The notes beneath the pieces were generated by a model that searched no databases, had not been told where the DNA came from, and saw nothing but the letters and a program-made list of their open reading frames with translations. Positions 1 through 64,000 of a DNA stretch of 64,000 nt are shown here, piece after piece. The translations under genes were made by a program, and so were the position numbers. Position 1 is the first letter of the stretch. Every line of letters starts with the position of its first letter. Source of the DNA: Syntrophaceae bacterium (GTDB taxonomy: Bacteria > Desulfobacterota > Syntrophia > Syntrophales > PHBD01); NCBI GenBank assembly GCA_013177825.1, contig JABLXX010000005.1:124001-188000 (forward strand), written 5' to 3'.

Positions 1-308
1 TTGGGCATCTTGAAGGAATAATCCCGCGGGTGGGGACCGAAAACGACGCCACCTTTCCTCCATATAGGGGAGCGAATATTTCCCACGCGGGCTCGCCCCG
101 TGCCCTTCTGGCGCCAAAGCTTGCGGCTGCTTCCATGGACATCGCTCCGCTCCTTGGTCGACGCCGTACCGCTGCGACGGGCGGCCATCTGCATCCTCAC
201 CACATCATGAAGAAGAGCCTCGTTGACATCCGCACCGAAAACAGCGTCATTCAACTCAAGCTCCGAGACCTTCTTGAAATCTATATCGTACACATTCACC
301 AGCGGCAT
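1..308 (-). CDS. rplD: 50S ribosomal protein L4, 3' end cut by window edge
   Basis: Reading leftward from an ATG at 308 gives [20 protein letters not shown], followed by an ARRSGTAS stretch and the L4 hallmark [15 protein letters not shown]. This is the N-terminal half of L4, an early 23S rRNA-binding protein. The frame stays open to position 1, so roughly the last half of the protein lies outside the window. It sits 19 bp after rplC in the usual S10-operon order (rpsJ, rplC, rplD). Confidence 0.95.
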
Positions 309-327
309 GGTTTCACCCCGGAACCGG

Positions 328-960
328 CTAACTCGCCAATTTTTTCGATTTTTTTATCAGGATATAACCCTTCCGGCTTCCAGGGACCGGCCCCTTTACA
401 AGCAAAAGATTCTTGTCCGGTCGCACCGCAACTACCGTGAGGTTCAGGACAGTCTTATGAATGCCCCCCATCCGGCCGGGAAGACGCGTCCCTTTGAAGA
501 CACGGGATGGATCCGCACTGGCGCCGATGGACCCTGGAGCCCGGTGAAACATGGATCCGTGGGTTGCCCTCCCGCCGCCGAATCCGTGGCGTTTGATGAC
601 GCCGGCGAACCCTTTGCCTTTCGTCACTCCCACGATATCAACATAATCGCCGGCGGCAAAAAGATCCACTTTCAGTTCCTGACCGATCTCGCAGGGCTCC
701 GGAAATGCCCTGAACTCCCTGAGGACCCTGAAGTATCCGCGGTCTGCCGCCCGGAAGTGCCCCTGCAGCGGTTTCGTCAGACGGCTCTGTTTCACCCGGT
801 CAAAGCCCAACTGAACGGCCTCATAGCCGTCCTTCTCTATGGTCTTCTTCTGAATGACCACAGACGGCGTTACCTCGATGACCGTCACCGGAACGGCAAC
901 GCCATCCTCCGAGAAAATCTGGGTCATCCCCAGCTTTTTACCAATCAGTCCTGCACTCAT
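328..960 (-). CDS. rplC: 50S ribosomal protein L3
   Basis: About 210 aa from the start chosen at [16 protein letters not shown]. The frame extends further up to 990, but the family begins at this methionine and a GGGA element lies just upstream; an ATG two codons earlier is equally possible. The conserved [20 protein letters not shown] segment and the [15 protein letters not shown] segment, where the glutamine methylated in E. coli is replaced, identify L3. It is the second gene of the S10-type operon, between rpsJ and rplD. Confidence 0.96.
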
Positions 961-1018
961 GTCCATCCCAGTCTTCCGCTGCCGGAACAAGCGAACGTCC
1001 GTTCGCCGCCCCGGACTG

Positions 1019-1327
1019 TTACAGTTTGATCTCCACGTCCACTCCGGCGGATAAATCCAGCTTCATGAGAGCATCCACCGTGGACTGGGTCGGCTCGATG
1101 ATGTCGATGAGCCGTTTGTGCGTTCGGATCTCAAACTGCTCCCGTGATTTCTTGTCCACATGGGGGGACCGGTTGACGCAGAATTTGTGGATGTCCGTGG
1201 GAAGAGGAATCGGACCGGCCACGCGGGCACCCGTCCTCTTTGCAGTCTCCACAATATCTCCGACGGATCGGTCAAGCAGCTTGTAATCGTACGCCTTCAA
1301 CCGAATGCGAATTTTCTGATCTTTCAT
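1019..1327 (-). CDS. rpsJ: 30S ribosomal protein S10 / NusE
   Basis: 102 aa, the usual S10 length, beginning [19 protein letters not shown] and carrying the GPIPLPT and [12 protein letters not shown] signatures. S10 is a 30S head protein and, as NusE, a partner of NusB and NusG in antitermination. Only 22 bp separate it from the tuf stop, so the str-type genes (rpsL, rpsG, tuf) and the S10 operon are probably read through as one unit here. Confidence 0.97.
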
Positions 1328-1349
1328 GTGCCGCTCAATAACCCTTCAT

Positions 1350-2543
1350 CTATTCGATGATCTTGCTCACTACGCCGGCGCCAACCGTTCTTCCGCCTTC
1401 CCTGATGGCAAAACGAAGCTGCTCTTCCATGGCGATGGGTGTGATCAGTTGAACTTCAATATTGATGTTATCCCCGGGCATGACCATCTCCACGCCTTCC
1501 GGCAGGGTGGCAACGCCGGTCACGTCGGTGGTACGGAAATAGAACTGGGGACGATACCCGCTGAAGAAAGGCGTGTGCCTTCCACCCTCTTCCTTTGTCA
1601 GAACGTACACGGCTGCGTTGAACTTGGTGTGCGGCGTGATCGAATTGGGCTTCGCCACGACCTGGCCTCTTTCCACATCCTCGCGCTTCGTACCCCTGAG
1701 AAGAACACCGATGTCGTCTCCCGCGCGCCCCTCGTCCAGGGTCTTGCGAAACATTTCCACACCGGTGCAGACGGTTTTGAAGGTCGGACGGATCCCAACG
1801 ATCTCGACTTCTTCGCCGGTACGGATGATCCCGCGATCAACACGGCCCGTAACAACGGTCCCGCGTCCCGAGATGGAGAAGACATCCCCGATGGGCATCA
1901 GGAAGGGCTTGTCCGTGTCCCGTGTCGGTTCCGGAATGTAATTGTCGACTGCATCCATCAGCTCCCAGATCGACTTCACGTCCTCGGAATCGACGTCATC
2001 CGATTCCAGAGCCTTCAGGGCCGATCCGCGAATGATAGGGATATCGTCTCCAGGGAACTCATAGTTGGAGAGAAGCTCCCTCAACTCCAGTTCCACGAGA
2101 TCCAGCAGTTCAGGGTCGTCCACGAGGTCAACCTTGTTCAGATACACAACGATGCAGGGGACCCGCACTTGCCGTGCCAGAAGGATGTGCTCCCGTGTCT
2201 GGGGCATCGGACCGTCGGAGGCGGCCACAACGAGAATGGCACCATCCATGTGGGCAGCACCGGAAATCATGTTCTTGATGTAGTCCGCGTGGCCGGGGCA
2301 GTCGACATGGGCATAATGCCGCTTTGCCGTTTCGTATTCCACGTGGGCGACATTGATGGTCACTCCCCGTTCCTTTTCCTCAGGGGCATTGTCGATGGAA
2401 TCAAAGGGCCGAAATTCAGCGAATCCCTTCCGCGCGAGGTGCTTCGTCATCGCCGCGGTGAGGGTCGTCTTGCCGTGGTCAACGTGTCCAATGGTACCGA
2501 CATTGACGTGCGGTTTGGTCCTTTCGAATTTCTTCTTTGCCAT
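1350..2543 (-). CDS. tuf: Elongation factor Tu
   Basis: 397 aa with all G motifs: GHVDHGKT near residues 18-25, DCPGH near 81 and NKVD near 136. The beta-barrel domains 2 and 3 follow, ending in [17 protein letters not shown]-Tu delivers aminoacyl-tRNA to the ribosome. Start ATG at 2543, preceded by AGGAGGTA-like sequence. It follows rpsG directly: the fusA gene that normally separates rpsG and tuf is missing. This is the only tuf in the window; the second common site, next to tRNA-Trp/secE, holds rpmG instead. Confidence 0.98.
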
Positions 2544-2652
2544 CTCGCTGTACCTCCTTATGCTCTGAATGGTTCGATTTGTTTTCCTGTAAGCCCCTTG
2601 ATTGTCGTTCTTTCCGTCACGCCTCTCGGCCCACCCGCATTAATCCATGATT

Positions 2653-3126
2653 TCAAAAACGGTAATGGGCAAAGGCCTTGTTGGCTTCGGCCATCTTATG
2701 GACCGCTTCCCGCTTCTTGATGGCGGCGCCGCGGTTGTTTGCCGCGTCGATCAACTCCGCCGCCAGTTTCTCGCGCATGGTTTTCTCGGCGCGGCCCCTG
2801 GCATTGGCGATCAGCCAGCGGATGCCCAGGGCGAGGCGTCGATTCGCTGGCACTTCAGTCGGAACCTGATACGTGGAGCCGCCGACTCTTCTCGACTTCA
2901 CTTCGATCATGGGCTTCACGTTATTGACGGCCTTTTCGAAAACCTCAACCGGAGGAGCGTCTTTGATACGCTTTTCAATAATGTCGAATGCTCCGTAGAG
3001 AATGGACTCCGCCGTACTTTTCTTGCCCCGCTTCATCAGGCTGTTGACGAACTTTGCCACCAGCCGGTTGTGAAACTTCGGGTCCGGCAGGATCTCTCTC
3101 TTGGTCACTTCTCTTCTTCTCGGCAT
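2653..3126 (-). CDS. rpsG: 30S ribosomal protein S7
   Basis: 157 aa, full length, beginning [20 protein letters not shown] and containing the [16 protein letters not shown] and [11 protein letters not shown] signatures. S7 nucleates assembly of the 30S head. It lies 15 bp after rpsL. The 109 bp between its stop and the tuf start hold no gene and no clear terminator; fusA would normally be here. Confidence 0.97.
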
Positions 3127-3141
3127 GGAACGGTCCCCGTA

Positions 3142-3513
3142 TTAACTGGGTTTCTTGGATCCGTACTTCGATCTTCCCTGCCTGCGGTCCTGTACACCGA
3201 CCGCATCAAGGGTACCCCGGACAATGTGATAGCGGACACCGGGAAGATCCTTGACCCTCCCCCCCCGAACAAGAACAACCGAATGCTCCTGAAGGTTGTG
3301 ACCGACGCCGGGAATGTAGGACGTCACTTCATAGCCGCCCGTCAGGCGAACCCTCGCCACTTTGCGAAGCGCTGAATTCGGCTTCTTCGGCGTCGTGGTG
3401 TAAACCCGGACGCACACTCCCCTTCTTTGGGGGGAACCGGCAAGAGCGGGCGAATTCGATTTTCTTTTCAGCTCGGTCCTTCCCTTCCGGATCAGCTGGT
3501 TAATCGTCGGCAT
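3142..3513 (-). CDS. rpsL: 30S ribosomal protein S12
   Basis: 123 aa, beginning [12 protein letters not shown] and carrying [19 protein letters not shown] and the [13 protein letters not shown] loop. S12 lines the decoding centre. The lysines at the two classical streptomycin-resistance positions (PKKPNS and VKDLPG) are wild type. It lies 63 bp downstream of rpoC and 15 bp upstream of rpsG, so it probably belongs to the same long transcript. Confidence 0.97.
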
Positions 3514-3576
3514 GCTTCCCTCTCGAATGGTTGTTGACCCTGGATTTGCGGGCCGTTCAAAAAGATCGCCTCAATA

Positions 3577-6500
3577 TCAATTGACGACCTCGCTGTCAAG
3601 CACTTTCTCCTCTCCCGCGGCTTCTCCGTCCGGATTTTCAGCCTCGGGAAGCTCTTCCGCTGTCTTGATCCCGAGCCTCCGGTAAATTCCAAGCCCCGTT
3701 CCCGCCGGGATCAGCCTACCCATAATCACGTTTTCCTTGAGTCCCCTCAGATAATCGATTTTCCCTGCCAGGGCCGCCTCTGTAAGCACACGCGTTGTTT
3801 CCTGGAAGGATGCCGCAGAGATGAAGCTCTGCGTGGACAGCGAGGCCTTGGTGATTCCCAGGAGCAGGGCCTCTCCGGTAGCCGGACGGCCGCCCTCCGC
3901 CAGAACCCTGGCGTTTTCCTCCTGGAACCGGAACCGTTCCACCTGCTCGTCCGCGATAAACGTCGTATCTCCCGGATCATTGATCCGGACCCGCCGGAGC
4001 ATCTGGCGCACAATGATTTCCATGTGCTTGTCGTTGATCTTGACTCCCTGGAGACGGTACACTTCCTGTACTTCATCCACCAGATAACGGGCCAGCTCCT
4101 TCTCTCCCTTGATGGTCAGGAGATCGTGAGGGTTCTGAACCCCGTCCATGAGGGCTTCCCCGGCCTTGATCCGGTCTCCCTCCTGCACGCTGACATGCTT
4201 GCCTTTCGGGATCAGGTACTCCTTCTCCTCCCCGATATCGGGAGTGATGACCACCTTGCGCTTCCCCTTGGCATCCTTTCCATAGACCACAACTCCGTCG
4301 ATTTCACTGATGACGGCATATTCCTTCGGCTTGCGTGCCTCGAAGAGCTCCGCAACCCGGGGAAGACCGCCCGTGATGTCCTTGGTCTTGGTGGTCTCCC
4401 GCGGAATTTTCGCGAGAATATCGCCGGCCCGTACAACGTCTCCCTCGGTGACGACGATGTTCGCTCCAACGGAAAGGAGGTGGCGCGCAACGGCAGTTGT
4501 GCCTGGCACCTTGGCTGTTTTGCCTTTCTTGTCCTTGATGGAAATGCGGGGCCTCAGATCCATGCCCTTGAATTCGACGATCACCTTCCGGGACAGGCCG
4601 GTTACCTCGTCAACCTGTTCCTGCATGGTCTTCCCTTCGATGATGTCGCCGAATTTAACCGTTCCCTCCACTTCGGAAAGAATCGGAATCGAGAAGGGAT
4701 CCCATTCGGCAATCAGAGTCGACTGCTTTTCCTGCCCGGTCTTGGGATCCTTACCGGGCCCGAAGACCTTCTGGCCCTCCCGGATCTTGAGGTGTGCTCC
4801 ATAAGGCACAGGATAGCGGCCACGGGCCCTCCCCTGGTCGTCCACGACATGGATCTCCCCGTTCCGGTTCATGACCACCAAGTCCGAACGCCGGACCTTC
4901 TCATCGATTTCTCCCTGGTCCGGATCCACCACGTGGAGACCTTCAAACCGGATCGTCCCGTCATGCCGGGCCTCCAGCGTCGAGTGCTCCTCAAATTTGG
5001 CCGTTCCACCGATATGGAAGGTCCGCATGGTCAACTGCGTCCCCGGTTCACCGATGGACTGAGCGGCGATGATACCCACCGCTTCCCCGATGTTCGCCAG
5101 ATGACCGTGGGCGAGATCCCGGCCGTAGCACATGGCGCAAACCCCATAAACGGATTTGCAGGTCAGAACGGAACGGATATTGACCCTCTCGATCCCCACA
5201 TTGTCGATCTTCTCGGCCAGAGCTTCATCGATCTCCTGATTGGCCGGGATGATTACTTCACCGGTGAAGGGATCTTTGACTTCTTCCAGCGTTACTCTGC
5301 CGAGGACGCGTTCTCCGGCGGTCTCGATGATCTCGCCGCCTTCCATCAGAGCGGAAACGAAGATGCCGTCGATGGTTCCGCAGTCCGTCTCTGTAATGAT
5401 GCAGTCCTGGGCAACGTCCACGAGCCTTCGGGTAAGATAACCGGAGTTGGCCGTTTTGAGGGCCGTGTCGGCGAGCCCCTTCCGGGCACCGTGGGTGGAA
5501 ATGAAGTACTGGAGAACCGTCAGACCCTCCCGGAAATTGGCCGTGATCGGAGTCTCGAGGATTTCCCCGGAGGGTTTGGCCATGAGGCCGCGCATTCCGG
5601 CCAGCTGCCGGATCTGGACAGCGCTTCCCCGGGCACCGGAATCGGCCATCATGTAGATCGGGTTGAAACTTTCCGACTTTTTCCTGGCTCCCTCCTTGCC
5701 GTCCAGAATTTCTTTTTCGATCCCGCCCATCATCTCCAAGGCAACCCGTTCCGTTGCCTGCGCCCAGATGTCGATGACCTTGTTGTAGCGTTCTCCGTCC
5801 GTGATCAAGCCATCCATGTACTGCTTCTGGATCTTGAGGACTTCCTTGTCCGCCTTCGCCACGATCTCCCGCTTATTGGCCGGGATCACCATGTTGTGGA
5901 TAGCGATCGAACATCCCGAACTGGTCGCGTACTTGAATCCCAGGTCTTTCAGACGATCCGCCAGGAGAACCGTCGTCTTGTCGCCCAGATTGCGGTAGCA
6001 ATGGTCGATCAGGTTCGCCAGCTCCTTCTTGTTCATGACCTTATTGACGAGATCGAAGGGAATTTCCTTGGGAATGATCTCGAAAAGGAGCATGCGCCCT
6101 GCGGTCGTTTCCTTCAGCACGCCTTCCAGGCGCACCCGGATCTTTGCCTGAAGGTCCACTTCACCTGAATCGAGGGCGCAGCGCACTTCCTCCGGTCCGG
6201 AGAAGGTCATTCCCTCTCCTTTGATCCCGGACCGGTCCCGGGTCAGGTAATAGATCCCCAGAACGATGTCCTGGCTGGGAATGATGATGGGCTTGCCGTT
6301 GGCCGGCGAGAGGATGTTGTTCGTCGACATCATGAGGACCCGGGCTTCCGTCTGGGCCTCGATGGAGAGTGGAACGTGGACGGCCATCTGGTCCCCGTCG
6401 AAGTCGGCGTTGAACGCCGTGCAGACGAGGGGGTGCAGCTGAATGGCCTTGCCCTCAATGAGGACGGGCTCGAACGCCTGGATACCCAGCCGGTGCAGGG

Positions 6501-7785
6501 TGGGAGCACGGTTCAGCATGACGGGATATTCCCGCACCACTTCGTCCAGGGCATCCCAGACCTCGGCGGATTCCCGCTCCACCATCTTCTTGGCGCTCTT
6601 GACGGTGGTTACATACCCCCGATCCATGAGCCGGTTGTAAACAAAGGGCTTGAACAGCTCAAGGGCCATTTTCTTGGGCAACCCGCACTGGTGAAGTCTC
6701 AGATCCGGCCCGACGGTAATGACCGAGCGTCCCGAATAATCGACTCGCTTCCCAAGGAGATTCTGACGAAACCGCCCCTGCTTCCCCTTGAGCATGTCCG
6801 AGAGGGAACGGAGCGGCCGTTTGTTCGTCCCTGTGATCGCCCTGCCCCGCCGGCCGTTGTCGAACAGCACGTCCACGGCCTCCTGCAGCATCCGCTTTTC
6901 GTTGCGGATGATGATTTCCGGGGCGTTGAGCTCCTGGAGCCGCTTCAGCCGGTTATTCCGGTTGATGACACGGCGGTACAGATCGTTCAGGTCGGATGTT
7001 GCGAACCGACCGCCATCGAGCGGTACCAGGGGCCGCAGGTCCGGCGGAATGACCGGCAGAACGGTCAGGACCATCCATTCCGGCCGGTTCGCCGATTTGC
7101 GGAGGGCCTCCACAACCTTCAGCCGCTTGATGAGTTTCTTTTTCTTCGTGTCGGAGACGGAGGTCTTCAGTTCATCCCGGAGTTCCTCGTAAAGCTGCTC
7201 CAGATCAATCTCCTCCAGGAGTTTCCGGACCGCCTCCGCGCCGATTCCCGCGACGAAGGAGTCCGCTCCGTATTCCTCGCGCTTCCGGAAAAACTCCTCC
7301 TCGTCTAGAAGCTCTTTTCTCTTGAGGGGGGTATTCTTCGGTTCCAGAACGATCCACGATTCGAAATAAAGAACTTTTTCCAGTTCCTTGAGCGTCAGGT
7401 CCAGAATGTTTCCAATCCGGCTGGGCAGGCTCTTCAGAAACCAGATATGCGCCACGGGTGTCGCCAGGGTGATATGCCCCATGCGTTCCCGGCGAACCTT
7501 CGATTGAATGACTTCGACGCCGCACTTCTCACAGACGACGCCACGATGCTTCATGCGCTTGTAACGGCCGCACAGGCACTCATAATCCTTCACGGGACCG
7601 AAGATCTTGGCACAGAACAGGCCGTCCCGTTCCGGTTTGAAAGTCCGATAATTGATCGTCTCCGGCTTCTTCACCTCTCCCTTGGACCACGAAAGTATTT
7701 TTTCGGGCGAGGCGATGCGCATCCGGATCGCGCTGAAGCGGATGGGATCCTTCGGTTTTTCGAAATAGCTGAACACGTCTTCCAC
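3577..7785 (-). CDS. rpoC: DNA-directed RNA polymerase beta' subunit
   Basis: 1402 aa, normal length for Proteobacteria. A GTG start at 7785 gives [17 protein letters not shown]. The N-terminal zinc-binding cluster CLCGRYKR...CEKCGVEV lies near residues 70-90, the catalytic Mg-binding [12 protein letters not shown] near 460, and the second zinc site [16 protein letters not shown] near 890. The bridge and trigger-loop region carries [13 protein letters not shown]. It is 41 bp downstream of rpoB. Long plus-strand open frames inside it are high-GC shadows. Confidence 0.99.
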
Positions 7786-7826
7786 GGATTACTATTCCTC
7801 CGTTTGCCTGTTGGGGGCGTTCCCCG

Positions 7827-11918
<4,092 letters not shown>

Positions 11919-11960
11919 AATTCCCCTTCAGAAGTCCGTGTTTCAGGGTGGCAGGCTGAA

Positions 11961-12009
11961 AACGGGGGCGCAGGAAACCTGTTACCCCCGTTACATTCAG
12001 GTTTCCTGC
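11961..12009 (-). promoter_or_regulatory. Interleaved inverted repeats in the rplL-rpoB intergenic region
   Basis: The arm GCAGGAAACCTG at 11970-11981 is perfectly complementary to CAGGTTTCCTGC at 11998-12009, a 12 bp stem that touches the rplL stop codon. A second pair, AACGGGGG at 11961-11968 and CCCCCGTT at 11985-11992, is interleaved with it, so the two helices either exclude each other or form a pseudoknot. In E. coli this junction holds an attenuator and an RNase III site; a similar role here is inference. Confidence 0.6.
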
Positions 12010-12392
12010 TACTTTACTTCCACGGTACCGCCGACTTTTTCGATTTTGGCCTTAATATCCGCGGCCTCATCCTTGGAAACGGCCTCCTTGACAGGCTTGG
12101 GCACTCCTTCCACGAGGTCCTTGGCTTCCTTCAATCCCAGCCCCGTAATGGCGCGGACTTCCTTAATGACCTGAATCTTCTGGTCTCCAAACCCGGTCAG
12201 GATCACGTCAAACTCCGTCTTCTCCTCGACGGGGGCTGCGGCCGCAGCAGGACCGGCGGCCACCGCCACGGCAACAGGCGCGGCCGCTGAGACTCCAAGC
12301 CGGCTTTCCAGCTCTTTGACCATCTCGGAAAGCTCCAGAACGGTCATGTTCTCGATAAACTTGATTACGTCTTCCTTCGTGATGTTCGACAT
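12009..12392 (-). CDS. rplL: 50S ribosomal protein L7/L12
   Basis: 127 aa from ATG at 12392 ([20 protein letters not shown]), preceded by AGGAAGGTTGAAC as ribosome binding site; the longer open frame to 12470 overlaps rplJ and is not needed. The Ala/Val/Pro-rich hinge ([20 protein letters not shown]) is followed by the globular domain with [21 protein letters not shown]7/L12 forms the stalk that recruits GTPase factors. It is co-transcribed with rplJ. Confidence 0.97.
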
Positions 12393-12432
12393 GTTCAACC
12401 TTCCTTCCTGTATGATGCGATGAATGTTTTTT

Positions 12433-12957
12433 TTACGAAGCGCTTTCCTTCTTGTCCCGGTATGCCGCAAGAACCTGAACCAATCCGCGGGACACGCCGC
12501 TGAGCGCCGTTACCAGACCCGTCTGGACACCGATCATGACGGACAGCAGTCTCGCCTGAAGAACCTCCCGACTGGGCAGTTCCGAAAGGTCGCTGATTTG
12601 CTGCGCCGTCAGAACCTTGCCTTCCAGCATGCCCGTCCGGAGTTCCAACTCGGCATTTTTCTTGGCGAATTCAACAAGCACCTTGGTAGACTCAACCGCA
12701 TCGCCGGAATTCAAAGCCATGACGAGGGGTCCCTTGACCTGCCCCTCCAGAGCGCTGAAAGGGGTTCCTCTGGCCGCGATGCGCCACAAGGTGTTTTTGA
12801 TCACCTGGACATCCGTGTTGGTCTTTCGCAGGGCGTTCCTCAACTCCGTCATCTTCGCCACATTCATCCCGCTGTAGCCGGCGAGGACGGCGAGTTTGGC
12901 ATCCTTCAGCTGCTCGTGAAGGGAAGCGACCACCTGCTCCTTCGTTTTCCGATCCAA
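12433..12957 (-). CDS. rplJ: 50S ribosomal protein L10
   Basis: 174 aa, starting at a TTG codon at 12957 ([17 protein letters not shown]) with a strong AGGAGG 8 nt upstream. L10 anchors the L7/L12 dimers on the stalk. Residues resembling the [18 protein letters not shown] family signature identify it. It is preceded by a 223 bp leader with L10-leader features and an attenuator, consistent with autogenous control by the L10-L12 complex. Confidence 0.96.
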
Positions 12958-13025
12958 TCTCCAACCTCCTTTCCTCTCAAAGTCACCTACGCCCGGGAAG
13001 CTTTATGATCGCTTCCTCAGGAAAG

Positions 13026-13160
13026 CCGGAGACAGGTATCATCATACAGGAAAAAATGACCAGCATGGTCTTTCGACCATCCTGTACGGAACACTCGAAC
13101 CTCGTCTCGGCAGGCCGGGTATAACCCGATTAAACGCTTCCTGTACCTGCTGTCTCCGAC
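13026..13160 (-). promoter_or_regulatory. rplJ leader RNA (L10-leader type) with attenuator
   Basis: The transcript upstream of rplJ reads GTCGGAGACAGCAGG (13160-13146) and CCTGCCGAGACGAGG (about 13114-13100), which match the conserved core of the bacterial L10 leader. CGGAGACAG and CTGTCTCCG at the two ends can pair over 9 bp. Downstream, ATGGTC-GAAA-GACCAT (13080-13065) competes with GACCA-TGC-TGGTC followed by A and six T (13070-13051), an intrinsic terminator. This is the layout expected for L10-dependent transcription attenuation. Confidence 0.7.
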
Positions 13161-13180
13161 TGTTTCTGACCGGTCAGTGA

Positions 13181-13879
13181 TTATGTTGCCTTAACATCCT
13201 GGGGGTCCACCTTGATCCCGGGACCCATGGTGGTGGAAAGGGAAATGCTTTTCAGATAGGTCCCCTTGCTTGATGCAGGCTTCAATTTGATGATCGTTTC
13301 GATAACGGCCTGGATGTTCTCCATCAGCTTTTCCGGTCCGAAGGAAACTTTTCCCACCGGCGTATGGACGATTCCCGCCTTCTCCACCCGGAATTCAACC
13401 TTACCCGCCTTCAGTTCCTTGACCGTCCTTCCAACATCAAAAGTCACCGTACCAACCTTGGGATTGGGCATGAGTCCCCTGGGGCCCAGAATCTTACCAA
13501 GTTTTCCAACGCTTCCCATCATGTCGGGCGTGGCAATCACTCGATCGAACTCCAGCCAGCCCCCCTTGATTTTCTCGACAATGTCGTCCGATCCGACCAC
13601 ATCGGCACCGGCATCGGCGGCTTCCTTCTCCTTCTCTCCCTTTGCAAACACGAGAACCCGTACCGTTTTACCCAATCCGTTCGGCAGAACCACACTGCCA
13701 CGGACCATCTGATCGGCATGGGCGGGGTTTACTCCCAGGCGAATGGCGGCATCCACCGTTTCATCAAATTTGGCACGGGTGGTGCCAACCAGGATCTCAA
13801 CCGCCTCCTTCAGGGCATAACGCGTCCCCGGGGTGACCTTCTTTTTCACTTCCTGATAGCTTTTCCCTCTGCTCGGCAT
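13181..13879 (-). CDS. rplA: 50S ribosomal protein L1
   Basis: 232 aa, beginning [18 protein letters not shown]. The conserved [18 protein letters not shown] segment near residues 130-150 and the TKGTY-like [23 protein letters not shown] end identify L1, which forms the mobile L1 stalk and in many bacteria represses its own operon. It lies 22 bp after rplK. Confidence 0.97.
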
Positions 13880-13901
13880 GACCGTAACCTCGTGAACGAT
13901 T

Positions 13902-14327
13902 CTAACCCTTGATGTCGATGCCCATGGATCTGGCCGTCCCTTCGATGATCCGAACAGCGCCCTCCATGTTTACCGCATTCAAGTCGTTGAATTTCAACTC
14001 TGCGATTTCCCGGATCTGTTTCTCGGTCACCGCGCCCACTTTCTCTTTCCTGGGATTGTTTGATCCCTTGGCGATCTTCGCCGCCTGTTTCAAGAGGACG
14101 GAAGCGGGCGGTGTCTTGGTTATGAAGGTGAAAGACCGGTCGGCGTATACCGTGATGATCACGGGTACAACCATGCCCTCCTGATGCTGGGTCATGGCAT
14201 TGTATGCCTTGCAGAACTCCATGATGTTGACCCCGTGCTGGCCGAGGGCAGGACCGATGGGCGGCGAAGGGGTCGCCTTTCCGGCCTTGATCTGCAGTTT
14301 GATGTTTGCGATGACCTTTTTTGCCAT
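13902..14327 (-). CDS. rplK: 50S ribosomal protein L11
   Basis: 141 aa from ATG at 14327 ([20 protein letters not shown]), with AAGAGGTTTCCAC upstream; the longer frame to 14363 is not needed. [22 protein letters not shown] is the L11 signature, and the C-terminal [12 protein letters not shown] is typical. L11 binds the GTPase-associated region of 23S rRNA and is needed for RelA activation. It lies between nusG and rplA. Confidence 0.97.
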
Positions 14328-14384
14328 GTGGAAACCTCTTCCTGTGAAATACCCGGCAGGCATCGGGCCTCCGGGACTGGCGGA

Positions 14385-14915
14385 TCAGCTCTGCACGACC
14401 TGAACGAAATCGAGTTCCACCGGAGTGGAACGCCCGAAAATGCTGACGATGACTCTCAATTTCCCCTTTTCCGGCTTCACCTCGTCGATGACTCCGTCGA
14501 AGTTCGTAAACGGCCCGTCAATGATCCGTACATGGTCCCCCTCCTCGAACTTGAACTTCGGCTTGGGCTTCAATGTGCCTTCATCGATGCGGGTGCGAAG
14601 GAGATCGACATCACCGTCGGGAATGGGAGACGGTTTATCCTTGCTGCCGATGAATCCGGTTACCTTCGGCGTTTCCTTGACGATGTGCCATGTCTGATCG
14701 TTGAGCTCCATCTGGACCAGGATATACCCGGGGAAGAACTTTCTTTTGGAGGTCCGTTTCTCACCGGAGATCAACTCGACTATATCCTCCTCGGGAATGA
14801 GAATATCCGCAAACGAATCCTGCATGCCCGCCGCCTGGATTCGCTCCTGAAGGGAGTGTTTCACCCTGTTCTCGTAACCGGAGTAAGTATGGACCACGTA
14901 CCAGCGGAACGCCAT
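14385..14915 (-). CDS. nusG: Transcription termination/antitermination factor NusG
   Basis: 176 aa from ATG at 14915 (MAFRWYVVHTYSGYENRVK). The NGN domain (residues about 1-115, with FFPGYILVQMELND) is followed by a KOW domain containing FEEGDHVRIIDGPFTNFDGVIDE. It couples RNA polymerase to S10 or Rho. The frame is open further upstream but that stretch overlaps secE; five bases separate the chosen start from the secE stop. Confidence 0.97.
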   Translation of the reverse strand: MAFRWYVVHTYSGYENRVKHSLQERIQAAGMQDSFADILIPEEDIVELISGEKRTSKRKFFPGYILVQMELNDQTWHIVKETPKVTGFIGSKDKPSPIPDGDVDLLRTRIDEGTLKPKPKFKFEEGDHVRIIDGPFTNFDGVIDEVKPEKGKLRVIVSIFGRSTPVELDFVQVVQS

Positions 14916-14920
14916 TGAAT

Positions 14921-15124
14921 TCAACCCAATATAAGCCGCAGGATTTTGACCAGGCTGAAATCCACCAGCCCGAGGAACAGGGACATGATGATCACAACCA
15001 CCAGCACGACGGATGTGGACGCCAATGCCTGCTTCGGTGTCGGCCACGTAACTTTCTTGAATTCCGCTTTGGCCTCCGCAAGGAATACCTTTACCTTTTC
15101 GAAAGCCTCCTTGACCTTATCCAT
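14921..15124 (-). CDS. secE: Preprotein translocase subunit SecE
   Basis: 67 aa with a charged N-terminus, the conserved EFKKVTWPTPKQA motif and one C-terminal membrane helix (STSVVLVVVIIMSLFLGLVDF). This single-helix form is normal outside enterobacteria. SecE clamps SecY in the translocon. It lies between tRNA-Trp and nusG, the standard order. Confidence 0.96.
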   Translation of the reverse strand: MDKVKEAFEKVKVFLAEAKAEFKKVTWPTPKQALASTSVVLVVVIIMSLFLGLVDFSLVKILRLILG

Positions 15125-15168
15125 GAAAGGCTCCTGCCAGTGCGCTCGTCAAACTGAAACAGAAGAGA

Positions 15169-15245
15169 TGGCAGGCCAGGAGGGACTCGAACCCCCAGCA
15201 TCCGGATTTGGAGTCCGGCGCTCTATCCATTAGAGCTACTGGCCT
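15169..15245 (-). tRNA. tRNA-Trp (CCA)
   Basis: Acceptor AGGCCAG pairs with CTGGCCT, the anticodon loop reads ACTCCAAAT with anticodon CCA, the T-loop is GTTCGAGTC, and the 3' CCA is encoded. Lies between rpmG and secE. Confidence 0.96.
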
Positions 15246-15273
15246 TTCCCGAACATCGCACAGCGCAAGCCGG

Positions 15274-15423
15274 CTACTTGGTTTCACGATGGACCGTATG
15301 CGTCTGGCAGAACTTGCAATACTTCTTGAGCTCAAGACGGTTCTGCATGGTCCTCTTGTTCTTCGTGGTGGTATAGTTCCTCTGCTTGCAGTCGGTGCAG
15401 GCCAACGTAATGATGTTTCGCAT
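15274..15423 (-). CDS. rpmG: 50S ribosomal protein L33
   Basis: 49 aa from ATG at 15423: [19 protein letters not shown], then a C-terminal YCKFC pair. The two CxxC pairs make this the zinc-binding (C+) form of L33. It sits between tRNA-Thr(GGT) and tRNA-Trp, where many bacteria carry tuf before rpmG. The longer open frame upstream runs through tRNA-Thr and is spurious. Confidence 0.95.
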
Positions 15424-15449
15424 AATAAATCCGACTTTCTGAAAAAATC

Positions 15450-15525
15450 TGGAGCCCACGACCAGGATTGAACTGGTGACCTCATCCTTACCAAGGATGT
15501 GCTCTACCGACTGAGCTACGTGGGC
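15450..15525 (-). tRNA. tRNA-Thr (GGT)
   Basis: Acceptor GCCCACG/CGTGGGC, anticodon loop TTGGTAA with anticodon GGT, T-loop GTTCAATCC, 3' CCA encoded. Third or fourth member of the tRNA cluster ahead of rpmG. Confidence 0.96.
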
Positions 15526-15603
15526 GATCATCATCCGGCAGCGCCGGATCCCTTCTCCCGTCCGTGACGGACGGTCGATCCGCAACCGCCTTCCTGTCTG
15601 GTC

Positions 15604-15679
15604 TGGAGCGGGAAACGGGATTCGAACCCGCGACCCTCAGCTTGGAAGGCTGACGCTCTAGCCACTGAGCTACTCCCGC
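15604..15679 (-). tRNA. tRNA-Gly (TCC)
   Basis: Acceptor GCGGGAG with its complement, anticodon stem TCAGC/GCTGA around loop CTTCCAA (anticodon TCC), T-loop GTTCGAATC, encoded CCA. Confidence 0.96.
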
Positions 15680-15690
15680 TTGGAAACGCA

Positions 15691-15776
<86 letters not shown>

Positions 15777-15791
15777 ATATCTTATGCTATA

Positions 15792-15866
15792 TGGAGCTGG
15801 CGATGGGAATTGAACCCGCAACCGGCTGATTACAAATCAGCTGCTCTACCGTTGAGCTACGCCAGC
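15792..15866 (-). tRNA. tRNA-Thr (TGT)
   Basis: Acceptor GCTGGCG, anticodon stem GCTGA/TCAGC around loop TTTGTAA (anticodon TGT), T-loop GTTCAATTC, encoded CCA. First gene of the tRNA/secE/nusG/ribosomal run. Confidence 0.96.
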
Positions 15867-15957
15867 CTACTCAAATAACCGATTTTCAAAGAGAACTGCC
15901 GCAAGTCCCACGTTCCTTAAAAACATGCGTCATTCGCCTGTCAAACGCGAATTACGG

Positions 15958-15986
15958 AGACTATTCTCTGGTATGGTTTTTGTCAA
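15958..15986 (-). promoter_or_regulatory. Candidate sigma-70 promoter for the tRNA/secE/nusG operon
   Basis: On the minus strand TTGACA at 15986-15981 is followed after 17 bp by TAGTCT (15963-15958). A second TTGACA lies at 15944-15939 with TTTAAG 17 bp further on. Both point at tRNA-Thr(TGT). The -35 boxes are perfect but the -10 boxes are weak, so the exact promoter is uncertain. Confidence 0.35.
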
Positions 15987-15993
15987 GAATTTT

Positions 15994-16560
15994 TTATTCA
16001 TCGACACGGGCAGCCCTGAGAACCATCTCATACAGGTCCCCTCCACGAGCATCGTTGACAACAATGAGAGGAAGGTCTGCGATCTCGAGCCGGAGAACAG
16101 CCTCTGGCCCCAAGTCTTCGTAGGCCAGAAGCGTAACACTGCGAATACATCGGGAAGTGACGGCAGCGACCCCGCCCGTGGCGGCGAAATAGATGCCCTG
16201 CCTCTTCCGCACGGCTTCCACAATCTCGGGGGATCTCTTTCCCTTTCCGATCATGCCGCGGAGCCCGGCTTCCAGCAACACCGGCGTGTAGGGATCCATC
16301 CGGCCGCTTGTGGTGGGACCGATGGATCCGATGATCCGGCCGGGAGGGGCCGGAGTCGGCGCCGCATAGAAAATCGTTTCATTATCAAGAGATACGGGGA
16401 GAGGCTCCCCTCTCCGAAGGGCCTCGACAAAACGGCGGTGCGCCGCATCCCTTGCGGTCAGCACCGAGCCGCTCAGCAGAATCCGATCGCCGGCGGACAA
16501 TTCACGGCAGACGTCTGCCGTCAGAGGGGTCCGCAGCGATATGACGGATGCCTGCATCAT
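15994..16560 (-). CDS. Class I fumarase (tartrate dehydratase-type) beta subunit
   Basis: About 188 aa from the ATG at 16560, whose A is shared with the TGA stop of the alpha subunit (TGATG), so translation is coupled. The protein matches the C-terminal half of iron-sulfur fumarases: LSAGDRILLSGSVLTARDAAHRR, GPTTSGRMD and the KGKRS loop, ending before a GGDLYEMV segment. With the alpha subunit it would hydrate fumarate to malate, or act on a related dicarboxylate; the two-subunit form is usual in Deltaproteobacteria. Confidence 0.9.
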   Translation of the reverse strand: MMQASVISLRTPLTADVCRELSAGDRILLSGSVLTARDAAHRRFVEALRRGEPLPVSLDNETIFYAAPTPAPPGRIIGSIGPTTSGRMDPYTPVLLEAGLRGMIGKGKRSPEIVEAVRKRQGIYFAATGGVAAVTSRCIRSVTLLAYEDLGPEAVLRLEIADLPLIVVNDARGGDLYEMVLRAARVDE

Positions 16561-17417
16561 CACAGAATCGCCTCCATGTGCCGCACCGCATGACACTGAA
16601 GCTGATAGGCAACGGGCAGGGATGCGATGTGGCAGGGCGCCATTTCCGCGTGAACGGCCAGGGCGGTGGTTCTGCCGCCGAGCCCCTGAGGACCGATTCC
16701 CAGCACATTGATGTCCGCCAGAAGGGTACGTTCCAGGTCGCGCAGGCGCTCATCCGAACCGTTCGGTTCGCCGATGGGCCTCAGCAGGGCTCTGCGGGCA
16801 AGGACAATCGCCGTTTCCATTGCGCCTCCGATTCCGACGCCGACCAGAACGGGGGCACAGGCATTGGCCGCCCCCTGCGCCACCTTCTGCAGCAAGTGCT
16901 TCCTGATTCCCTCCCAACCCGCCGCCGGGAGAAGCATGGAAACGCCGCTCATGTTTTCGCTTCCTCCCCCCTTCGGCATGACAACGAGCCGGATCCGATT
17001 CCCCGGGACGATCACCATGTGTAGAACCTCCGGCGTGTTGTCGCCGGTGTTCGATCTGGAGAGGGGATCGCAGACGGATTTTCTCAGGAAGGCGTCCCGG
17101 TAGGCCTGTCGGACCCCTTCTCTGACCGCCTGCGAAAAATCGCCCCCCACGACATGTACATCCTGGCCGATTTCCGCGAAGACGATGGAAAGTCCCGTGT
17201 CCTGGCAAAGCGGTAGGCTCTCCCGGCGGGCCACATCGGCATTTTCCAGAATCTGGTCGAGGATGGAACAGGCTACGGCCGAGGTTTCCGCTTCCCGGGC
17301 ATCCCGTATCGCCTTCAGGAGATCCGGGGGTGCCTCCGTGTTGGCCGCGATGAACAGGCGGCGGACCGCTTCCGTGATCTCTCGACAGGGAATCTCGCGA
17401 ACCGGATGCATCGTCAC
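16560..17417 (-). CDS. Class I fumarase (tartrate dehydratase-type) alpha subunit
   Basis: 285 aa from a GTG at 17417, with AGAGGT 8 nt upstream; an ATG two codons later is an alternative. Cysteines that can ligate the [4Fe-4S] cluster occur in LPLCQDTG (about residue 70), NACAPVLVG and CHIASLPVAYQLQCHAVRH. PKGGGSENMSG is the family signature. It catalyses the dehydratase reaction together with the overlapping beta subunit. It starts 3 bp after recR ends, so it may be read from the dnaX-ybaB-recR transcript. Confidence 0.92.
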   Translation of the reverse strand: MTMHPVREIPCREITEAVRRLFIAANTEAPPDLLKAIRDAREAETSAVACSILDQILENADVARRESLPLCQDTGLSIVFAEIGQDVHVVGGDFSQAVREGVRQAYRDAFLRKSVCDPLSRSNTGDNTPEVLHMVIVPGNRIRLVVMPKGGGSENMSGVSMLLPAAGWEGIRKHLLQKVAQGAANACAPVLVGVGIGGAMETAIVLARRALLRPIGEPNGSDERLRDLERTLLADINVLGIGPQGLGGRTTALAVHAEMAPCHIASLPVAYQLQCHAVRHMEAIL

Positions 17418-17419
17418 TC

Positions 17420-18019
17420 TTACATACCTCTTCGGAATTCCAAAGCTTTTCCCAAGGTCATCCGGTCCGTGTACTTCAGTTCTCCACCGACAGGAACGCC
17501 CTGGGCGATCCGGGTGATCGTCACTTCCGTCTGGCGGAGCAGTTTCGTGATCAGGAGGGCCGTCGACTCCCCCTGGACGTTGGGGTTGGTAGCCAGGATA
17601 ACCTCCCGCACTCCGCCCTGAACGACGCGGTTGAACAGTTCCTGGAGACGGAGCTGTTCCGGTCCGATGCCGTCCAGAGGCGCCAGCGCCCCGTGCAGGA
17701 CGTGATAGGTTCCCCGGTAGCTCTGGCTTTCTTCGATGGCGATGAGGGCATCCGGCTCCTCGACGACGCAGACAATGCTGCGGTCACGGGACGCATCGGC
17801 GCAGACGGGACAGACGTCCCCTTCGGAAAGATGGAAACATATGGAGCACAGGTGAATCTTCCGTTTGACGTCGACGATGCTGTCAGCCAGACGCTGGGCG
17901 TCTTCACTGGAGCCCCGGATGATAAAGGTGGCCAGACGAGTGGCCGTTTTCTCCCCGACACCCGGAAAGCGGGACAGTTCCTCGATCAGACGACGGATGG
18001 GAGGGGCGTAACCGTTCAT
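17420..18019 (-). CDS. recR: Recombination mediator RecR
   Basis: 199 aa, standard length. An N-terminal helix-hairpin-helix ([21 protein letters not shown]) precedes a zinc finger with CSIC and CPVC near residues 57-72 and a Toprim domain ([16 protein letters not shown]), then [19 protein letters not shown]. It acts with RecO/RecF in loading RecA at gaps. The dnaX-ybaB-recR order is the common bacterial one. Confidence 0.97.
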
Positions 18020-18031
18020 CGACTTTCCCGT

Positions 18032-18346
18032 TTACGCCATCCCGGGGATATTGAAGCCGCCCGTGATCTTGGACATCTCCGTCGCCATCATCTCCTGGGA
18101 TTTCCGCATCCCCTCGTTGACGGCGGCCAGGATCAGATCCTGAAGCATCTCCAGGTCGTCCGGATTGACGACATCCCGCTCGATTCGGATGGACAGAAGC
18201 TCGTTTCGTCCATTGACGACCACGGTAACCATGCCTCCGCCAGCGCTGGCCTCTACGGTTCTCAGGGCAAGTTCCTCCTGGAGCTTGGCCATTTTTTCCT
18301 GAATCTTCTTCGCCTGCTTCACGATGTTGCCGAAATTTTGAGACAT
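18032..18346 (-). CDS. YbaB/EbfC family nucleoid-associated protein
   Basis: 104 aa, beginning MSQNFGNIVKQAKKIQEKMAKLQEEL, a helical stretch typical of YbaB, with the GGGMVTVVVNGRNELLSIRI sheet and a DLEMLQDLILAAVNEG helix. Members bind DNA as tweezers-like dimers. It sits 30 bp after dnaX and 12 bp before recR. Confidence 0.93.
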   Translation of the reverse strand: MSQNFGNIVKQAKKIQEKMAKLQEELALRTVEASAGGGMVTVVVNGRNELLSIRIERDVVNPDDLEMLQDLILAAVNEGMRKSQEMMATEMSKITGGFNIPGMA

Positions 18347-18376
18347 GAATGTTCCTCCACCACCGCCGTCGTCGAT

Positions 18377-20089
18377 TTATCTCGATATGATTTCGCGCAC
18401 CTCTGCGCCTTCAAACAGATCCAGCACTTTTTGCAGCATCGGAGAATGAAGGGCTTCCTGCCTTTTCTGGTTTCTCTCTTCGCTCTCCGCCCTCTCCCTG
18501 CTCCCGTTGTTTGCAGACGTCTCCAGGGCCACCGATTCCAGCTGGACCGTCATCTGCCCGCCGAAATAGGTGCCCGCCAGTTCCTGAAGGCGGCTCTTTT
18601 GGAGATGGAGGTCTTCCAGAAAGACGTAATCCGTCGGGAAACCGATCACGATGCGCTGGTCTTCAACAGCCCTGACTTGACCGGACTGGATCTTCGACCA
18701 GAGCGGATAGCTCTGGTTCTTGATATACTGCTTCAATCCTTCCCAGAGCTTCGAGGGATCCCCGTCCGCCGGCATGGTTGCGGAATACGATCCGTTCGGC
18801 GTCCCGGCCCCCGTGCCCGTTTCGCTCGCTGCCGCGCGTCCGGCGGACTCCATCGCGGGAGGCTTCCGCTCCATCCTTCCCGCCGCTGTTTCCTCCCGCG
18901 CCCCGGACGGGCGATTCCCCCCTCCGCCCCCACCCGGGCCGCCGGACAGGCGCGATTCCATTCGTTCCAACCTCTCCAGAACCTGCCCGATGGGAAGCAG
19001 CGGCTCCAGATAGGCCATCCTTATCAGGATCGTTTCCAGTGTCAGGCGTGGATTGCCGCTCTTCCGGACATTCTCCTCTTCGGCCAGCAGCATATCTGCA
19101 TAGCGCTGGAGTTCCTCCCGGCCGACATCCTGCACCTGCTCGGCCAGCCGGGATTTTTCCTCCGGGCTCAACTCCAGAACCTCCGTCTCCGCACCCAGGA
19201 CCTTTACAAGAAGCAGACTGCGAAAATGATCCAGGAGGGCGCCGAAGAACTTGGCCATGTCCATTCCCGCATAGTAGCCGTCATGAAGCATCCGGAGGCA
19301 TGCTCCCGCGTCCCGGCGGAAAACGGCATCGGAGAGCTGGGGCAGGAATTTCCGTTCCGTGAATCCCAGCAGCTCTTCCACCTGGCTGTCCTCGATGGAC
19401 AACCCGGCATAGGCGATCACTTGGTCGAAAATGCTCTGGCCGTCCCGGATGCTGCCGTCGGCCGACTCGGCGATCCACCGGAGGGCCTGATCGCTCAGGC
19501 ACACACCCTCCGCCTCGGCGATGGCTCTCAAGTTTTCGGCGATCCGACTGATCGGCGCACGGTGGAAATCGTGGCACTGGCATCGGGAGAGGATCGTGGC
19601 AGGGATTTTGGACGTCTCGGTGGTGGCGAAAATGAACAGGGTATGCTCGGGAGGTTCTTCCAGGGTCTTCAGGAGGGCGTTGAATGCCTCCCGGGTAAGC
19701 ATGTGCACTTCATCGATGATGTAGATCTTGTACCGGCAGGACACAGGAGCGAACTTGACGTTCTCCCGCAGCTCCCGGACTTCATCGATGCCGCGGTTGG
19801 AGGCTCCGTCAATCTCCCGCACATCCAGCGACACGCCGTCCCGGATCTCTCTGCAATGAACACATTCATTGCAGGGCGTCTCCGTGGGTCCGTGCTCGCA
19901 GTTTACCGCTTTCGCCAGGATGCGGGCGACGGTTGTCTTGCCGACACCCCGGGGACCGCCGAACACGAGCGCGTGGGCCAGCCGCTGGTGTCGGATGGCG
20001 TTCCGGAGCGTCCTGACGACCGGCTCCTGTCCGACTACATCTTCAAAACGCTGGGGTCGCCATTTCCTGGCCAGGACGAGGTAATCCAC
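18377..20089 (-). CDS. dnaX: DNA polymerase III subunits gamma/tau
   Basis: About 570 aa if started at the GTG at 20089 (MDYLVLARKWRPQRFEDVVGQ). The frame is open to a GTG at 20137, but that start lies inside the SRP RNA gene, so the shorter form is preferred; no strong ribosome binding site is visible at either. Walker A is GGPRGVGKTTVAR, the zinc module is C...CNECVHC, and Walker B is IIDEVHML followed by a TTETSKIPATILSRCQ sensor region. A Gly/Pro-rich linker leads to the tau-like C-terminus. No A-rich slippery site for a gamma frameshift was seen. Confidence 0.95.
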   Translation of the reverse strand: MDYLVLARKWRPQRFEDVVGQEPVVRTLRNAIRHQRLAHALVFGGPRGVGKTTVARILAKAVNCEHGPTETPCNECVHCREIRDGVSLDVREIDGASNRGIDEVRELRENVKFAPVSCRYKIYIIDEVHMLTREAFNALLKTLEEPPEHTLFIFATTETSKIPATILSRCQCHDFHRAPISRIAENLRAIAEAEGVCLSDQALRWIAESADGSIRDGQSIFDQVIAYAGLSIEDSQVEELLGFTERKFLPQLSDAVFRRDAGACLRMLHDGYYAGMDMAKFFGALLDHFRSLLLVKVLGAETEVLELSPEEKSRLAEQVQDVGREELQRYADMLLAEEENVRKSGNPRLTLETILIRMAYLEPLLPIGQVLERLERMESRLSGGPGGGGGGNRPSGAREETAAGRMERKPPAMESAGRAAASETGTGAGTPNGSYSATMPADGDPSKLWEGLKQYIKNQSYPLWSKIQSGQVRAVEDQRIVIGFPTDYVFLEDLHLQKSRLQELAGTYFGGQMTVQLESVALETSANNGSRERAESEERNQKRQEALHSPMLQKVLDLFEGAEVREIISR

Positions 20090-20112
20090 AGGTGTCTTTA
20101 CCGAAAATAAAA

Positions 20113-20216
20113 GGATAGCCAGGTTTACCCGCGGCACACGCCGGTTTCTGTTACCGCTGCTTCCTTCCGGACCTCACGGGGTTCACAGTCCGCCGTTGCA
20201 CGGGACCCGGCTATCC
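20113..20216 (-). ncRNA. ffs: Signal recognition particle RNA (4.5S, small bacterial type)
   Basis: 104 nt with ends GGATAGCCGGG and CCTGGCTATCC that pair, and the universally conserved apical domain GGTCCGGAAGGAAGCAGC with the GGAA loop. It scaffolds Ffh. Position just upstream of dnaX is classical. Its 3' end overlaps the longest open frame of dnaX by about 25 bp. Confidence 0.96.
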
Positions 20217-20512
20217 GTTCCGAATGCTGAAGAATGCGTGTTCCCTCTCGGAAGGAACAACCGACTGCTTCATCTGCAGAGCATTGGATCATACGGCAGC
20301 GGAAGCAAGGATGTCAAGGATTTCGTCCGGGGAAACGAGCCGGCTTTTATCCGGGAAGCGCCCCGGCAAGGCAACCGTTCCTGCCCAGGCGGTCAACTTC
20401 CGACAATTAAAAGGTTAACCGGAAGTCAGCATTTTTTTTGACACAAAGAAACATCTGTGAGAAAAGAACGGTCCACAAATATGAAGGTGTGCCACCTGAC
20501 GATGGAGGAATC

Positions 20513-20866
20513 ATGGAAATAACGACCACCGTGGAACGAGACATCGTTACCGTGGAACGAGACGTCATCACCGTCATACCAAAAGGCCGGATCGATGCCG
20601 TGACGGCAGCCGATTTCGAAAAGGAACTGACCCGTCTCGCCGACGAAAACCACCGCTATTTCCTGCTGGACCTGCACGCCCTGGAATACATATCGAGCGC
20701 CGGACTCAGGAGCATCCTCGCCTTCGCCAAGACCCTGAAAGGAAAGGACGGACGCCTGGTATTCTCTTCCCTTCAGGGACCCGTCAAGGATGTCTTCCGG
20801 ATTTCCGGCTTCGGATCCATCTTCAAGCTCTGCGAGACGAAAGAAGAAGCGCTCCGGGAGTTCTGA
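20513..20866 (+). CDS. STAS-domain anti-sigma factor antagonist
   Basis: 117 aa from ATG at 20513, with GATGGAGGAATC as ribosome binding site; the open frame extends to 20438 without support. The STAS fold is clear (VITVIPKGRIDAVTAADFEKEL, then LDLHALEYISSAGLRSILAFAKTL), and the serine in YISSAG is the position phosphorylated in SpoIIAA/RsbV. It probably works in a partner switch with a RsbW-like kinase and a PP2C phosphatase such as the one at 21531-23519. An N-terminal VERDIVT/VERDVIT repeat comes from a 21 bp tandem duplication. Confidence 0.88.
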   Translation: MEITTTVERDIVTVERDVITVIPKGRIDAVTAADFEKELTRLADENHRYFLLDLHALEYISSAGLRSILAFAKTLKGKDGRLVFSSLQGPVKDVFRISGFGSIFKLCETKEEALREF

Positions 20867-20929
20867 AGCCAGCCCCTTGCAGCGCTTACGATACAGGCGA
20901 AATCATCCGCGCATTCTCGTGGTGACGGC

Positions 20930-21490
20930 ATGAAGGCATGGCTGCGTTGCAAGGCCTGCGGATTCATCGCAGAGGAAAAAGAGCTCCGCGACGTCTGCCC
21001 TGCCTGCGGCGTTCCCCGCAAGATGTTCGAGCCATACCAGCATCCTGTCTCCGAGTCGCGGCGTCGCATTCTGGACCTTCACCTGCATCCCGTGATCGTG
21101 CATGCCCCGCAGGCCCTGGCCTTTCTTCTTCTTGCCCTGACGGCGCTCCTGCTCCTGGTCCGGGGACCGCTGCAGGCGGACCTGGCGGCTTCCGTCCGGA
21201 TCATGGCCGTCTGCCTGCCCGTCACGATCGCCGCCGCCCTTGCCTCGGGCATCATCGACGCCCGGGTGCGGTTCCGCAGGGTCGGTACGCCTTTCCTCAG
21301 GAAGAAGATCGTGGTCGGCGCCCTGTTCGGCGCGATCTCCCTGGCACCTCCGCCGATCGCTTATCTGCTCCCGCTCGATTCCACAGGAACGGCGGCGACA
21401 CTCCTGATTCTGGAAGCGGCGATGCTGGCATGCAGCTCCGTCCTGGGCATCATGGGGGTAAGGCTCCTGGACGCGAAGTTTCCCGGATAG
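20930..21490 (+). CDS. Rubredoxin-like zinc ribbon fused to a four-helix membrane domain
   Basis: 186 aa. The N-terminus has two knuckles, CKACGF and CPACGVP, a rubredoxin/rubrerythrin-like metal site with iron or zinc. From about residue 55 four hydrophobic helices follow (ALAFLLLALTALLLLV; IMAVCLPVTIAAALASGII; VVGALFGAISLAPPPIAYLL; LILEAAMLACSSVLGIMGV), with conserved histidines HLHPVIVHAPQ at the first helix. I infer a membrane-bound electron-transfer or sensor protein; its substrate is unknown. Confidence 0.7.
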   Translation: MKAWLRCKACGFIAEEKELRDVCPACGVPRKMFEPYQHPVSESRRRILDLHLHPVIVHAPQALAFLLLALTALLLLVRGPLQADLAASVRIMAVCLPVTIAAALASGIIDARVRFRRVGTPFLRKKIVVGALFGAISLAPPPIAYLLPLDSTGTAATLLILEAAMLACSSVLGIMGVRLLDAKFPG

Positions 21491-21530
21491 ACCGCCACCC
21501 GCCCGATATCCCGCCGTTCCCTCGTTATTC

Positions 21531-23519
21531 TCATCCGGCCCCTCCGTCCTCGGAATCCCCGCCGCCGGAAGCAGGCGGACCCGTCCAGCGAACCGCCAGG
21601 ACCGTGATGTCGTCGGACTGGGGCTCGGTATCCGCAAACGTCCTCACCGAGTCGACGATCCGTCCGACCAGACCCGCCGGATCCCGATCCATTTTTTCAT
21701 CCACGGTCCGGAGCAGCCTTGCGTCGCCGAAAAAGCCTTTCTCCGGGTTCAGCGCCTCCGTCACTCCATCCGTGTAGAGAAGGATCTCGTCGCCCGGGAC
21801 GAAGCGGATGCGCTCCGTCCGGTAGACGGCATCCTTGAAAACCCCCAGCAGGATCCCCTCCGGAACGGGGAGCCAACAGGCGCTTCCTCCCAGGGAGCGC
21901 AGAACCGGCGGGTTGTGGCCGGCATTGGAATACCGCAGTTCACCCGTACGGACATCCAGAATCCCGCAAAACACCGTGACGAACATGAGCGAATCGTTTT
22001 CCCGGCAGAGCTCCCCGTTGATCCGCTCCAGGATGTCCGCCGGGTCGATGTTCCGTCGGGCGATTCCCTTCATCAGGGTAATCGTGACGGCCATGAACAG
22101 GGCCGCAGGGATTCCCTTGCCAGACACGTCGCCGACGGCAAAGAAAAGGTGATCGTCGTCGACGAGGAAAAAGCTGTACAGGTCTCCTCCCACTTCCTGC
22201 GCCGGTTCCAGGGTCCCGGAAATCTCAAAACCGGCGCCCTCCGGGAAACGTTGGGAGCGCTTCGGAATGAAGCTCATCTGAATGTTCCGGGCGATCAGAA
22301 GCTCGCTCTCCAGGCGCTCCTTGGCGGCCGTCGTCTCCCGGAGATTCCGGATGTACTCTTTCAGAGCCAGACGCATCTCCTCGAAAGAAGCCGTCAGTTC
22401 CCCCACTTCGTCCTGCGCGTGGAGCGGCGGCAGAGGAACGTCCAGATCTCCCTTCGAGATGGCACCGGCCCGGAACGCCAGCTCCCGGACGGGACGCGTG
22501 ATGTTACGGGAAACACCGACCACCAGGAGGAGCAGGGCGGACAGGCCGATCCCGGCGATGGCCATGACCGCCAGGGTCAGGCGATGAATGCCCGACAGCA
22601 GCTCCCGCTCGGGAATGACGACGCCGATGGACCATCCGGTGGACGGCAGCGGCGCATAATAAAGCCATGACTTCTCCGGGGTGAAACCATCCGGGGCCGG
22701 CATGAACCCGGTCTCCCCGCGGACCATGCGGCGTCCCAGCTCCCGGAGCGCCGCATCGCCCTTTTCCTCGGCGATGCTGAAGATGCTCTCCCGCAGGATC
22801 AGCTTCCGTTCCGGATGACTTACGAAGACACCATTGCGGGATAGCAGGAAGGCGTACCCGGAGGGCGTGATGGAGATGCGGGAAACAACTTCCACCAGCC
22901 AGCCCAGGGAGATGTCCGCCGTGACGACCCCCCTGAATTTGCTCCGTCCCCCGGGCCTCTGGAAGAACGGGGCGGAAAAGGTCGACATCATGATCCCCGC
23001 GCCGCCCTCGTCGAAATACGGCTCGCTCCAGCCGTCCTCCCTCATTTCCCGGGGAATCTGGTACCAGTCCCACTGGTCATACCGGTAGGACTCGTTTCCC
23101 AGATCCCGCCGCTTCAGGAAGCGGCCTTCCCGGTAGTAGAAGGGGGCATAGTACTTCCGGGCGGGGTCGAAGGCATACGGTTCGAAGGCCACGGCAGAGC
23201 TGAAAATGTCCGGATTGGATTCCAGCATGGAACGGATCTGGTCTTCCAACTCGGCCCGGCTCAGGGCCTTCTTTTCCAGCATGGACGCCATGAACAGGGG
23301 GGTCTTCTCGACGCCCTGGACGTACAGCTCGATCCGGTTGACGACGGACTGGGTCAGGTAGCGGGCGTTGTCCTCCACATAGCGGAGTGCCAGCTGGCGG
23401 GAATAGTAATAGCTGTACCCGAAGGCCGCCAGGAAGATGACGGCCGTTCCGGCCAGGATCGTGAGCGAAAGCCGGTAGGCAAGCCCCCGCCGCCTATTCT
23501 TCCCCGGGATCCTGGACAT
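21531..23519 (-). CDS. Membrane sensor SpoIIE/RsbU-type PP2C phosphatase
   Basis: About 662 aa from ATG at 23519 (MSRIPGKNRRRGLAYRLSL) with GGAG upstream. One TM helix near 20-40, an extracellular dCache-like sensor (to about 330), a second TM helix, HAMP (ITRPVRELAFRAGAISKGDL), then a PP2C domain with EVGGDLYSFF, FAVGDVSGKGIPAALFM and LYTDGVTEALNPEKGFFG. It would dephosphorylate a STAS antagonist. Its start overlaps the end of the upstream solute-binding protein gene by 26 bp, so the two are translated as a pair, and the STAS gene at 20513 is a natural substrate. Confidence 0.88.
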   Translation of the reverse strand: MSRIPGKNRRRGLAYRLSLTILAGTAVIFLAAFGYSYYYSRQLALRYVEDNARYLTQSVVNRIELYVQGVEKTPLFMASMLEKKALSRAELEDQIRSMLESNPDIFSSAVAFEPYAFDPARKYYAPFYYREGRFLKRRDLGNESYRYDQWDWYQIPREMREDGWSEPYFDEGGAGIMMSTFSAPFFQRPGGRSKFRGVVTADISLGWLVEVVSRISITPSGYAFLLSRNGVFVSHPERKLILRESIFSIAEEKGDAALRELGRRMVRGETGFMPAPDGFTPEKSWLYYAPLPSTGWSIGVVIPERELLSGIHRLTLAVMAIAGIGLSALLLLVVGVSRNITRPVRELAFRAGAISKGDLDVPLPPLHAQDEVGELTASFEEMRLALKEYIRNLRETTAAKERLESELLIARNIQMSFIPKRSQRFPEGAGFEISGTLEPAQEVGGDLYSFFLVDDDHLFFAVGDVSGKGIPAALFMAVTITLMKGIARRNIDPADILERINGELCRENDSLMFVTVFCGILDVRTGELRYSNAGHNPPVLRSLGGSACWLPVPEGILLGVFKDAVYRTERIRFVPGDEILLYTDGVTEALNPEKGFFGDARLLRTVDEKMDRDPAGLVGRIVDSVRTFADTEPQSDDITVLAVRWTGPPASGGGDSEDGGAG

Positions 23520-24570
23520 GTACGTCTCCGTAACTGGGAATGGATCGGATGATTCCGGCATCGGCGAGAGCTTGCGCCACCCGGTCATAGTCCACCCGGT
23601 CAAGACGCCCGGGCGGGCGGTTGAGGCCGGCCGGCCGGATAAGATCTTTCATCCGGGCGAGCATCCAGCGCTGGTGGGTCCTGCTGCTGTTGATCTTCGC
23701 CTCCTCCACGTATTTCATGACGATGTCCAGCGCCTCTTCGGGGTGTTCGAAGGCATACGACCACCCTTCCAGGGTCGCCGCGGCGAAGGACCGGCATACC
23801 TCCGGGCTGCGAAGGCAGAGCTCTTCCCGACACCAGATTCCGTCCTCGGGAAAGTTTAACCCGTGATCGGCCATGGCAAAAACCGAGAGTTCTTCCTCAT
23901 TGAGGCCTGCATTGAGCATGGTATGGTACTCGTTATAGACCATGGCGGAAGCGGCATCGACGCCGCCCCGCAGGAACAGGTTCGGCGTGAAGGTCTGCGG
24001 CACAATGTCCGGATGAACATTGTATCTTCGGAAGAAGGCCAGTTGCTGAGCCCGGGAATGCTCCCACACGCTGACGGTTTTCCCTTCAAAGTCCGCAGGA
24101 TTGAGGATCCCGCCGGACTTTCTGGCCACCAGCAGAACCCCCGAGCGCTGCACAATCTGGGCAACATGGACCAGCTTCAGCCCCCCGTTACGCAGTCGAA
24201 TCCCCTCGGCCAGGAAAAGTGTCGCAAAGTCCGCCTTTCCCTTGCGGAACGCCTCTTCAGGGGACGCCCCGGGACCTCCGCGCAGCAGAACCAGGTTGAT
24301 TCCACGGTTGCGGTAGAAGCCCTTTTCCATCGCCACGAAATGTCCGGCAAACTGGGCCTGGGGAAACCATTGGGGCAGGAATGTGACCCGCCGGGGGGAT
24401 CCTGCGAAGGCGGAAGGAAGCGTGGCAAGCCAGAGGAATGCAATCACCACGGCCGTAACGGACAGCCTCCTTCCGAACGGCGATCTTGGCCCGCGGAGGA
24501 CGGACAGCGCTGGCGACACGGATGGACAACCTTCAGGGGAAGAGATCCCGCGACGGAGACAACGGCGCAT
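23494..24570 (-). CDS. NMT1/THI5-like periplasmic solute-binding protein
   Basis: About 358 aa from ATG at 24570; the open frame continues upstream through tRNA-Ser, so the longer form is rejected. A hydrophobic segment (VVIAFLWLATLPSAFAG) is the export signal. VTFLPQWFPQAQFAGHFVAMEKGFYRNRGI is the NMT1/SsuA hallmark, with DFEGKTVSVW and a YNEYHTML segment. No ABC permease or ATPase lies nearby. Because it overlaps the SpoIIE phosphatase gene, it may act as a ligand receptor for signalling rather than for uptake. Confidence 0.82.
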   Translation of the reverse strand: MRRCLRRGISSPEGCPSVSPALSVLRGPRSPFGRRLSVTAVVIAFLWLATLPSAFAGSPRRVTFLPQWFPQAQFAGHFVAMEKGFYRNRGINLVLLRGGPGASPEEAFRKGKADFATLFLAEGIRLRNGGLKLVHVAQIVQRSGVLLVARKSGGILNPADFEGKTVSVWEHSRAQQLAFFRRYNVHPDIVPQTFTPNLFLRGGVDAASAMVYNEYHTMLNAGLNEEELSVFAMADHGLNFPEDGIWCREELCLRSPEVCRSFAAATLEGWSYAFEHPEEALDIVMKYVEEAKINSSRTHQRWMLARMKDLIRPAGLNRPPGRLDRVDYDRVAQALADAGIIRSIPSYGDVHVQDPGEE

Positions 24571-24598
24571 TGCCTGCCGCCGGCGGGGAAAAATGAAA

Positions 24599-24693
<95 letters not shown>

Positions 24694-24775
24694 GCTTAAA
24701 GATCAGAACCGGCATTTACTTGGAACGGGGACTTGCGCGTGGCGAGACCGTCGGCCGGATACGGGATGAATGAAA

Positions 24776-24869
24776 TGGCGGAGAGAGGGGGATTCGAACC
24801 CCCGTGGGAGCTTTTGGCCCCCAAATCGATTTCGAGTCGATCCCGTTACGACCACTTCGGTATCTCTCC
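24776..24869 (-). tRNA. tRNA-Ser (CGA)
   Basis: 94 nt with long variable arm. Acceptor GGAGAGA/TCTCTCC, anticodon loop CTCGAAA with anticodon CGA, T-loop GTTCGAATC, encoded CCA. It begins 3 bp after the tadA stop codon. Confidence 0.95.
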
Positions 24870-24871
24870 GC

Positions 24872-25393
24872 TCAATCTTGTTTCGGCTGTTCCGAAATGT
24901 CGTGGTTTTTTACCCTTTTCCCGCGGAAAAATCCACTCAAAATTTCTCCGCACCGTACCTGCAGAACACCCCCTGTCACCTCGGGCCTGTGATTGAAAAA
25001 ACCGTCATCAAAAAGCCTCCACCGGGAAACGACGGCTCCCCCCTTTGGGTCGGCGGCGCCAAAGACGACCCGGCGGATCCTGGCATGGACAACGGCCCCC
25101 ACACACATGACGCAGGGTTCCAGCGTAACGTAGAGGGTCGCATCCGTCAGGCGATAGTTACCCAAGGCTTCACAGGCCCTGCGGATGGCCAGGATCTCCG
25201 CATGGGCGGTCGGATCGAGGAGGCCCTGCGGCCGGTTGTGGGCCCGGGCGATCAGGGTGCCTCCGCAAGAAACCACCGCGCCGACGGGAACCTCTCCTTC
25301 CGCCTCCGCCTGAAGAGCTTCCTCGACGGCCAGGGCCATGAAGGCCTCGTCGCCGGGCCATGCAACCCCTTCCACCGGATCTTCTCCATCCAT
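24872..25393 (-). CDS. tadA: tRNA-specific adenosine-34 deaminase
   Basis: 173 aa. The deaminase zinc site is HAEILAIR with catalytic Glu, and PCVMCVGAVVHARI. DPTAHAE and ALGNYRLTDATLYVTLEPC are TadA-specific. It converts A34 to inosine in tRNA-Arg(ACG). The start at 25393 has a distant ribosome binding site; an internal ATG at 25339 would shorten the protein by 18 residues. It ends next to two tRNA-Ser genes and follows the MBL-fold gene by 16 bp. Confidence 0.94.
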   Translation of the reverse strand: MDGEDPVEGVAWPGDEAFMALAVEEALQAEAEGEVPVGAVVSCGGTLIARAHNRPQGLLDPTAHAEILAIRRACEALGNYRLTDATLYVTLEPCVMCVGAVVHARIRRVVFGAADPKGGAVVSRWRLFDDGFFNHRPEVTGGVLQVRCGEILSGFFRGKRVKNHDISEQPKQD

Positions 25394-25409
25394 GAAAGAG
25401 CCCCGTTCC

Positions 25410-27017
25410 TCAACGCCCGGGAAGGGCGGTCCCCAGGGCCCGGTTCAGCTCCGCCAGGCGGTCCCGCAGGTCCGCCTGATCTCCCCAGTTCGCGGCTTCC
25501 AGGGCCGGCCTGGATTCCCGGAGACGCGCCACGGTCGATTCCAGATCGGCCATCAGCGTCTCCCAGTCCACCTTCGGCACGGCCGCCTCCGGCGATACCC
25601 GGGCCTCGACCGCCTCGCCCGGAACGAGGGTCACCTCCTCCAGGTAATCGGGAATGTGCGCCCGGATGCCGAACCGCTCGCGGATCTTTTCCGCCAGAAC
25701 CTGCTGGGCCCCGTATTCTCCGTGGACAAGAAAGATCTCCATGCCTCCGGCCTCGAAGTGGGAAAGCCAGTCGAGGAGCTGGGACTGGCCGGCATGGGCG
25801 GAAAAACCGTTGATCGTGAACACCTTCGCCCGGACGGCCACGTCTTCCCCGAGCAGGCGGACCTTTTCCGCCCCGTCGACAATGCGGCGCCCGATCGTTC
25901 CCTGGGCCTGAAAGCCCACGAAGACGACGCTCGCCCCTTCCCGCCACAGATTGTGCCGGAGATGGTGCTTGATCCTCCCGGCGTCGGCCATGCCGCTGGC
26001 CGAGATGACGATGGCCGGGCCGTCCTGTGTGTTGATGTCCATGGAGGCCTCCGTGGTCTCCGTCAGGTGGAGATTCGGCACGGCCAGGGGATTTTCTCCC
26101 TGCTTCAACATCTTCTGCGACTCCTCGTCGAAATAGGAGGCGTTCCGGTTGAAGATCTCCGTCGCCCGGATCGCCAGCGGGCTGTCCACGTAAACAGGGA
26201 TGCCCTTCGGAAGGCGCCCACTCTTCGCCAGCAGGTGGATGCAATACAGGATCTCCTGGGTCCGCTCCACGGCAAAGGCCGGAATGATCACCTTTTCGCC
26301 GCGCCCGTGACTGTAGGCGACGGCCTCCGCCAGTTCGTCAAGGCTTTCCTTCTCGTTCTTGTGGTCCCGGTTTCCGTAGGTTGACTCGAGAAACAGGAAG
26401 TCCGCACGGCTGATCACGGATGGATCGTGCATCATCAGCTGGGATGGCCTTCCGATGTCACCGGAAAACACGAGCTTCGACGGTTTCCCCGCTTCGGTGA
26501 TCTCCATCTCGAGCATGGCCGCGCCCAGGATATGCCCTGCGTCCCGAAAGGTGACCCGGAGCCCCGGGAAGGGCTCGAAGGGCTGGTCGTAGGGAACGGC
26601 CCGGAAACGGGGAAATGTGTTCTCCGCATCCTGCCGGGTATACAGCGGCGACACCCGCTTCTCTCCGTGGCGGAGGCGCTTCTTGTTCTGCCACAGGGCC
26701 TCCATCTCCTGGATATGGGCGCTGTCGAGGAGCATGACTTCGAGGAGTTCCTCCGTCGGCGGGGTCATGTAGATCGGCCCCCGAAATCCAGCCTGGACCA
26801 GCCGGGGCAGGAGTCCTGAGTGGTCCATATGGGCATGGGTGATCAGGAAGAATTCGATCTTTCGTGGATCGTATCCGTTCACCTGCCAGTTGCGCGACTC
26901 GATGTCACGGTTTCCCTGGTGAAAACCGCAGTCCACGGCGAAACAGTGTCCCATGGCCTCGACGAGGAAGCAGGAGCCCGTCACCGTGCGGGCGGCTCCG
27001 AGAAACTTGATTTTCAT
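25410..27017 (-). CDS. MBL-fold RNA-processing exonuclease family protein
   Basis: About 535 aa from ATG at 27017 (MKIKFLGAARTVTGSCFLVE) with GGAGGATATGAACG upstream. The metal site THAHMDHSGLLP, a beta-CASP domain, SASGMADAGRIKHHL and the C-terminal FSAHAGQSQLLDWL mark the CPSF73/KH-less ribonuclease J-like subgroup with an RNA-specificity domain. Compared with the family it carries about 70 extra helical residues at the C-terminus. The physiological RNA target is unknown. Confidence 0.88.
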   Translation of the reverse strand: MKIKFLGAARTVTGSCFLVEAMGHCFAVDCGFHQGNRDIESRNWQVNGYDPRKIEFFLITHAHMDHSGLLPRLVQAGFRGPIYMTPPTEELLEVMLLDSAHIQEMEALWQNKKRLRHGEKRVSPLYTRQDAENTFPRFRAVPYDQPFEPFPGLRVTFRDAGHILGAAMLEMEITEAGKPSKLVFSGDIGRPSQLMMHDPSVISRADFLFLESTYGNRDHKNEKESLDELAEAVAYSHGRGEKVIIPAFAVERTQEILYCIHLLAKSGRLPKGIPVYVDSPLAIRATEIFNRNASYFDEESQKMLKQGENPLAVPNLHLTETTEASMDINTQDGPAIVISASGMADAGRIKHHLRHNLWREGASVVFVGFQAQGTIGRRIVDGAEKVRLLGEDVAVRAKVFTINGFSAHAGQSQLLDWLSHFEAGGMEIFLVHGEYGAQQVLAEKIRERFGIRAHIPDYLEEVTLVPGEAVEARVSPEAAVPKVDWETLMADLESTVARLRESRPALEAANWGDQADLRDRLAELNRALGTALPGR

Positions 27018-27102
27018 CCGTTCATATCCTCCCTTGCCATCATTCGATTTCACACTGCGGGGAATAGAAAATCCGGATCGCAACCGCCGGTTGCGCGGCG
27101 TC

Positions 27103-27849
27103 CTACCCGGCGACGGCCGGCCACAGGGCCAGAACAACGACCGGAACGATCTCCGCCATTTCGCAGGAGGCCCCCAGCGTGTCTCCCGTGAAGCCTCCGA
27201 TCCGGCGGCGGCAGATCGCCATCCATCCGGTCAGGACTGCGAGGATCGCCGCAGCGGCGGCCAGGCCGGCCCACCCGGCCGTTCCGGCCCCGCACGCAAC
27301 CAGGAAAACGAGCGCCCAGGACGCGTGAACCGGCGAACCCTTCGCGAGAAAGGCCGTGGCCAGTCCCCCTTCCGGACGGGCATAGGGCAGCCAGGCCATG
27401 GACCAGACCAGGGCCGAGCGGCCGGCGACGGGCATCAGCAGGATTGCCTGGCTCCTCAGGGATACGGGAACGGCATCCAGAAAGGCCACCTTCAGCAGGA
27501 TCGCCGCCACGACCGCCACGACGCCCATGGTGCCGATCCGGCTGTCCCGCATGATCTCCAGGACTTTCTCACGCGGCCGGGCGCTTCCGAAGCCGTCCGC
27601 CGTGTCCGCCAAGCCGTCCATGTGGAGGCCTCCGGAAACGGCGATCAGGAGAAGGACGGTACAGACCGCCGCCGGCAGAGAAGGCAGGAAGGCCATGGCC
27701 ACCCTGTCCGCCGCCATGGCCGCGATCCCTATGAAGAGGCCGACCGGGGGAAAGAAAAGAATGCTGCCTGCCAATTCCCCGGGTCTGTCGGGGCGGCGTC
27801 CGAGTGGCAGGATCGTCAGGAAGCGGAAGGCCGCCAGCAGGGGCTTCAT
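27103..27849 (-). CDS. cobS: Adenosylcobinamide-GDP ribazoletransferase
   Basis: 248 aa, highly hydrophobic with about six helices. FLTILPLG at the N-terminus and the metal-binding DGLADTADGFGS motif are diagnostic, followed by MRDSRIGTMG. It joins adenosylcobinamide-GDP and alpha-ribazole phosphate in the membrane, the last step of cobamide assembly. The start ATG overlaps the cobT stop (ATGA), so it is translationally coupled within the cobU-cobT-cobS run. Confidence 0.95.
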   Translation of the reverse strand: MKPLLAAFRFLTILPLGRRPDRPGELAGSILFFPPVGLFIGIAAMAADRVAMAFLPSLPAAVCTVLLLIAVSGGLHMDGLADTADGFGSARPREKVLEIMRDSRIGTMGVVAVVAAILLKVAFLDAVPVSLRSQAILLMPVAGRSALVWSMAWLPYARPEGGLATAFLAKGSPVHASWALVFLVACGAGTAGWAGLAAAAAILAVLTGWMAICRRRIGGFTGDTLGASCEMAEIVPVVVLALWPAVAG

Positions 27850-28916
27850 GCCGGGGACCGGGAAACGGCCGCTTCCTCGAAGGTGGCCATTTCGGTGAGG
27901 ATGCGGACGGCCGCTTCCACCAGATTCATGGCCAGGGCCGCCCCGGTTCCCTCTCCGAGCCTCAGGTCCAGGTCCAGGAGAGGACGCTTCCCGAGGGCCT
28001 GCAGGGCGATGCGGTGTCCCTGTTCCATGCTCCGGTGGGAGGCGATCATGTACTGCGTGGATATGGGTGCCAGCCGGGCTGCAACCAGGGCTCCCGCCGT
28101 GGAGATGAATCCGTCCACCAGGACCGGCTTCCTCCGCGATGCCGCGCCGAGGATCAGCCCGGCGATGCCTCCGATCTCGAAGCCGCCCACGGCCGCCAGG
28201 ACCCCGACCGGGTCGGAGGGATCGGGCCGGTTCACATCGAGGGCCTGCCGGACGACTGCCACCTTCCGGGCAAGCTGTCCGTCGTCGATCCCCGTCCCCC
28301 GGCCGGTCGCCTCGGCGGCGTCGGCGCCGCTGAAGACGGAAACCAGGGCGCTGCTCGGCGTTGTATTGCCGATACCCATGTCTCCGGTAGCAAAGACATC
28401 CGTCTCTTCGGCCAGTTCCAGTGCCACGCCGATGCCTTCCTCCAGGGAGCGGACCGCCTCATCCCGGCTCATGGCGGGTCCCCGGGAGATGTCCCGCGTA
28501 CCGGAGCCCACCCTCCGCGAGAGAATCCGTCCCTCCCGGGCCAGGTCTCCCAGGTCGCCGTCGACCCCCATGTCGACCACAACAACCCGGGCGCCCGCCA
28601 GGCGGGCCAGGACATTGATGGCCGCCCCGCCCCCGACGAAGTTGCGCACCATCTGGACCGTCACTTCCCGGGGGTAGAGGCTTACACCGGAGGCGGCGAC
28701 ACCGTGGTCCGCCGCCATGGTTACCACCGTCTTCCCGGCCACGGGAGGAGGCATCCGGCCCGTCATGCCCGCCAGGTCCTCCGCCAGATCCATCACCCGG
28801 CCCAGGGCCCAGTGGGGCATCGTCAGCTGCTCGAGGCGCCGCCGGGCCCGGGCGCGTGCTTCCGGATCGGCGGGAGCGATGCGGGAAAACGTCTGTTCAA
28901 GGATCGTCATGGGCAC
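27846..28916 (-). CDS. cobT: Nicotinate-nucleotide--dimethylbenzimidazole phosphoribosyltransferase
   Basis: 354-356 aa; start at GTG 28916 or ATG 28910, neither with a clear ribosome binding site. DHGVAASGVSLYP, the MGIGNTTPSSAL loop and the C-terminal GEGTGAALAM with the catalytic glutamate are the CobT signatures. It activates the lower-ligand base as alpha-ribazole phosphate. It lies 60 bp after cobU and overlaps cobS by 4 bp. Confidence 0.95.
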   Translation of the reverse strand: MPMTILEQTFSRIAPADPEARARARRRLEQLTMPHWALGRVMDLAEDLAGMTGRMPPPVAGKTVVTMAADHGVAASGVSLYPREVTVQMVRNFVGGGAAINVLARLAGARVVVVDMGVDGDLGDLAREGRILSRRVGSGTRDISRGPAMSRDEAVRSLEEGIGVALELAEETDVFATGDMGIGNTTPSSALVSVFSGADAAEATGRGTGIDDGQLARKVAVVRQALDVNRPDPSDPVGVLAAVGGFEIGGIAGLILGAASRRKPVLVDGFISTAGALVAARLAPISTQYMIASHRSMEQGHRIALQALGKRPLLDLDLRLGEGTGAALAMNLVEAAVRILTEMATFEEAAVSRSPA

Positions 28917-28975
28917 GCTATAAAGTCATTGGGGGAAACCGTCAAGGGAAACCGCCGCACCGGCCGGTCGGGACC

Positions 28976-29587
28976 TCATCCGTCCCGCCGCGAATCGCCG
29001 CCCTTGATCATTGCGGCGATCCCGCTGACCATCAGAACCACCCGGTCCGCCCCCCGGGCGACGACCTGGTTGCACCGTCCGGCCAGATCCCGGAAACGCC
29101 GGGAAAGGGCGTTGTCGGGGACGATCCCCATGCCGACCTCGTTGGTCACGAAGATCACCGTCCCGGGAAGATCCGCACAGGCCCGGAGTACCTCCCGGCA
29201 CCGCGCCTCCATTTCGTCCTCCGACAAACCGGAGGATCCGGCCGGACCGGCGGGCGCATTCACGGCTGCCGTCCCTTCCGCCCGATCGGACCGGAGCGTC
29301 TCCTCGTACAGCAGGTTGTTCACCCAGAGGGTCAGGCAGTCCACCAGGACGACGCCGCTGCCGGCGGCCCGGCGAAGGGCCCCGGGCAGATCCACCGCCT
29401 CCTCGAGGGTGATCCAGCCGGTCCCCCTTGCCCGCTGATGCCGCCGGATCCGCTCGGCCATCTCCTCGTCGACGACGGGGCAGGTGGCGACAAAGGTCCG
29501 CTTCCCCGCGATGGATTCGGCCAGTTCCTGGGCGTAACGGCTCTTGCCGCTTCGGCTCCCCCCCGTGACCAGGACGATTTCCGCCAT
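28976..29587 (-). CDS. cobU: Bifunctional adenosylcobinamide kinase/guanylyltransferase
   Basis: 203 aa from ATG at 29587, whose A is shared with the TGA of the upstream CbiR-like gene. Walker A is GGSRSGKSRYAQ (residues 9-20), then LVDCLTLWVNNLL and VTNEVGMGIVPDNALSRRFRDLAG, all diagnostic. It phosphorylates adenosylcobinamide and adds GMP. The open frame runs on to 30559 but that part is the shadow of the upstream gene. Confidence 0.94.
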   Translation of the reverse strand: MAEIVLVTGGSRSGKSRYAQELAESIAGKRTFVATCPVVDEEMAERIRRHQRARGTGWITLEEAVDLPGALRRAAGSGVVLVDCLTLWVNNLLYEETLRSDRAEGTAAVNAPAGPAGSSGLSEDEMEARCREVLRACADLPGTVIFVTNEVGMGIVPDNALSRRFRDLAGRCNQVVARGADRVVLMVSGIAAMIKGGDSRRDG

Positions 29588-30381
29588 CAGAGCCTTTCCT
29601 CCATGGCCAGCAAGGATGTTCGCAGATCCTCCTTGGAAAAGACCTCCACGGAAAGCCCCCCCCGGTACTCCGCCAGGAAGGGCCGGAGCGTCCGCCACGC
29701 CTCCTCCGGTACGGCGGCGGCGCTCCGATGGTCCCGTCCGTCCATCAGGCCGTGCAGATGGATCATCTCCACCCTCCGCTTCATCACATCGAGCGCTATG
29801 GCGAGGTCTTCCCCGGCGGCCAGGATATGGCCCACGTCCAGGCACCAGGAAAGACCGGACTCCTCCACCAGCGGCCGGATCCATTCGAGGGGATAGCCCA
29901 GGTTCTCCACGACCGTCCGGGACCGGTCCAGGCCCCCCGCCAGCACGTCCCGGAGCGACAAAGCCAGGCGCTCCCGCCATCCGCCGAGGGAGCAAGGGCC
30001 GTCCAGACCGCCCTCTTCCAGGTGAAGGACCCAGACCGTCGGTCCGAGCGGCCGGGTGCGGTCGCAGAAACGAAGAATCGTCTCGCAGGCACGACGGCGT
30101 TCCGCCCCGTTGGCGGCTCCCAGTGACAGGCCCGTGGGCAGATGGATGTTGTACGTCAGGCCCCGCTCCTCCCCCAGGGCGCCCATCTCGGTGATCTCGC
30201 CGGGAGCGGGCAGGTTGTCCTCCCGGCCGCTCTCGAAGAGGACGATCTCCACCTCGTCCACCAGGGGAGCCAGGAAGCGGATGTTGGGCAGGATCGGGGC
30301 CGGCACGATGTAGGAGGTCGTGCCGAGACGAAAGGGATATCGGCCCTTCAGGGCGGGCCAGGCTTCGAGGGATGGATCCAT
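29587..30381 (-). CDS. cbiR: CbiR-like cobamide remodelling phosphodiesterase (TIM barrel)
   Basis: 264 aa from ATG at 30381 with GGGAG 6 nt upstream. It starts FRLGTTSYIVPAPILPNIRFLAP and has AP-endonuclease/xylose-isomerase-type barrel segments (YNIHLPTGL, VENLGYPLEW, LDVGHILAAGED, MIHLHG). The FPFRLGTTSYI-type opening is what I recall for CbiR, which cleaves the nucleotide loop of cobamides so that the corrinoid can be rebuilt with another base. Coupling to cobU, cobT and cobS, which rebuild the loop, supports this. A generic sugar isomerase-like function cannot be excluded. Confidence 0.78.
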   Translation of the reverse strand: MDPSLEAWPALKGRYPFRLGTTSYIVPAPILPNIRFLAPLVDEVEIVLFESGREDNLPAPGEITEMGALGEERGLTYNIHLPTGLSLGAANGAERRRACETILRFCDRTRPLGPTVWVLHLEEGGLDGPCSLGGWRERLALSLRDVLAGGLDRSRTVVENLGYPLEWIRPLVEESGLSWCLDVGHILAAGEDLAIALDVMKRRVEMIHLHGLMDGRDHRSAAAVPEEAWRTLRPFLAEYRGGLSVEVFSKEDLRTSLLAMEERL

Positions 30382-30491
30382 TCGCGCTCCCGTTTCGGTC
30401 AGGATCAGGATGAGGAACAGAACATTCTTGCAGGATCTCTCGGCGGATGCTAAACACGGACCGACTTCCCATGTCAAGAGCCGCCGCCTTC

Positions 30492-31388
30492 ATGAAAGAG
30501 AATCCTGCCCCGATGCACCGGTTCCTGCGGACCACTTTCCCCGGCATCGTAATTGCCATCCTTTTTGCATGGGTCTGCTTTTCTCCCTCCCCGGCGGGGG
30601 CGAATCCGCCGCAGCGGATCGTGTCCCTGGCGCCGAATCTGACGGAGATCCTCTTCGACCTCGGCCTGGGCGACCGGGTGGCCGGCGTGACCCGCTTCTG
30701 CGACTGGCCGGCGGCGGCCGGGAAAAAACCGCAGGTGGGAGGCTACACCAATCCGTCCCTGGAAGCGATCGTCGCCCTCCGTCCAGACCTGGTGGTCATG
30801 ACCGATGAGGGAACACCGCGGGAGATCCACGACCGCCTTGTCCGCCTCGGGATCCCTGTTTACGTCTTCCGGGCGAAGCGACTGGAACAGCTTCCGCAGG
30901 CTCTGCGGGAGATCGGGCCCGCCGTCGGAGCGGAGGCAGCCGCGAAGAAGCGCGCCGCCGCCATCGAAGACGCGCTGCGCCGGCTTTCGTCACGGGCCGG
31001 GGAGAGGAAGGGAAACATCCGGACGGCGCTGTTCGTCATCCAGCCGGAGCCCCTGATGGTCGCCGGACCCGGCACCGTCATCGACGACGCCATGACCGTT
31101 CTGGGCGTGCGGAACATCGCCGCCGGGACGTCGGCTCCCTACCCGAAAATGAGCATCGAGGAGGTCTTCCACCGGTCTCCCGATGTGATTTTCATCGGCC
31201 GCGGATCCATGACCGGCGCCGGCGGTTCGAAACTGCTCCGCCAGTGGAGAGCCCTGCCGGCCGTCCGCATGGGACGGGTGTACGTCATGGGGGAAACTCT
31301 GTACCGCCTCTCGCCGAGGCTCCTAGAAGGAATGGAAGAAATGGCAAACCTGCTGGAACGTTCCGGCGGGTCCGCCGGAAAGAGGTAA
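30492..31388 (+). CDS. btuF: BtuF-like corrinoid/metal-chelate-binding periplasmic protein
   Basis: About 299 aa from ATG 30492; ATGs at 30447, 30471 and 30513 are alternatives and none has a strong ribosome binding site. A signal peptide (FPGIVIAILFAWVCFSPSPAGA) is followed by the class III binding-protein pattern RIVSLAPNLTEILFDLGLGDRVAGVTRFCDWP and GGYTNPSLEAIVALRPDLV. It would deliver corrinoids (less likely iron chelates) to an ABC permease such as BtuCD at 41300-43158. It is divergent from the cob operon with about 110 bp between starts. Confidence 0.85.
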   Translation: MKENPAPMHRFLRTTFPGIVIAILFAWVCFSPSPAGANPPQRIVSLAPNLTEILFDLGLGDRVAGVTRFCDWPAAAGKKPQVGGYTNPSLEAIVALRPDLVVMTDEGTPREIHDRLVRLGIPVYVFRAKRLEQLPQALREIGPAVGAEAAAKKRAAAIEDALRRLSSRAGERKGNIRTALFVIQPEPLMVAGPGTVIDDAMTVLGVRNIAAGTSAPYPKMSIEEVFHRSPDVIFIGRGSMTGAGGSKLLRQWRALPAVRMGRVYVMGETLYRLSPRLLEGMEEMANLLERSGGSAGKR

Positions 31389-31392
31389 CGGG

Positions 31393-32160
31393 ATGGACTG
31401 GCTGACTGCTCTGATTCTGGGGATCGTGGAAGGCATCTCCGAGTTCCTGCCGATCTCGTCCACGGGACACCTGATCCTCGCCTCCCAGCTGATGGGGCTC
31501 GGCCACACGGAGTTCCTGAAAAGCTTCGAGATCGCCATCCAGGTCGGCGCCATCCTCTCCGTGGTGGCCCTTTACTGGCGGCGCCTGCTCGTGGATTTCG
31601 AGACGATGAAAAAACTCGTTGTCGCCTTCCTCCCCACGGGCATCCTGGGCCTCACCCTTTACCGGGTGATCAAGACGTTCCTCCTCGGCTCGCCGAACGT
31701 GGTGCTGTGGTCCCTGTTCCTGGGGGGGATCTTCATCATCGCCTTCGAATACCTGCACCGGGAGCGGGAGGATGCGACGGAGGACCTATCCGGCATCACG
31801 TACCGGCAGGCCCTGCTGATCGGCCTCTTTCAGTCCATCGCCATGATCCCGGGGGTTTCCCGTTCCGCCGCCACGATCATCGGCGGGCTGTCCCTGGGAC
31901 TGCGGCGGAAGACCATCGTCGAGTTTTCCTTTCTCCTGGCGGTGCCCACCATGCTGGCCGCCACGGCCTACGATCTCCTCAAGAGCGGTACAGCCTTCTC
32001 CATGGACCAGATGGGATTCCTGGCCATCGGCTTCGTGACTTCCTTCGTTGTGGCGCTCCTCAGCATCAAGTTCCTCCTTTCCTTCATCCAGACCCACACC
32101 TTCATTGCCTTCGGCATCTACCGGATCGCCTTCGTCGCCCTCTGGGTGCTGATCCTGTAA
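31393..32160 (+). CDS. uppP: Undecaprenyl-diphosphate phosphatase
   Basis: 255 aa, about eight membrane helices. The two catalytic stretches are EGISEFLPISSTGHLILA near residues 12-30 and GVSRSAATIIGGL near 150. It recycles the lipid carrier for peptidoglycan and is also linked to bacitracin resistance. It starts 4 bp after the btuF-like stop, so the two are likely co-transcribed. Confidence 0.96.
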   Translation: MDWLTALILGIVEGISEFLPISSTGHLILASQLMGLGHTEFLKSFEIAIQVGAILSVVALYWRRLLVDFETMKKLVVAFLPTGILGLTLYRVIKTFLLGSPNVVLWSLFLGGIFIIAFEYLHREREDATEDLSGITYRQALLIGLFQSIAMIPGVSRSAATIIGGLSLGLRRKTIVEFSFLLAVPTMLAATAYDLLKSGTAFSMDQMGFLAIGFVTSFVVALLSIKFLLSFIQTHTFIAFGIYRIAFVALWVLIL

Positions 32161-32274
32161 GCGTAGACCAGCAACAGCTTCCTCCCTGCGGCCGTCCGGC
32201 CGGGAGAAACATTCCCCCTTTACCCGGCACCGGAATTCGCCTACATATTCCGGGAAACCGCCTGAGAGGAGCTC

Positions 32275-33285
32275 ATGAGCCAGCCGGAAGACAGCTTCGA
32301 AGTCCGCCTGATGCAGCCGGAAGACTCAGCCGGCACGGTATCGCTTTACCGCGCCACCTACGGGGACGCCTACCCGATCCGGGAGATCTACGATCCGCAG
32401 GCCCTCCTGCACCAGCAGGAAACGGGAGAGATGTACCACGTGGTCTGCCGGGCGAAACAAGGTCCCGTGGCGGGCCACTGGGGCCTCTACCGGACATCGG
32501 CGCCGTTCCCGGGCATTTACGAGGCCGGGCACGGGATGGTTCTGGCGGAATACCGGGGCCGGGGTCTGAACGACCGGATCGCCCGGTACACCCTCGAGAC
32601 GCTGATCCCCCGGCTCGGCATCCCCGCGGTATGGGGAGAAGCGGTTGCCAACCACCTCTTCATGCAGAAGACCTGCGCGGTGTCCGGCTACAGCGAGACC
32701 GGGATTGAGCTGGACCTGATGCCCGCGGCCTCCTACGAGAAGGAGAAGAGCGCCTCCGGCCGGGTCGGCGCGGTCCTTGTGTTCAGGCTCTATCAAACCA
32801 GGGAGCAGACGATCCGCCTGCCGGCCCCGTATGCGGGACTTCTCCGGGAGCTTCATCGGGAGGCCCACGACGCACCCCACGTGTACCGGAACGCCCCCAC
32901 GGACGCGCCGCCGGGAGGTCCGTCGGAGGTGCAATCCGTTGCCTTCGAGGGGGCGAACCTGGCCCGCCTGACGGTCCAGGCCATCGGATCCGACCTCCGG
33001 GAAATTGTAAAGGAAAGAGAGAAACTCCACGCCGGCGGCGGAGCGACGGTCTTCCAGGCCTACCTCCGACTGACGGACCCGGGGATCGGATTCGCCGTCC
33101 GGACCCTGCGTGGTTGCGGCTATTTCTTCGGAGGTGTTCTGCCCCGCTGGTTCGACGACGACGGCCTGATGATGCAGAAGACCCTTCACGAGCCGAACGT
33201 TCCAGGCATCCGGCTGTACACCGACAAGGCGAAGAGGATCCTGGACTTTATCCTTCAGGACAGGGCGGAGGTGACGGCCCGCTGA
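32275..33285 (+). CDS. GNAT-family acyltransferase with C-terminal extension
   Basis: 336 aa from ATG with GAGGAGCTC upstream. The first 150 residues fit a GNAT fold: VRLMQPEDSAGTVSLYRATYG, then GMVLAEYRGRGLNDRIARYTL as the acetyl-CoA-binding beta4-alpha3 part. The remaining 180 residues (after EKEKSASGRVGAVLVFRLY) form a second domain with QSVAFEGANLARLTVQAIGSDL that I do not recognise. The substrate is unknown. The fusion at 35489-36823 has a comparable GNAT-like part, so the two may be functionally linked. Confidence 0.7.
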   Translation: MSQPEDSFEVRLMQPEDSAGTVSLYRATYGDAYPIREIYDPQALLHQQETGEMYHVVCRAKQGPVAGHWGLYRTSAPFPGIYEAGHGMVLAEYRGRGLNDRIARYTLETLIPRLGIPAVWGEAVANHLFMQKTCAVSGYSETGIELDLMPAASYEKEKSASGRVGAVLVFRLYQTREQTIRLPAPYAGLLRELHREAHDAPHVYRNAPTDAPPGGPSEVQSVAFEGANLARLTVQAIGSDLREIVKEREKLHAGGGATVFQAYLRLTDPGIGFAVRTLRGCGYFFGGVLPRWFDDDGLMMQKTLHEPNVPGIRLYTDKAKRILDFILQDRAEVTAR

Positions 33286-33312
33286 GGCCGGCACCCGACG
33301 GAAGGCACATCC

Positions 33313-34359
33313 ATGAGGACCCCGTTTCGCTGCATTCGCGATCTCCTGGCTGACGGAACCGGCTGCGCCGTGGCCCAGATCATTTCCACCCGCGGCTCGG
33401 CGCCGCGGGCCGCGGGGACACGCATGATTGTCCCGATTGCCGGCCGCCCTGTCGGAACCGTAGGCGGAGGCATCCTCGAGGCCAGGGCCGCGGAGATCGC
33501 CCGGGGCGTCCTTGAGACCGGCGAAGCCGTCCTGGAGACCTTCGTTCTCGAAGCGGAGAAGGCGGGCGATGCCGGCATGATGTGCGGCGGTACGGTGGAG
33601 CTCTTGGTTTATCGCCTGGAAGCGGCGGACCCGGACACACTTTCGCTCTACCGGGAAGCCGCCGCCATTCTCGAGAGTCGCGGCAGGGCCCGCCTCGTCA
33701 CCAGGCTCCCCGGAGGAACGGCAGGGGGGCGCATCGCCCAGTGGCTGATCCGGGTGGATGGATCCGTCCTCGGTCCCCCGGAGCCGGAGGGAGGGCTCCA
33801 TGCACGGGTGCCCGCGGATGCCGGATCGGGAGAGCCGCGGCTCCTGGCGGATGCGGGCGGGCGGTTCCTGCTGGAATCCCTTTACGGCGGGGAAACGGTC
33901 CATCTGTTCGGGGCCGGCCACGTCGCCCGGTCCCTGGCCCCGCTCCTGGAGATGACGGGCTTCCGGACCGTTGTCCTCGACGACCGGGCGGAGTTCGCCA
34001 ACCGGGATCGGTTCCCCGGGGCGGATCGGATCGTCCTGCTCGACGCCTGGGATCGCGCCCTGGAAGGCCTGGACGCCGGGCCGAAGGGATTCCTTGTCAT
34101 CATGACCCGTGGCCATGCCTTCGACCGGGACGTCCTGCAGCAGGCCCTGCGGACCGCAGCAGGGTACATCGGCATGATCAGCAGCAGGAGAAAGCGGGAC
34201 GCCATCTTCGCCGCCCTGCGGGAGGAAGGATTCACGGAAGAGGACCTGAAAAGGGTTTATGCCCCCATCGGGCTTCCCATCGGCGCCGAGACGCCGGAAG
34301 AGATCGCCGTCAGCATCGCCGCGGAGCTGATCCGTCATCGGGCCGGCATCGAGTCCTGA
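33313..34359 (+). CDS. XdhC/CoxI family molybdoenzyme maturation protein
   Basis: 348 aa. The N-terminal XdhC/CoxI domain has STRGSAPRAAGTRMIV and GGTVGGGILEA-type motifs plus a MMCGG cysteine; the C-terminal Rossmann domain has VHLFGAGHVARSLAPLLEMTGF and IGMISSRRKRD. XdhC proteins insert or sulfurate the molybdenum cofactor of hydroxylases. No molybdenum hydroxylase lies in the window. Some relatives serve selenium-dependent hydroxylases, which would fit a genome that also makes a selenoprotein, but this is inference. Confidence 0.88.
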   Translation: MRTPFRCIRDLLADGTGCAVAQIISTRGSAPRAAGTRMIVPIAGRPVGTVGGGILEARAAEIARGVLETGEAVLETFVLEAEKAGDAGMMCGGTVELLVYRLEAADPDTLSLYREAAAILESRGRARLVTRLPGGTAGGRIAQWLIRVDGSVLGPPEPEGGLHARVPADAGSGEPRLLADAGGRFLLESLYGGETVHLFGAGHVARSLAPLLEMTGFRTVVLDDRAEFANRDRFPGADRIVLLDAWDRALEGLDAGPKGFLVIMTRGHAFDRDVLQQALRTAAGYIGMISSRRKRDAIFAALREEGFTEEDLKRVYAPIGLPIGAETPEEIAVSIAAELIRHRAGIES

Positions 34360-34382
34360 CGGACGAGGGGCCGCCGCTTTGT

Positions 34383-35492
34383 TTATCGTTTCAGGATTTC
34401 ATCCAAGGCCGCCACAAAGGCCTCCATGGCCTCCCGGACGGACAGGGTCACCCGGATGAAGTTGGGAAAGCGGAATCCCGTCATGGTTCGGACCATGACC
34501 CCGCGGGTCATGAGCTTCCGATAGGCCAGGGTGTCGCTCATGGGAAGACGGATCATGATGAAGTTCCCCTCCCCGGAGACAAACGGCAGGCCCCGGGCGG
34601 CCAGTTCCTCCTCCAGATAAGCGCGGCTCTCCCGGACCAGCCGCCGGCTTTCCAGGACATGATTCCCGTCGTCCAGCGCCGCCACGGCCGCCTCCTGAGC
34701 CACCGCGTTGACGGAATAGACGACACAGGCACGTCGTATGGCATCCACCACCGGAAGCGACCCGGCCAGGTAGCCGATCCGCAGGCCCGCCAGCCCGTAC
34801 ATCTTGGAAAAGGTCCGGAACACGACGAGGTGGGGGTATTCGTCCAGGAGGGACATGCCGTCGGGATAATCCTCCCGCTCGACGAACTCGCAGTATGCTT
34901 CGTCGACAACCACGATCGCCCGGCCGTCGACAGCCTCCAGGAAGCGCCGCAGCCGGTCCCTTCCCCAATAGGTTCCCGTCGGATTGTTGGGATTGCAGAC
35001 GAAGAAGATCTTCGTCCGGCCGTCCATCCGCGCCAGCATCCCCCGGTCGTCGAAGGCATAATCCCGGAGCGGAACGAGGCGCGCCTCCAGGCCTGAAAAG
35101 GTCGCCACCCACTCGTAGACCGCAAACGTCCGGTCCGCCGTGACGATGTTGTCTCCGGCCTCGCAGAAGGCCTTGATGGCGAAGGCGATGACCTCGTTGG
35201 CGCCGTTTCCGACGAGAAACTGCTCCGGATCCTTGCCGAAGCGGTCCGCCAGTTTCCGCCGCAGGTAGAAGGAATCGCCGCTCGGATACAGGGCGGCCCG
35301 GGGCGGGACAAAACGGCGGATCACCTCCTGTGTCGCCGGCGGGGGGCCCAGGGCATTCTCGTTGTTATTCAGTCGGAAGAGGCGGGAACAGCCGTAGAGC
35401 CGCATCAGCTCGTCGTCGGGCCGGCTGGGCACATAGGGCTCGAAGCTCCGTATGTAGGGCGGCAGCAGGCTCTCCAGGGAGAGAGGGCTCAT
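34383..35492 (-). CDS. hisC: Histidinol-phosphate aminotransferase-like PLP enzyme
   Basis: 369 aa fold-type I aminotransferase: LNNNENALGPPP near residue 45, GNGANEVIAFAIKAF, CNPNNPTGTYW, VVDEAYCEF and the PLP-lysine segment FRTFSKMYGLAGLRIGYL. It converts imidazole-acetol phosphate to histidinol phosphate. It is not in a his operon here; its ATG overlaps the stop of the upstream GNAT-fusion gene (ATGA). CobD-type threonine-phosphate decarboxylase was considered but the CobD N-terminal signature is absent. Confidence 0.82.
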   Translation of the reverse strand: MSPLSLESLLPPYIRSFEPYVPSRPDDELMRLYGCSRLFRLNNNENALGPPPATQEVIRRFVPPRAALYPSGDSFYLRRKLADRFGKDPEQFLVGNGANEVIAFAIKAFCEAGDNIVTADRTFAVYEWVATFSGLEARLVPLRDYAFDDRGMLARMDGRTKIFFVCNPNNPTGTYWGRDRLRRFLEAVDGRAIVVVDEAYCEFVEREDYPDGMSLLDEYPHLVVFRTFSKMYGLAGLRIGYLAGSLPVVDAIRRACVVYSVNAVAQEAAVAALDDGNHVLESRRLVRESRAYLEEELAARGLPFVSGEGNFIMIRLPMSDTLAYRKLMTRGVMVRTMTGFRFPNFIRVTLSVREAMEAFVAALDEILKR

Positions 35493-36823
35493 GGGCGCCC
35501 CCCTCCTGCCGCGTACTGAAAGAGGACTACATCTCCCCGGCCGCCCGCGGGAAGCATCACCCGGGGACGGAATCCGGCGTCAAGAAGCAGGGGGGTAAAA
35601 GGCGCCTGCCAGGGACGGCCGAGATCGATTTCGAAGAAGAGTGCAATCCCCGGGATTTCCCGCAAAATGCTGCGAACGTGATCCTCCAGGTTGGAGGCGG
35701 CGTCCCGGCCCCACCAGACAGGTCGAAGCACGGCCCTTCCCCGGGACCTGTTGAAAGTGGCAGACAGGACGGAATACGGATAGGATGCCTCGCCCTCTTC
35801 ATGGGTCAGCCTGACCTCCCGTGCAAAAGCCAGCCGCTCGCAGGATTCCCTCAGAAACGCCTCCAGGAGGGGATGGACCCAGGATACTCCTCCCTCATCC
35901 TCCCGGATCTGCCGGTAATAAACCGGGGTCTCAACCGCTCCATTCGCGGCGGTTTCGATCAGCGATCCCAGGATCTCGAAATACTCCACAGGCAGAAACG
36001 GCGACGGGAGGCGGCTGTAAATCCCTGAAACGTCCGACTTCGCGATCGCGGCGATGCATGCCTCGACAAGGTGACGACCCGTCGTCGCCCCCTGCGGCTG
36101 GCCGAACAGGTAAGGGCCGAAGAACTCCACCAGGCCCGAACCCTCACGCCACCAGGCAATCCCCCCTCCCAGGGAGCCCCTCGCGTCCTCCGCAACGGCA
36201 ACTCCATATTCTCCCGACGCTGCCATATCGGCCAGTTTTCCCGGGATCAGGAAGTCGCGGGGACAGATCCCTTCCGGTGCATGGTGCAGCAGGAGGCGGG
36301 AGAACAGCTTCAGCGTCTCCGTGTCCGGTGTTTTCACGACCGGCGCGGACAAGGGTCCGGTAATGGGAATTTCACCCAGGTTGGTCTCCGGGTAAGCCTT
36401 ATCTTTCCGAAAGGTGATCTCCAGGCGGTCTTCTTCGTAATGCGCCCGGATTTTGTCCACCATCCTGGCGGCAATCAGGAGACCCGTCTCGGCCGGTAGC
36501 TCTTCCCCGTCACAGGCCACCGACGACGTCAGATTGAAGGCCCGCATATTGAAAAAGCGCGTCTGGAAAGAGAACTTCAGCTCTGCGTAGTAGAACCCGT
36601 CCCGGCAGGTCAGCGTCACATTGTCCGCGGCGGCGCCCGGCCCGGTCAGATGGGAAAAGATCTCCTCCGATGCCAGCGTCAGGGAAAGGGCCTCCGCCTT
36701 GGCGAGGCCGAAGGAGAGGGCCGATTTCTCGGCAAAGGCCGTGACAACGGGAAGAAAGGCCGCACGGGGCGGAACCGTGAGCGAAACCTCCCGGTCCGGC
36801 CTGAAAACATGCATCATGTTCAT
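35489..36823 (-). CDS. Protein with degenerate RsbW-like ATPase N-terminus fused to a GNAT-like domain
   Basis: 444 aa from ATG at 36823 with AGGG upstream. Residues about 15-140 resemble serine-kinase/anti-sigma ATPases (VVTAFAEKSALSFGLAKAEALSLTLASEEIFSHL) but the Asn of the N-box is not present, so ATP binding is doubtful. From about 160 on, a GNAT-like domain follows (GEYGVAVAEDARGSLGGGIAWW, GATTGRHLVEACIAAI). A third region (about 290-444) is unassigned. It is co-translated with the HisC-like enzyme. No specific function can be given. Confidence 0.6.
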   Translation of the reverse strand: MNMMHVFRPDREVSLTVPPRAAFLPVVTAFAEKSALSFGLAKAEALSLTLASEEIFSHLTGPGAAADNVTLTCRDGFYYAELKFSFQTRFFNMRAFNLTSSVACDGEELPAETGLLIAARMVDKIRAHYEEDRLEITFRKDKAYPETNLGEIPITGPLSAPVVKTPDTETLKLFSRLLLHHAPEGICPRDFLIPGKLADMAASGEYGVAVAEDARGSLGGGIAWWREGSGLVEFFGPYLFGQPQGATTGRHLVEACIAAIAKSDVSGIYSRLPSPFLPVEYFEILGSLIETAANGAVETPVYYRQIREDEGGVSWVHPLLEAFLRESCERLAFAREVRLTHEEGEASYPYSVLSATFNRSRGRAVLRPVWWGRDAASNLEDHVRSILREIPGIALFFEIDLGRPWQAPFTPLLLDAGFRPRVMLPAGGRGDVVLFQYAAGGGRP

Positions 36824-37026
36824 AATTTACCCTGTTCTTTCCGCTTCCTGGAGGGGACGCCGCCCGGGCGCTCCGCTTGTGGTCGAGGCGCCGTCCCCGT
36901 CCGTCGCAAAGACCGCTGGGAACGGCCTGTCGGTCAATCCATGCCCGAGGCAACGCCTCCGGCAGCCGAGGGCAGATTAGCGCAGGATTATTCATTTCTC
37001 AAGGGGAACGGTCACATAAGCAGGGA
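36824..37026. other. Intergenic stretch upstream of the 35489-36823 gene
   Basis: About 200 bp leading into repeat copy A. Only a TTCTTTCCG/GGAAAG-rich upstream region of the minus-strand gene is visible. Open frames here are short and lack ribosome binding sites. No RNA gene was recognised. Confidence 0.4.
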
Positions 37027-37390
37027 AACGGATTTCAAATCCGTTGTTCCTTCCTTTTTTCTTTTCCTTTCGTGCCAAACCGAATCCCCTTTCCTTTTAC
37101 ATTCAGCGCATCGGCGCGGGGGCTGCCACGGGGGCTTCCGCCGTCGCGGACGTTTTTCCCGCGAGCCGTCATCGACGGTCTGTCAGGCTGGAGGGATGGG
37201 AAAAAAGTCCCAATTGCTCCTCTGGAAACCCCCGGTCGCGCCCCCGCGAACATTGGTCGGGGAGGGGGGCTTCCCGGAGCGCGAATAGCGGCTTTTTCGG
37301 GGTACCCTGCCGTCGCAGCGCAGCGCCCGCAAAGTCAATTTTCTGTAAAATAAAGGGGAAAAAGGTAGGAGGAACGGATTTGAAATCCGT
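37027..37390 (+). repeat. Long intergenic repeat, copy A (inverted relative to copy B)
   Basis: 364 bp element bounded by the palindrome ACGGATTTCAAATCCGT at 37028-37044 and ACGGATTTGAAATCCGT at 37374-37390. The left 100 bp (pyrimidine-rich, then CATTCAGCGCATCGGCGCGGG) and a 120 bp internal block (37211-37330, CCTCTGGAAACCCCCGGTCGC onward) are nearly identical to 46516-46982 in reverse orientation. The middle differs. The open frames inside it are translations of the repeat and have no homologous reading in a conserved frame. Confidence 0.85.
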
Positions 37391-37404
37391 CCCTCTATCC
37401 TCAC

Positions 37405-37442
37405 AAAGAAGAGCCCCCCTCCTTCGAAAAGGAGAGGGGCTC
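37405..37442 (-). terminator. Intrinsic terminator after the WVDPM micro-ORFs
   Basis: On the minus strand GAGCCCCTCTCCTT pairs with AAGGAGGGGGGCTC (37442-37411) around TTCG, followed by TTCTTTG. It lies about 60 bp after the stop of the 37501-37599 ORF. Confidence 0.65.
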
Positions 37443-37500
37443 GGGGAGGGGTGTGGCCTCGCATGTCCGCCGGACGGCGGGCAGGGTGGTGGGACTCTGC

Positions 37501-37599
37501 CTAGGCGATGTCCATCGGGGTCGCCATGGGATCCACCCAGCCTTTTTCGATCTTCCGGGGGATTTTCTTTCCTTTTGCCTTCTCTTCTTTCCGTTTCAT
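37501..37599 (-). CDS. WVDPM micropeptide 1 (unknown family)
   Basis: 32 aa, from ATG at 37599 with an excellent ribosome binding site (AAAGGAGAAGAAACC). The first 20 residues are almost all Lys/Arg/Glu (MKRKEEKAKGKKIPRKIEKG) and the tail is WVDPMATPMDIA. The next gene upstream, 59 bp away, encodes a second short peptide with a matching tail, and a terminator follows. The shared tail, the good translation signals and the shared transcript argue for a real gene. It could be a ribosomally made peptide precursor or a small regulatory protein; I do not recognise the family. Confidence 0.6.
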   Translation of the reverse strand: MKRKEEKAKGKKIPRKIEKGWVDPMATPMDIA

Positions 37600-37658
37600 G
37601 GTTTCTTCTCCTTTCCTCTCTGCTTTATCGCATTTTTTAACCGGCCGCTTCGCCGGCC

Positions 37659-37787
37659 TTATTTCCCAATCATGTGGGGATAGGACATAGGGTCCACCCA
37701 CAGGCCGCCTCGCTTGACGGCCCTGCTGCATCTCTCACGGTTATTTTTTTTGATGGTTTCCGTCTTCCGCATCTTCCGACCTCTCAT
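37659..37787 (-). CDS. WVDPM micropeptide 2 (unknown family)
   Basis: 42 aa from ATG at 37787 (AAGGAAGGGA upstream), or 37 aa from the ATG at 37772. A basic N-terminal part (RKMRKTETIKKNNRERCSR) leads to a tail GLWVDPMSYPHMIGK. Aligned with peptide 1, the tail is WVDPM-(A/S)-x-P-x-x-I. It has one cysteine, absent from peptide 1. Located between the NarL-type regulator gene and peptide 1, same strand. Unknown function. Confidence 0.55.
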   Translation of the reverse strand: MRGRKMRKTETIKKNNRERCSRAVKRGGLWVDPMSYPHMIGK

Positions 37788-38045
37788 TCCCTTCCTTTTT
37801 TTTTCGATTGCAGGATAAATGATCAAGCAGGTTTGCACTATCGGGGAGGCTCCGAAATCGAAGAAGGAAGAGGAAGGAATCTTGACTCGGTCGGGGAGAA
37901 AAATCCGGATCGGTGTCTGTCCGATGACACGCCTGCGGGGTATCCAGGACAAAGGCCGGGCAGCGGGAAGACGGACGCCCCGTGACAATGCCCGCGCCCC
38001 GGGCCGGTCAATCATCCGGTGGGGCGCGGCCGGATCCCGGCACCC

Positions 38046-38684
38046 TCAGCCGACGAGCTTGTTTTGGACGGCGTAGAGCGTGATCTCGGCGTTGTTCTTC
38101 ATCCTCATCTTCTCGAGGATGTGGGTTCGATACGTGCTGATCGTCTTTACGCTGAGGAACAGTTCATCGGCAATGGCGGAAACGGTCTTGCCCGAGGCGA
38201 TCATGAGCATCACCTGGTACTCCCGGTCCGACAGGAGTTCGTGGGGCGGCCGGGTCATGTCGGTGCCGAGAAACTCGGTGAGGCGCTCCCCCAGGGTGGC
38301 GCTGATATACTTCCCGCCCTCCGCCACTTTCCGGATGGCCGAGATCAGCTCGTTGGGAGCGCTGGCCTTGGTCAGGTAGCCCGAAGCGCCCGCCCGGAGG
38401 GCCCGGATGGCGTACTGTTCTTCGGGATACATGCTCAGGATCAGGACGGGAAGTTTCGGCTTTTCGTCCTTCAGGTCCTTCAGGACTTCCAGTCCGCTCC
38501 GTCCGGGCATCGAGATGTCCAGAAGGACCACGTCGAGCTCCTTTTTCCGGACGCAGGCCATGACCTCCTGCCCGTTTCCCGCTTCGTCCGTTACCTCCAT
38601 GTCGGGTGTATCCGACAGGACCTGCTTGAAGCCGGCCCTCACAATGGGATGGTCGTCGGCAATGAGGATGCGGATTTTCTTCAT
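38046..38684 (-). CDS. NarL/FixJ-family response regulator
   Basis: 212 aa. The receiver domain has the acidic pair in LIADDHP, phospho-acceptor Asp56 in VVLLDISMPGRSG, the threonine/serine position in LILSMYPEEQ and Lys in GYLTKAS. The C-terminal LuxR helix-turn-helix (LSDREYQVMLMIASGKTVSAIADELFLSVKTISTYRTHI) binds DNA. Its ATG overlaps the TGA of the kinase gene (ATGA), so they form a two-component pair. Targets are not visible; the micro-ORFs lie just downstream on the same strand. Confidence 0.93.
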   Translation of the reverse strand: MKKIRILIADDHPIVRAGFKQVLSDTPDMEVTDEAGNGQEVMACVRKKELDVVLLDISMPGRSGLEVLKDLKDEKPKLPVLILSMYPEEQYAIRALRAGASGYLTKASAPNELISAIRKVAEGGKYISATLGERLTEFLGTDMTRPPHELLSDREYQVMLMIASGKTVSAIADELFLSVKTISTYRTHILEKMRMKNNAEITLYAVQNKLVG

Positions 38685-40939
38685 GCGGCATCTCCTCTAT
38701 TCTCATAAGGAATTCGAACCTTGACAGTCGTTCCCTTCCCTTTTTTCCCCGTGATGTTCACGTCTCCCCCCCAATAGGAGACTCGCTCTCGCATCCCCAG
38801 CAGGCCGAATGAATCGGGCTTGGCCATCTGCTCCTCCGTGATGCCTTTTCCGTTGTCCTTCACGGTGAGCCGGACCTCTCCGCCGGTCAGCTTCAGGGAA
38901 ACCTGGACCCGTTTGGCCTCGGCATGGCGCCAGACGTTTGTCAGGGTCTCCTGGAAGATGCGGAAGACCGCCGTGGACAGGTCCGGGTTGAGCTGCATGT
39001 CCTCGGGCTCCACCGTGACCCGGCACTGGATTCCTGTCCGCTTGAAGAACTCGCTCGCCTGCCACTCGATGGCGACGGGGAGTCCCAGGTGATCCAGCAT
39101 TCCCGGGCGGAGGTCCATATAGATCCGCTTGAGGGTTTTCATGGTCATGTCCACGAGTCCCGACATGGCATCGATCCGTTCCCTGATTTCAGGCTGCTCT
39201 TCCGGGACCTTGCGGTTCAGGAGGACGAGGTCCGTGTTGAGGGCCGTCAGGAGCTGCCCCAGTTCGTCGTGGAGCTCTCTGGCGATGCGTGTCCGCTCCT
39301 TTTCACGGACCGACTGCAGGTGAGCGGACAGGTTCCGCATCTGCTGGCGCGACCTTTCCAGCTCGGTCTCGGCGCGCTTCCGCTCGGTGATGTCCTCGTA
39401 GGTGATGACGATCCGTTTTTCCTGGAGGCTCTCCCCCGTCCGGGAGGCGCTGACGAGACAGTCGATATCGGTTCCGTCCTTCTTGCGGCAGGGAAACTCG
39501 ACGCTCACGGTCCGCTTTTTCTCCAGCGTGTTGTAAAGGATCTCGGCAATGGCCTCGTAGTCCGTGTCCGTCCGGTAGAGAATGCGGCTGCTCATGCCGA
39601 CGATATCCCGGGCCCGCCAGCCGAAGACGGTCTGAACGCCGTCGTTGGCAAAGATCACCCGGCGATCCTGCAGGCCGATCACGGCATGGGGAATGGCCTC
39701 CAGGATCGAGGCCTCCAGGGCCTCCAGCTTCGCCAGCTTGTCCCGGGCGGCGCTCTGCTCCGTGATGTCCATGGAGTTGCCCAGGACGGCCCGCCGGCCC
39801 CTGTAGGGGATGAAGGTGACCGTTTCCATGATCCACCGGATCCGGCCGTCTTTCGTGATGATCCGGAACTCGTGGGGGGATCGCCGGTCTCCGTGAAGCA
39901 TCTGGTGGGAGTTTTCCCTCACCTTGAAGCGATCTTCCGGATGGACGAGCTGCATCGAGTTCATCCCCGTCAGTTCCTTCTGGCTGTACCCGGCGTACCC
40001 GGCGGCGTTCTCGTTGACAAACTGGAAGACCCCGTCCTGAACGACATAGACGCCCGCCTGGGAGCTGTCGGCCATGGTCCGGTAGGCCTCCTCGGCGAGC
40101 TTGCGGTCCGTGATGTCCTCGAAGGTGATGACGATGTTCTTTTCCTTGAGGCTCTCCCCGATGCGCGAGGCCGTGATGAGGCATTCGATGTAACGCCCGT
40201 CCTTCCGGCGGCAGGGGAACTCGGTGCTGTGGGTGCGCTGGTTCTCAAGGGTTGAATAGAGCTCCTGGGCGATGGAGTCCCAGTCCCCGTCGCTCCGGTA
40301 CAGGACCCGGGTGGTGGCGCCGATCAGCTCCTCCGCTCGCCAGCCGAAGACCCGCTCGACTCCGTCGTTGGCAAAAATGATGCGGCGGTTTTTCAAGCCG
40401 ATGACGGCGTGAGGGATGGCCTCGAGAATGGACGCTTCCAGGGCCTCCAGCTCCGCCAGCTTGTCCCGGGCCTCGATCTGCTCGGTGATGTCCATCGAGT
40501 TGCCCAGAACGGCCCGTTTCCCCTTGAAGCGGATGGAGGTGATGACCTCGGTAATCCACCGGATGTCGCCGCTCTTGGTGATGGTGCGGAATTCATACGA
40601 GGAAGTCCGGTTGCCCCGGAGCATCTGGATCGCCGCCTGGCGAACCCGCTCCCGGTCTTCCGGGTGGACGAGGCTCATGGACTCCATGCCCAGGAGATCC
40701 TCCCGCGGGTAGCCCCAGTAATCCGCCGCATGCAGGTTGACGAACCGGAATTTCCCCTCCTGGACGACGTAGATGCCAGCGCGGGAAGTGTGCTCCAGGG
40801 TCCTGTAGAGCCCTTCCACGAGAGGTCGGTCCGTTCCCGACGGGGCCAGTTTATCGAGTTTCCTCCGAAGCTGCCCAATCTTTCGGACCAACTGTTCCTT
40901 GGTATTGGTGCTGGTACTGGTATTCGTCTTCTCTGCCAC
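38681..40939 (-). CDS. NarX-type sensor histidine kinase with duplicated PAS-PAS module
   Basis: 752 aa from a GTG at 40939 with GGGAGG 7 nt upstream. No membrane helix. Four PAS domains occupy residues 45-523 as two tandem copies of a PAS-PAS unit (45-283 and 286-523), each ending in an EDIT(D/E)RK segment. HisKA_3 follows with His557 in IARELHDELGQLL, then a HATPase domain (VFRIFQETLTNVWRHAEA, VKDNGKGI, GLLGMRERV). It is likely a soluble sensor of redox state or a small ligand and phosphorylates the overlapping regulator at 38046. Confidence 0.9.
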   Translation of the reverse strand: MAEKTNTSTSTNTKEQLVRKIGQLRRKLDKLAPSGTDRPLVEGLYRTLEHTSRAGIYVVQEGKFRFVNLHAADYWGYPREDLLGMESMSLVHPEDRERVRQAAIQMLRGNRTSSYEFRTITKSGDIRWITEVITSIRFKGKRAVLGNSMDITEQIEARDKLAELEALEASILEAIPHAVIGLKNRRIIFANDGVERVFGWRAEELIGATTRVLYRSDGDWDSIAQELYSTLENQRTHSTEFPCRRKDGRYIECLITASRIGESLKEKNIVITFEDITDRKLAEEAYRTMADSSQAGVYVVQDGVFQFVNENAAGYAGYSQKELTGMNSMQLVHPEDRFKVRENSHQMLHGDRRSPHEFRIITKDGRIRWIMETVTFIPYRGRRAVLGNSMDITEQSAARDKLAKLEALEASILEAIPHAVIGLQDRRVIFANDGVQTVFGWRARDIVGMSSRILYRTDTDYEAIAEILYNTLEKKRTVSVEFPCRKKDGTDIDCLVSASRTGESLQEKRIVITYEDITERKRAETELERSRQQMRNLSAHLQSVREKERTRIARELHDELGQLLTALNTDLVLLNRKVPEEQPEIRERIDAMSGLVDMTMKTLKRIYMDLRPGMLDHLGLPVAIEWQASEFFKRTGIQCRVTVEPEDMQLNPDLSTAVFRIFQETLTNVWRHAEAKRVQVSLKLTGGEVRLTVKDNGKGITEEQMAKPDSFGLLGMRERVSYWGGDVNITGKKGKGTTVKVRIPYENRGDAA

Positions 40940-41129
40940 GCCGGATCCTCCCAGGTACAGGAAATGTCGGACGAATTCTGGTGGATGTTTAACAGGTTTG
41001 CCCTTGCTGTGCAAGGTTCGAGTGACCGCTCCGGCAAGCCGCCCCCATTCCCGGCTGCTCTATTTTCACCTTGACAAGCATCGGTCTTCTTTCCTAAACA
41101 TGCACATCATAGCGCGGATCCACCGCGCG

Positions 41130-41275
41130 GGACGGATGCCGAGGAAGAGGGGTGGAAAGCCCCCGCTGCCCCGCAGCCGTGAAGGGAACGAAAGCCCATG
41201 ATGCCACTGCCGCGGGTCAACCGTGGTGGGAAGGCGGGCAAGTAGGTCGCCCGAAGCCGGAAGACCGGTCCGTCC
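41130..41275 (+). promoter_or_regulatory. Cobalamin riboswitch upstream of btuC
   Basis: GGACGG at 41130 pairs with CCGTCC at 41270 as closing helix. Inside are GGTGGAAAGCCCCCGCTGCCCCGC, the core GATGCCACTG at about 41199-41208, GGGAAGGCGGGC and the B12-box-like AGCCGGAAGACCGG at 41254-41267. The GAGGGAGG ribosome binding site of btuC lies 10-20 nt after the aptamer and no U-run is seen, so control is probably at translation initiation. Confidence 0.9.
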
Positions 41276-41299
41276 CCATGACCTCGAGGGAGGCAACCC

Positions 41300-42328
41300 G
41301 TGGAAGACACGCTCCACAAAATCGTCACACCGGCCCGGCTGATCCGGGTGACGCTTCTTTTTGCCCTGGCTTTCATCTTCGTTGCCTTTATCGCGATCCT
41401 CGTCGGTCCGTCGGAAATCGCCCCCCTGGAGATCCTGAAGAGTATTTTCCGGGATCGGCAAGGGGTGGAAGCGGCCGCCGACCCGGGACGGACGATCCTG
41501 TTTTCGATCCGGATCCCCCGGGTCCTCTTTGCCGGGATCGTGGGGGCCGCCCTGTCCACCGCCGGCGTCGTCTACCAGGCCCTCCTCCGCAATCCCCTGG
41601 CGGATCCTTACATTCTGGGCGTTTCGGGCGGAGCCTCCGCGGGAGCCGTCGCGGGCATCCTTCTCGGCGCCGCCACCGTCCCCTTCGGTACGCCGCTCCT
41701 GGCCTTTGCCGGGGCCCTGGCCGCCACCTTCCTGGTCTTCGGGACGGCTCGGAAAAACGCCTCCCTGTCCTCCAACACGCTCATCCTGGCGGGGGTCATC
41801 GTCAATGCCTTCACAACCGCCCTGGTCTTTTTTTTCCTGTCCATCAGCAACAGCAAGGAGGTCCACAACGTCGTTTTCTGGATCATGGGAGACCTCGGGA
41901 TCGCCTCGGGGAAGGACATCGGCCTCGTCGCCCTGGTTCTCCTGGCCGCGTTCATCCTGATCTACGCCCACGGGCGTTCCCTGAACCTCCTGGTCGTCGG
42001 TGAGGAGACCGCTCTCCGCTTGGGCGTCTCCGTCGAGAGCACAAAGAAGATCCTGCTGGCGGCGGCATCCATCCTGACGGCGGCGGCTGTCTCGCTCTGC
42101 GGAACCATCGGTTTCGTCGGGCTCATCATTCCCCACATGATGCGGATGCTTCTGGGCGCGGATCACCGCCTGCTCCTCCCGGCGTCCCTTCTTTTCGGGG
42201 GTGCATTCCTGATCGTGGCGGATACCCTTGCCCGCGTCCTGCTGGCCCCGACGGAGCTGCCCGTGGGGGTCGTCACCGCTTTTTGCGGCGCCCCATTTTT
42301 CATTTACCTGCTGCGGAGGAGAGCCTGA
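41300..42328 (+). CDS. btuC: Corrinoid (B12) ABC transporter permease, BtuC/FecCD family
   Basis: 342 aa from a GTG at 41300 with GAGGGAGG 6 nt upstream. About ten helices; RIPRVLFAGIVGAALSTAGVVYQALLRNPLADPYILGVSGGAS is the FecCD signature, and GLIIPHMMRMLLGADHR near the end is typical. It lets corrinoids through the inner membrane. The riboswitch in its leader and the B12 receptor downstream fix the substrate. Its stop overlaps the btuD start (TGATG). Confidence 0.93.
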   Translation: MEDTLHKIVTPARLIRVTLLFALAFIFVAFIAILVGPSEIAPLEILKSIFRDRQGVEAAADPGRTILFSIRIPRVLFAGIVGAALSTAGVVYQALLRNPLADPYILGVSGGASAGAVAGILLGAATVPFGTPLLAFAGALAATFLVFGTARKNASLSSNTLILAGVIVNAFTTALVFFFLSISNSKEVHNVVFWIMGDLGIASGKDIGLVALVLLAAFILIYAHGRSLNLLVVGEETALRLGVSVESTKKILLAAASILTAAAVSLCGTIGFVGLIIPHMMRMLLGADHRLLLPASLLFGGAFLIVADTLARVLLAPTELPVGVVTAFCGAPFFIYLLRRRA

Positions 42329-43158
42329 TGCCCGCCATCCGTCTCGAAAAGGCAAGCTTCCGGTACGACCGCTCCTGGGTGCTGCGGCATGTCTCCCTGG
42401 ACGCGGAGCGCGGCGCATTCCTCGGGATTCTCGGTCCCAACGGATCCGGCAAGACGACGCTCCTGAATCTGATCGACGGAGTGATCGCCCCCCGGGAAGG
42501 GCGGGTCCTCCTGGAAGGAACCGATGCCGCGTCCCTGGACCGGAACGAACTGGCCCGGATGGTGGCGGTGGTTCCCCAGGACTCTCCGCTGATTTTCTCC
42601 TTTACCGTTCAGGAAATCGTTCTCATGGGCCGTGCCCCCCACCTGGGACGATGGCGGTTTGAGGGAAAACGGGACTTCGAGATCGCCAGGGACGTCATGG
42701 AAAGAACGGGGACTCTCCCGCTGGCGGGACGGCCCATGAGCGAACTCAGCGGCGGGGAGCGCCAGCGGGTCCTCATCGCCCGGGCCCTGGCCCAGGAACC
42801 GCGGATCCTCCTCCTGGACGAACCCACGTCCAACCTGGACATCCGCCATCAGAGCGCGTTCTTCGGCCTGGTGGCGGAGCTGAACCGGACACAGGGACTG
42901 ACGGTGGTTGCCGTCAGCCATGACATCAACCTGGCGTCCCTCTACTGCCGGCGGATCGTCCTCCTGAAGGACGGAGCCGTCTATGGCGAGGGAAGGCCCG
43001 AAGAGACCATTACGGAGGACAGCATTCGGAACGTCTTCGGGGTGCCCGTGCGAGTGGACAGCCATCCGCAGACAGGCAGGCCCCGTGTTACACCCATCTG
43101 CAACACACCCCCGGAGCGAGGAAGCCGGTTCAACGCCGGCGCTGCCCCGCAACTGTAA
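42328..43158 (+). CDS. btuD: Corrinoid ABC transporter ATPase
   Basis: 276 aa from ATG 42328. Walker A GPNGSGKTTLLN, Q-loop VVPQDSPLIFSFT, signature LSGGERQRVLIARALAQ, Walker B ILLLDEPTSNLD and H-loop AVSHDINLA are all intact. The last 17 residues are encoded by the aptamer of the next cobalamin riboswitch, with the TAA stop sitting in the conserved CAACTGTAAGCGG. These terminal residues are unlikely to be under normal protein selection. Confidence 0.94.
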   Translation: MPAIRLEKASFRYDRSWVLRHVSLDAERGAFLGILGPNGSGKTTLLNLIDGVIAPREGRVLLEGTDAASLDRNELARMVAVVPQDSPLIFSFTVQEIVLMGRAPHLGRWRFEGKRDFEIARDVMERTGTLPLAGRPMSELSGGERQRVLIARALAQEPRILLLDEPTSNLDIRHQSAFFGLVAELNRTQGLTVVAVSHDINLASLYCRRIVLLKDGAVYGEGRPEETITEDSIRNVFGVPVRVDSHPQTGRPRVTPICNTPPERGSRFNAGAAPQL

Positions 43159-43294
43159 GCGGAACGAAATCTGCAGAAGGCCACGGATCCGGAACATCCC
43201 GCCCCATATCGGGGACCGGGTTGATCAAGGGGGATCGGGAAGGCGCAGAGAGTAGGATCGAAAGAGGCCGCAAGCCAGGACACTCGACCGGGGG
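43108..43294 (+). promoter_or_regulatory. Cobalamin riboswitch upstream of the TonB-dependent receptor
   Basis: CCCCCGG at 43108 pairs with CCGGGGG at 43288 as closing helix. GGAAGCCGGTTCAACGCCGGCGCTGCCCCGCAACTGTAAGCGG is the classic aptamer core (43120-43162), followed by GGCCACGG, GGGAAGGCGC and CGCAAGCCAGGACAC. It begins inside the btuD coding sequence. The receptor ATG is 41 nt after the aptamer end. Confidence 0.9.
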
Positions 43295-43334
43295 AAACCC
43301 ATTCCGATTCCCGAGGGGGAAGAAAGGAGTTTCC

Positions 43335-45389
43335 ATGAAGAGCGTCATCCGTTTCCTTGCCGTTTCCTTTTTCACCTGTGCCTGCCTTTCCATTGCCGTC
43401 CCATTGAAGGCGGCCGACAGCCCGGCCGTCATGGAAGAGGTCGTGGTCACCGCCACGCGTGGCGCCGAGGAGGTTCGGAACGTCCCCGCGGCCGTCACGG
43501 TGATCACGGAAAAAGAGATCCGGGACTCCGGGGCCGTGAGCCTCGTCGAGGTCCTGGAAAAAGTGGAGGGCATCCAGGTCCGCTCCTACAGCGGCAACTC
43601 CCCCCAGTCGATTGTGGACCTGCGCGGGTTCGGAGGAGACAACCCTTTCGGAAAAACCGTGATCCTCCTGGACGGGCAGCGCCTGAACCGGCCGGACATG
43701 GCCTCCGTGAACTGGTTCCAGGTTCCCCTGTCCAGCATCGAGCGCGTCGAGGTGGTCCGGGGGGCGAGCTCCGTCCTGTACGGCGACGCCGCCGTGGCCG
43801 GCGTCATCAACATCATCACCAGGAAGGGAACCCCGAAGACACGGGCCTACGCCTCCGTGACGGGCGGCAGCTACGGCCTCCACAATGAAAAGGCAGGGGC
43901 GTCCGGCAGAACGGGTTCCCTCTCCTATTCCGTCCAGGGCGAAAACTACTTCTCCCTGGGCTACCGGAAGCATTCCACCCTTGCCTCGCAGAGCGCCGGC
44001 TTAAATCTCCGCTACGACGCCGCGGATGCCCTTTCCGCCTCCCTGGGGGTCTCCTTCAACCGCTCCGATTATGAACTCCCGGGAAATCTCACCAGGATGG
44101 AAATGGCCTCGGACCGCCGGCAGGCCGAACCGGCCCGTCCCTCCTACTGGACCAGTGGCGGATACGAGGATGACGGACTGGACAAGCACACGAACATCAA
44201 CCTGAAGATCGAATCCCTCCTCGGCGCCTTCGGACGCCTGGAAATGAACGCCCTCTACGGCAAAAAAGAGCTGGATGCCAACATGGCCTCCTGGACGCTG
44301 TACACCAATACCGAGGCGGAGACCTACGGCCTCACGCCGAAATACATTCTCGATCACGCAATCTTCGGATTTTCCAACAAGCTGACGACGGGCATCGACG
44401 TCTACCGGGAACCCTACGTCAAGAAATTTTACGACAGCCGGGAGCGGAGGGCGAGAACGGCCATTGCGGACCTGTACAAGAACAGCCTCGCCTTCTACGT
44501 CCGGGATGAATTCAGCGTGTTCAGGAACCTGATCCTGAGCGCCGGCTACCGGACGGAGCGGGCCGCCATGGGAGGAGACTACAACAATCACACGACTCCC
44601 GCCCAGAGCTTCACGAACAAGGAAAAAATCCACCACGGCGAGGCCTGTGAAGGCGGCCTGACCTGGCTGATCGGCAAGAAATCAAGCGTATTCGCCAAGT
44701 ATGCAACGGTCTTCCGCTTCCCGTTCCTGGACGAGCAGGCCTCCTACAACGGCTATGGCGGCACCCCCTTTTACACGGACATCGAAAAGGAAACCGGCAG
44801 AAGCTACGAGGCGGGAACCCAGTTCTTTCCGCTGGATTCGCTCAAGATCGCCCTTTCGGTCTTTCGCATCGACATGGAGAACGAGATCGCCTGGAACAGC
44901 CTGACCTACCGCAACGAGAATCTTGACGAGACCCGCCATGACGGTGTGGAGGCCTCCTTCTCCTGGCAGGCCGCGGAATTCGCGCGGATTTATGGAAGCC
45001 TCACCTATCACCGGGCGACCTTCGAGTCCGGCGAAAACAGCGGCAAGGAGATCCCTCTCGTCCCGAGACGCCAGGCCCGGCTGGGCGTCGAATTCAGCCT
45101 CCCTTACGCCGTGACGGTGAAGCCGGAGGTGCGTTACGTCGGCGACAGCTACATGAGCGGCGACACGGACAACAGCGGGGAAAAGCTCGAATCCCACACG
45201 GTGTTCGACCTGTATGCCTTCTACCGGCCGGAATTCAGGGGATTGAAGCTGACAGTGTTCCTCGGGGTGGAAAATCTCCTGAACGCAACGTACTCCTCGT
45301 TCGGTGTGGAGGAAACGGCCTGGACGCCCCGGGTGTATTATCCCATGCCGGAACGGACCTTCAAGGGAGGCCTGACCTTCGAGTTCTGA
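43335..45389 (+). CDS. btuB: TonB-dependent vitamin B12 receptor
   Basis: 684 aa from ATG 43335 with AAAGGAGTTTCC upstream. Signal peptide MKSVIRFLAVSFFTCACLS...KAADS, TonB box-like MEEVVVTATRGAEEV, plug domain (IRDSGAVSLVEVLEKVEGIQV, VEVVRGASSVLYGDAAVAGVINIITRKG), then a 22-strand barrel ending in aromatic-rich ERTFKGGLTFEF. It imports corrinoids across the outer membrane, under direct control of the riboswitch in its leader. Confidence 0.93.
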   Translation: MKSVIRFLAVSFFTCACLSIAVPLKAADSPAVMEEVVVTATRGAEEVRNVPAAVTVITEKEIRDSGAVSLVEVLEKVEGIQVRSYSGNSPQSIVDLRGFGGDNPFGKTVILLDGQRLNRPDMASVNWFQVPLSSIERVEVVRGASSVLYGDAAVAGVINIITRKGTPKTRAYASVTGGSYGLHNEKAGASGRTGSLSYSVQGENYFSLGYRKHSTLASQSAGLNLRYDAADALSASLGVSFNRSDYELPGNLTRMEMASDRRQAEPARPSYWTSGGYEDDGLDKHTNINLKIESLLGAFGRLEMNALYGKKELDANMASWTLYTNTEAETYGLTPKYILDHAIFGFSNKLTTGIDVYREPYVKKFYDSRERRARTAIADLYKNSLAFYVRDEFSVFRNLILSAGYRTERAAMGGDYNNHTTPAQSFTNKEKIHHGEACEGGLTWLIGKKSSVFAKYATVFRFPFLDEQASYNGYGGTPFYTDIEKETGRSYEAGTQFFPLDSLKIALSVFRIDMENEIAWNSLTYRNENLDETRHDGVEASFSWQAAEFARIYGSLTYHRATFESGENSGKEIPLVPRRQARLGVEFSLPYAVTVKPEVRYVGDSYMSGDTDNSGEKLESHTVFDLYAFYRPEFRGLKLTVFLGVENLLNATYSSFGVEETAWTPRVYYPMPERTFKGGLTFEF

Positions 45390-45402
45390 GGGCAGGTCCG
45401 GC

Positions 45403-45437
45403 GGGCCGGGGGGTGAATCCCCCTCCCTCCCCGGCCC
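45403..45437 (+). terminator. Possible terminator hairpin after btuB
   Basis: GGGCCGGGG and CCCCGGCCC can form a GC-rich stem 15-50 bp after the btuB stop. There is no U-tract, so termination would not be of the standard intrinsic type. Confidence 0.3.
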
Positions 45438-45503
45438 CATCCCGCATCCGGGGATGTTTCCTTTCATGACCGGCCAGATCCATGGTTTCTGCGCCATCGT
45501 CCG

Positions 45504-45532
45504 TTGACAAACCCCCTCCCTTGGCGTATTGC
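45504..45532 (+). promoter_or_regulatory. Candidate sigma-70 promoter for the RNase D-like gene
   Basis: TTGACA at 45504-45509, 17 bp spacer, TATTGC at 45527-45532; the start codon is 56 bp further on. Confidence 0.45.
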
Positions 45533-45587
45533 AGCTATCATCCCGGCAGGAAATCTCAATACGTCCAGCGAACGGAAAGAACGGGCC

Positions 45588-46457
45588 ATGAAATCGGAAA
45601 CCGGATGGATCTGGGTGGACACATCGGAAAAGCGGCAGGAGGCCGGCCGCGACATCGCATCCTCTCCCTGGATCGCCCTGGACACCGAATACGACTCCTT
45701 CCGCTATTTCCGGGACAAGCTCTGCCTCATCCAGATCAAGACGCCCTTCATGACCTACCTGGTGGACCCCCTGGACGGCATTCCTCCCGAATACCTTACC
45801 CGGCCCTTCGCCAGCCGAGAGGTGCTGAAGGTGTTCCACGCCGGCGACAACGACATCCGCCTCCTCCACCGCGATTTCGGTTTCACCTTCCGGAACGTCT
45901 TCGATACGTACCGGGCGGCCACGCTCCTGGGATACCCGAACCTGTCCCTGGCGGCGCTGGTGGAGGATTGCCTCGGCATCCCCTTCCCGAAGCGAAAGAA
46001 GGTCCAGCGGTCCAATTGGGATGTTCGTCCCCTGACGGAAGAGCAGCTCGCCTATGCAGCGGAGGACACGCTGCACCTGATCCCCCTTTACGAGAGACTG
46101 GAAGCGGAAATACGGGAGAAGGGCCTCCAGGAGGAGGCCAAGCGCTCGTTCCGGGAAATCGCCGCCGCCCGCTGGCAGGAGCGGCCCTTCCGTGCGGAAG
46201 GATACCGGAGGATCCAGGGAGTCTGGGATCTGACCGCCCCGCAGCGGGAGCGGCTGAAGCGGCTCTATGCCTGGCGGTGGTGGAAATCGAAGCAGATGGA
46301 CCGCTCGCCATTCATGCTTCTTTCCTCTCAGGAGATGGTGGCCTTGGCGAGTATCGAGAACCCCTCCGCCGAGATGCTCAAGCGGAGCGGGATTCTGTCC
46401 CACGAACGAACGGGCCGGTACGGCGCCGAGCTGGTAAAAGTTCTCCGGGAGGCGTGA
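45588..46457 (+). CDS. RNase D-like 3'-5' exonuclease
   Basis: 289 aa from ATG 45588; the frame is open to 45504 but that stretch contains the promoter. DEDDy exonuclease residues are visible in IALDTEYDSFRYF, VFHAGDNDIRLLHRDF and YAAEDTLHLIPLYERL. A helical C-terminal region (LKRLYAWRWWKSKQMDRS) takes the place of the HRDC domain. It would trim structured RNA 3' ends. The gene is shorter than E. coli RNase D, as in many Deltaproteobacteria. Confidence 0.9.
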   Translation: MKSETGWIWVDTSEKRQEAGRDIASSPWIALDTEYDSFRYFRDKLCLIQIKTPFMTYLVDPLDGIPPEYLTRPFASREVLKVFHAGDNDIRLLHRDFGFTFRNVFDTYRAATLLGYPNLSLAALVEDCLGIPFPKRKKVQRSNWDVRPLTEEQLAYAAEDTLHLIPLYERLEAEIREKGLQEEAKRSFREIAAARWQERPFRAEGYRRIQGVWDLTAPQRERLKRLYAWRWWKSKQMDRSPFMLLSSQEMVALASIENPSAEMLKRSGILSHERTGRYGAELVKVLREA

Positions 46458-46720
46458 TCGGAGCCGACAAGAGTTATGGGGACGGAATGCAATCCCTCCT
46501 CAGATAATAAAGCAGAACGGATTTCAAATCTGTTCCTCCTACCTTTTTCCCCTTTTTTTTTACAGAAAATCAGACGCGGGCGCTGCGCTGCGACGGCAGG
46601 GTACCCCGAAAAAGCCGCTATTCGCGCTCCGGGAAGCCCCCCTCCCCGACCAATGTTCGCGGGGGCGCGACCGGGGGTTTCCAGAGGAGCAATTGAAACG
46701 TCCCTGCCGGAAGTGTGTGG

Positions 46721-46741
46721 CGGGCTGTTCAAAAATGCCCG
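46721..46741. repeat. Hairpin unit CGGGC-TGTTCAAAAAT-GCCCG
   Basis: 5 bp GC stem with an A-rich loop, inside repeat B. The same unit recurs at 46821-46847 and 47015-47044. Confidence 0.6.
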
Positions 46742-46820
46742 GATGCAAGGCCCCCGAAATCCTGAGCCATGAGTCGTACCCTTTTCGGTACGTCGAATGG
46801 CGAAGGATGAGGGAAACGCC

Positions 46821-46847
46821 GTAGACGGGTATTTTTCAAAAGCCCGT
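46821..46847. repeat. Hairpin unit, second copy
   Basis: GTAGACGGGTATTTTTCAAAAGCCCGT; differs from the 47015-47040 unit at only a few positions. Confidence 0.6.
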
Positions 46848-47014
46848 GCGGAAAAACGTCCGCGACGGCGGCACGCCCCCGTGGCAGCCCCCGCGCCGAT
46901 GCGCTGAATGTAAAAGGAAAGGGGATTCGGCTTGGCACGAAAGGAAAAGAAAAAAGGAAGGAACAACGGATTTGAAATCCGTCGCTCTTTAAGGTGAATG
47001 ACGAGTGAAACGAA

Positions 47015-47044
47015 GTAGACGGGCGTTTTTCAACAGCCCGCTAC
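47015..47044 (-). repeat. Hairpin unit, third copy, at the 3' end of ccsA
   Basis: GTAGACGGGCGTTTTTCAACAGCCCGCTAC: outer GTAG/CTAC and inner CGGGC/GCCCG arms. Its end includes the TAG stop codon of ccsA, so it could protect or end the ccsA transcript. Confidence 0.6.
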
Positions 47045-47880
47045 ATGTAGGCGTGGAGACTGGGCAGGTAATTCACCCCCAGGTACGTGAACAGCATCGC
47101 CGCAAAGCCCACCAGGGCAAGAACAGCCAGCCGGCGTCCCCGCCAGCCCCGCACAAACCGGGCATGGAGCAGAGCGGCATAGACGACCCAGGTGACGAGA
47201 GACCACGTCTCCTTCGGATCCCAGCTCCAGTAGGCCCCCCAGGCATAGTGAGCCCAGACGGACCCGGTGATGATCCCCAGGGTCAGGAAGATGAATCCCA
47301 GAAGCACGCTCTGGTAGAGCAGCTCCTCCAGGTCGTCCTCGTCCGGAATGAGGGCGAAGAATCGGGAGGGATTCCTTCCGGGCTTCTTCCGGTTCTTGAT
47401 CAGGTGCAGGATCGCCAGGCCGAAGGCCACCGTGAAGGCGGCGTACCCCATGAAGCAGGTGATCACATGGCTGGTCAGCCAGTTGCTCTGGAGGGCCGGG
47501 ATCAGGGGCTGGATCCGGTCGCTGACGCCGGGGGAAATGGAGGCATAGGCCATCAGGAGGAAGGCGACGGGAACCACGAAGACCCCGGGGGTTCGGTTCC
47601 GGGTCCGCCACTCCACCAGGAGGTACAGAAAGACCACCGCCCAGGCGAAAAACACAAGGGATTCGTAGAGGTTCGAGAGCGGGGCATGCCCCATCCCCAG
47701 GGCATAGGATTCCCTCCAGCGGAGGAGAAGGGCGGCCGTGTGGGCCAGAAGCCCCGCCGCCGCACACCAGGAAGCCAGCCTCGCCCACCGGTCCCGCCCG
47801 CGGATCAGGCCGATCAGGTATCCGGTGAAGGAAGCGAAATAGACAAAGGTTACCCAGCTCAGAATCTTCGCGCTGATCAT
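47041..47880 (-). CDS. ccsA: Cytochrome c biogenesis protein CcsA/ResC (System II)
   Basis: 279 aa from ATG 47880, overlapping the resB stop (ATGA); the open frame further up is inside resB. About eight helices. The WWD-type heme-handling motif is WAHYAWGAYWSWDPKETWSLVTW near residues 205-230, with periplasmic-facing histidines at GMGHAPLSNLYESL and SHVITCFMGY. With ResB it exports heme and attaches it to CxxCH apocytochromes, which are plentiful in this region. Confidence 0.94.
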   Translation of the reverse strand: MISAKILSWVTFVYFASFTGYLIGLIRGRDRWARLASWCAAAGLLAHTAALLLRWRESYALGMGHAPLSNLYESLVFFAWAVVFLYLLVEWRTRNRTPGVFVVPVAFLLMAYASISPGVSDRIQPLIPALQSNWLTSHVITCFMGYAAFTVAFGLAILHLIKNRKKPGRNPSRFFALIPDEDDLEELLYQSVLLGFIFLTLGIITGSVWAHYAWGAYWSWDPKETWSLVTWVVYAALLHARFVRGWRGRRLAVLALVGFAAMLFTYLGVNYLPSLHAYM

Positions 47881-49262
47881 CCCTGCGCGTCCCCCTTTTC
47901 CCGAAATACCCGGATCAGTTCCGCCAGTTCCCGGTCCAGCCCCGCCGACGTCCGCAATCCCCGCCCCGTCACGGCGACCCGCACCTTGCCTTTGGCTTCT
48001 TCCACCAGAACCCACACCCGGCGGTGATCCACGATAAACACGAGCAGCAGGCCCGCCACCAGGAACAGGCCCCCCGCCGCCACCAGGGGCACGCCGGGGT
48101 CGGTCGCGGCCTTCAGCACGGTGTAGTACCGCGCGTCGATGCCGCGGAGTGAAAAGACATAGGGGGCGAACAGTCCCGGATTGAAAAGGGGCACCTGTTC
48201 GAAGAGCCCCGGATTCCCCTCCCGGATCCGCTCGATTTCCTGAAAGACCCAGAACTGGACGGCGCCCCGGCCGGACCGGACGCCGATCTTCACCGCCGGC
48301 CCCATCTGCATCATGTTCTCCTCGACCCGCAGGACCTGCACCGTCCCTTCCCCGTCCGGAAGGGCGAAAGACTCCCCGAGCGTGACGGCTTCGTCCTTCC
48401 GGTCGCCGCCTTTCCTGGAATAGGAGAGCCGGGCCTTTCCGTCGGCGGACTGGCCATAGCTCGACTGGTAAAAGCGGATCCCTTCGAAGGTCAGGGGGTG
48501 ATTCACCAGGAGCGCACCCTGGAGGGCCGGGCGGCCGTCTTTCAGGAACGTCAGGTCCGACCGGTAGGTCTTGGGCATCCCGTTTTCATACGTCTCGATC
48601 AGGAAGCGGTCGCAGCGGATTCCGAACCCGAGGCTGTGCTGTCCCTTGCCGCCCGCGAGGTCGGCTGTCGTGGCCGTTTCCCCTTCGCCGATGTGTACGT
48701 AGGCGTCAAATCCGAAGAGGGACCCCGCAACGCCCCCGGCTATGATCAGGAGGACGCCCAGATGGACGGCGTACACGCCGAGGTGGGTGATGCGCCCCTT
48801 CTGCCCGTGGAGGACGGGTCCCCGGGATACGTCCGTCCTGCGCACGTCGCGGTAGCGCCGGTGGAGCGCCTGTTCTGCCCGCGTGACGATTTCGTCCCGG
48901 GTTCCTTTGACGTACGCCGTATGCTCCGGGGGCAGATCCCGAAACAGGTGTTCCTCCGCGGAGGCCTCCGCCTTGAAACGCCGCCAGGAAGCAGGGAAAC
49001 GGTTGATGGAGCAGACGACGAGGTTGGCCGTCAGCAGGCCCATCGCGAGGAGAAACCAAACGGAGTGATACAGATCGAAGATCTGGAGGGTTGCGAGGAT
49101 CCGGATCGTCCCCGGCGACAGCCGCTTCGCCAGTTCCTGGGCCGATTCCTGCTGCGGAACCAGCGTTCCCACCACGGCCAGGACGGCCAGAACGGCCAGG
49201 AGGACCAGGGTAAGCTGAACGGAAGAAAAGAAGGACCAGACGGGATTTCGCTTGATGCCCAA
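47877..49262 (-). CDS. resB: Cytochrome c biogenesis protein ResB (System II)
   Basis: 461 aa from a TTG at 49262 with GGAGG 10 nt upstream. Opening helix SVQLTLVLLAVLAVLAVVGTLVPQ, second helix SVWFLLAMGLLTANLVVCSINR, a third at ITHLGVYAVHLGVLLIIAGG, then a large periplasmic domain (GIRFYQSSYG) and a last helix (GLFLVAGLLLVFIVDHRRVWV). It works with CcsA. Confidence 0.93.
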   Translation of the reverse strand: MGIKRNPVWSFFSSVQLTLVLLAVLAVLAVVGTLVPQQESAQELAKRLSPGTIRILATLQIFDLYHSVWFLLAMGLLTANLVVCSINRFPASWRRFKAEASAEEHLFRDLPPEHTAYVKGTRDEIVTRAEQALHRRYRDVRRTDVSRGPVLHGQKGRITHLGVYAVHLGVLLIIAGGVAGSLFGFDAYVHIGEGETATTADLAGGKGQHSLGFGIRCDRFLIETYENGMPKTYRSDLTFLKDGRPALQGALLVNHPLTFEGIRFYQSSYGQSADGKARLSYSRKGGDRKDEAVTLGESFALPDGEGTVQVLRVEENMMQMGPAVKIGVRSGRGAVQFWVFQEIERIREGNPGLFEQVPLFNPGLFAPYVFSLRGIDARYYTVLKAATDPGVPLVAAGGLFLVAGLLLVFIVDHRRVWVLVEEAKGKVRVAVTGRGLRTSAGLDRELAELIRVFREKGDAQG

Positions 49263-49441
49263 CGGGGCGGACCTCCGACTTGGATGTCGCCTCCCTGTGC
49301 CGTCCGGCCCATCCGGCCGGTTCGTGCCATGGAAGCCGGTCCCTCTTTACCATCGACAAAACAGCGTGGCAAGAGGCGAGACGACCGGAGCGTGTGCCCG
49401 GGAACGCGCCGCTCCACCTTAATGAAACTCCTTGTTTCCTT

Positions 49442-49909
49442 TTATGATTTCTCTCCCGAGGCCTCCCTGAACGCCCTGCGGATGGCCTCGACCCGCTTCC
49501 GGTTCACCCCCAGGTCGGAGTAGCCGACCCGGGAGGCGGAGCGGACATGGACGGCTTTTTCCGCGTCATCGAAGACGAATTCCACGTCGTCGACGAAGCG
49601 GAAGACGGTGGAGGTGAACTCGGCACGGATATACCGCTCCTCCGCAACCACAATCCGCACTCTGGGCAGGGCCTTAAGCACGTCGAGAAGACGGCGCCGG
49701 GCATCCTCGGCCGAACCGGCGTAGCGGAAGGGCTCCGCGAAGTGGGTCCGGTCCTCCCGGGGAGCCTGGGAGGAAATGCAGTTGGGCGAGGAGGGACAGG
49801 GAGCCAGCCGGCCGGCCTTCAGGCCGAGGCCGTCGGGCCTTGCCCCGGAGCAGCCGGCGAAGCAAAACCCGGCAAGAAGCAGGATCAGCGGTTTCAGAAT
49901 CCGGCTCAC
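49442..49909 (-). CDS. DUF1499-family lipoprotein
   Basis: 155 aa from a GTG at 49909 with AGGGGGCG upstream. A lipobox LLLAGFCFAGCSG places the lipidated cysteine at residue 20. APCPSSPNCISSQ and the VEFVFDDAEKAVHVRSASRVGYSDLGVNRKRVEAIR segment are typical of DUF1499. Function unknown in the family. It lies 32 bp after the enoyl-CoA hydratase gene and may share its transcript. Confidence 0.82.
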   Translation of the reverse strand: MSRILKPLILLLAGFCFAGCSGARPDGLGLKAGRLAPCPSSPNCISSQAPREDRTHFAEPFRYAGSAEDARRRLLDVLKALPRVRIVVAEERYIRAEFTSTVFRFVDDVEFVFDDAEKAVHVRSASRVGYSDLGVNRKRVEAIRRAFREASGEKS

Positions 49910-49941
49910 GTCGCCCCCTGCCGGCATACCGGTCCGTATGC

Positions 49942-50733
49942 TCACTTTCCTGTGAATTCGGGGAGACGCTTGGCAAAAAACGCCCGGGCCCCTTCCTGGT
50001 AATCCCGGGTCTTCCCGGCCCGGATCATTCCTGATCGTTCCCGCTCCAACTGGCGCTCCAGGAGATCCATCATGGAGTGATTCATGTTCTCCTTGGCGAT
50101 GGCGAAGGCCGTCGTGGCGCCCCGGGCCAGGTGCCCGGCCAGCTCGAGGGCCTCCCGCTCCAGCTCCGCGTCCTCCACGACGCGGTTGACGAGCCCCCAC
50201 TCCAGGGCCTGGCGGGCATCGAACACCGGATCGAGGAGCATCAACTCGTTCGCCCTGGAGAATCCGATCAGAAGGGGAACCAGGAGTGCCCAGGCACCGT
50301 CGGGAACCAGGCCCAGGCTCGTGTAGGCCTGGCGGAACCGGGCCGAGGCCGCGCAGAGCCGCAGGTCGCAGGCGGCGGCCAGGCTGATGCCGGCCCCCCC
50401 GGCTGCCCCGTTGACGGCGGCGATCACGGGCTTGCGCATCATCCGGATGGCCAGGATGGCGATGTTCAGAAGCTTGATGATCTGCCGCAGGGGCTCCGAG
50501 GGATTGGTGTCCAGGGACTCCCGGAACTCGCCGATGTCTCCGCCGGAGCAGAAGGCCCGTCCCTGACCCGTCAGGATCACGCAGCGGACGCTCTCGTCTT
50601 CGGCGCAAATCTCCAGACCCTTCACCAGGTCCGTCAGGTGGCCCGTGCTCAGGGCGTTCAGCGACTGCGGCCTGTTCATGCGGACGACGGCGATCGAGTC
50701 CTTCCTTTCCAGCACGATGTTGTCGAATGTCAT
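49942..50733 (-). CDS. Enoyl-CoA hydratase/isomerase family protein
   Basis: 263 aa from ATG 50733 with AAGGGGAGGGAACGGCC upstream. Crotonase fold: MNRPQSLNALSTGHL, the oxyanion-hole stretch AFCSGGDIGEF, and VNGAAGGAGISLAAACDLRL. The usual catalytic glutamate in the GLVPDGAW region is replaced by Asp/Gly context, so it may be an isomerase or have another acyl-CoA substrate. It starts 55 bp after the 9-heme cytochrome gene, on the same strand. Confidence 0.85.
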   Translation of the reverse strand: MTFDNIVLERKDSIAVVRMNRPQSLNALSTGHLTDLVKGLEICAEDESVRCVILTGQGRAFCSGGDIGEFRESLDTNPSEPLRQIIKLLNIAILAIRMMRKPVIAAVNGAAGGAGISLAAACDLRLCAASARFRQAYTSLGLVPDGAWALLVPLLIGFSRANELMLLDPVFDARQALEWGLVNRVVEDAELEREALELAGHLARGATTAFAIAKENMNHSMMDLLERQLERERSGMIRAGKTRDYQEGARAFFAKRLPEFTGK

Positions 50734-50788
50734 GGCCGTTCCCTCCCCTTTCAAAACACCATGGTTCGGATGGACCCTCCGGAGTGGA

Positions 50789-52660
50789 TCAGGGCGCCAG
50801 CATCGCCCACACGATCAGCACCGTCAGGAGGAGACCCAGAAGCAGGCTTCCCAGGCCGAAGACGGCGGCAAACAGCTTCACGGCGATACCGGGGTGCTCC
50901 CGCTTGAGGCCTTCCAGTCTCTCTTCCGCCATCACCCGCTCATATTCCAGGGGACGCTGCTCCCTCATTTCATCAAGGGTATACGTGCCCGAGAAGATGA
51001 GACGATCCAGGGGAAACTTCGTCGGGATGAAGTGGGTGTTGAAAAAGTGGACCGTAAAGATGAACAGGGCCGCCAGAAGCGCTTCCTCGGAATGGACCAG
51101 GGTCGCAACGTTCAGGACCCAGCCGGGGACGATCCAGGATGACCACTCCGTCTTCCACAGGAGAAGGCCCGAGACGCCGATGGCGAACATGCCCCAGAAG
51201 ACCGCCCAGAAGTCGAACTTCTCCCAGTAGGTCCAGCGCTCGAACTTCGGCATGGGCCCCCGATCGAAGAACCAGAGGAACATGTCCCGGATGTCCCGGA
51301 TGTCCTTGAAGTTGGGAACCAGCGACTCGGGACCGAATATGCGGCCGACGAGGCCCTTCATACCCTGTCCTTTAGGGAAAAAGTAGATCAGGCCCTTGAT
51401 CGCTACAATCGTGACCAGGACGATGAGAACGAAGGCCGCCAGCCGGTGGAAGAACCCGGCCACCTCGTTGCTTCCCCACAGTCCCAGCAGGAATTTCGAC
51501 CAGAGAACGGAGGGATATTTGATGGGGAACCCCGTCAGGATGAGCGTGAAGAACGAAACAATCAGGATCACGTGCATCAGCCGCTCCCAGGGACGGAAGC
51601 GCTGGATCTGAACATGGCCGTCGGTTCCCGGGAAACACTGCTCCGGAAGGAGGCCTTCCTTTTCACGCCGGTGCTTCTCCCAGTATACCTTCCGCCACCA
51701 CAGGAAGGTGTGGGTCCAGAAGAAGAGGAACACCCCTCCCAGGAGAATCTCCATGAAAATGAAGGCCCAGTAGAGGGCGGGGTAATTCTCCCGGTCGTGG
51801 TAGTCCGGGTGGGCGCTGTAGGAAACGAAACGGGGATGGAATCCCTGGTGGCAGGCGCCGCAGTTCTTCACGAGGTTGGCGGGATAGAGGCTGGAGCCGG
51901 GATCCGTCTTGGGAAGGATGTCGTGCCCCTTATGACAGTCGGCGCATCCTGCAACCTGGGACGGATAGCCGGCGCCGCGCACCTTGCCGTGATAGGTCTG
52001 CTCGTAATAGGCGACAATGTTCGGCCGGAGCTTGTTCCGCTTCACAAGATCCGCGTCGGTGTGGCATTTCACGCACCGTTCCGTGTAATGCGTCCGCGCT
52101 TCCTTCGGATATGCCCCCCCGGCCGTATGAAAAGCCCGAGTGTCGTGAAGCCCGTGGCAGTCGGCGCAGGAGGCGGCGTCCTCGTTGCCCTTCAGGACGG
52201 CCTCGGCATGCCCTGCGGTGACATATTCGTCCCGGCTGTGGCATCGCGTGCAGTCCTCGACGATGGCCTTTTTGACGCTTCCCTCCGTTTTCCGGAGCCC
52301 GTGGATCTCCCCATGGCAGTCGGCACACTGGAAATTTCCCCGGAGGAAATGAACGTTCTTCCCGAACGCCCGGGCCACTTCGCCGTGGCAGTCGCCGCAG
52401 GCCACAGGCTTCGGCTTCTCCTCACCCCTCATGTGGCGGCCCGCGTCGGTGATCCCCTGGTGGCAGCTCGTGCAGCTGTTCGCCCCGTGGGCGGAACCGG
52501 CATATCGGGATTGGAACGGCTCGCTGCTGTGGCAGCCGAGACAGGCGGAGGACGAGACCGAGGCGTAACCGGGGACCGTCGTGAGGATCCAGGCCAGGCA
52601 TGCACCCGCCGCGAGCAGGAGAGCGCCATACCGACGCAGCCAGCGATATAATCGTTCCAT
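50789..52660 (-). CDS. Nine-heme cytochrome c fused to a cytochrome b561-like membrane domain
   Basis: 623 aa. N-terminal membrane/signal helix, then nine CxxCH sites between about residues 40 and 285 (CLGCH, CTSCH, CGDCH, CADCH, CTRCH, CADCH, CVKCH, CADCH, CGACH). The rest has about six membrane helices with histidines suited to two b hemes (RLMHVILIVSFF, FFHRLAAFVLIV, VHSEEALLAALFIFTVHFFNTHF). It would move electrons between the quinone pool and periplasmic cytochromes. Downstream partner genes encode rhodaneses and further multiheme cytochromes, so it looks like their membrane entry point. Confidence 0.85.
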   Translation of the reverse strand: MERLYRWLRRYGALLLAAGACLAWILTTVPGYASVSSSACLGCHSSEPFQSRYAGSAHGANSCTSCHQGITDAGRHMRGEEKPKPVACGDCHGEVARAFGKNVHFLRGNFQCADCHGEIHGLRKTEGSVKKAIVEDCTRCHSRDEYVTAGHAEAVLKGNEDAASCADCHGLHDTRAFHTAGGAYPKEARTHYTERCVKCHTDADLVKRNKLRPNIVAYYEQTYHGKVRGAGYPSQVAGCADCHKGHDILPKTDPGSSLYPANLVKNCGACHQGFHPRFVSYSAHPDYHDRENYPALYWAFIFMEILLGGVFLFFWTHTFLWWRKVYWEKHRREKEGLLPEQCFPGTDGHVQIQRFRPWERLMHVILIVSFFTLILTGFPIKYPSVLWSKFLLGLWGSNEVAGFFHRLAAFVLIVLVTIVAIKGLIYFFPKGQGMKGLVGRIFGPESLVPNFKDIRDIRDMFLWFFDRGPMPKFERWTYWEKFDFWAVFWGMFAIGVSGLLLWKTEWSSWIVPGWVLNVATLVHSEEALLAALFIFTVHFFNTHFIPTKFPLDRLIFSGTYTLDEMREQRPLEYERVMAEERLEGLKREHPGIAVKLFAAVFGLGSLLLGLLLTVLIVWAMLAP

Positions 52661-52681
52661 CTTTCTACCTATCGGTTCTTC

Positions 52682-53485
52682 CTATCGTTTGCCCCGGGAT
52701 TTCGATTCCTTTTCCAGAAACGCCTGCCACTGCCGCATCCCTCCGAAAAGGCGCACAGCATCGAGCCCCTTTCTCCGCAGATACGACGACGCGAGAAACG
52801 ACCGCTCTCCGCAGTCGTCCACAACCAGAATCGGTTTGTCGAGGGGGATTTCCGGATAGCGCTCGTGAAGCTCCTCGAGGGGGATATTGAGGGCATCCCC
52901 GATATGGCCTTGCTTGTATGCATCGGTCATCCGGATGTCGAGGACCGTCAGGGGCCGTTTCTGCTCCAGCCAACCCTTGAGCACGGCTGGCCGGACCGCA
53001 GGCTGGGGCGTCCGGGGAATCCGCCCGGGCGACTCGATGGAGAACCCGGCCTCTTTCCAGGCAGCCAGGCCACCCTTGAGCACCAGGACCTTCGTGTAAC
53101 CAAGGGGCCGCGCAGCCGCGAGATACGGATCCGCCTGGGGGCATTCCCGAATCACGCAGTAGAGAACCAGCGGGCGATTCCGGTCCGGCGCCAGCCGGGG
53201 AAGCAGCACCGCCGGATCCCCAACGGACGGACAGATCGAACCCGGAATCCGGCTGTCCAGGCACTCGATCCGGCTCATGACGTTCAGCACGGTGGCGCCG
53301 CCCTCCTCCAGGAGACGGTCCAGGGCCGCCGGGTCGATGGTCGCAGGACCCGCACCGGTGGCGTCTGCCGCCCAGGCGGATCCCGACAGGAGAAGCAGAA
53401 GAGCCACCAGGACAAGGCCGCCCGTTTTGAGGCCCCGGGAGACCTGCACGGCGAGCCGCCCGGAACGGAGAATCCGGTTATTCAT
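52682..53485 (-). CDS. Exported tandem-rhodanese protein
   Basis: 267 aa from ATG 53485, overlapping the cytochrome stop by 8 bp. A signal segment (GLVLVALLLLLSGSAWA) precedes two rhodanese domains. Domain 1 has LVLYCVIRECPQAD with a candidate active cysteine; domain 2 has DIRMTDAYKQGHIGDALNIP and VVDDCGERSFLASSYLRRKG with the second cysteine. Both active-site loops keep a Cys, unlike many rhodanese pairs where one is inactive. It probably handles sulfane sulfur or selenium in the periplasm beside the cytochromes. Confidence 0.85.
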   Translation of the reverse strand: MNNRILRSGRLAVQVSRGLKTGGLVLVALLLLLSGSAWAADATGAGPATIDPAALDRLLEEGGATVLNVMSRIECLDSRIPGSICPSVGDPAVLLPRLAPDRNRPLVLYCVIRECPQADPYLAAARPLGYTKVLVLKGGLAAWKEAGFSIESPGRIPRTPQPAVRPAVLKGWLEQKRPLTVLDIRMTDAYKQGHIGDALNIPLEELHERYPEIPLDKPILVVDDCGERSFLASSYLRRKGLDAVRLFGGMRQWQAFLEKESKSRGKR

Positions 53486-55466
53486 GGGATGGAACACGGG
53501 TCAGCCCCCATTCGCTCATCTGGGGAACCGCATTGGGCTCCTTCAGGTTCGGGTAGTCGTCCTTGAGAAATCCCCTCGGATTCTTCATCTGCATCTTCGT
53601 GAAGAAAGGAGCCGCATCGTCGTGGCACTGGGTGCATCCCTTCGCTCCAAGCGTCTTCTTCTGCTTTAGGGGAGTGATGCCGTGCTCCACGGGATAGGAT
53701 TTGACGGCACCGACCAGCGGCTCCGCTGCAATCCCGCTTCCCTCGGAACGGTAGACACGGTCGGAGATGAAGACCACGTTCCGGAATCCTCTCTTCTGCA
53801 GCACCTGGATCATCCCGAGGATGTCGGCATCCGACACGGCGGCGGGGAGGCGAACGTTCTTTCCGTCTCCGCCATTCACCGCCAGGGACGTCAGACCCTG
53901 AACCCCGCCTGCGGCCCGCTGCACATGCCGGAGCGGAATCGGACGGATCTCTCCGCTCTTCATTCGCTCACCGAACCACGTCTTTAACTTCGGCACGTGG
54001 GACAGGTATTTCTCACGGGACACCTCTCCCGCCCGGCCCCTGGTCTGCCAGGGAAGCCACGGCGTCCGGGCCTGCCGGCCATAGTCCGCCGGGACAAGGG
54101 CCAGAGCGAAGCCGTCCGCCGTGAAGCCCGCCTCCCGGCCGGTGCTCATATCGAGAAGTGCCAGACCCCGGGCGGGCCGTTCCGTTGCGTGACAGCCGGT
54201 GCATGCGACAAGGGAAAAGTGGAAGGATCCCCTGGGGAAGTTCCTCTCGTGGGCGCTTTGCGGATCCCTGGCCGCCGCGGGCATTCCGGGCCGGGAAGGC
54301 TTGTACTTCCTGTCGTAATGGCATCCGGCGCAGGTCTTCATGTCCCGCCCGTCCAGGTCGTTCCGCACCGCCACCGCCGGATTCCATCCCTTGGCAATCT
54401 GGTGCCGGAGGCGTTCGGCCCGGGACTTTCCGGCCAAGGGGTGGCAGTCGCTGCAGCGGAGGCCGGCTGCGGCGTGCACGTCATGGGGAGCGTCGTTGAT
54501 CGTTCCGGTGTTCTTGGCGTCTCCCTCGCGGTGGCAGGCCAGGCAGTTGTCCCGCTGCACCGCCCGGGAAATGACGGATCCGCGAAGACGGCCGTCCTTT
54601 GTGAACAGGCTGCCGTCGGTCCAGGAATAGTCCACAACGGGCCGTTTCGTGAAGTTCCATGTCCCCCGGAGAAACGCCCGGGATTCCGATCCCGCTCCGG
54701 GAGCGGCATAAGTGAAGACGGCGCCGCTGACTTTCCCGAGGCCGCCGCCCGCCGTGGCGGCCCAGCGGTAATTCCGGCGGTTGATCTGCTCGATCCGTTC
54801 TTCGAACCGGTAGCCTTTCCGGTGGCAGATCAGGCAGTCCGCCTCCAGGACGCCGCTCTCCCGGAAATGGCTCCGGCCGTCCGGCGTCAGGTGGGAAGAG
54901 TAGTCGCCGTCGAGAGGGGCTTTCGCGGACCGCTCCGCCTCGATGTGGTTCGCAGTCAGGTTGCGGCGTCCGTCGGCCCGGCGTCCGTATTCGAGAGGAC
55001 CGCCGCCGGGATGGCACCAGCCGCAGGCCACGGACTCGACGCCCGCTTTCTGGTTCCGTTTCCCGTAACCGCCGATCCAGTCGTACGTGGAGAGGTCTAT
55101 TTCCCGGGCACTGCCGTTCGCCTTCCGGGCGACACGGCCGGCGGCGGCAAAGGGGGACCAGTTTCCGAACATGCCCGGGGAAAGGATCCAGGGCCGCTTT
55201 GGATCGTGGCGGTCGCTCATCTCATCGAAGCCCTGCTGGAAATGATAGCCCGACGTGATCACGTCGTAGTTGTGGCAGGCCCCGCAGGACTTCCTGGGGC
55301 TGTAAGGATCCGCCCGGTTCGAGAGCTGGGTGATCCGGTCGCCCTGCTCGTTCTTCAGCCAGACATCGGGATGGGCCCGGGCCGGCGCCGGGAGGACGAT
55401 CACCAGCAGACAAAGCAGTAGGGCCGCGATGACGGGAGAGACATGGGGTGATTTCGTTTGCTTCAT
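53478..55466 (-). CDS. Eight-heme periplasmic cytochrome c
   Basis: 662 aa from ATG 55466 with AGGGACCGGATC upstream. Signal peptide ending ...LPAPARA. Eight CxxCH sites: CGACH, CGWCH, CLICH, CLACH, CSDCH, CAGCH, CTGCH, CTQCH, widely spaced. A long heme-free stretch around residues 240-310 and a final KKTLGAKGCTQCHDDAAP region separate them. No close family recognised from sequence alone. Translation is coupled to the tandem rhodanese. Confidence 0.85.
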   Translation of the reverse strand: MKQTKSPHVSPVIAALLLCLLVIVLPAPARAHPDVWLKNEQGDRITQLSNRADPYSPRKSCGACHNYDVITSGYHFQQGFDEMSDRHDPKRPWILSPGMFGNWSPFAAAGRVARKANGSAREIDLSTYDWIGGYGKRNQKAGVESVACGWCHPGGGPLEYGRRADGRRNLTANHIEAERSAKAPLDGDYSSHLTPDGRSHFRESGVLEADCLICHRKGYRFEERIEQINRRNYRWAATAGGGLGKVSGAVFTYAAPGAGSESRAFLRGTWNFTKRPVVDYSWTDGSLFTKDGRLRGSVISRAVQRDNCLACHREGDAKNTGTINDAPHDVHAAAGLRCSDCHPLAGKSRAERLRHQIAKGWNPAVAVRNDLDGRDMKTCAGCHYDRKYKPSRPGMPAAARDPQSAHERNFPRGSFHFSLVACTGCHATERPARGLALLDMSTGREAGFTADGFALALVPADYGRQARTPWLPWQTRGRAGEVSREKYLSHVPKLKTWFGERMKSGEIRPIPLRHVQRAAGGVQGLTSLAVNGGDGKNVRLPAAVSDADILGMIQVLQKRGFRNVVFISDRVYRSEGSGIAAEPLVGAVKSYPVEHGITPLKQKKTLGAKGCTQCHDDAAPFFTKMQMKNPRGFLKDDYPNLKEPNAVPQMSEWGLTRVPSHE

Positions 55467-55532
55467 GATCCGGTCCCTACCGATTCAAACCGGAGAGCGC
55501 GGCACGGTCGGCCGGCTCCATGTCCATGGGGG

Positions 55533-55572
55533 AAGAAAAGCCATCCGCCCCTCCCGTCCGGAGGGGCGGATG
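55533..55572 (-). terminator. Intrinsic terminator between the rhodanese gene and the 8-heme cytochrome gene
   Basis: Perfect 13 bp stem CATCCGCCCCTCC/GGAGGGGCGGATG (55542-55572) with a 5 nt loop, then GCTTTTCTTCC on the minus strand. It divides the cluster into 57885-55730 and 55466-49442 units. Confidence 0.75.
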
Positions 55573-55729
55573 GGAATTTGCACTCCTTTATTCAGCAGCC
55601 TGTCGAGTCGTCTTTTCCAGGCGGCTCAAACAGGGTTGAGACAACACTCCCGATGTCCCGAGCCATGGTTCATGCATCAAATGGCAAAGGATGACGGGAA
55701 CACGGCACCCGGGCTTCCTGCGGAACCTA

Positions 55730-56620
55730 CTAGGGCTCCATGGGTGCGGCCGAATCCTTTGCCCACTCCATGAAGGAGCCGTCATAGATCTTCACATCCC
55801 GGTAACCCAGCCAGGACGACATGACAAAGGCCCAGGACGTGCACGTCTTCCCGGTGTCGCAATAGAGGATGATCTCCCTGCCGGGATCCGTCCCGGCTGC
55901 TTTCGAGGCCAGGGCGGCGAGGGCATCCTTCGACTTGTAGAGTCCCTCCGGCGTGTAGAGAGCGCTCACGGGCAGGTTGACGGCTCCCTTGATGCGTCCC
56001 GTCTTCGGAACGAAGGGCAGCTTTTCCTTGCCTTCAAAGGCCGCCGGAGCGCGGACGTCGACGATCACGGCCTTTCCCAGCCTGTCTGCCACATAGGCCT
56101 TGGAAACGAACAGTCCCTTGTTCATCTTTCCCTTGAAAGGCCTGGCTTTGGGTCTGACCATGTCCTGGGAAAGAGCCTTCTTTTCCTTGACCCATTTCTC
56201 CTGGCCGCCGTCCAGGATCGCCACCTGGTCGACACCCATGTACTTCAGGGTCCAGGCCACGCGGGTCATGTCGAAGCGCGCCGGGGGAGGAGCCGTATTG
56301 CCGATCAGCACGACCCAGGAATCCGCAGCGATTCCCGCTCCGCCGATGGCGTCCGCCAGGTCGTCCGCCGGAGGCAACTCGTTCAGGAGATCCCCTTTCT
56401 TGATTGCCCAGGTCCCGTAAAAGACGTTCACCGCCCCTGGGATGTGGCCTGCCTTGTAATCCTCTACCTTCCGGACGTCTACCATGACCAGTTTCGCATT
56501 CCCCAGGTTCTTCTCCAGCCAGTCCGTGGAGACGACGGGATCCAGAACCTGCGCCCAGGCCGCCAGGGGCAGCAGCAGCGCTGCCATCACGACCGCCAAC
56601 AGCATGCTCCTTCGCTTCAT
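55730..56620 (-). CDS. Exported tandem-rhodanese sulfurtransferase (ExtH-like)
   Basis: 296 aa from ATG 56620 with GGAGGATAACCG upstream. Signal peptide MKRRSMLLAVVMAALLLPLAAWA, no lipobox. Domain 1 (residues about 30-155) has VDVRKVEDYKAGHIPGAVN but GNTAPPP in place of the active loop, so it is inactive. Domain 2 carries ILYCDTGKTCTSWAFVMSSWLGY with a catalytic Cys. It sits 23 bp after the selenoprotein-like cytochrome, as ExtH-type rhodaneses sit with ExtKL cytochromes; it may carry sulfane sulfur or selenium. Confidence 0.85.
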   Translation of the reverse strand: MKRRSMLLAVVMAALLLPLAAWAQVLDPVVSTDWLEKNLGNAKLVMVDVRKVEDYKAGHIPGAVNVFYGTWAIKKGDLLNELPPADDLADAIGGAGIAADSWVVLIGNTAPPPARFDMTRVAWTLKYMGVDQVAILDGGQEKWVKEKKALSQDMVRPKARPFKGKMNKGLFVSKAYVADRLGKAVIVDVRAPAAFEGKEKLPFVPKTGRIKGAVNLPVSALYTPEGLYKSKDALAALASKAAGTDPGREIILYCDTGKTCTSWAFVMSSWLGYRDVKIYDGSFMEWAKDSAAPMEP

Positions 56621-56643
56621 CGGTTATCCTCCTTGAATCGATT

Positions 56644-57885
56644 TTACCGCGTGATCGGCCTGATCGGACAGATCAGCCTGCTGTTCGCCGTGGAGCCGTC
56701 CCTGATGAGCTGTTCCCTGGTCAGGAATCCCGTTTTCTCCACATGGCAGGTATCGCAATTCCGGGTCCGGTCCGTCCGCTTCCGGATGTTGTGGACCGGG
56801 CTGTCCCAGTAGTTGGGAAGCGCATCGAAATGCTCCATTTTGATGCCTGCGGACGCGAATGTATCGCGCACGGCGGGAACCAGCCGCAGTGTCGTGAGGC
56901 TTTTTCCGTCCCTGGGATTGAGGCCCAGACGGAAACCGGCGGACGACTTGGAGCCGGGTCCGAGGTGGCAGCCGCTGCAGTCCCGGTACTGGCCCGAGGA
57001 GTGGCATCCGTAGCAGCTCACCTTGTCCTTGTGTCCCTCGTGGGCCGCCCGGACATAGAGCTTCGGACTCGTCATCTGCCTGTGGCAGCTGATGCAGGCA
57101 GGCCGGTCCTTCACCGCCTGCTTCGACTGATAGGCCGTACCGTCTCCGTGCATCTCCGCCTTCCGGTGGCAGTCCATGCACATCATGCCCTTCTGGTAAT
57201 GCACGTCCGGGGAGCCTCCGAATTCTCCGGTAAACTCCGGGTACACGCGGCCGCCGTGGCAGAAGGCACAGGTTTTTCCCTCGTCCTTCTTGACGAACTT
57301 GTGTCCCCGGATCAGCCCCAGGCCGATGCCGGACACAGGCGGAGACTTGACATGGCAGTCTCCGCAGGAGGCATGGCAGCTCCGGCACGATTTTTCAAAG
57401 ACCTTCTCCTCGAAGGCCTTGAATTCGGACGGCGAGAAACGGGGCCGGACACCCTCCCGCTGGCCCGCCGTGGTATAGTGGAGAGACTTGCCGTAGGTCT
57501 CCACGATCTTCTTGTGGCACATGGCACACTTCTGGAGATTGTCCGACGGCCTCCGGACCAGCCCCTTGTGGGCCTTGTCTTTGGAGACGATGCTGTCGTC
57601 ACCCTGGTGGCAAAGCTTGCAGGGGAGCTTCAGGTGGACGTCCTTCCCGAGCAGGTCTTTGTCCACCACGTATCCTTTGTAATACTCATCCGCCTTGACC
57701 GGCGGAGGCGCCCCGGCTCACCCTTCCCCTTCGGCCCCCATTGCGGGAGGTTTCACCATGGCCTTCATGATCGATGCATTGGTATGACAGGTGACGCAGG
57801 AGCTGGTCTGAGCGGCGTCTGCGGCCAGGACCATGAGAAAAAAAAGCGGAAGGACGATTGGAAACGGTCTGAAAAGCCATCGCAT
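56644..57885 (-). CDS. Eleven-heme cytochrome c with in-frame UGA, probable selenoprotein (ExtKL-like)
   Basis: 414 codons from ATG 57885, with GAGGGT upstream, to the stop at 56644, uninterrupted except for codon 56, TGA at 57720-57718. A signal peptide (MRWLFRPFPIVLPLFFLMVL...DAAQ) and the first heme site CVTCH (30-34) lie before the TGA; ten further CxxCH sites follow (CKLCH, CAMCH, CRSCH, CGDCH, CAFCH, CMDCH, CISCH, CYGCH, CSGCH, CDTCH). A SECIS-like hairpin follows the TGA at the right distance. Without recoding the second part would lack any export signal. I recall the Geobacter ExtKL family as a selenoprotein cytochrome of this kind. A plain nonsense mutation is the alternative. Confidence 0.8.
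57689..57706 (-). promoter_or_regulatory. SECIS-like hairpin after the in-frame UGA
   Basis: Seventeen nt after the TGA, TCCGCC (57706-57701) pairs with GGCGGA (57694-57689) around the loop GGTCAA. Bacterial SECIS elements have a short stem with a G or GGU at the start of the loop about this far from the UGA; the E. coli fdhF loop is AGGUCU. Confidence 0.65.
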
Positions 57886-58546
57886 GGCAGGACCCTCACG
57901 GTGGATTCACGACTTAGGGTGAATTTATAACAAACCGGTTCTCCCCTGTCAAACACCGTCAGAGAAAACGAAACAATTGTGCCCGGGAAAAGATGCGTCA
58001 TGCTTTCGGGGTTCCTCCTCCCTTGAAAGTAGGGTGCAACCCTATTGTCCGCCGCCTCCGATTCGTGATTTCAGGAAACCATACCGGCGGCGTCCGGACA
58101 ATCGGATGGACAAATTACCCGAACGCCGTCGCTTCAGGCTGCACAACCAAGTCCGGTTACGGGGCCTCGATATCCTGAGCCGGGCTTTGCGCCCTGCGGA
58201 ACGACCACGAACGAAGGATGGGATCGACCCGTCGATCGGGCCTCGTTCAGCGGCCTGCGGAAACCCGCCGAGCGTTCAGCAATCCCGGCGGGAGTTGCCT
58301 GAGAGCGCACGATCGAACCCGAGGCTGCTCGTGCTATCATGCCGGTTGCCGCGGGTGAAGCCGGAGGAACCGAAAAAAAACTGCCATTGTTTTTTAAAAT
58401 GTAGTATAAATTCCGCGCGTCAAGCGAGTCGGAACATCAAAGGCGGTTCCTGGTTTCTTTCGAAGCGTCCCTCGGGTTTTTATCGTCCATCACCCATTAT
58501 AAACCTACCGAAGCGGCGTGATGCCGTTTCGTTTCGGGGATGAGTC
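57886..58546. other. 661 bp intergenic region
   Basis: Divergent spacer between the selenoprotein-type cytochrome and the PLD-like gene. It holds GGGTTGCACCC-like and CGATC/GATCG inverted repeats, a CCTGAGCC...GAAGGATGGG block at 58177-58220 resembling sequence in repeat B, and an AT-rich patch with TAGTATAAAT near 58400-58412 that may be a promoter for the plus strand. A 188-codon open frame across it has no ribosome binding site and biased composition, and is not called. Confidence 0.4.
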
Positions 58547-59122
58547 ATGTTCCGCTCGAACGGCCGTCCAGACCTTGCCCGTTGCCGCCCACACCCGCCG
58601 AAGTTTTTTCTGTTCCTTGCCTTTTTATTTGTCATCGGACCCCACGCAGCCACCGCCGCGGAGCTGATCCTCGGGAAGGACACGCCGATCCGGGTTTTTT
58701 TCAGTCCCCGGGGAGGCGCGGTCGCCGGGATCGTGCAGGCCCTGGCCGGGGCCCGTTCGCAGATCCTGGTCCAGGCCCACAGCCTCCTGAGCCCTCCCAT
58801 TACCCGGTCACTCCTGGACGCCCGGGAGCGGGGCGTGAAGGTCTCCGTCATCCTCGACAAGTCGGAGCGGCAGGAAGGGATGACGCCGGCCGTACAACTG
58901 GCCAATGCCGGCGTTACGGTTTTCCTGGACGGGAAACACGCCGCCGCCAACGACCGGGTGATCGTCATCGACGGCCGCACGGTCATCACGGGATCCCTCA
59001 ACTTCACGACCGTCTCGGATGAGATGAACGGAGAAAACCTCCTGATCATCGAATCCCCGGAGCTGGCTTCCCTGTACTCGGAAAACTGGAAAACACACCG
59101 GGCGCATTCGGACCCGTACTGA
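58547..59122 (+). CDS. Exported phospholipase D-fold protein with altered HKD motif
   Basis: 191 aa. A signal segment (FFLFLAFLFVIGPHAATA) precedes one PLD domain like that of Nuc/EDTA-resistant endonucleases: FFSPRGGAVAGIVQALAGARSQILVQAHSL, then LDARERGVKVSVILDKSE. In the catalytic HxKxxxxD motif the sequence is AANDRVIVIDGRTVITGSLNFT, so His and Lys are replaced by Asn and Arg. The downstream GSLNFT is intact. Nuclease activity is doubtful; it could bind DNA or phospholipid. Confidence 0.82.
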   Translation: MFRSNGRPDLARCRPHPPKFFLFLAFLFVIGPHAATAAELILGKDTPIRVFFSPRGGAVAGIVQALAGARSQILVQAHSLLSPPITRSLLDARERGVKVSVILDKSERQEGMTPAVQLANAGVTVFLDGKHAAANDRVIVIDGRTVITGSLNFTTVSDEMNGENLLIIESPELASLYSENWKTHRAHSDPY

Positions 59123-59173
59123 CAAAGGAATGGCATTTCCCGACGGGGAACGGACATTCGGAAAGGAAGAAGG

Positions 59174-59719
59174 ATGAACATCGCCAGGAGATGGAGATGG
59201 CTGCTTTACGGCCTTTTGCCGGTTCTCGCGACGTTCGGCATGGCTGTCGCCGGGGATTCGGACCGATCTCTTCCCGAACCGGACCGCTCATTTATCAGGC
59301 AGGCGGCGAAGGACAGCCTCTGGCAAATCTCCCTGGGGGCGCTTGCCCTGAAGCAGGCCGCCGGAGGAAACATCCGGCGGTACGGGGAAGACATGATCCG
59401 GGAGAATCAAAGGATTCAAGGCAACCTCATCTCCCTGGCACAGGGGAAAGGGATCTCCATCGAGATCATGCTGGATCCGCTGCAGAGCCAGACGCTGGAG
59501 TACCTCGCACGGGAGCGCGGGGCCGGCTTTGACCGCCAGTACATCAGCCTCATGATCGACGAGCAGGAAAGGAGCGGACGCCTCTACCGCAAAGAGTCCG
59601 ACCATGGACAGGACCGGGAGACCCGGGCCTTCGCCGGGGACGTCCTGCCATGGATCGACGAACAACTGAAGCGGGCAAGGGAAATCCTGCTGGGAATCCC
59701 GCAGCCCTTTTTAAAATAG
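59174..59719 (+). CDS. Exported DUF4142-like protein
   Basis: 181 aa from ATG 59174 with AAAGGAAGAAGG upstream. Signal peptide (WLLYGLLPVLATFGMAVAG), then a helical bundle in the DUF4142 pattern: DRSFIRQAAKDSLWQISLGALALKQA, NIRRYGEDMIRENQRI and FDRQYISLMIDEQERSGRLYRKE, DVLPWIDEQLKRA. The family is ferritin-like in fold and of unknown function. It lies 51 bp after the PLD-like gene on the same strand. Confidence 0.8.
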   Translation: MNIARRWRWLLYGLLPVLATFGMAVAGDSDRSLPEPDRSFIRQAAKDSLWQISLGALALKQAAGGNIRRYGEDMIRENQRIQGNLISLAQGKGISIEIMLDPLQSQTLEYLARERGAGFDRQYISLMIDEQERSGRLYRKESDHGQDRETRAFAGDVLPWIDEQLKRAREILLGIPQPFLK

Positions 59720-59916
59720 AAGATCTTTGTCAGCCATCCAATGAAAGGAGGCATATCGGAACGAATACAGGAAAAAAGCAGGCCGGCATTGGATCGGGCC
59801 GTCACGGCGCGGCTCCGCGCCGATTCATCGTGGGAATCGGGGGCGAGAAACCGGGCGCAAGATCGGCTCCATAGGGTTTGCGGACCCAAATCAACGTCTT
59901 TTCAAGGAGGTATTGA

Positions 59917-61485
59917 ATGATGAAGCGTGAAGACACGGAAGCGGCAGCGACAAAGGGCGTGAGCAGGCGTTCGGTTCTCAAAGGCGCCGTAGCGATGGGA
60001 GCGGCGGCGGCCAGCGGCCTCGCCCTCAACATGGGGGTCCCCGGGACGGCGGAAGCCATGATCAAGAAACTCCCGACCAAGTGGGACGAGACATGGGACG
60101 TAGTCATTATCGGTTCCGGGTTCGCGGGACTGGCAGCGGCAGCCGAGGCGGCGGGAAAGGGCGCGAAGGTCGTCGTCCTGGAGAAGATGCCCACGTACGG
60201 TGGAAATTCCATCATCAACGGCGGCGTGTATGCCGCCTGGGACAGCGAGTTCCATTATCGCCAGAAACTGAACCTCGGGGACGACAGCCCGAAGCAGCAC
60301 ATCAACGACACGTTGAAGGGCGGCGACTACTACAGCATTCCTGAACTGGTGGAGGTCATGGCCAACGGCGCCGCGGGCGCCCTCAACTGGATGATCGACG
60401 AAGGCGGCGCCAAGATCCGCCCGACGGTCACCCGTGCCGGCGGCCACACGGCCTATCGGACCCATTCGGCCGTGGCCGGTGTGGGGCGCGAGTACACCGA
60501 GGCGCTTCGGAAGATCGCCGAGAAGCGAGGCGCCAAGACCGTTCTGAACTCCGAAGTCACCTGGATCTGGCGGAAAGATGCCGACCCGAAGAGCCCGGTC
60601 CTCGGCGTGGAGGTGAAACGGGGCCGGCGGACCCTCAACATCAAGGCCGCCAAGGCCCTCATCCTCGCCTCCGGCGGATTCAGCCGGGACATCAAGATGC
60701 GGATGGCCCACAATCCGCGGCTGGTGCCCGCCTTCGGCTGTACGAACCACCCGGGGGCGACTGGCGAGATGATTCGTTTCGCCCAGTCCATCGGCGCCGA
60801 CACCCTGCAGATGAACTTCATTCAGCTCTATCCCTTCGCCGAGCCGGAGACGAGCATCCTCGACACACCGGCCGTGTATCCCTTCAACGGCCCGGGGTAC
60901 GGCATCGTCTATGTGAACAAGCTGGGAAAGCGCTTCGTCAACGAGCTGGAGCGCCGGGACGTCTGCGCCTTCGCCCAGATCAACCTGGGAGCAAACATGA
61001 AGCCCACCTGGAGCATCTTCAACCACGCCATGATCCTCAAGATGGGCGGCTCCTACGAGGAAGTGGAAGCGGGCCTGAAGAAAGGCCGGTTCATCAAGGC
61101 CGATTCAATCGCCGAGATGGCCGGCAAGCTCGGCATTCCGGCGGACGCCCTGGTGAAGACCATCGAGGACCACAACCGTTATATCGAGCAGGGCAAGGAT
61201 CCCGACTTCAACAAGCCCATCACGAAGGTCATGATCCCCCTGGTCGAGGGCCCCTTCTACTCCGTCTCCCAGTGGCCGGCGGTGCATCACTGCATGGGGG
61301 GCATCCGGATCAACCCGAACGCCCAGGTCATCGACGTCTTCGGCGCCGTGATCCCGAAGCTCTATGCGGCCGGCGAAGTCGCCGGCGGCGTCCACGGGTC
61401 GAACCGCCTGGGCAGCAATGCCATTCCCGATGCCGTGTCCTTCGGCCGCGTGGCGGGCACCAATGCCGCCAAGGAAAGGGCGTAA
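59917..61485 (+). CDS. Tat-exported flavocytochrome c-type fumarate reductase-like flavoprotein
   Basis: 522 aa from ATG 59917 with AGGAGG 6 nt upstream. Tat signal GVSRRSVLKGAVAMGAAAASG. FAD-binding VVIIGSGFAGLAAAAEAAGKGAKVVVLEKMPTYGGNS, then a capping domain and a C-terminal GGVHGSNRLGSNAIPDAVSFGRVAG. KRFVNELE and WPAVHHCMGGI carry residues at the positions of the catalytic Arg and His of fumarate reductase FccA. It has no heme site, so electrons should come from the 7-heme protein at 61558. Fumarate, methacrylate, urocanate or another enoate are possible substrates. Confidence 0.83.
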   Translation: MMKREDTEAAATKGVSRRSVLKGAVAMGAAAASGLALNMGVPGTAEAMIKKLPTKWDETWDVVIIGSGFAGLAAAAEAAGKGAKVVVLEKMPTYGGNSIINGGVYAAWDSEFHYRQKLNLGDDSPKQHINDTLKGGDYYSIPELVEVMANGAAGALNWMIDEGGAKIRPTVTRAGGHTAYRTHSAVAGVGREYTEALRKIAEKRGAKTVLNSEVTWIWRKDADPKSPVLGVEVKRGRRTLNIKAAKALILASGGFSRDIKMRMAHNPRLVPAFGCTNHPGATGEMIRFAQSIGADTLQMNFIQLYPFAEPETSILDTPAVYPFNGPGYGIVYVNKLGKRFVNELERRDVCAFAQINLGANMKPTWSIFNHAMILKMGGSYEEVEAGLKKGRFIKADSIAEMAGKLGIPADALVKTIEDHNRYIEQGKDPDFNKPITKVMIPLVEGPFYSVSQWPAVHHCMGGIRINPNAQVIDVFGAVIPKLYAAGEVAGGVHGSNRLGSNAIPDAVSFGRVAGTNAAKERA

Positions 61486-61502
61486 GCACCGTCCCCCTTG
61501 CC

Positions 61503-61541
61503 GGGGAGTCCGCGAAGGAGTTCCTCGCGGGCTCCCCTTTT
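61503..61541 (+). terminator. Partial terminator between the flavoprotein and cytochrome genes
   Basis: GGGGAGTCCGCGA and TCGCGGGCTCCCC form a stem (61503-61537) followed by TTTTCC, 17 bp after the flavoprotein stop. It may reduce read-through into the cytochrome gene. Confidence 0.55.
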
Positions 61542-61557
61542 CCAAGGAAGGTCACCC

Positions 61558-62271
61558 ATGAAGAAGAGATATTTCCTTTTGTTCCTGTTGCCGGCGCTCC
61601 TGGCGGTTTTCTTCACGCTTCCCGGAGACAGGGCGGACGGAGCGGCACAGAAGGCGGGGGTCTCGTGCAGTTCCTGCCACGCCGACCTGAAGGCGGTCGT
61701 CTCCAAGACCCATCCCCCCGTGACGGGGAACAACCTGGCCGCCTGCCTCCAGTGCCACGCCCCCGACATGGGCGGCGAGGCGAAGAAGAATCCATTCTCC
61801 GTCAGGATCCACGCCGGTCACATTCCTCCGAAGGGCAGCCTCGACTGCCTGACCTGCCACACCTGGACGCCCGGCAAGAGCTTCGGTCTGGCCGGCATGA
61901 AGGAGAGCTGGGGCGCTCCGTCCAAGGAAGACATGGACCTGCTCAAGGAGATTTACGGCACGCTCGCCAAGGAGGAATTCACGGCCAAGCTCCATGCCAA
62001 CAAGGGCGTGGCCTGTGCGAGCTGTCACGGCAAGGCGCTGCCCAAGCCGGATGACACGGTCGAAAACGCCCGCTGCCTGACCTGTCACGGTCCGCTGGAG
62101 AAACTGGCAAAGAAGACGGAGCCCAAGGACTTTGCGGACAGGAACCCCCACAAGTCCCACCTGGGGGAAATCGCGTGCACCGTCTGCCACAAGGCCCACG
62201 GTCCGTCCAAAGTGTACTGCCTCGACTGTCACACGAAATTCCAGATGAAGATCCCCGGGCAGGCAAAATGA
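61558..62271 (+). CDS. Seven-heme periplasmic cytochrome c
   Basis: 237 aa from ATG 61558 with CAAGGAAGGTCACCC upstream. Signal peptide MKKRYFLLFLLPALLAVFFTLPGDRA. Seven CxxCH sites: CSSCH, CLQCH, CLTCH, CASCH, CLTCH, CTVCH, CLDCH. Positions suggest a tetraheme flavocytochrome-like module extended by three hemes. As the partner of the preceding flavoprotein it would donate electrons from the quinol side. Confidence 0.85.
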   Translation: MKKRYFLLFLLPALLAVFFTLPGDRADGAAQKAGVSCSSCHADLKAVVSKTHPPVTGNNLAACLQCHAPDMGGEAKKNPFSVRIHAGHIPPKGSLDCLTCHTWTPGKSFGLAGMKESWGAPSKEDMDLLKEIYGTLAKEEFTAKLHANKGVACASCHGKALPKPDDTVENARCLTCHGPLEKLAKKTEPKDFADRNPHKSHLGEIACTVCHKAHGPSKVYCLDCHTKFQMKIPGQAK

Positions 62272-62277
62272 CTTTGT

Positions 62278-62316
62278 TCCGTCCGGGACGGCGGTTCGAC
62301 TGCCGTTCCGGACGGA
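62278..62316 (+). terminator. Intrinsic-type terminator after the 7-heme cytochrome gene
   Basis: Stem TCCGTCCGGGACGGC/GCCGTTCCGGACGGA with a 9 nt loop, then TTCCTTCCCC. Confidence 0.6.
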
Positions 62317-62466
62317 TTCCTTCCCCGGTACCCTTTTTCCTCCGCGGACACAACCCGGACTCTCTCCACCCAAATCGGTGCCTCTCTTCGTAAAGTGCTC
62401 AACACCGGTTGAAAACCGCCGGGAGATTCCTTATGATGAAGCCATCTCACCGTCAATGGCAGGCAC

Positions 62467-63840
62467 ATGAAACCGACCTTCTCAACGGCCCGGACCGAAA
62501 ACATCATCCTCGACTCCATCGCCGACGGCGTGTTCACGGTGGATCGGGACTTGCGGATCACCAGCTTCAACCGGGCGGCCGAGCAGATCACCGGGGTCTT
62601 GCGCAGGGACGCCGTCGGCCAGCCCTGCAAGGAGGTCCTGAAGGCGGACATCTGTGAAAAAACCTGCCTGCTGCGGCAGACGCAGGAAACGGGCCGGCCC
62701 ATCGTCAACCGTACCGTCCGCATCATCACGGCCTCGGGGCGCCGGATCCCCATCAGCATCTCGACGGCCATCCTGAAAGACGAGGGCGGAAACGCCATCG
62801 GCGCCGTCGAGACGTTCCGCGACATCAGCGTGGAGGAAAACCTGCGGAAGAAGATCCGGGGGGGATACTCCTTCGAAGACATCCTGTCGAAGAATCCCCG
62901 AATGCACCAGCTGTTCGACATTCTCCCGGATGTGGCCATGAGCGGCAGCACCGTCCTCCTGGAGGGAGAGAGCGGCACGGGAAAGGAGATCTTCGCCCGG
63001 GCCATTCATAACCTGAGTTCCCGGAAAAACGGACCCTTTATCGCGGTCAACTGCGGCGCCCTTCCGGACACGCTCCTGGAATCGGAGCTCTTCGGGTACA
63101 AGGCGGGGGCGTTCACGGATGCGAAGCGGGACAAGCCCGGACGATTCCGGCGGGCGGAGAAGGGGACCCTCTTTCTGGACGAAGTCGGAGACATCTCCCC
63201 GGCGATGCAGGTCCGGCTGCTCCGGGTGCTCCAGGAAAAAGTGTATGAACCCCTTGGTTCCGTGGACCCTGTCCCGGCGGACGCCCGGATCATCGCCGCC
63301 ACCAACCGGAGGCTCGAAGATCTGGTCCGCGAGGGGAAATTCCGGGAGGACCTCTATTACCGGATCAACGTCATCCGCCTGGTCCTGCCGCCCCTGCGGG
63401 AGCGCATGGAAGACCTTCCCCTCCTGGCCGACCATTTCATCCGCCAGATGAATGCCGTGCAGAACAAAGACATCCCGGGCATGTCCGACGAGGCAACGGC
63501 CTGCCTGATGTCCCACGGATTCCCGGGGAATATCCGGGAACTGGAAAACGTCATCGAGCGGTCTTTCATCCTCTGCAAATCGGGCCCGATCCTGCCTCAG
63601 CATCTGCCCGAGTTTCTCTGGGCGCGGGAGACGGAGGAATTGACCGGACTCCCCGCGGAGAACCTGTCCATCAAGCAAATGGAGGCCGTGTTCCTTACGA
63701 ACGTTCTCCGCCGGAACGGATGGAGCCGCGTGAAGACGGCCAGGCAGCTCGGCATTCATAAAAGCACCCTTTTCCGGAAGATCCGGGCACTCGGGATACA
63801 GATCCCGGATCGCAGGGAATCGGACGGCACGGATGCATAA
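62467..63840 (+). CDS. PAS/AAA+/Fis sigma-54-dependent transcriptional activator
   Basis: 457 aa. An N-terminal PAS domain (residues about 8-125) carries cysteines in CKEVLKADICEKTCLL, a pattern suited to redox or metal sensing. AAA+ domain: Walker A GESGTGKE, ESELFGYKAGAFTDA in place of the usual GAFTGA loop, Walker B TLFLDEVGD, FREDLYYRINVIRLVLPPLRER and GNIRELENVIERS. The C-terminal Fis helix-turn-helix is RVKTARQLGIHKSTLFRKI. It stands downstream of the flavocytochrome genes and may control them or the gene beyond the window. Confidence 0.92.
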   Translation: MKPTFSTARTENIILDSIADGVFTVDRDLRITSFNRAAEQITGVLRRDAVGQPCKEVLKADICEKTCLLRQTQETGRPIVNRTVRIITASGRRIPISISTAILKDEGGNAIGAVETFRDISVEENLRKKIRGGYSFEDILSKNPRMHQLFDILPDVAMSGSTVLLEGESGTGKEIFARAIHNLSSRKNGPFIAVNCGALPDTLLESELFGYKAGAFTDAKRDKPGRFRRAEKGTLFLDEVGDISPAMQVRLLRVLQEKVYEPLGSVDPVPADARIIAATNRRLEDLVREGKFREDLYYRINVIRLVLPPLRERMEDLPLLADHFIRQMNAVQNKDIPGMSDEATACLMSHGFPGNIRELENVIERSFILCKSGPILPQHLPEFLWARETEELTGLPAENLSIKQMEAVFLTNVLRRNGWSRVKTARQLGIHKSTLFRKIRALGIQIPDRRESDGTDA

Positions 63841-63944
63841 ACGCGACTCCGGAACGCGTCCCCTATTCCGACGGATCAGCGTTTTCAGCCGATAAACCCT
63901 CTGATTCTTTCGACATAACAATCATGCGTATGTGCCGGCGATAA

Positions 63945-63959
63945 TGGCACACCTTGTGT
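63945..63959 (+). promoter_or_regulatory. Weak -24/-12-like element near the window end
   Basis: TGGCACACCTTGTGT matches the -24 half TGGCAC well and the -12 half poorly. It lies upstream of an AAAGGAGGAAGA ribosome binding site at 63989-64000 that belongs to a gene outside the window, and just after a sigma-54 activator gene. Confidence 0.2.
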
Positions 63960-64000
63960 ATGTCCATTTTTGGGGTATATTGCCCGGGAAAGGAGGAAGA

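Follow-up and report, generated by a model that had tools for sequence, protein, structure and literature searches.

Comparative analysis of the sequence indicates that UGA codon 56 of a multiheme cytochrome gene is almost certainly recoded to selenocysteine (Sec) by the SelABCD machinery, directed by a hairpin downstream of the codon. The gene lies on the minus strand of the window, by which we mean the whole 64-kb stretch of DNA (64,000 nucleotides) analyzed here. Taken as a whole, the data are best explained by a Sec-recoded, secreted eleven-heme cytochrome that works with a periplasmic rhodanese, an overall reading in which we have high confidence. The eleven-heme cytochromes to which this protein belongs form a deeply diverged selenoprotein family within the former Deltaproteobacteria.

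Rereading the gene bore out the original prediction as to frame, signal peptide, heme sites, and TGA. A single frame runs through 413 codons plus a stop (414 codons), and its sole in-frame TGA is codon 56. A signal peptide and a CVTCH site precede this codon and ten CxxCH sites follow it, which places the UGA between hemes 1 and 2 of a total of 11. With its many CxxCH sites and its signal peptide, the product has the features of a multiheme c-type cytochrome, and the signal peptide suggests that it is secreted. The expectation that automatic annotation would truncate the gene also proved correct, in that the standard ORF list yields only a 341-aa ORF with a GTG start (Table 1). Automatic gene calls in such genes would tend to leave out heme 1 and the Sec together with the signal peptide. 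In the eleven-heme cytochrome, Pfam recognizes nothing beyond generic cytochrome c domains, the family matched no NCBIfam model above its cut-off, and Rfam, run over the window with its gathering thresholds, placed no family at the cytochrome gene.

Elsewhere in the window we observed two cobalamin riboswitches less than 2 kb apart on the plus strand (41143-41265 and 43118-43285). Also on the plus strand, a seven-heme protein with cytochrome c3-like domains (61570-62271) adjoins a flavocytochrome c (59917-61485); these two are perhaps a separate periplasmic reductase pair.

Table 1. Features of the cytochrome gene and its operon (window coordinates)
Feature	Position	Strand	Basis or remarks
11-heme c-type cytochrome with one predicted Sec, 413 aa	56644..57885	-	operon gene 1
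Signal peptide, ~25 codons, cleavage near AADAA	57811..57885	-	by eye from translation
UGA codon 56, predicted to be read as selenocysteine, motif GEGUAGAPPPV	57718..57720	-	UGA in 101/113 homologues
SECIS hairpin TCCGCC-GGTCAA-GGCGGA	57689..57706	-	folding, synonymous-codon null, compensatory changes
341-aa GTG-start ORF	56644..57669	-	standard ORF list; without signal peptide, heme 1, and Sec
Secreted two-domain rhodanese, conserved partner	55730..56620	-	PF00581, two stretches; CDTGKT active-site loop in second domain
Eight-heme c-type cytochrome, operon member	53478..55466	-	8 CxxCH; order kept in many Syntrophales
Second two-domain rhodanese, operon member	52682..53497	-	PF00581, two stretches; conserved order
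Fusion of nine-heme cytochrome c and cytochrome b561-type membrane domain	50789..52660	-	PF01292, cytochrome c domains, 9 CxxCH

Conservation of the UGA codon and of the selenocysteine machinery

How widely is the UGA conserved? Of 155 genomes in the class, 65 encode a homologue of the cytochrome, and a single TGA is present in nearly every homologue of full length. When the phylum was searched with a profile, 48 of 395 genomes were positive, again nearly always with one TGA, and 48 of 258 genomes of a further class also carry a homologue. Alignment of 113 distinct sequences across codon 56, the comparison by which the original prediction proposed to check itself, revealed UGA in 101, Tyr in nine, and Cys, Ala, and Trp in one each. 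The site mostly has the motif G-x-G-U-[A/G]-G, which takes the form GEGUAGAPPPV in the main clade, GxGUGGxVAPLEP in the second clade, and AGUGVSAPQ in a small third group of homologues.

As the window was taken from a genome assembly, the TGA might be a sequencing error or an inactivating mutation in a pseudogene. However, the same TGA recurs in ~100 other genomes, in frames that are intact and that keep CxxCH sites on both sides. This conservation rules out the sequencing error that the original prediction had named as a threat to its reading, and we regard error or pseudogene formation as a practically negligible explanation.

The sequences with a sense codon at the site are informative in their own right. 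All nine Tyr sequences belong to one genus-level group in which the cytochrome is fused to rhodanese, and the sole Cys member (L240) is a cytochrome-rhodanese fusion like those of the Tyr group. On a quick tree in which L041, L065, and L161 were the only non-Sec sequences, these three required three separate changes. The genome of the Ala member (L065) is 74% complete and yielded neither selA nor SelB above the cut-off, which is weak evidence because the genome is incomplete; the genome of the Trp member L073 has both selA and selB. The Tyr, Ala, and Trp members show that some lineages can do without Sec. A residue other than Cys or Sec throughout the homologues was to have spoken against recoding, and this objection applies to 11 exceptions only (9 Tyr, 1 Ala, and 1 Trp) and fails for the family.

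An apparent replacement by His or Phe in L071 and L072 was rejected as an alignment offset, and both sequences have UGA at the site. These two sequences are a divergent second paralogue, ~47% identical to the window protein and with the motif G[HF]GU[AT]GPPP, which accompanies the main copy in two genomes; two rhodaneses follow L071. In a further variant (L058, L061, and L063), proteins of ~610 aa carry extra N-terminal hemes ahead of the Sec cytochrome, for 17 CxxCH in total.

The genes for Sec insertion, whose presence the original prediction took to be essential, are all found in the source genome: selC, encoding a tRNA-Sec with the anticodon TCA, and genes for SelA (606 bits), SelB (363 bits), and SelD (392 bits). 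The selD gene (L128; G000:C2:171816-172742) has an in-frame TGA of its own, and SelD is therefore probably a selenoprotein too. Across the class, selA was seen in most UGA-bearing genomes; the exceptions (G102, G113, and G114) are 69 to 88% complete, and each has SelB above the cut-off.

The hairpin downstream of the UGA

The sequence after the TGA reads TGAGCCGGGGCGCC-TCCGCC-GGTCAA-GGCGGA. Its stem starts 11 nt downstream of the TGA, and its loop starts at 17 nt. A loop that starts 17 nt past the UGA is the usual geometry of a bacterial SECIS element, and the hairpin, just downstream of the UGA and with G in its loop, has the form expected of one. The original prediction had placed the stem itself at 17 nt; the hairpin stands, and the distance of 17 nt belongs to the loop.

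Since the hairpin region is coding, resampling of synonymous codons is the right null model. In the main clade (51 sequences), a mean of 5.55 of 6 pairs was formed in the fixed register versus 3.03 under synonymous resampling, and the second clade gave 5.78 of 6 pairs versus 3.37. Pairing was lower in shifted registers than in the fixed one. When the 42 nt that follow the TGA were folded in 79 genes, the energy had a mean z of -1.11 relative to synonymous versions, and four control windows downstream gave z values of about 0 in the same test. At codon +4, 48 of 51 sequences use CCT, a codon that makes up 13% of Pro codons in these genes.

Compensatory changes were observed in the stem. In an exchange of the two arms, GGCTCC-GTT-GGAGCC became GGAGCC-GTT-GGCTCC, and the protein changed from APLEP to EPLAP; EPLAP (GAGCCG-TTG-GCTCC) is found in L175, L176, L177, and L182, and APLEP (GCTCCG-TTG-GAGCC) is found in some other sequences. 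Compensated stems elsewhere read TCCGGC/GCCGGA (L037) and GGCCCC/GGGGCC (L231). In the Tyr and Cys members, which have no UGA, the hairpin register is down to 3 to 4 of 6 pairs; among UGA members of the same class, 17 of 19 have 6 of 6 pairs and the other two have five. The hairpin is still complete in the Ala and Trp members, apparently as a relic that a recent loss has left behind.

Could the UGA instead be read through without Sec insertion, for example by a near-cognate tRNA-Trp, so that Trp is the native residue, as in the homologue (L041/L073) with TGG at the site? That member is nested among UGA members and carries the intact hairpin as a relic. Moreover, readthrough would have no need of a covarying hairpin at SECIS distance, nor does it fit the decay of this hairpin in the Tyr and Cys members or the existence of a Cys relative. 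We consider readthrough as Trp very improbable. Recoding to Sec is favored because the machinery, the conserved UGA, the hairpin at a fixed distance, the compensatory changes, and the decay in Tyr and Cys members all point to it. With selABCD present, UGA in the large majority of homologues, one Cys relative, and a covarying SECIS, the central claim of the original prediction, that the gene encodes a recoded selenoprotein, is strongly supported.

The rhodanese partner and a proposed function

The next gene starts 23 nt downstream of the cytochrome and encodes a rhodanese. A rhodanese on the same strand, close by or fused, was found in 55 of 61 loci (which include a few genes counted from two collections) across deep divergence, mostly as the very next gene. 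In many Syntrophales the genes that come after this pair encode, in conserved order, a cytochrome of the eight-heme type, another rhodanese, and a b/c cytochrome fusion. In the window the product of the last gene, the b561-type/nine-heme fusion, is the likely quinone link. In one class, the cytochrome and the rhodanese are a single protein of ~710 aa. Among natural fusions of the eleven-heme cytochrome with two C-terminal rhodanese domains (L213-L240, L161, and L170) there are forms with Sec, with Tyr, and with Cys. In L169, the rhodanese-like domains are N-terminal. Our literature search found no multiheme selenoprotein (Sec multiheme cytochrome) partnered with a rhodanese.

The rhodanese next door or fused in so many loci suggests redox chemistry on sulfane sulfur or, alternatively, on a selenium oxyanion. 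In general terms, we favor sulfur or chalcogen chemistry with the rhodanese, with moderate confidence. The detailed route that we propose, from rhodanese to Sec to heme wire to quinone pool, is more tentative. The cytochrome would partner the periplasmic two-domain rhodanese, which would hand over, in persulfide form, sulfane sulfur or a chalcogen species. Between hemes 1 and 2 the chain is predicted to form a loop rich in glycine, and the Sec on this loop might accept the chalcogen as a selenenylsulfide or might bind it at a heme that lacks a conserved His partner. Electrons would then pass between the heme wire and the quinone pool via the downstream b/c-type membrane cytochrome, and either reduction or oxidation could result. 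It is conceivable, if short of probable, that we are dealing with a phylum-wide family of Sec-heme chalcogen enzymes that act with rhodanese, in which Sec is replaced by Tyr, Ala, or Trp and nearly never by Cys and in which the catalytic centre is of a previously undescribed kind.

A different role for the Sec would be that of an axial heme ligand that tunes electron transfer and is not a catalytic nucleophile, the protein being a mere electron conduit. The homologue alignment revealed nine His residues outside CxxCH that are invariant or nearly so; with nine such residues for 11 hemes, two hemes are left without a conserved His partner, which is in keeping with a ligand role. However, the Ala, Trp, and Tyr members would then need no ligand or a weak one, and the linkage to rhodanese suggests catalysis on a substrate. 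A ligand role seems unlikely to us, and a catalytic Sec remains our tentative preference. An AlphaFold model of the protein had a mean pLDDT of 70.6, with values below 50 at residues 48 to 62 (the Sec loop), too weak to place the Sec. Foldseek returned no match to this model at E < 0.001. The best VIA-align match was 1sp3, with a Z of 7.6 that is within the range of common arrangements and that was obtained from a poor input model, and a sequence search of the PDB gave weak matches in the heme region only.

Comparison with known selenoproteins and related systems

A 2026 review lists 119 selenoprotein families or subfamilies, and its heme-related entries are limited to ExtKL, the GSU2204 barrel, and the octaheme family (PMC13188914). 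None of the 119 fits the eleven-heme cytochrome. The family is probably new to the catalogues that we checked, the families of Haft and Tolstoy 2025 being compared as listed in the review. The building of such catalogues leans on Sec/Cys pairs, and according to the deep-Sep authors, filtering may remove selenoproteins that have no Cys homologues (PMC12013277). That Cys members are so rare would explain why the family is missing. Its inclusion adds a large family to the selenoprotein catalogue and connects selenium both with rhodanese and with electron transfer by multiheme proteins in mostly uncultured anaerobes. One genome that carries the cytochrome gene with its TGA (G035) appears to be that of Syntrophus aciditrophicus, a cultured model, and the Sec claim is therefore directly testable. 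A 2006 survey gave 19 selenoproteins for S. aciditrophicus, with no cytochrome among them (PMC1794560).

ExtKL of Geobacter (NF040886; GSU2937-2936) is a predicted Sec cytochrome (PMC5877670, PMC13188914). Like the window protein, it is a deltaproteobacterial multiheme cytochrome c with one Sec, and its cluster also contains a rhodanese (ExtH), other cytochromes, and a b-type cytochrome. It differs in having 5 hemes and in carrying its Sec in AGHxIPDGUPTPNR in the C-terminal half, whereas in the eleven-heme family the motif that holds the Sec, GxGU[AG]G, follows heme 1. The profile overlap between the two is 23 columns only, and at E 0.001 none of 34 members matched NF040886 (cut-off, 250 bits). 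Searched for across the phylum, ExtKL was found in other lineages and in none of the Syntrophales genomes listed. We therefore rejected membership in ExtKL: the likeness that the original prediction drew is one of kind only, as the position of the Sec, the number of hemes, and the HMM family all differ.

The operon may nevertheless be a selenite/tellurite reduction system like the Geobacter ext cluster, with the cytochrome in the ExtKL role. The parts list is similar (Sec cytochrome, rhodanese, other multiheme cytochromes, and b-type cytochrome), the rhodanese matches ExtH weakly (69 bits versus a cut-off of 200), and loss of extI in G. sulfurreducens impairs selenite and tellurite reduction (PMC5877670). 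On the other hand, no ext model, those for ExtH/M/N/O included, scored above its cut-off for the operon, ExtKL has another Sec site and another heme number, and the rhodanese partner would fit sulfur acceptors or donors equally well. We find an ext-like system doubtful and keep to the broader reading of sulfur or chalcogen chemistry.

The octaheme tetrathionate reductases (OTR; TIGR04315) show some likeness to the eleven-heme family: in a profile comparison their heme 1 onward aligns with its hemes 3 onward, and some members also bear Sec. They differ in having 8 hemes versus 11 CxxCH in the window protein. The profile match to TIGR04315 has an E of 1.5e-14 over 188 columns, a type of score that heme motifs inflate. 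The observations that bear on a possible heme core in common with the HAO/OTR-like multiheme superfamily are this profile match and the weak fold match to 1sp3 (Z of 7.6), an OTR-type structure, from the poor model. The TIGR04315 cut-off of 375 bits was not reached, and one of 34 members matched at all (E 1.2e-4). A Sec site common to both was rejected: the OTR motif NNF[UC]I lies between OTR hemes 1 and 2, and because these align with hemes 3 and 4 of the eleven-heme family, the Sec/Cys site of OTR is a different one. As a separate observation, which concerns octaheme cytochromes such as L195, L198, L199, L203, L205, L208, L209, L211, and L212, ~20 of 68 TIGR04315 matches in the phylum have one in-frame TGA. 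Where read, this TGA falls within NNF[U/C]I or NSFUI, after heme 1 and before heme 2, and is aligned with Cys in siblings, a classic Sec/Cys pair. Octaheme selenoproteins are listed only as GenBank annotated (PMC13188914).

The GSU2204 family (NF041027) is likewise a listed selenoprotein family with a heme motif (CXXCH) (PMC13188914), but it is an outer-membrane barrel of the MtrB/PioB type, to which the window protein has no match. The rhodanese partner gene and the fused domains belong with the thiosulfate/mercaptopyruvate sulfurtransferases (PF00581).
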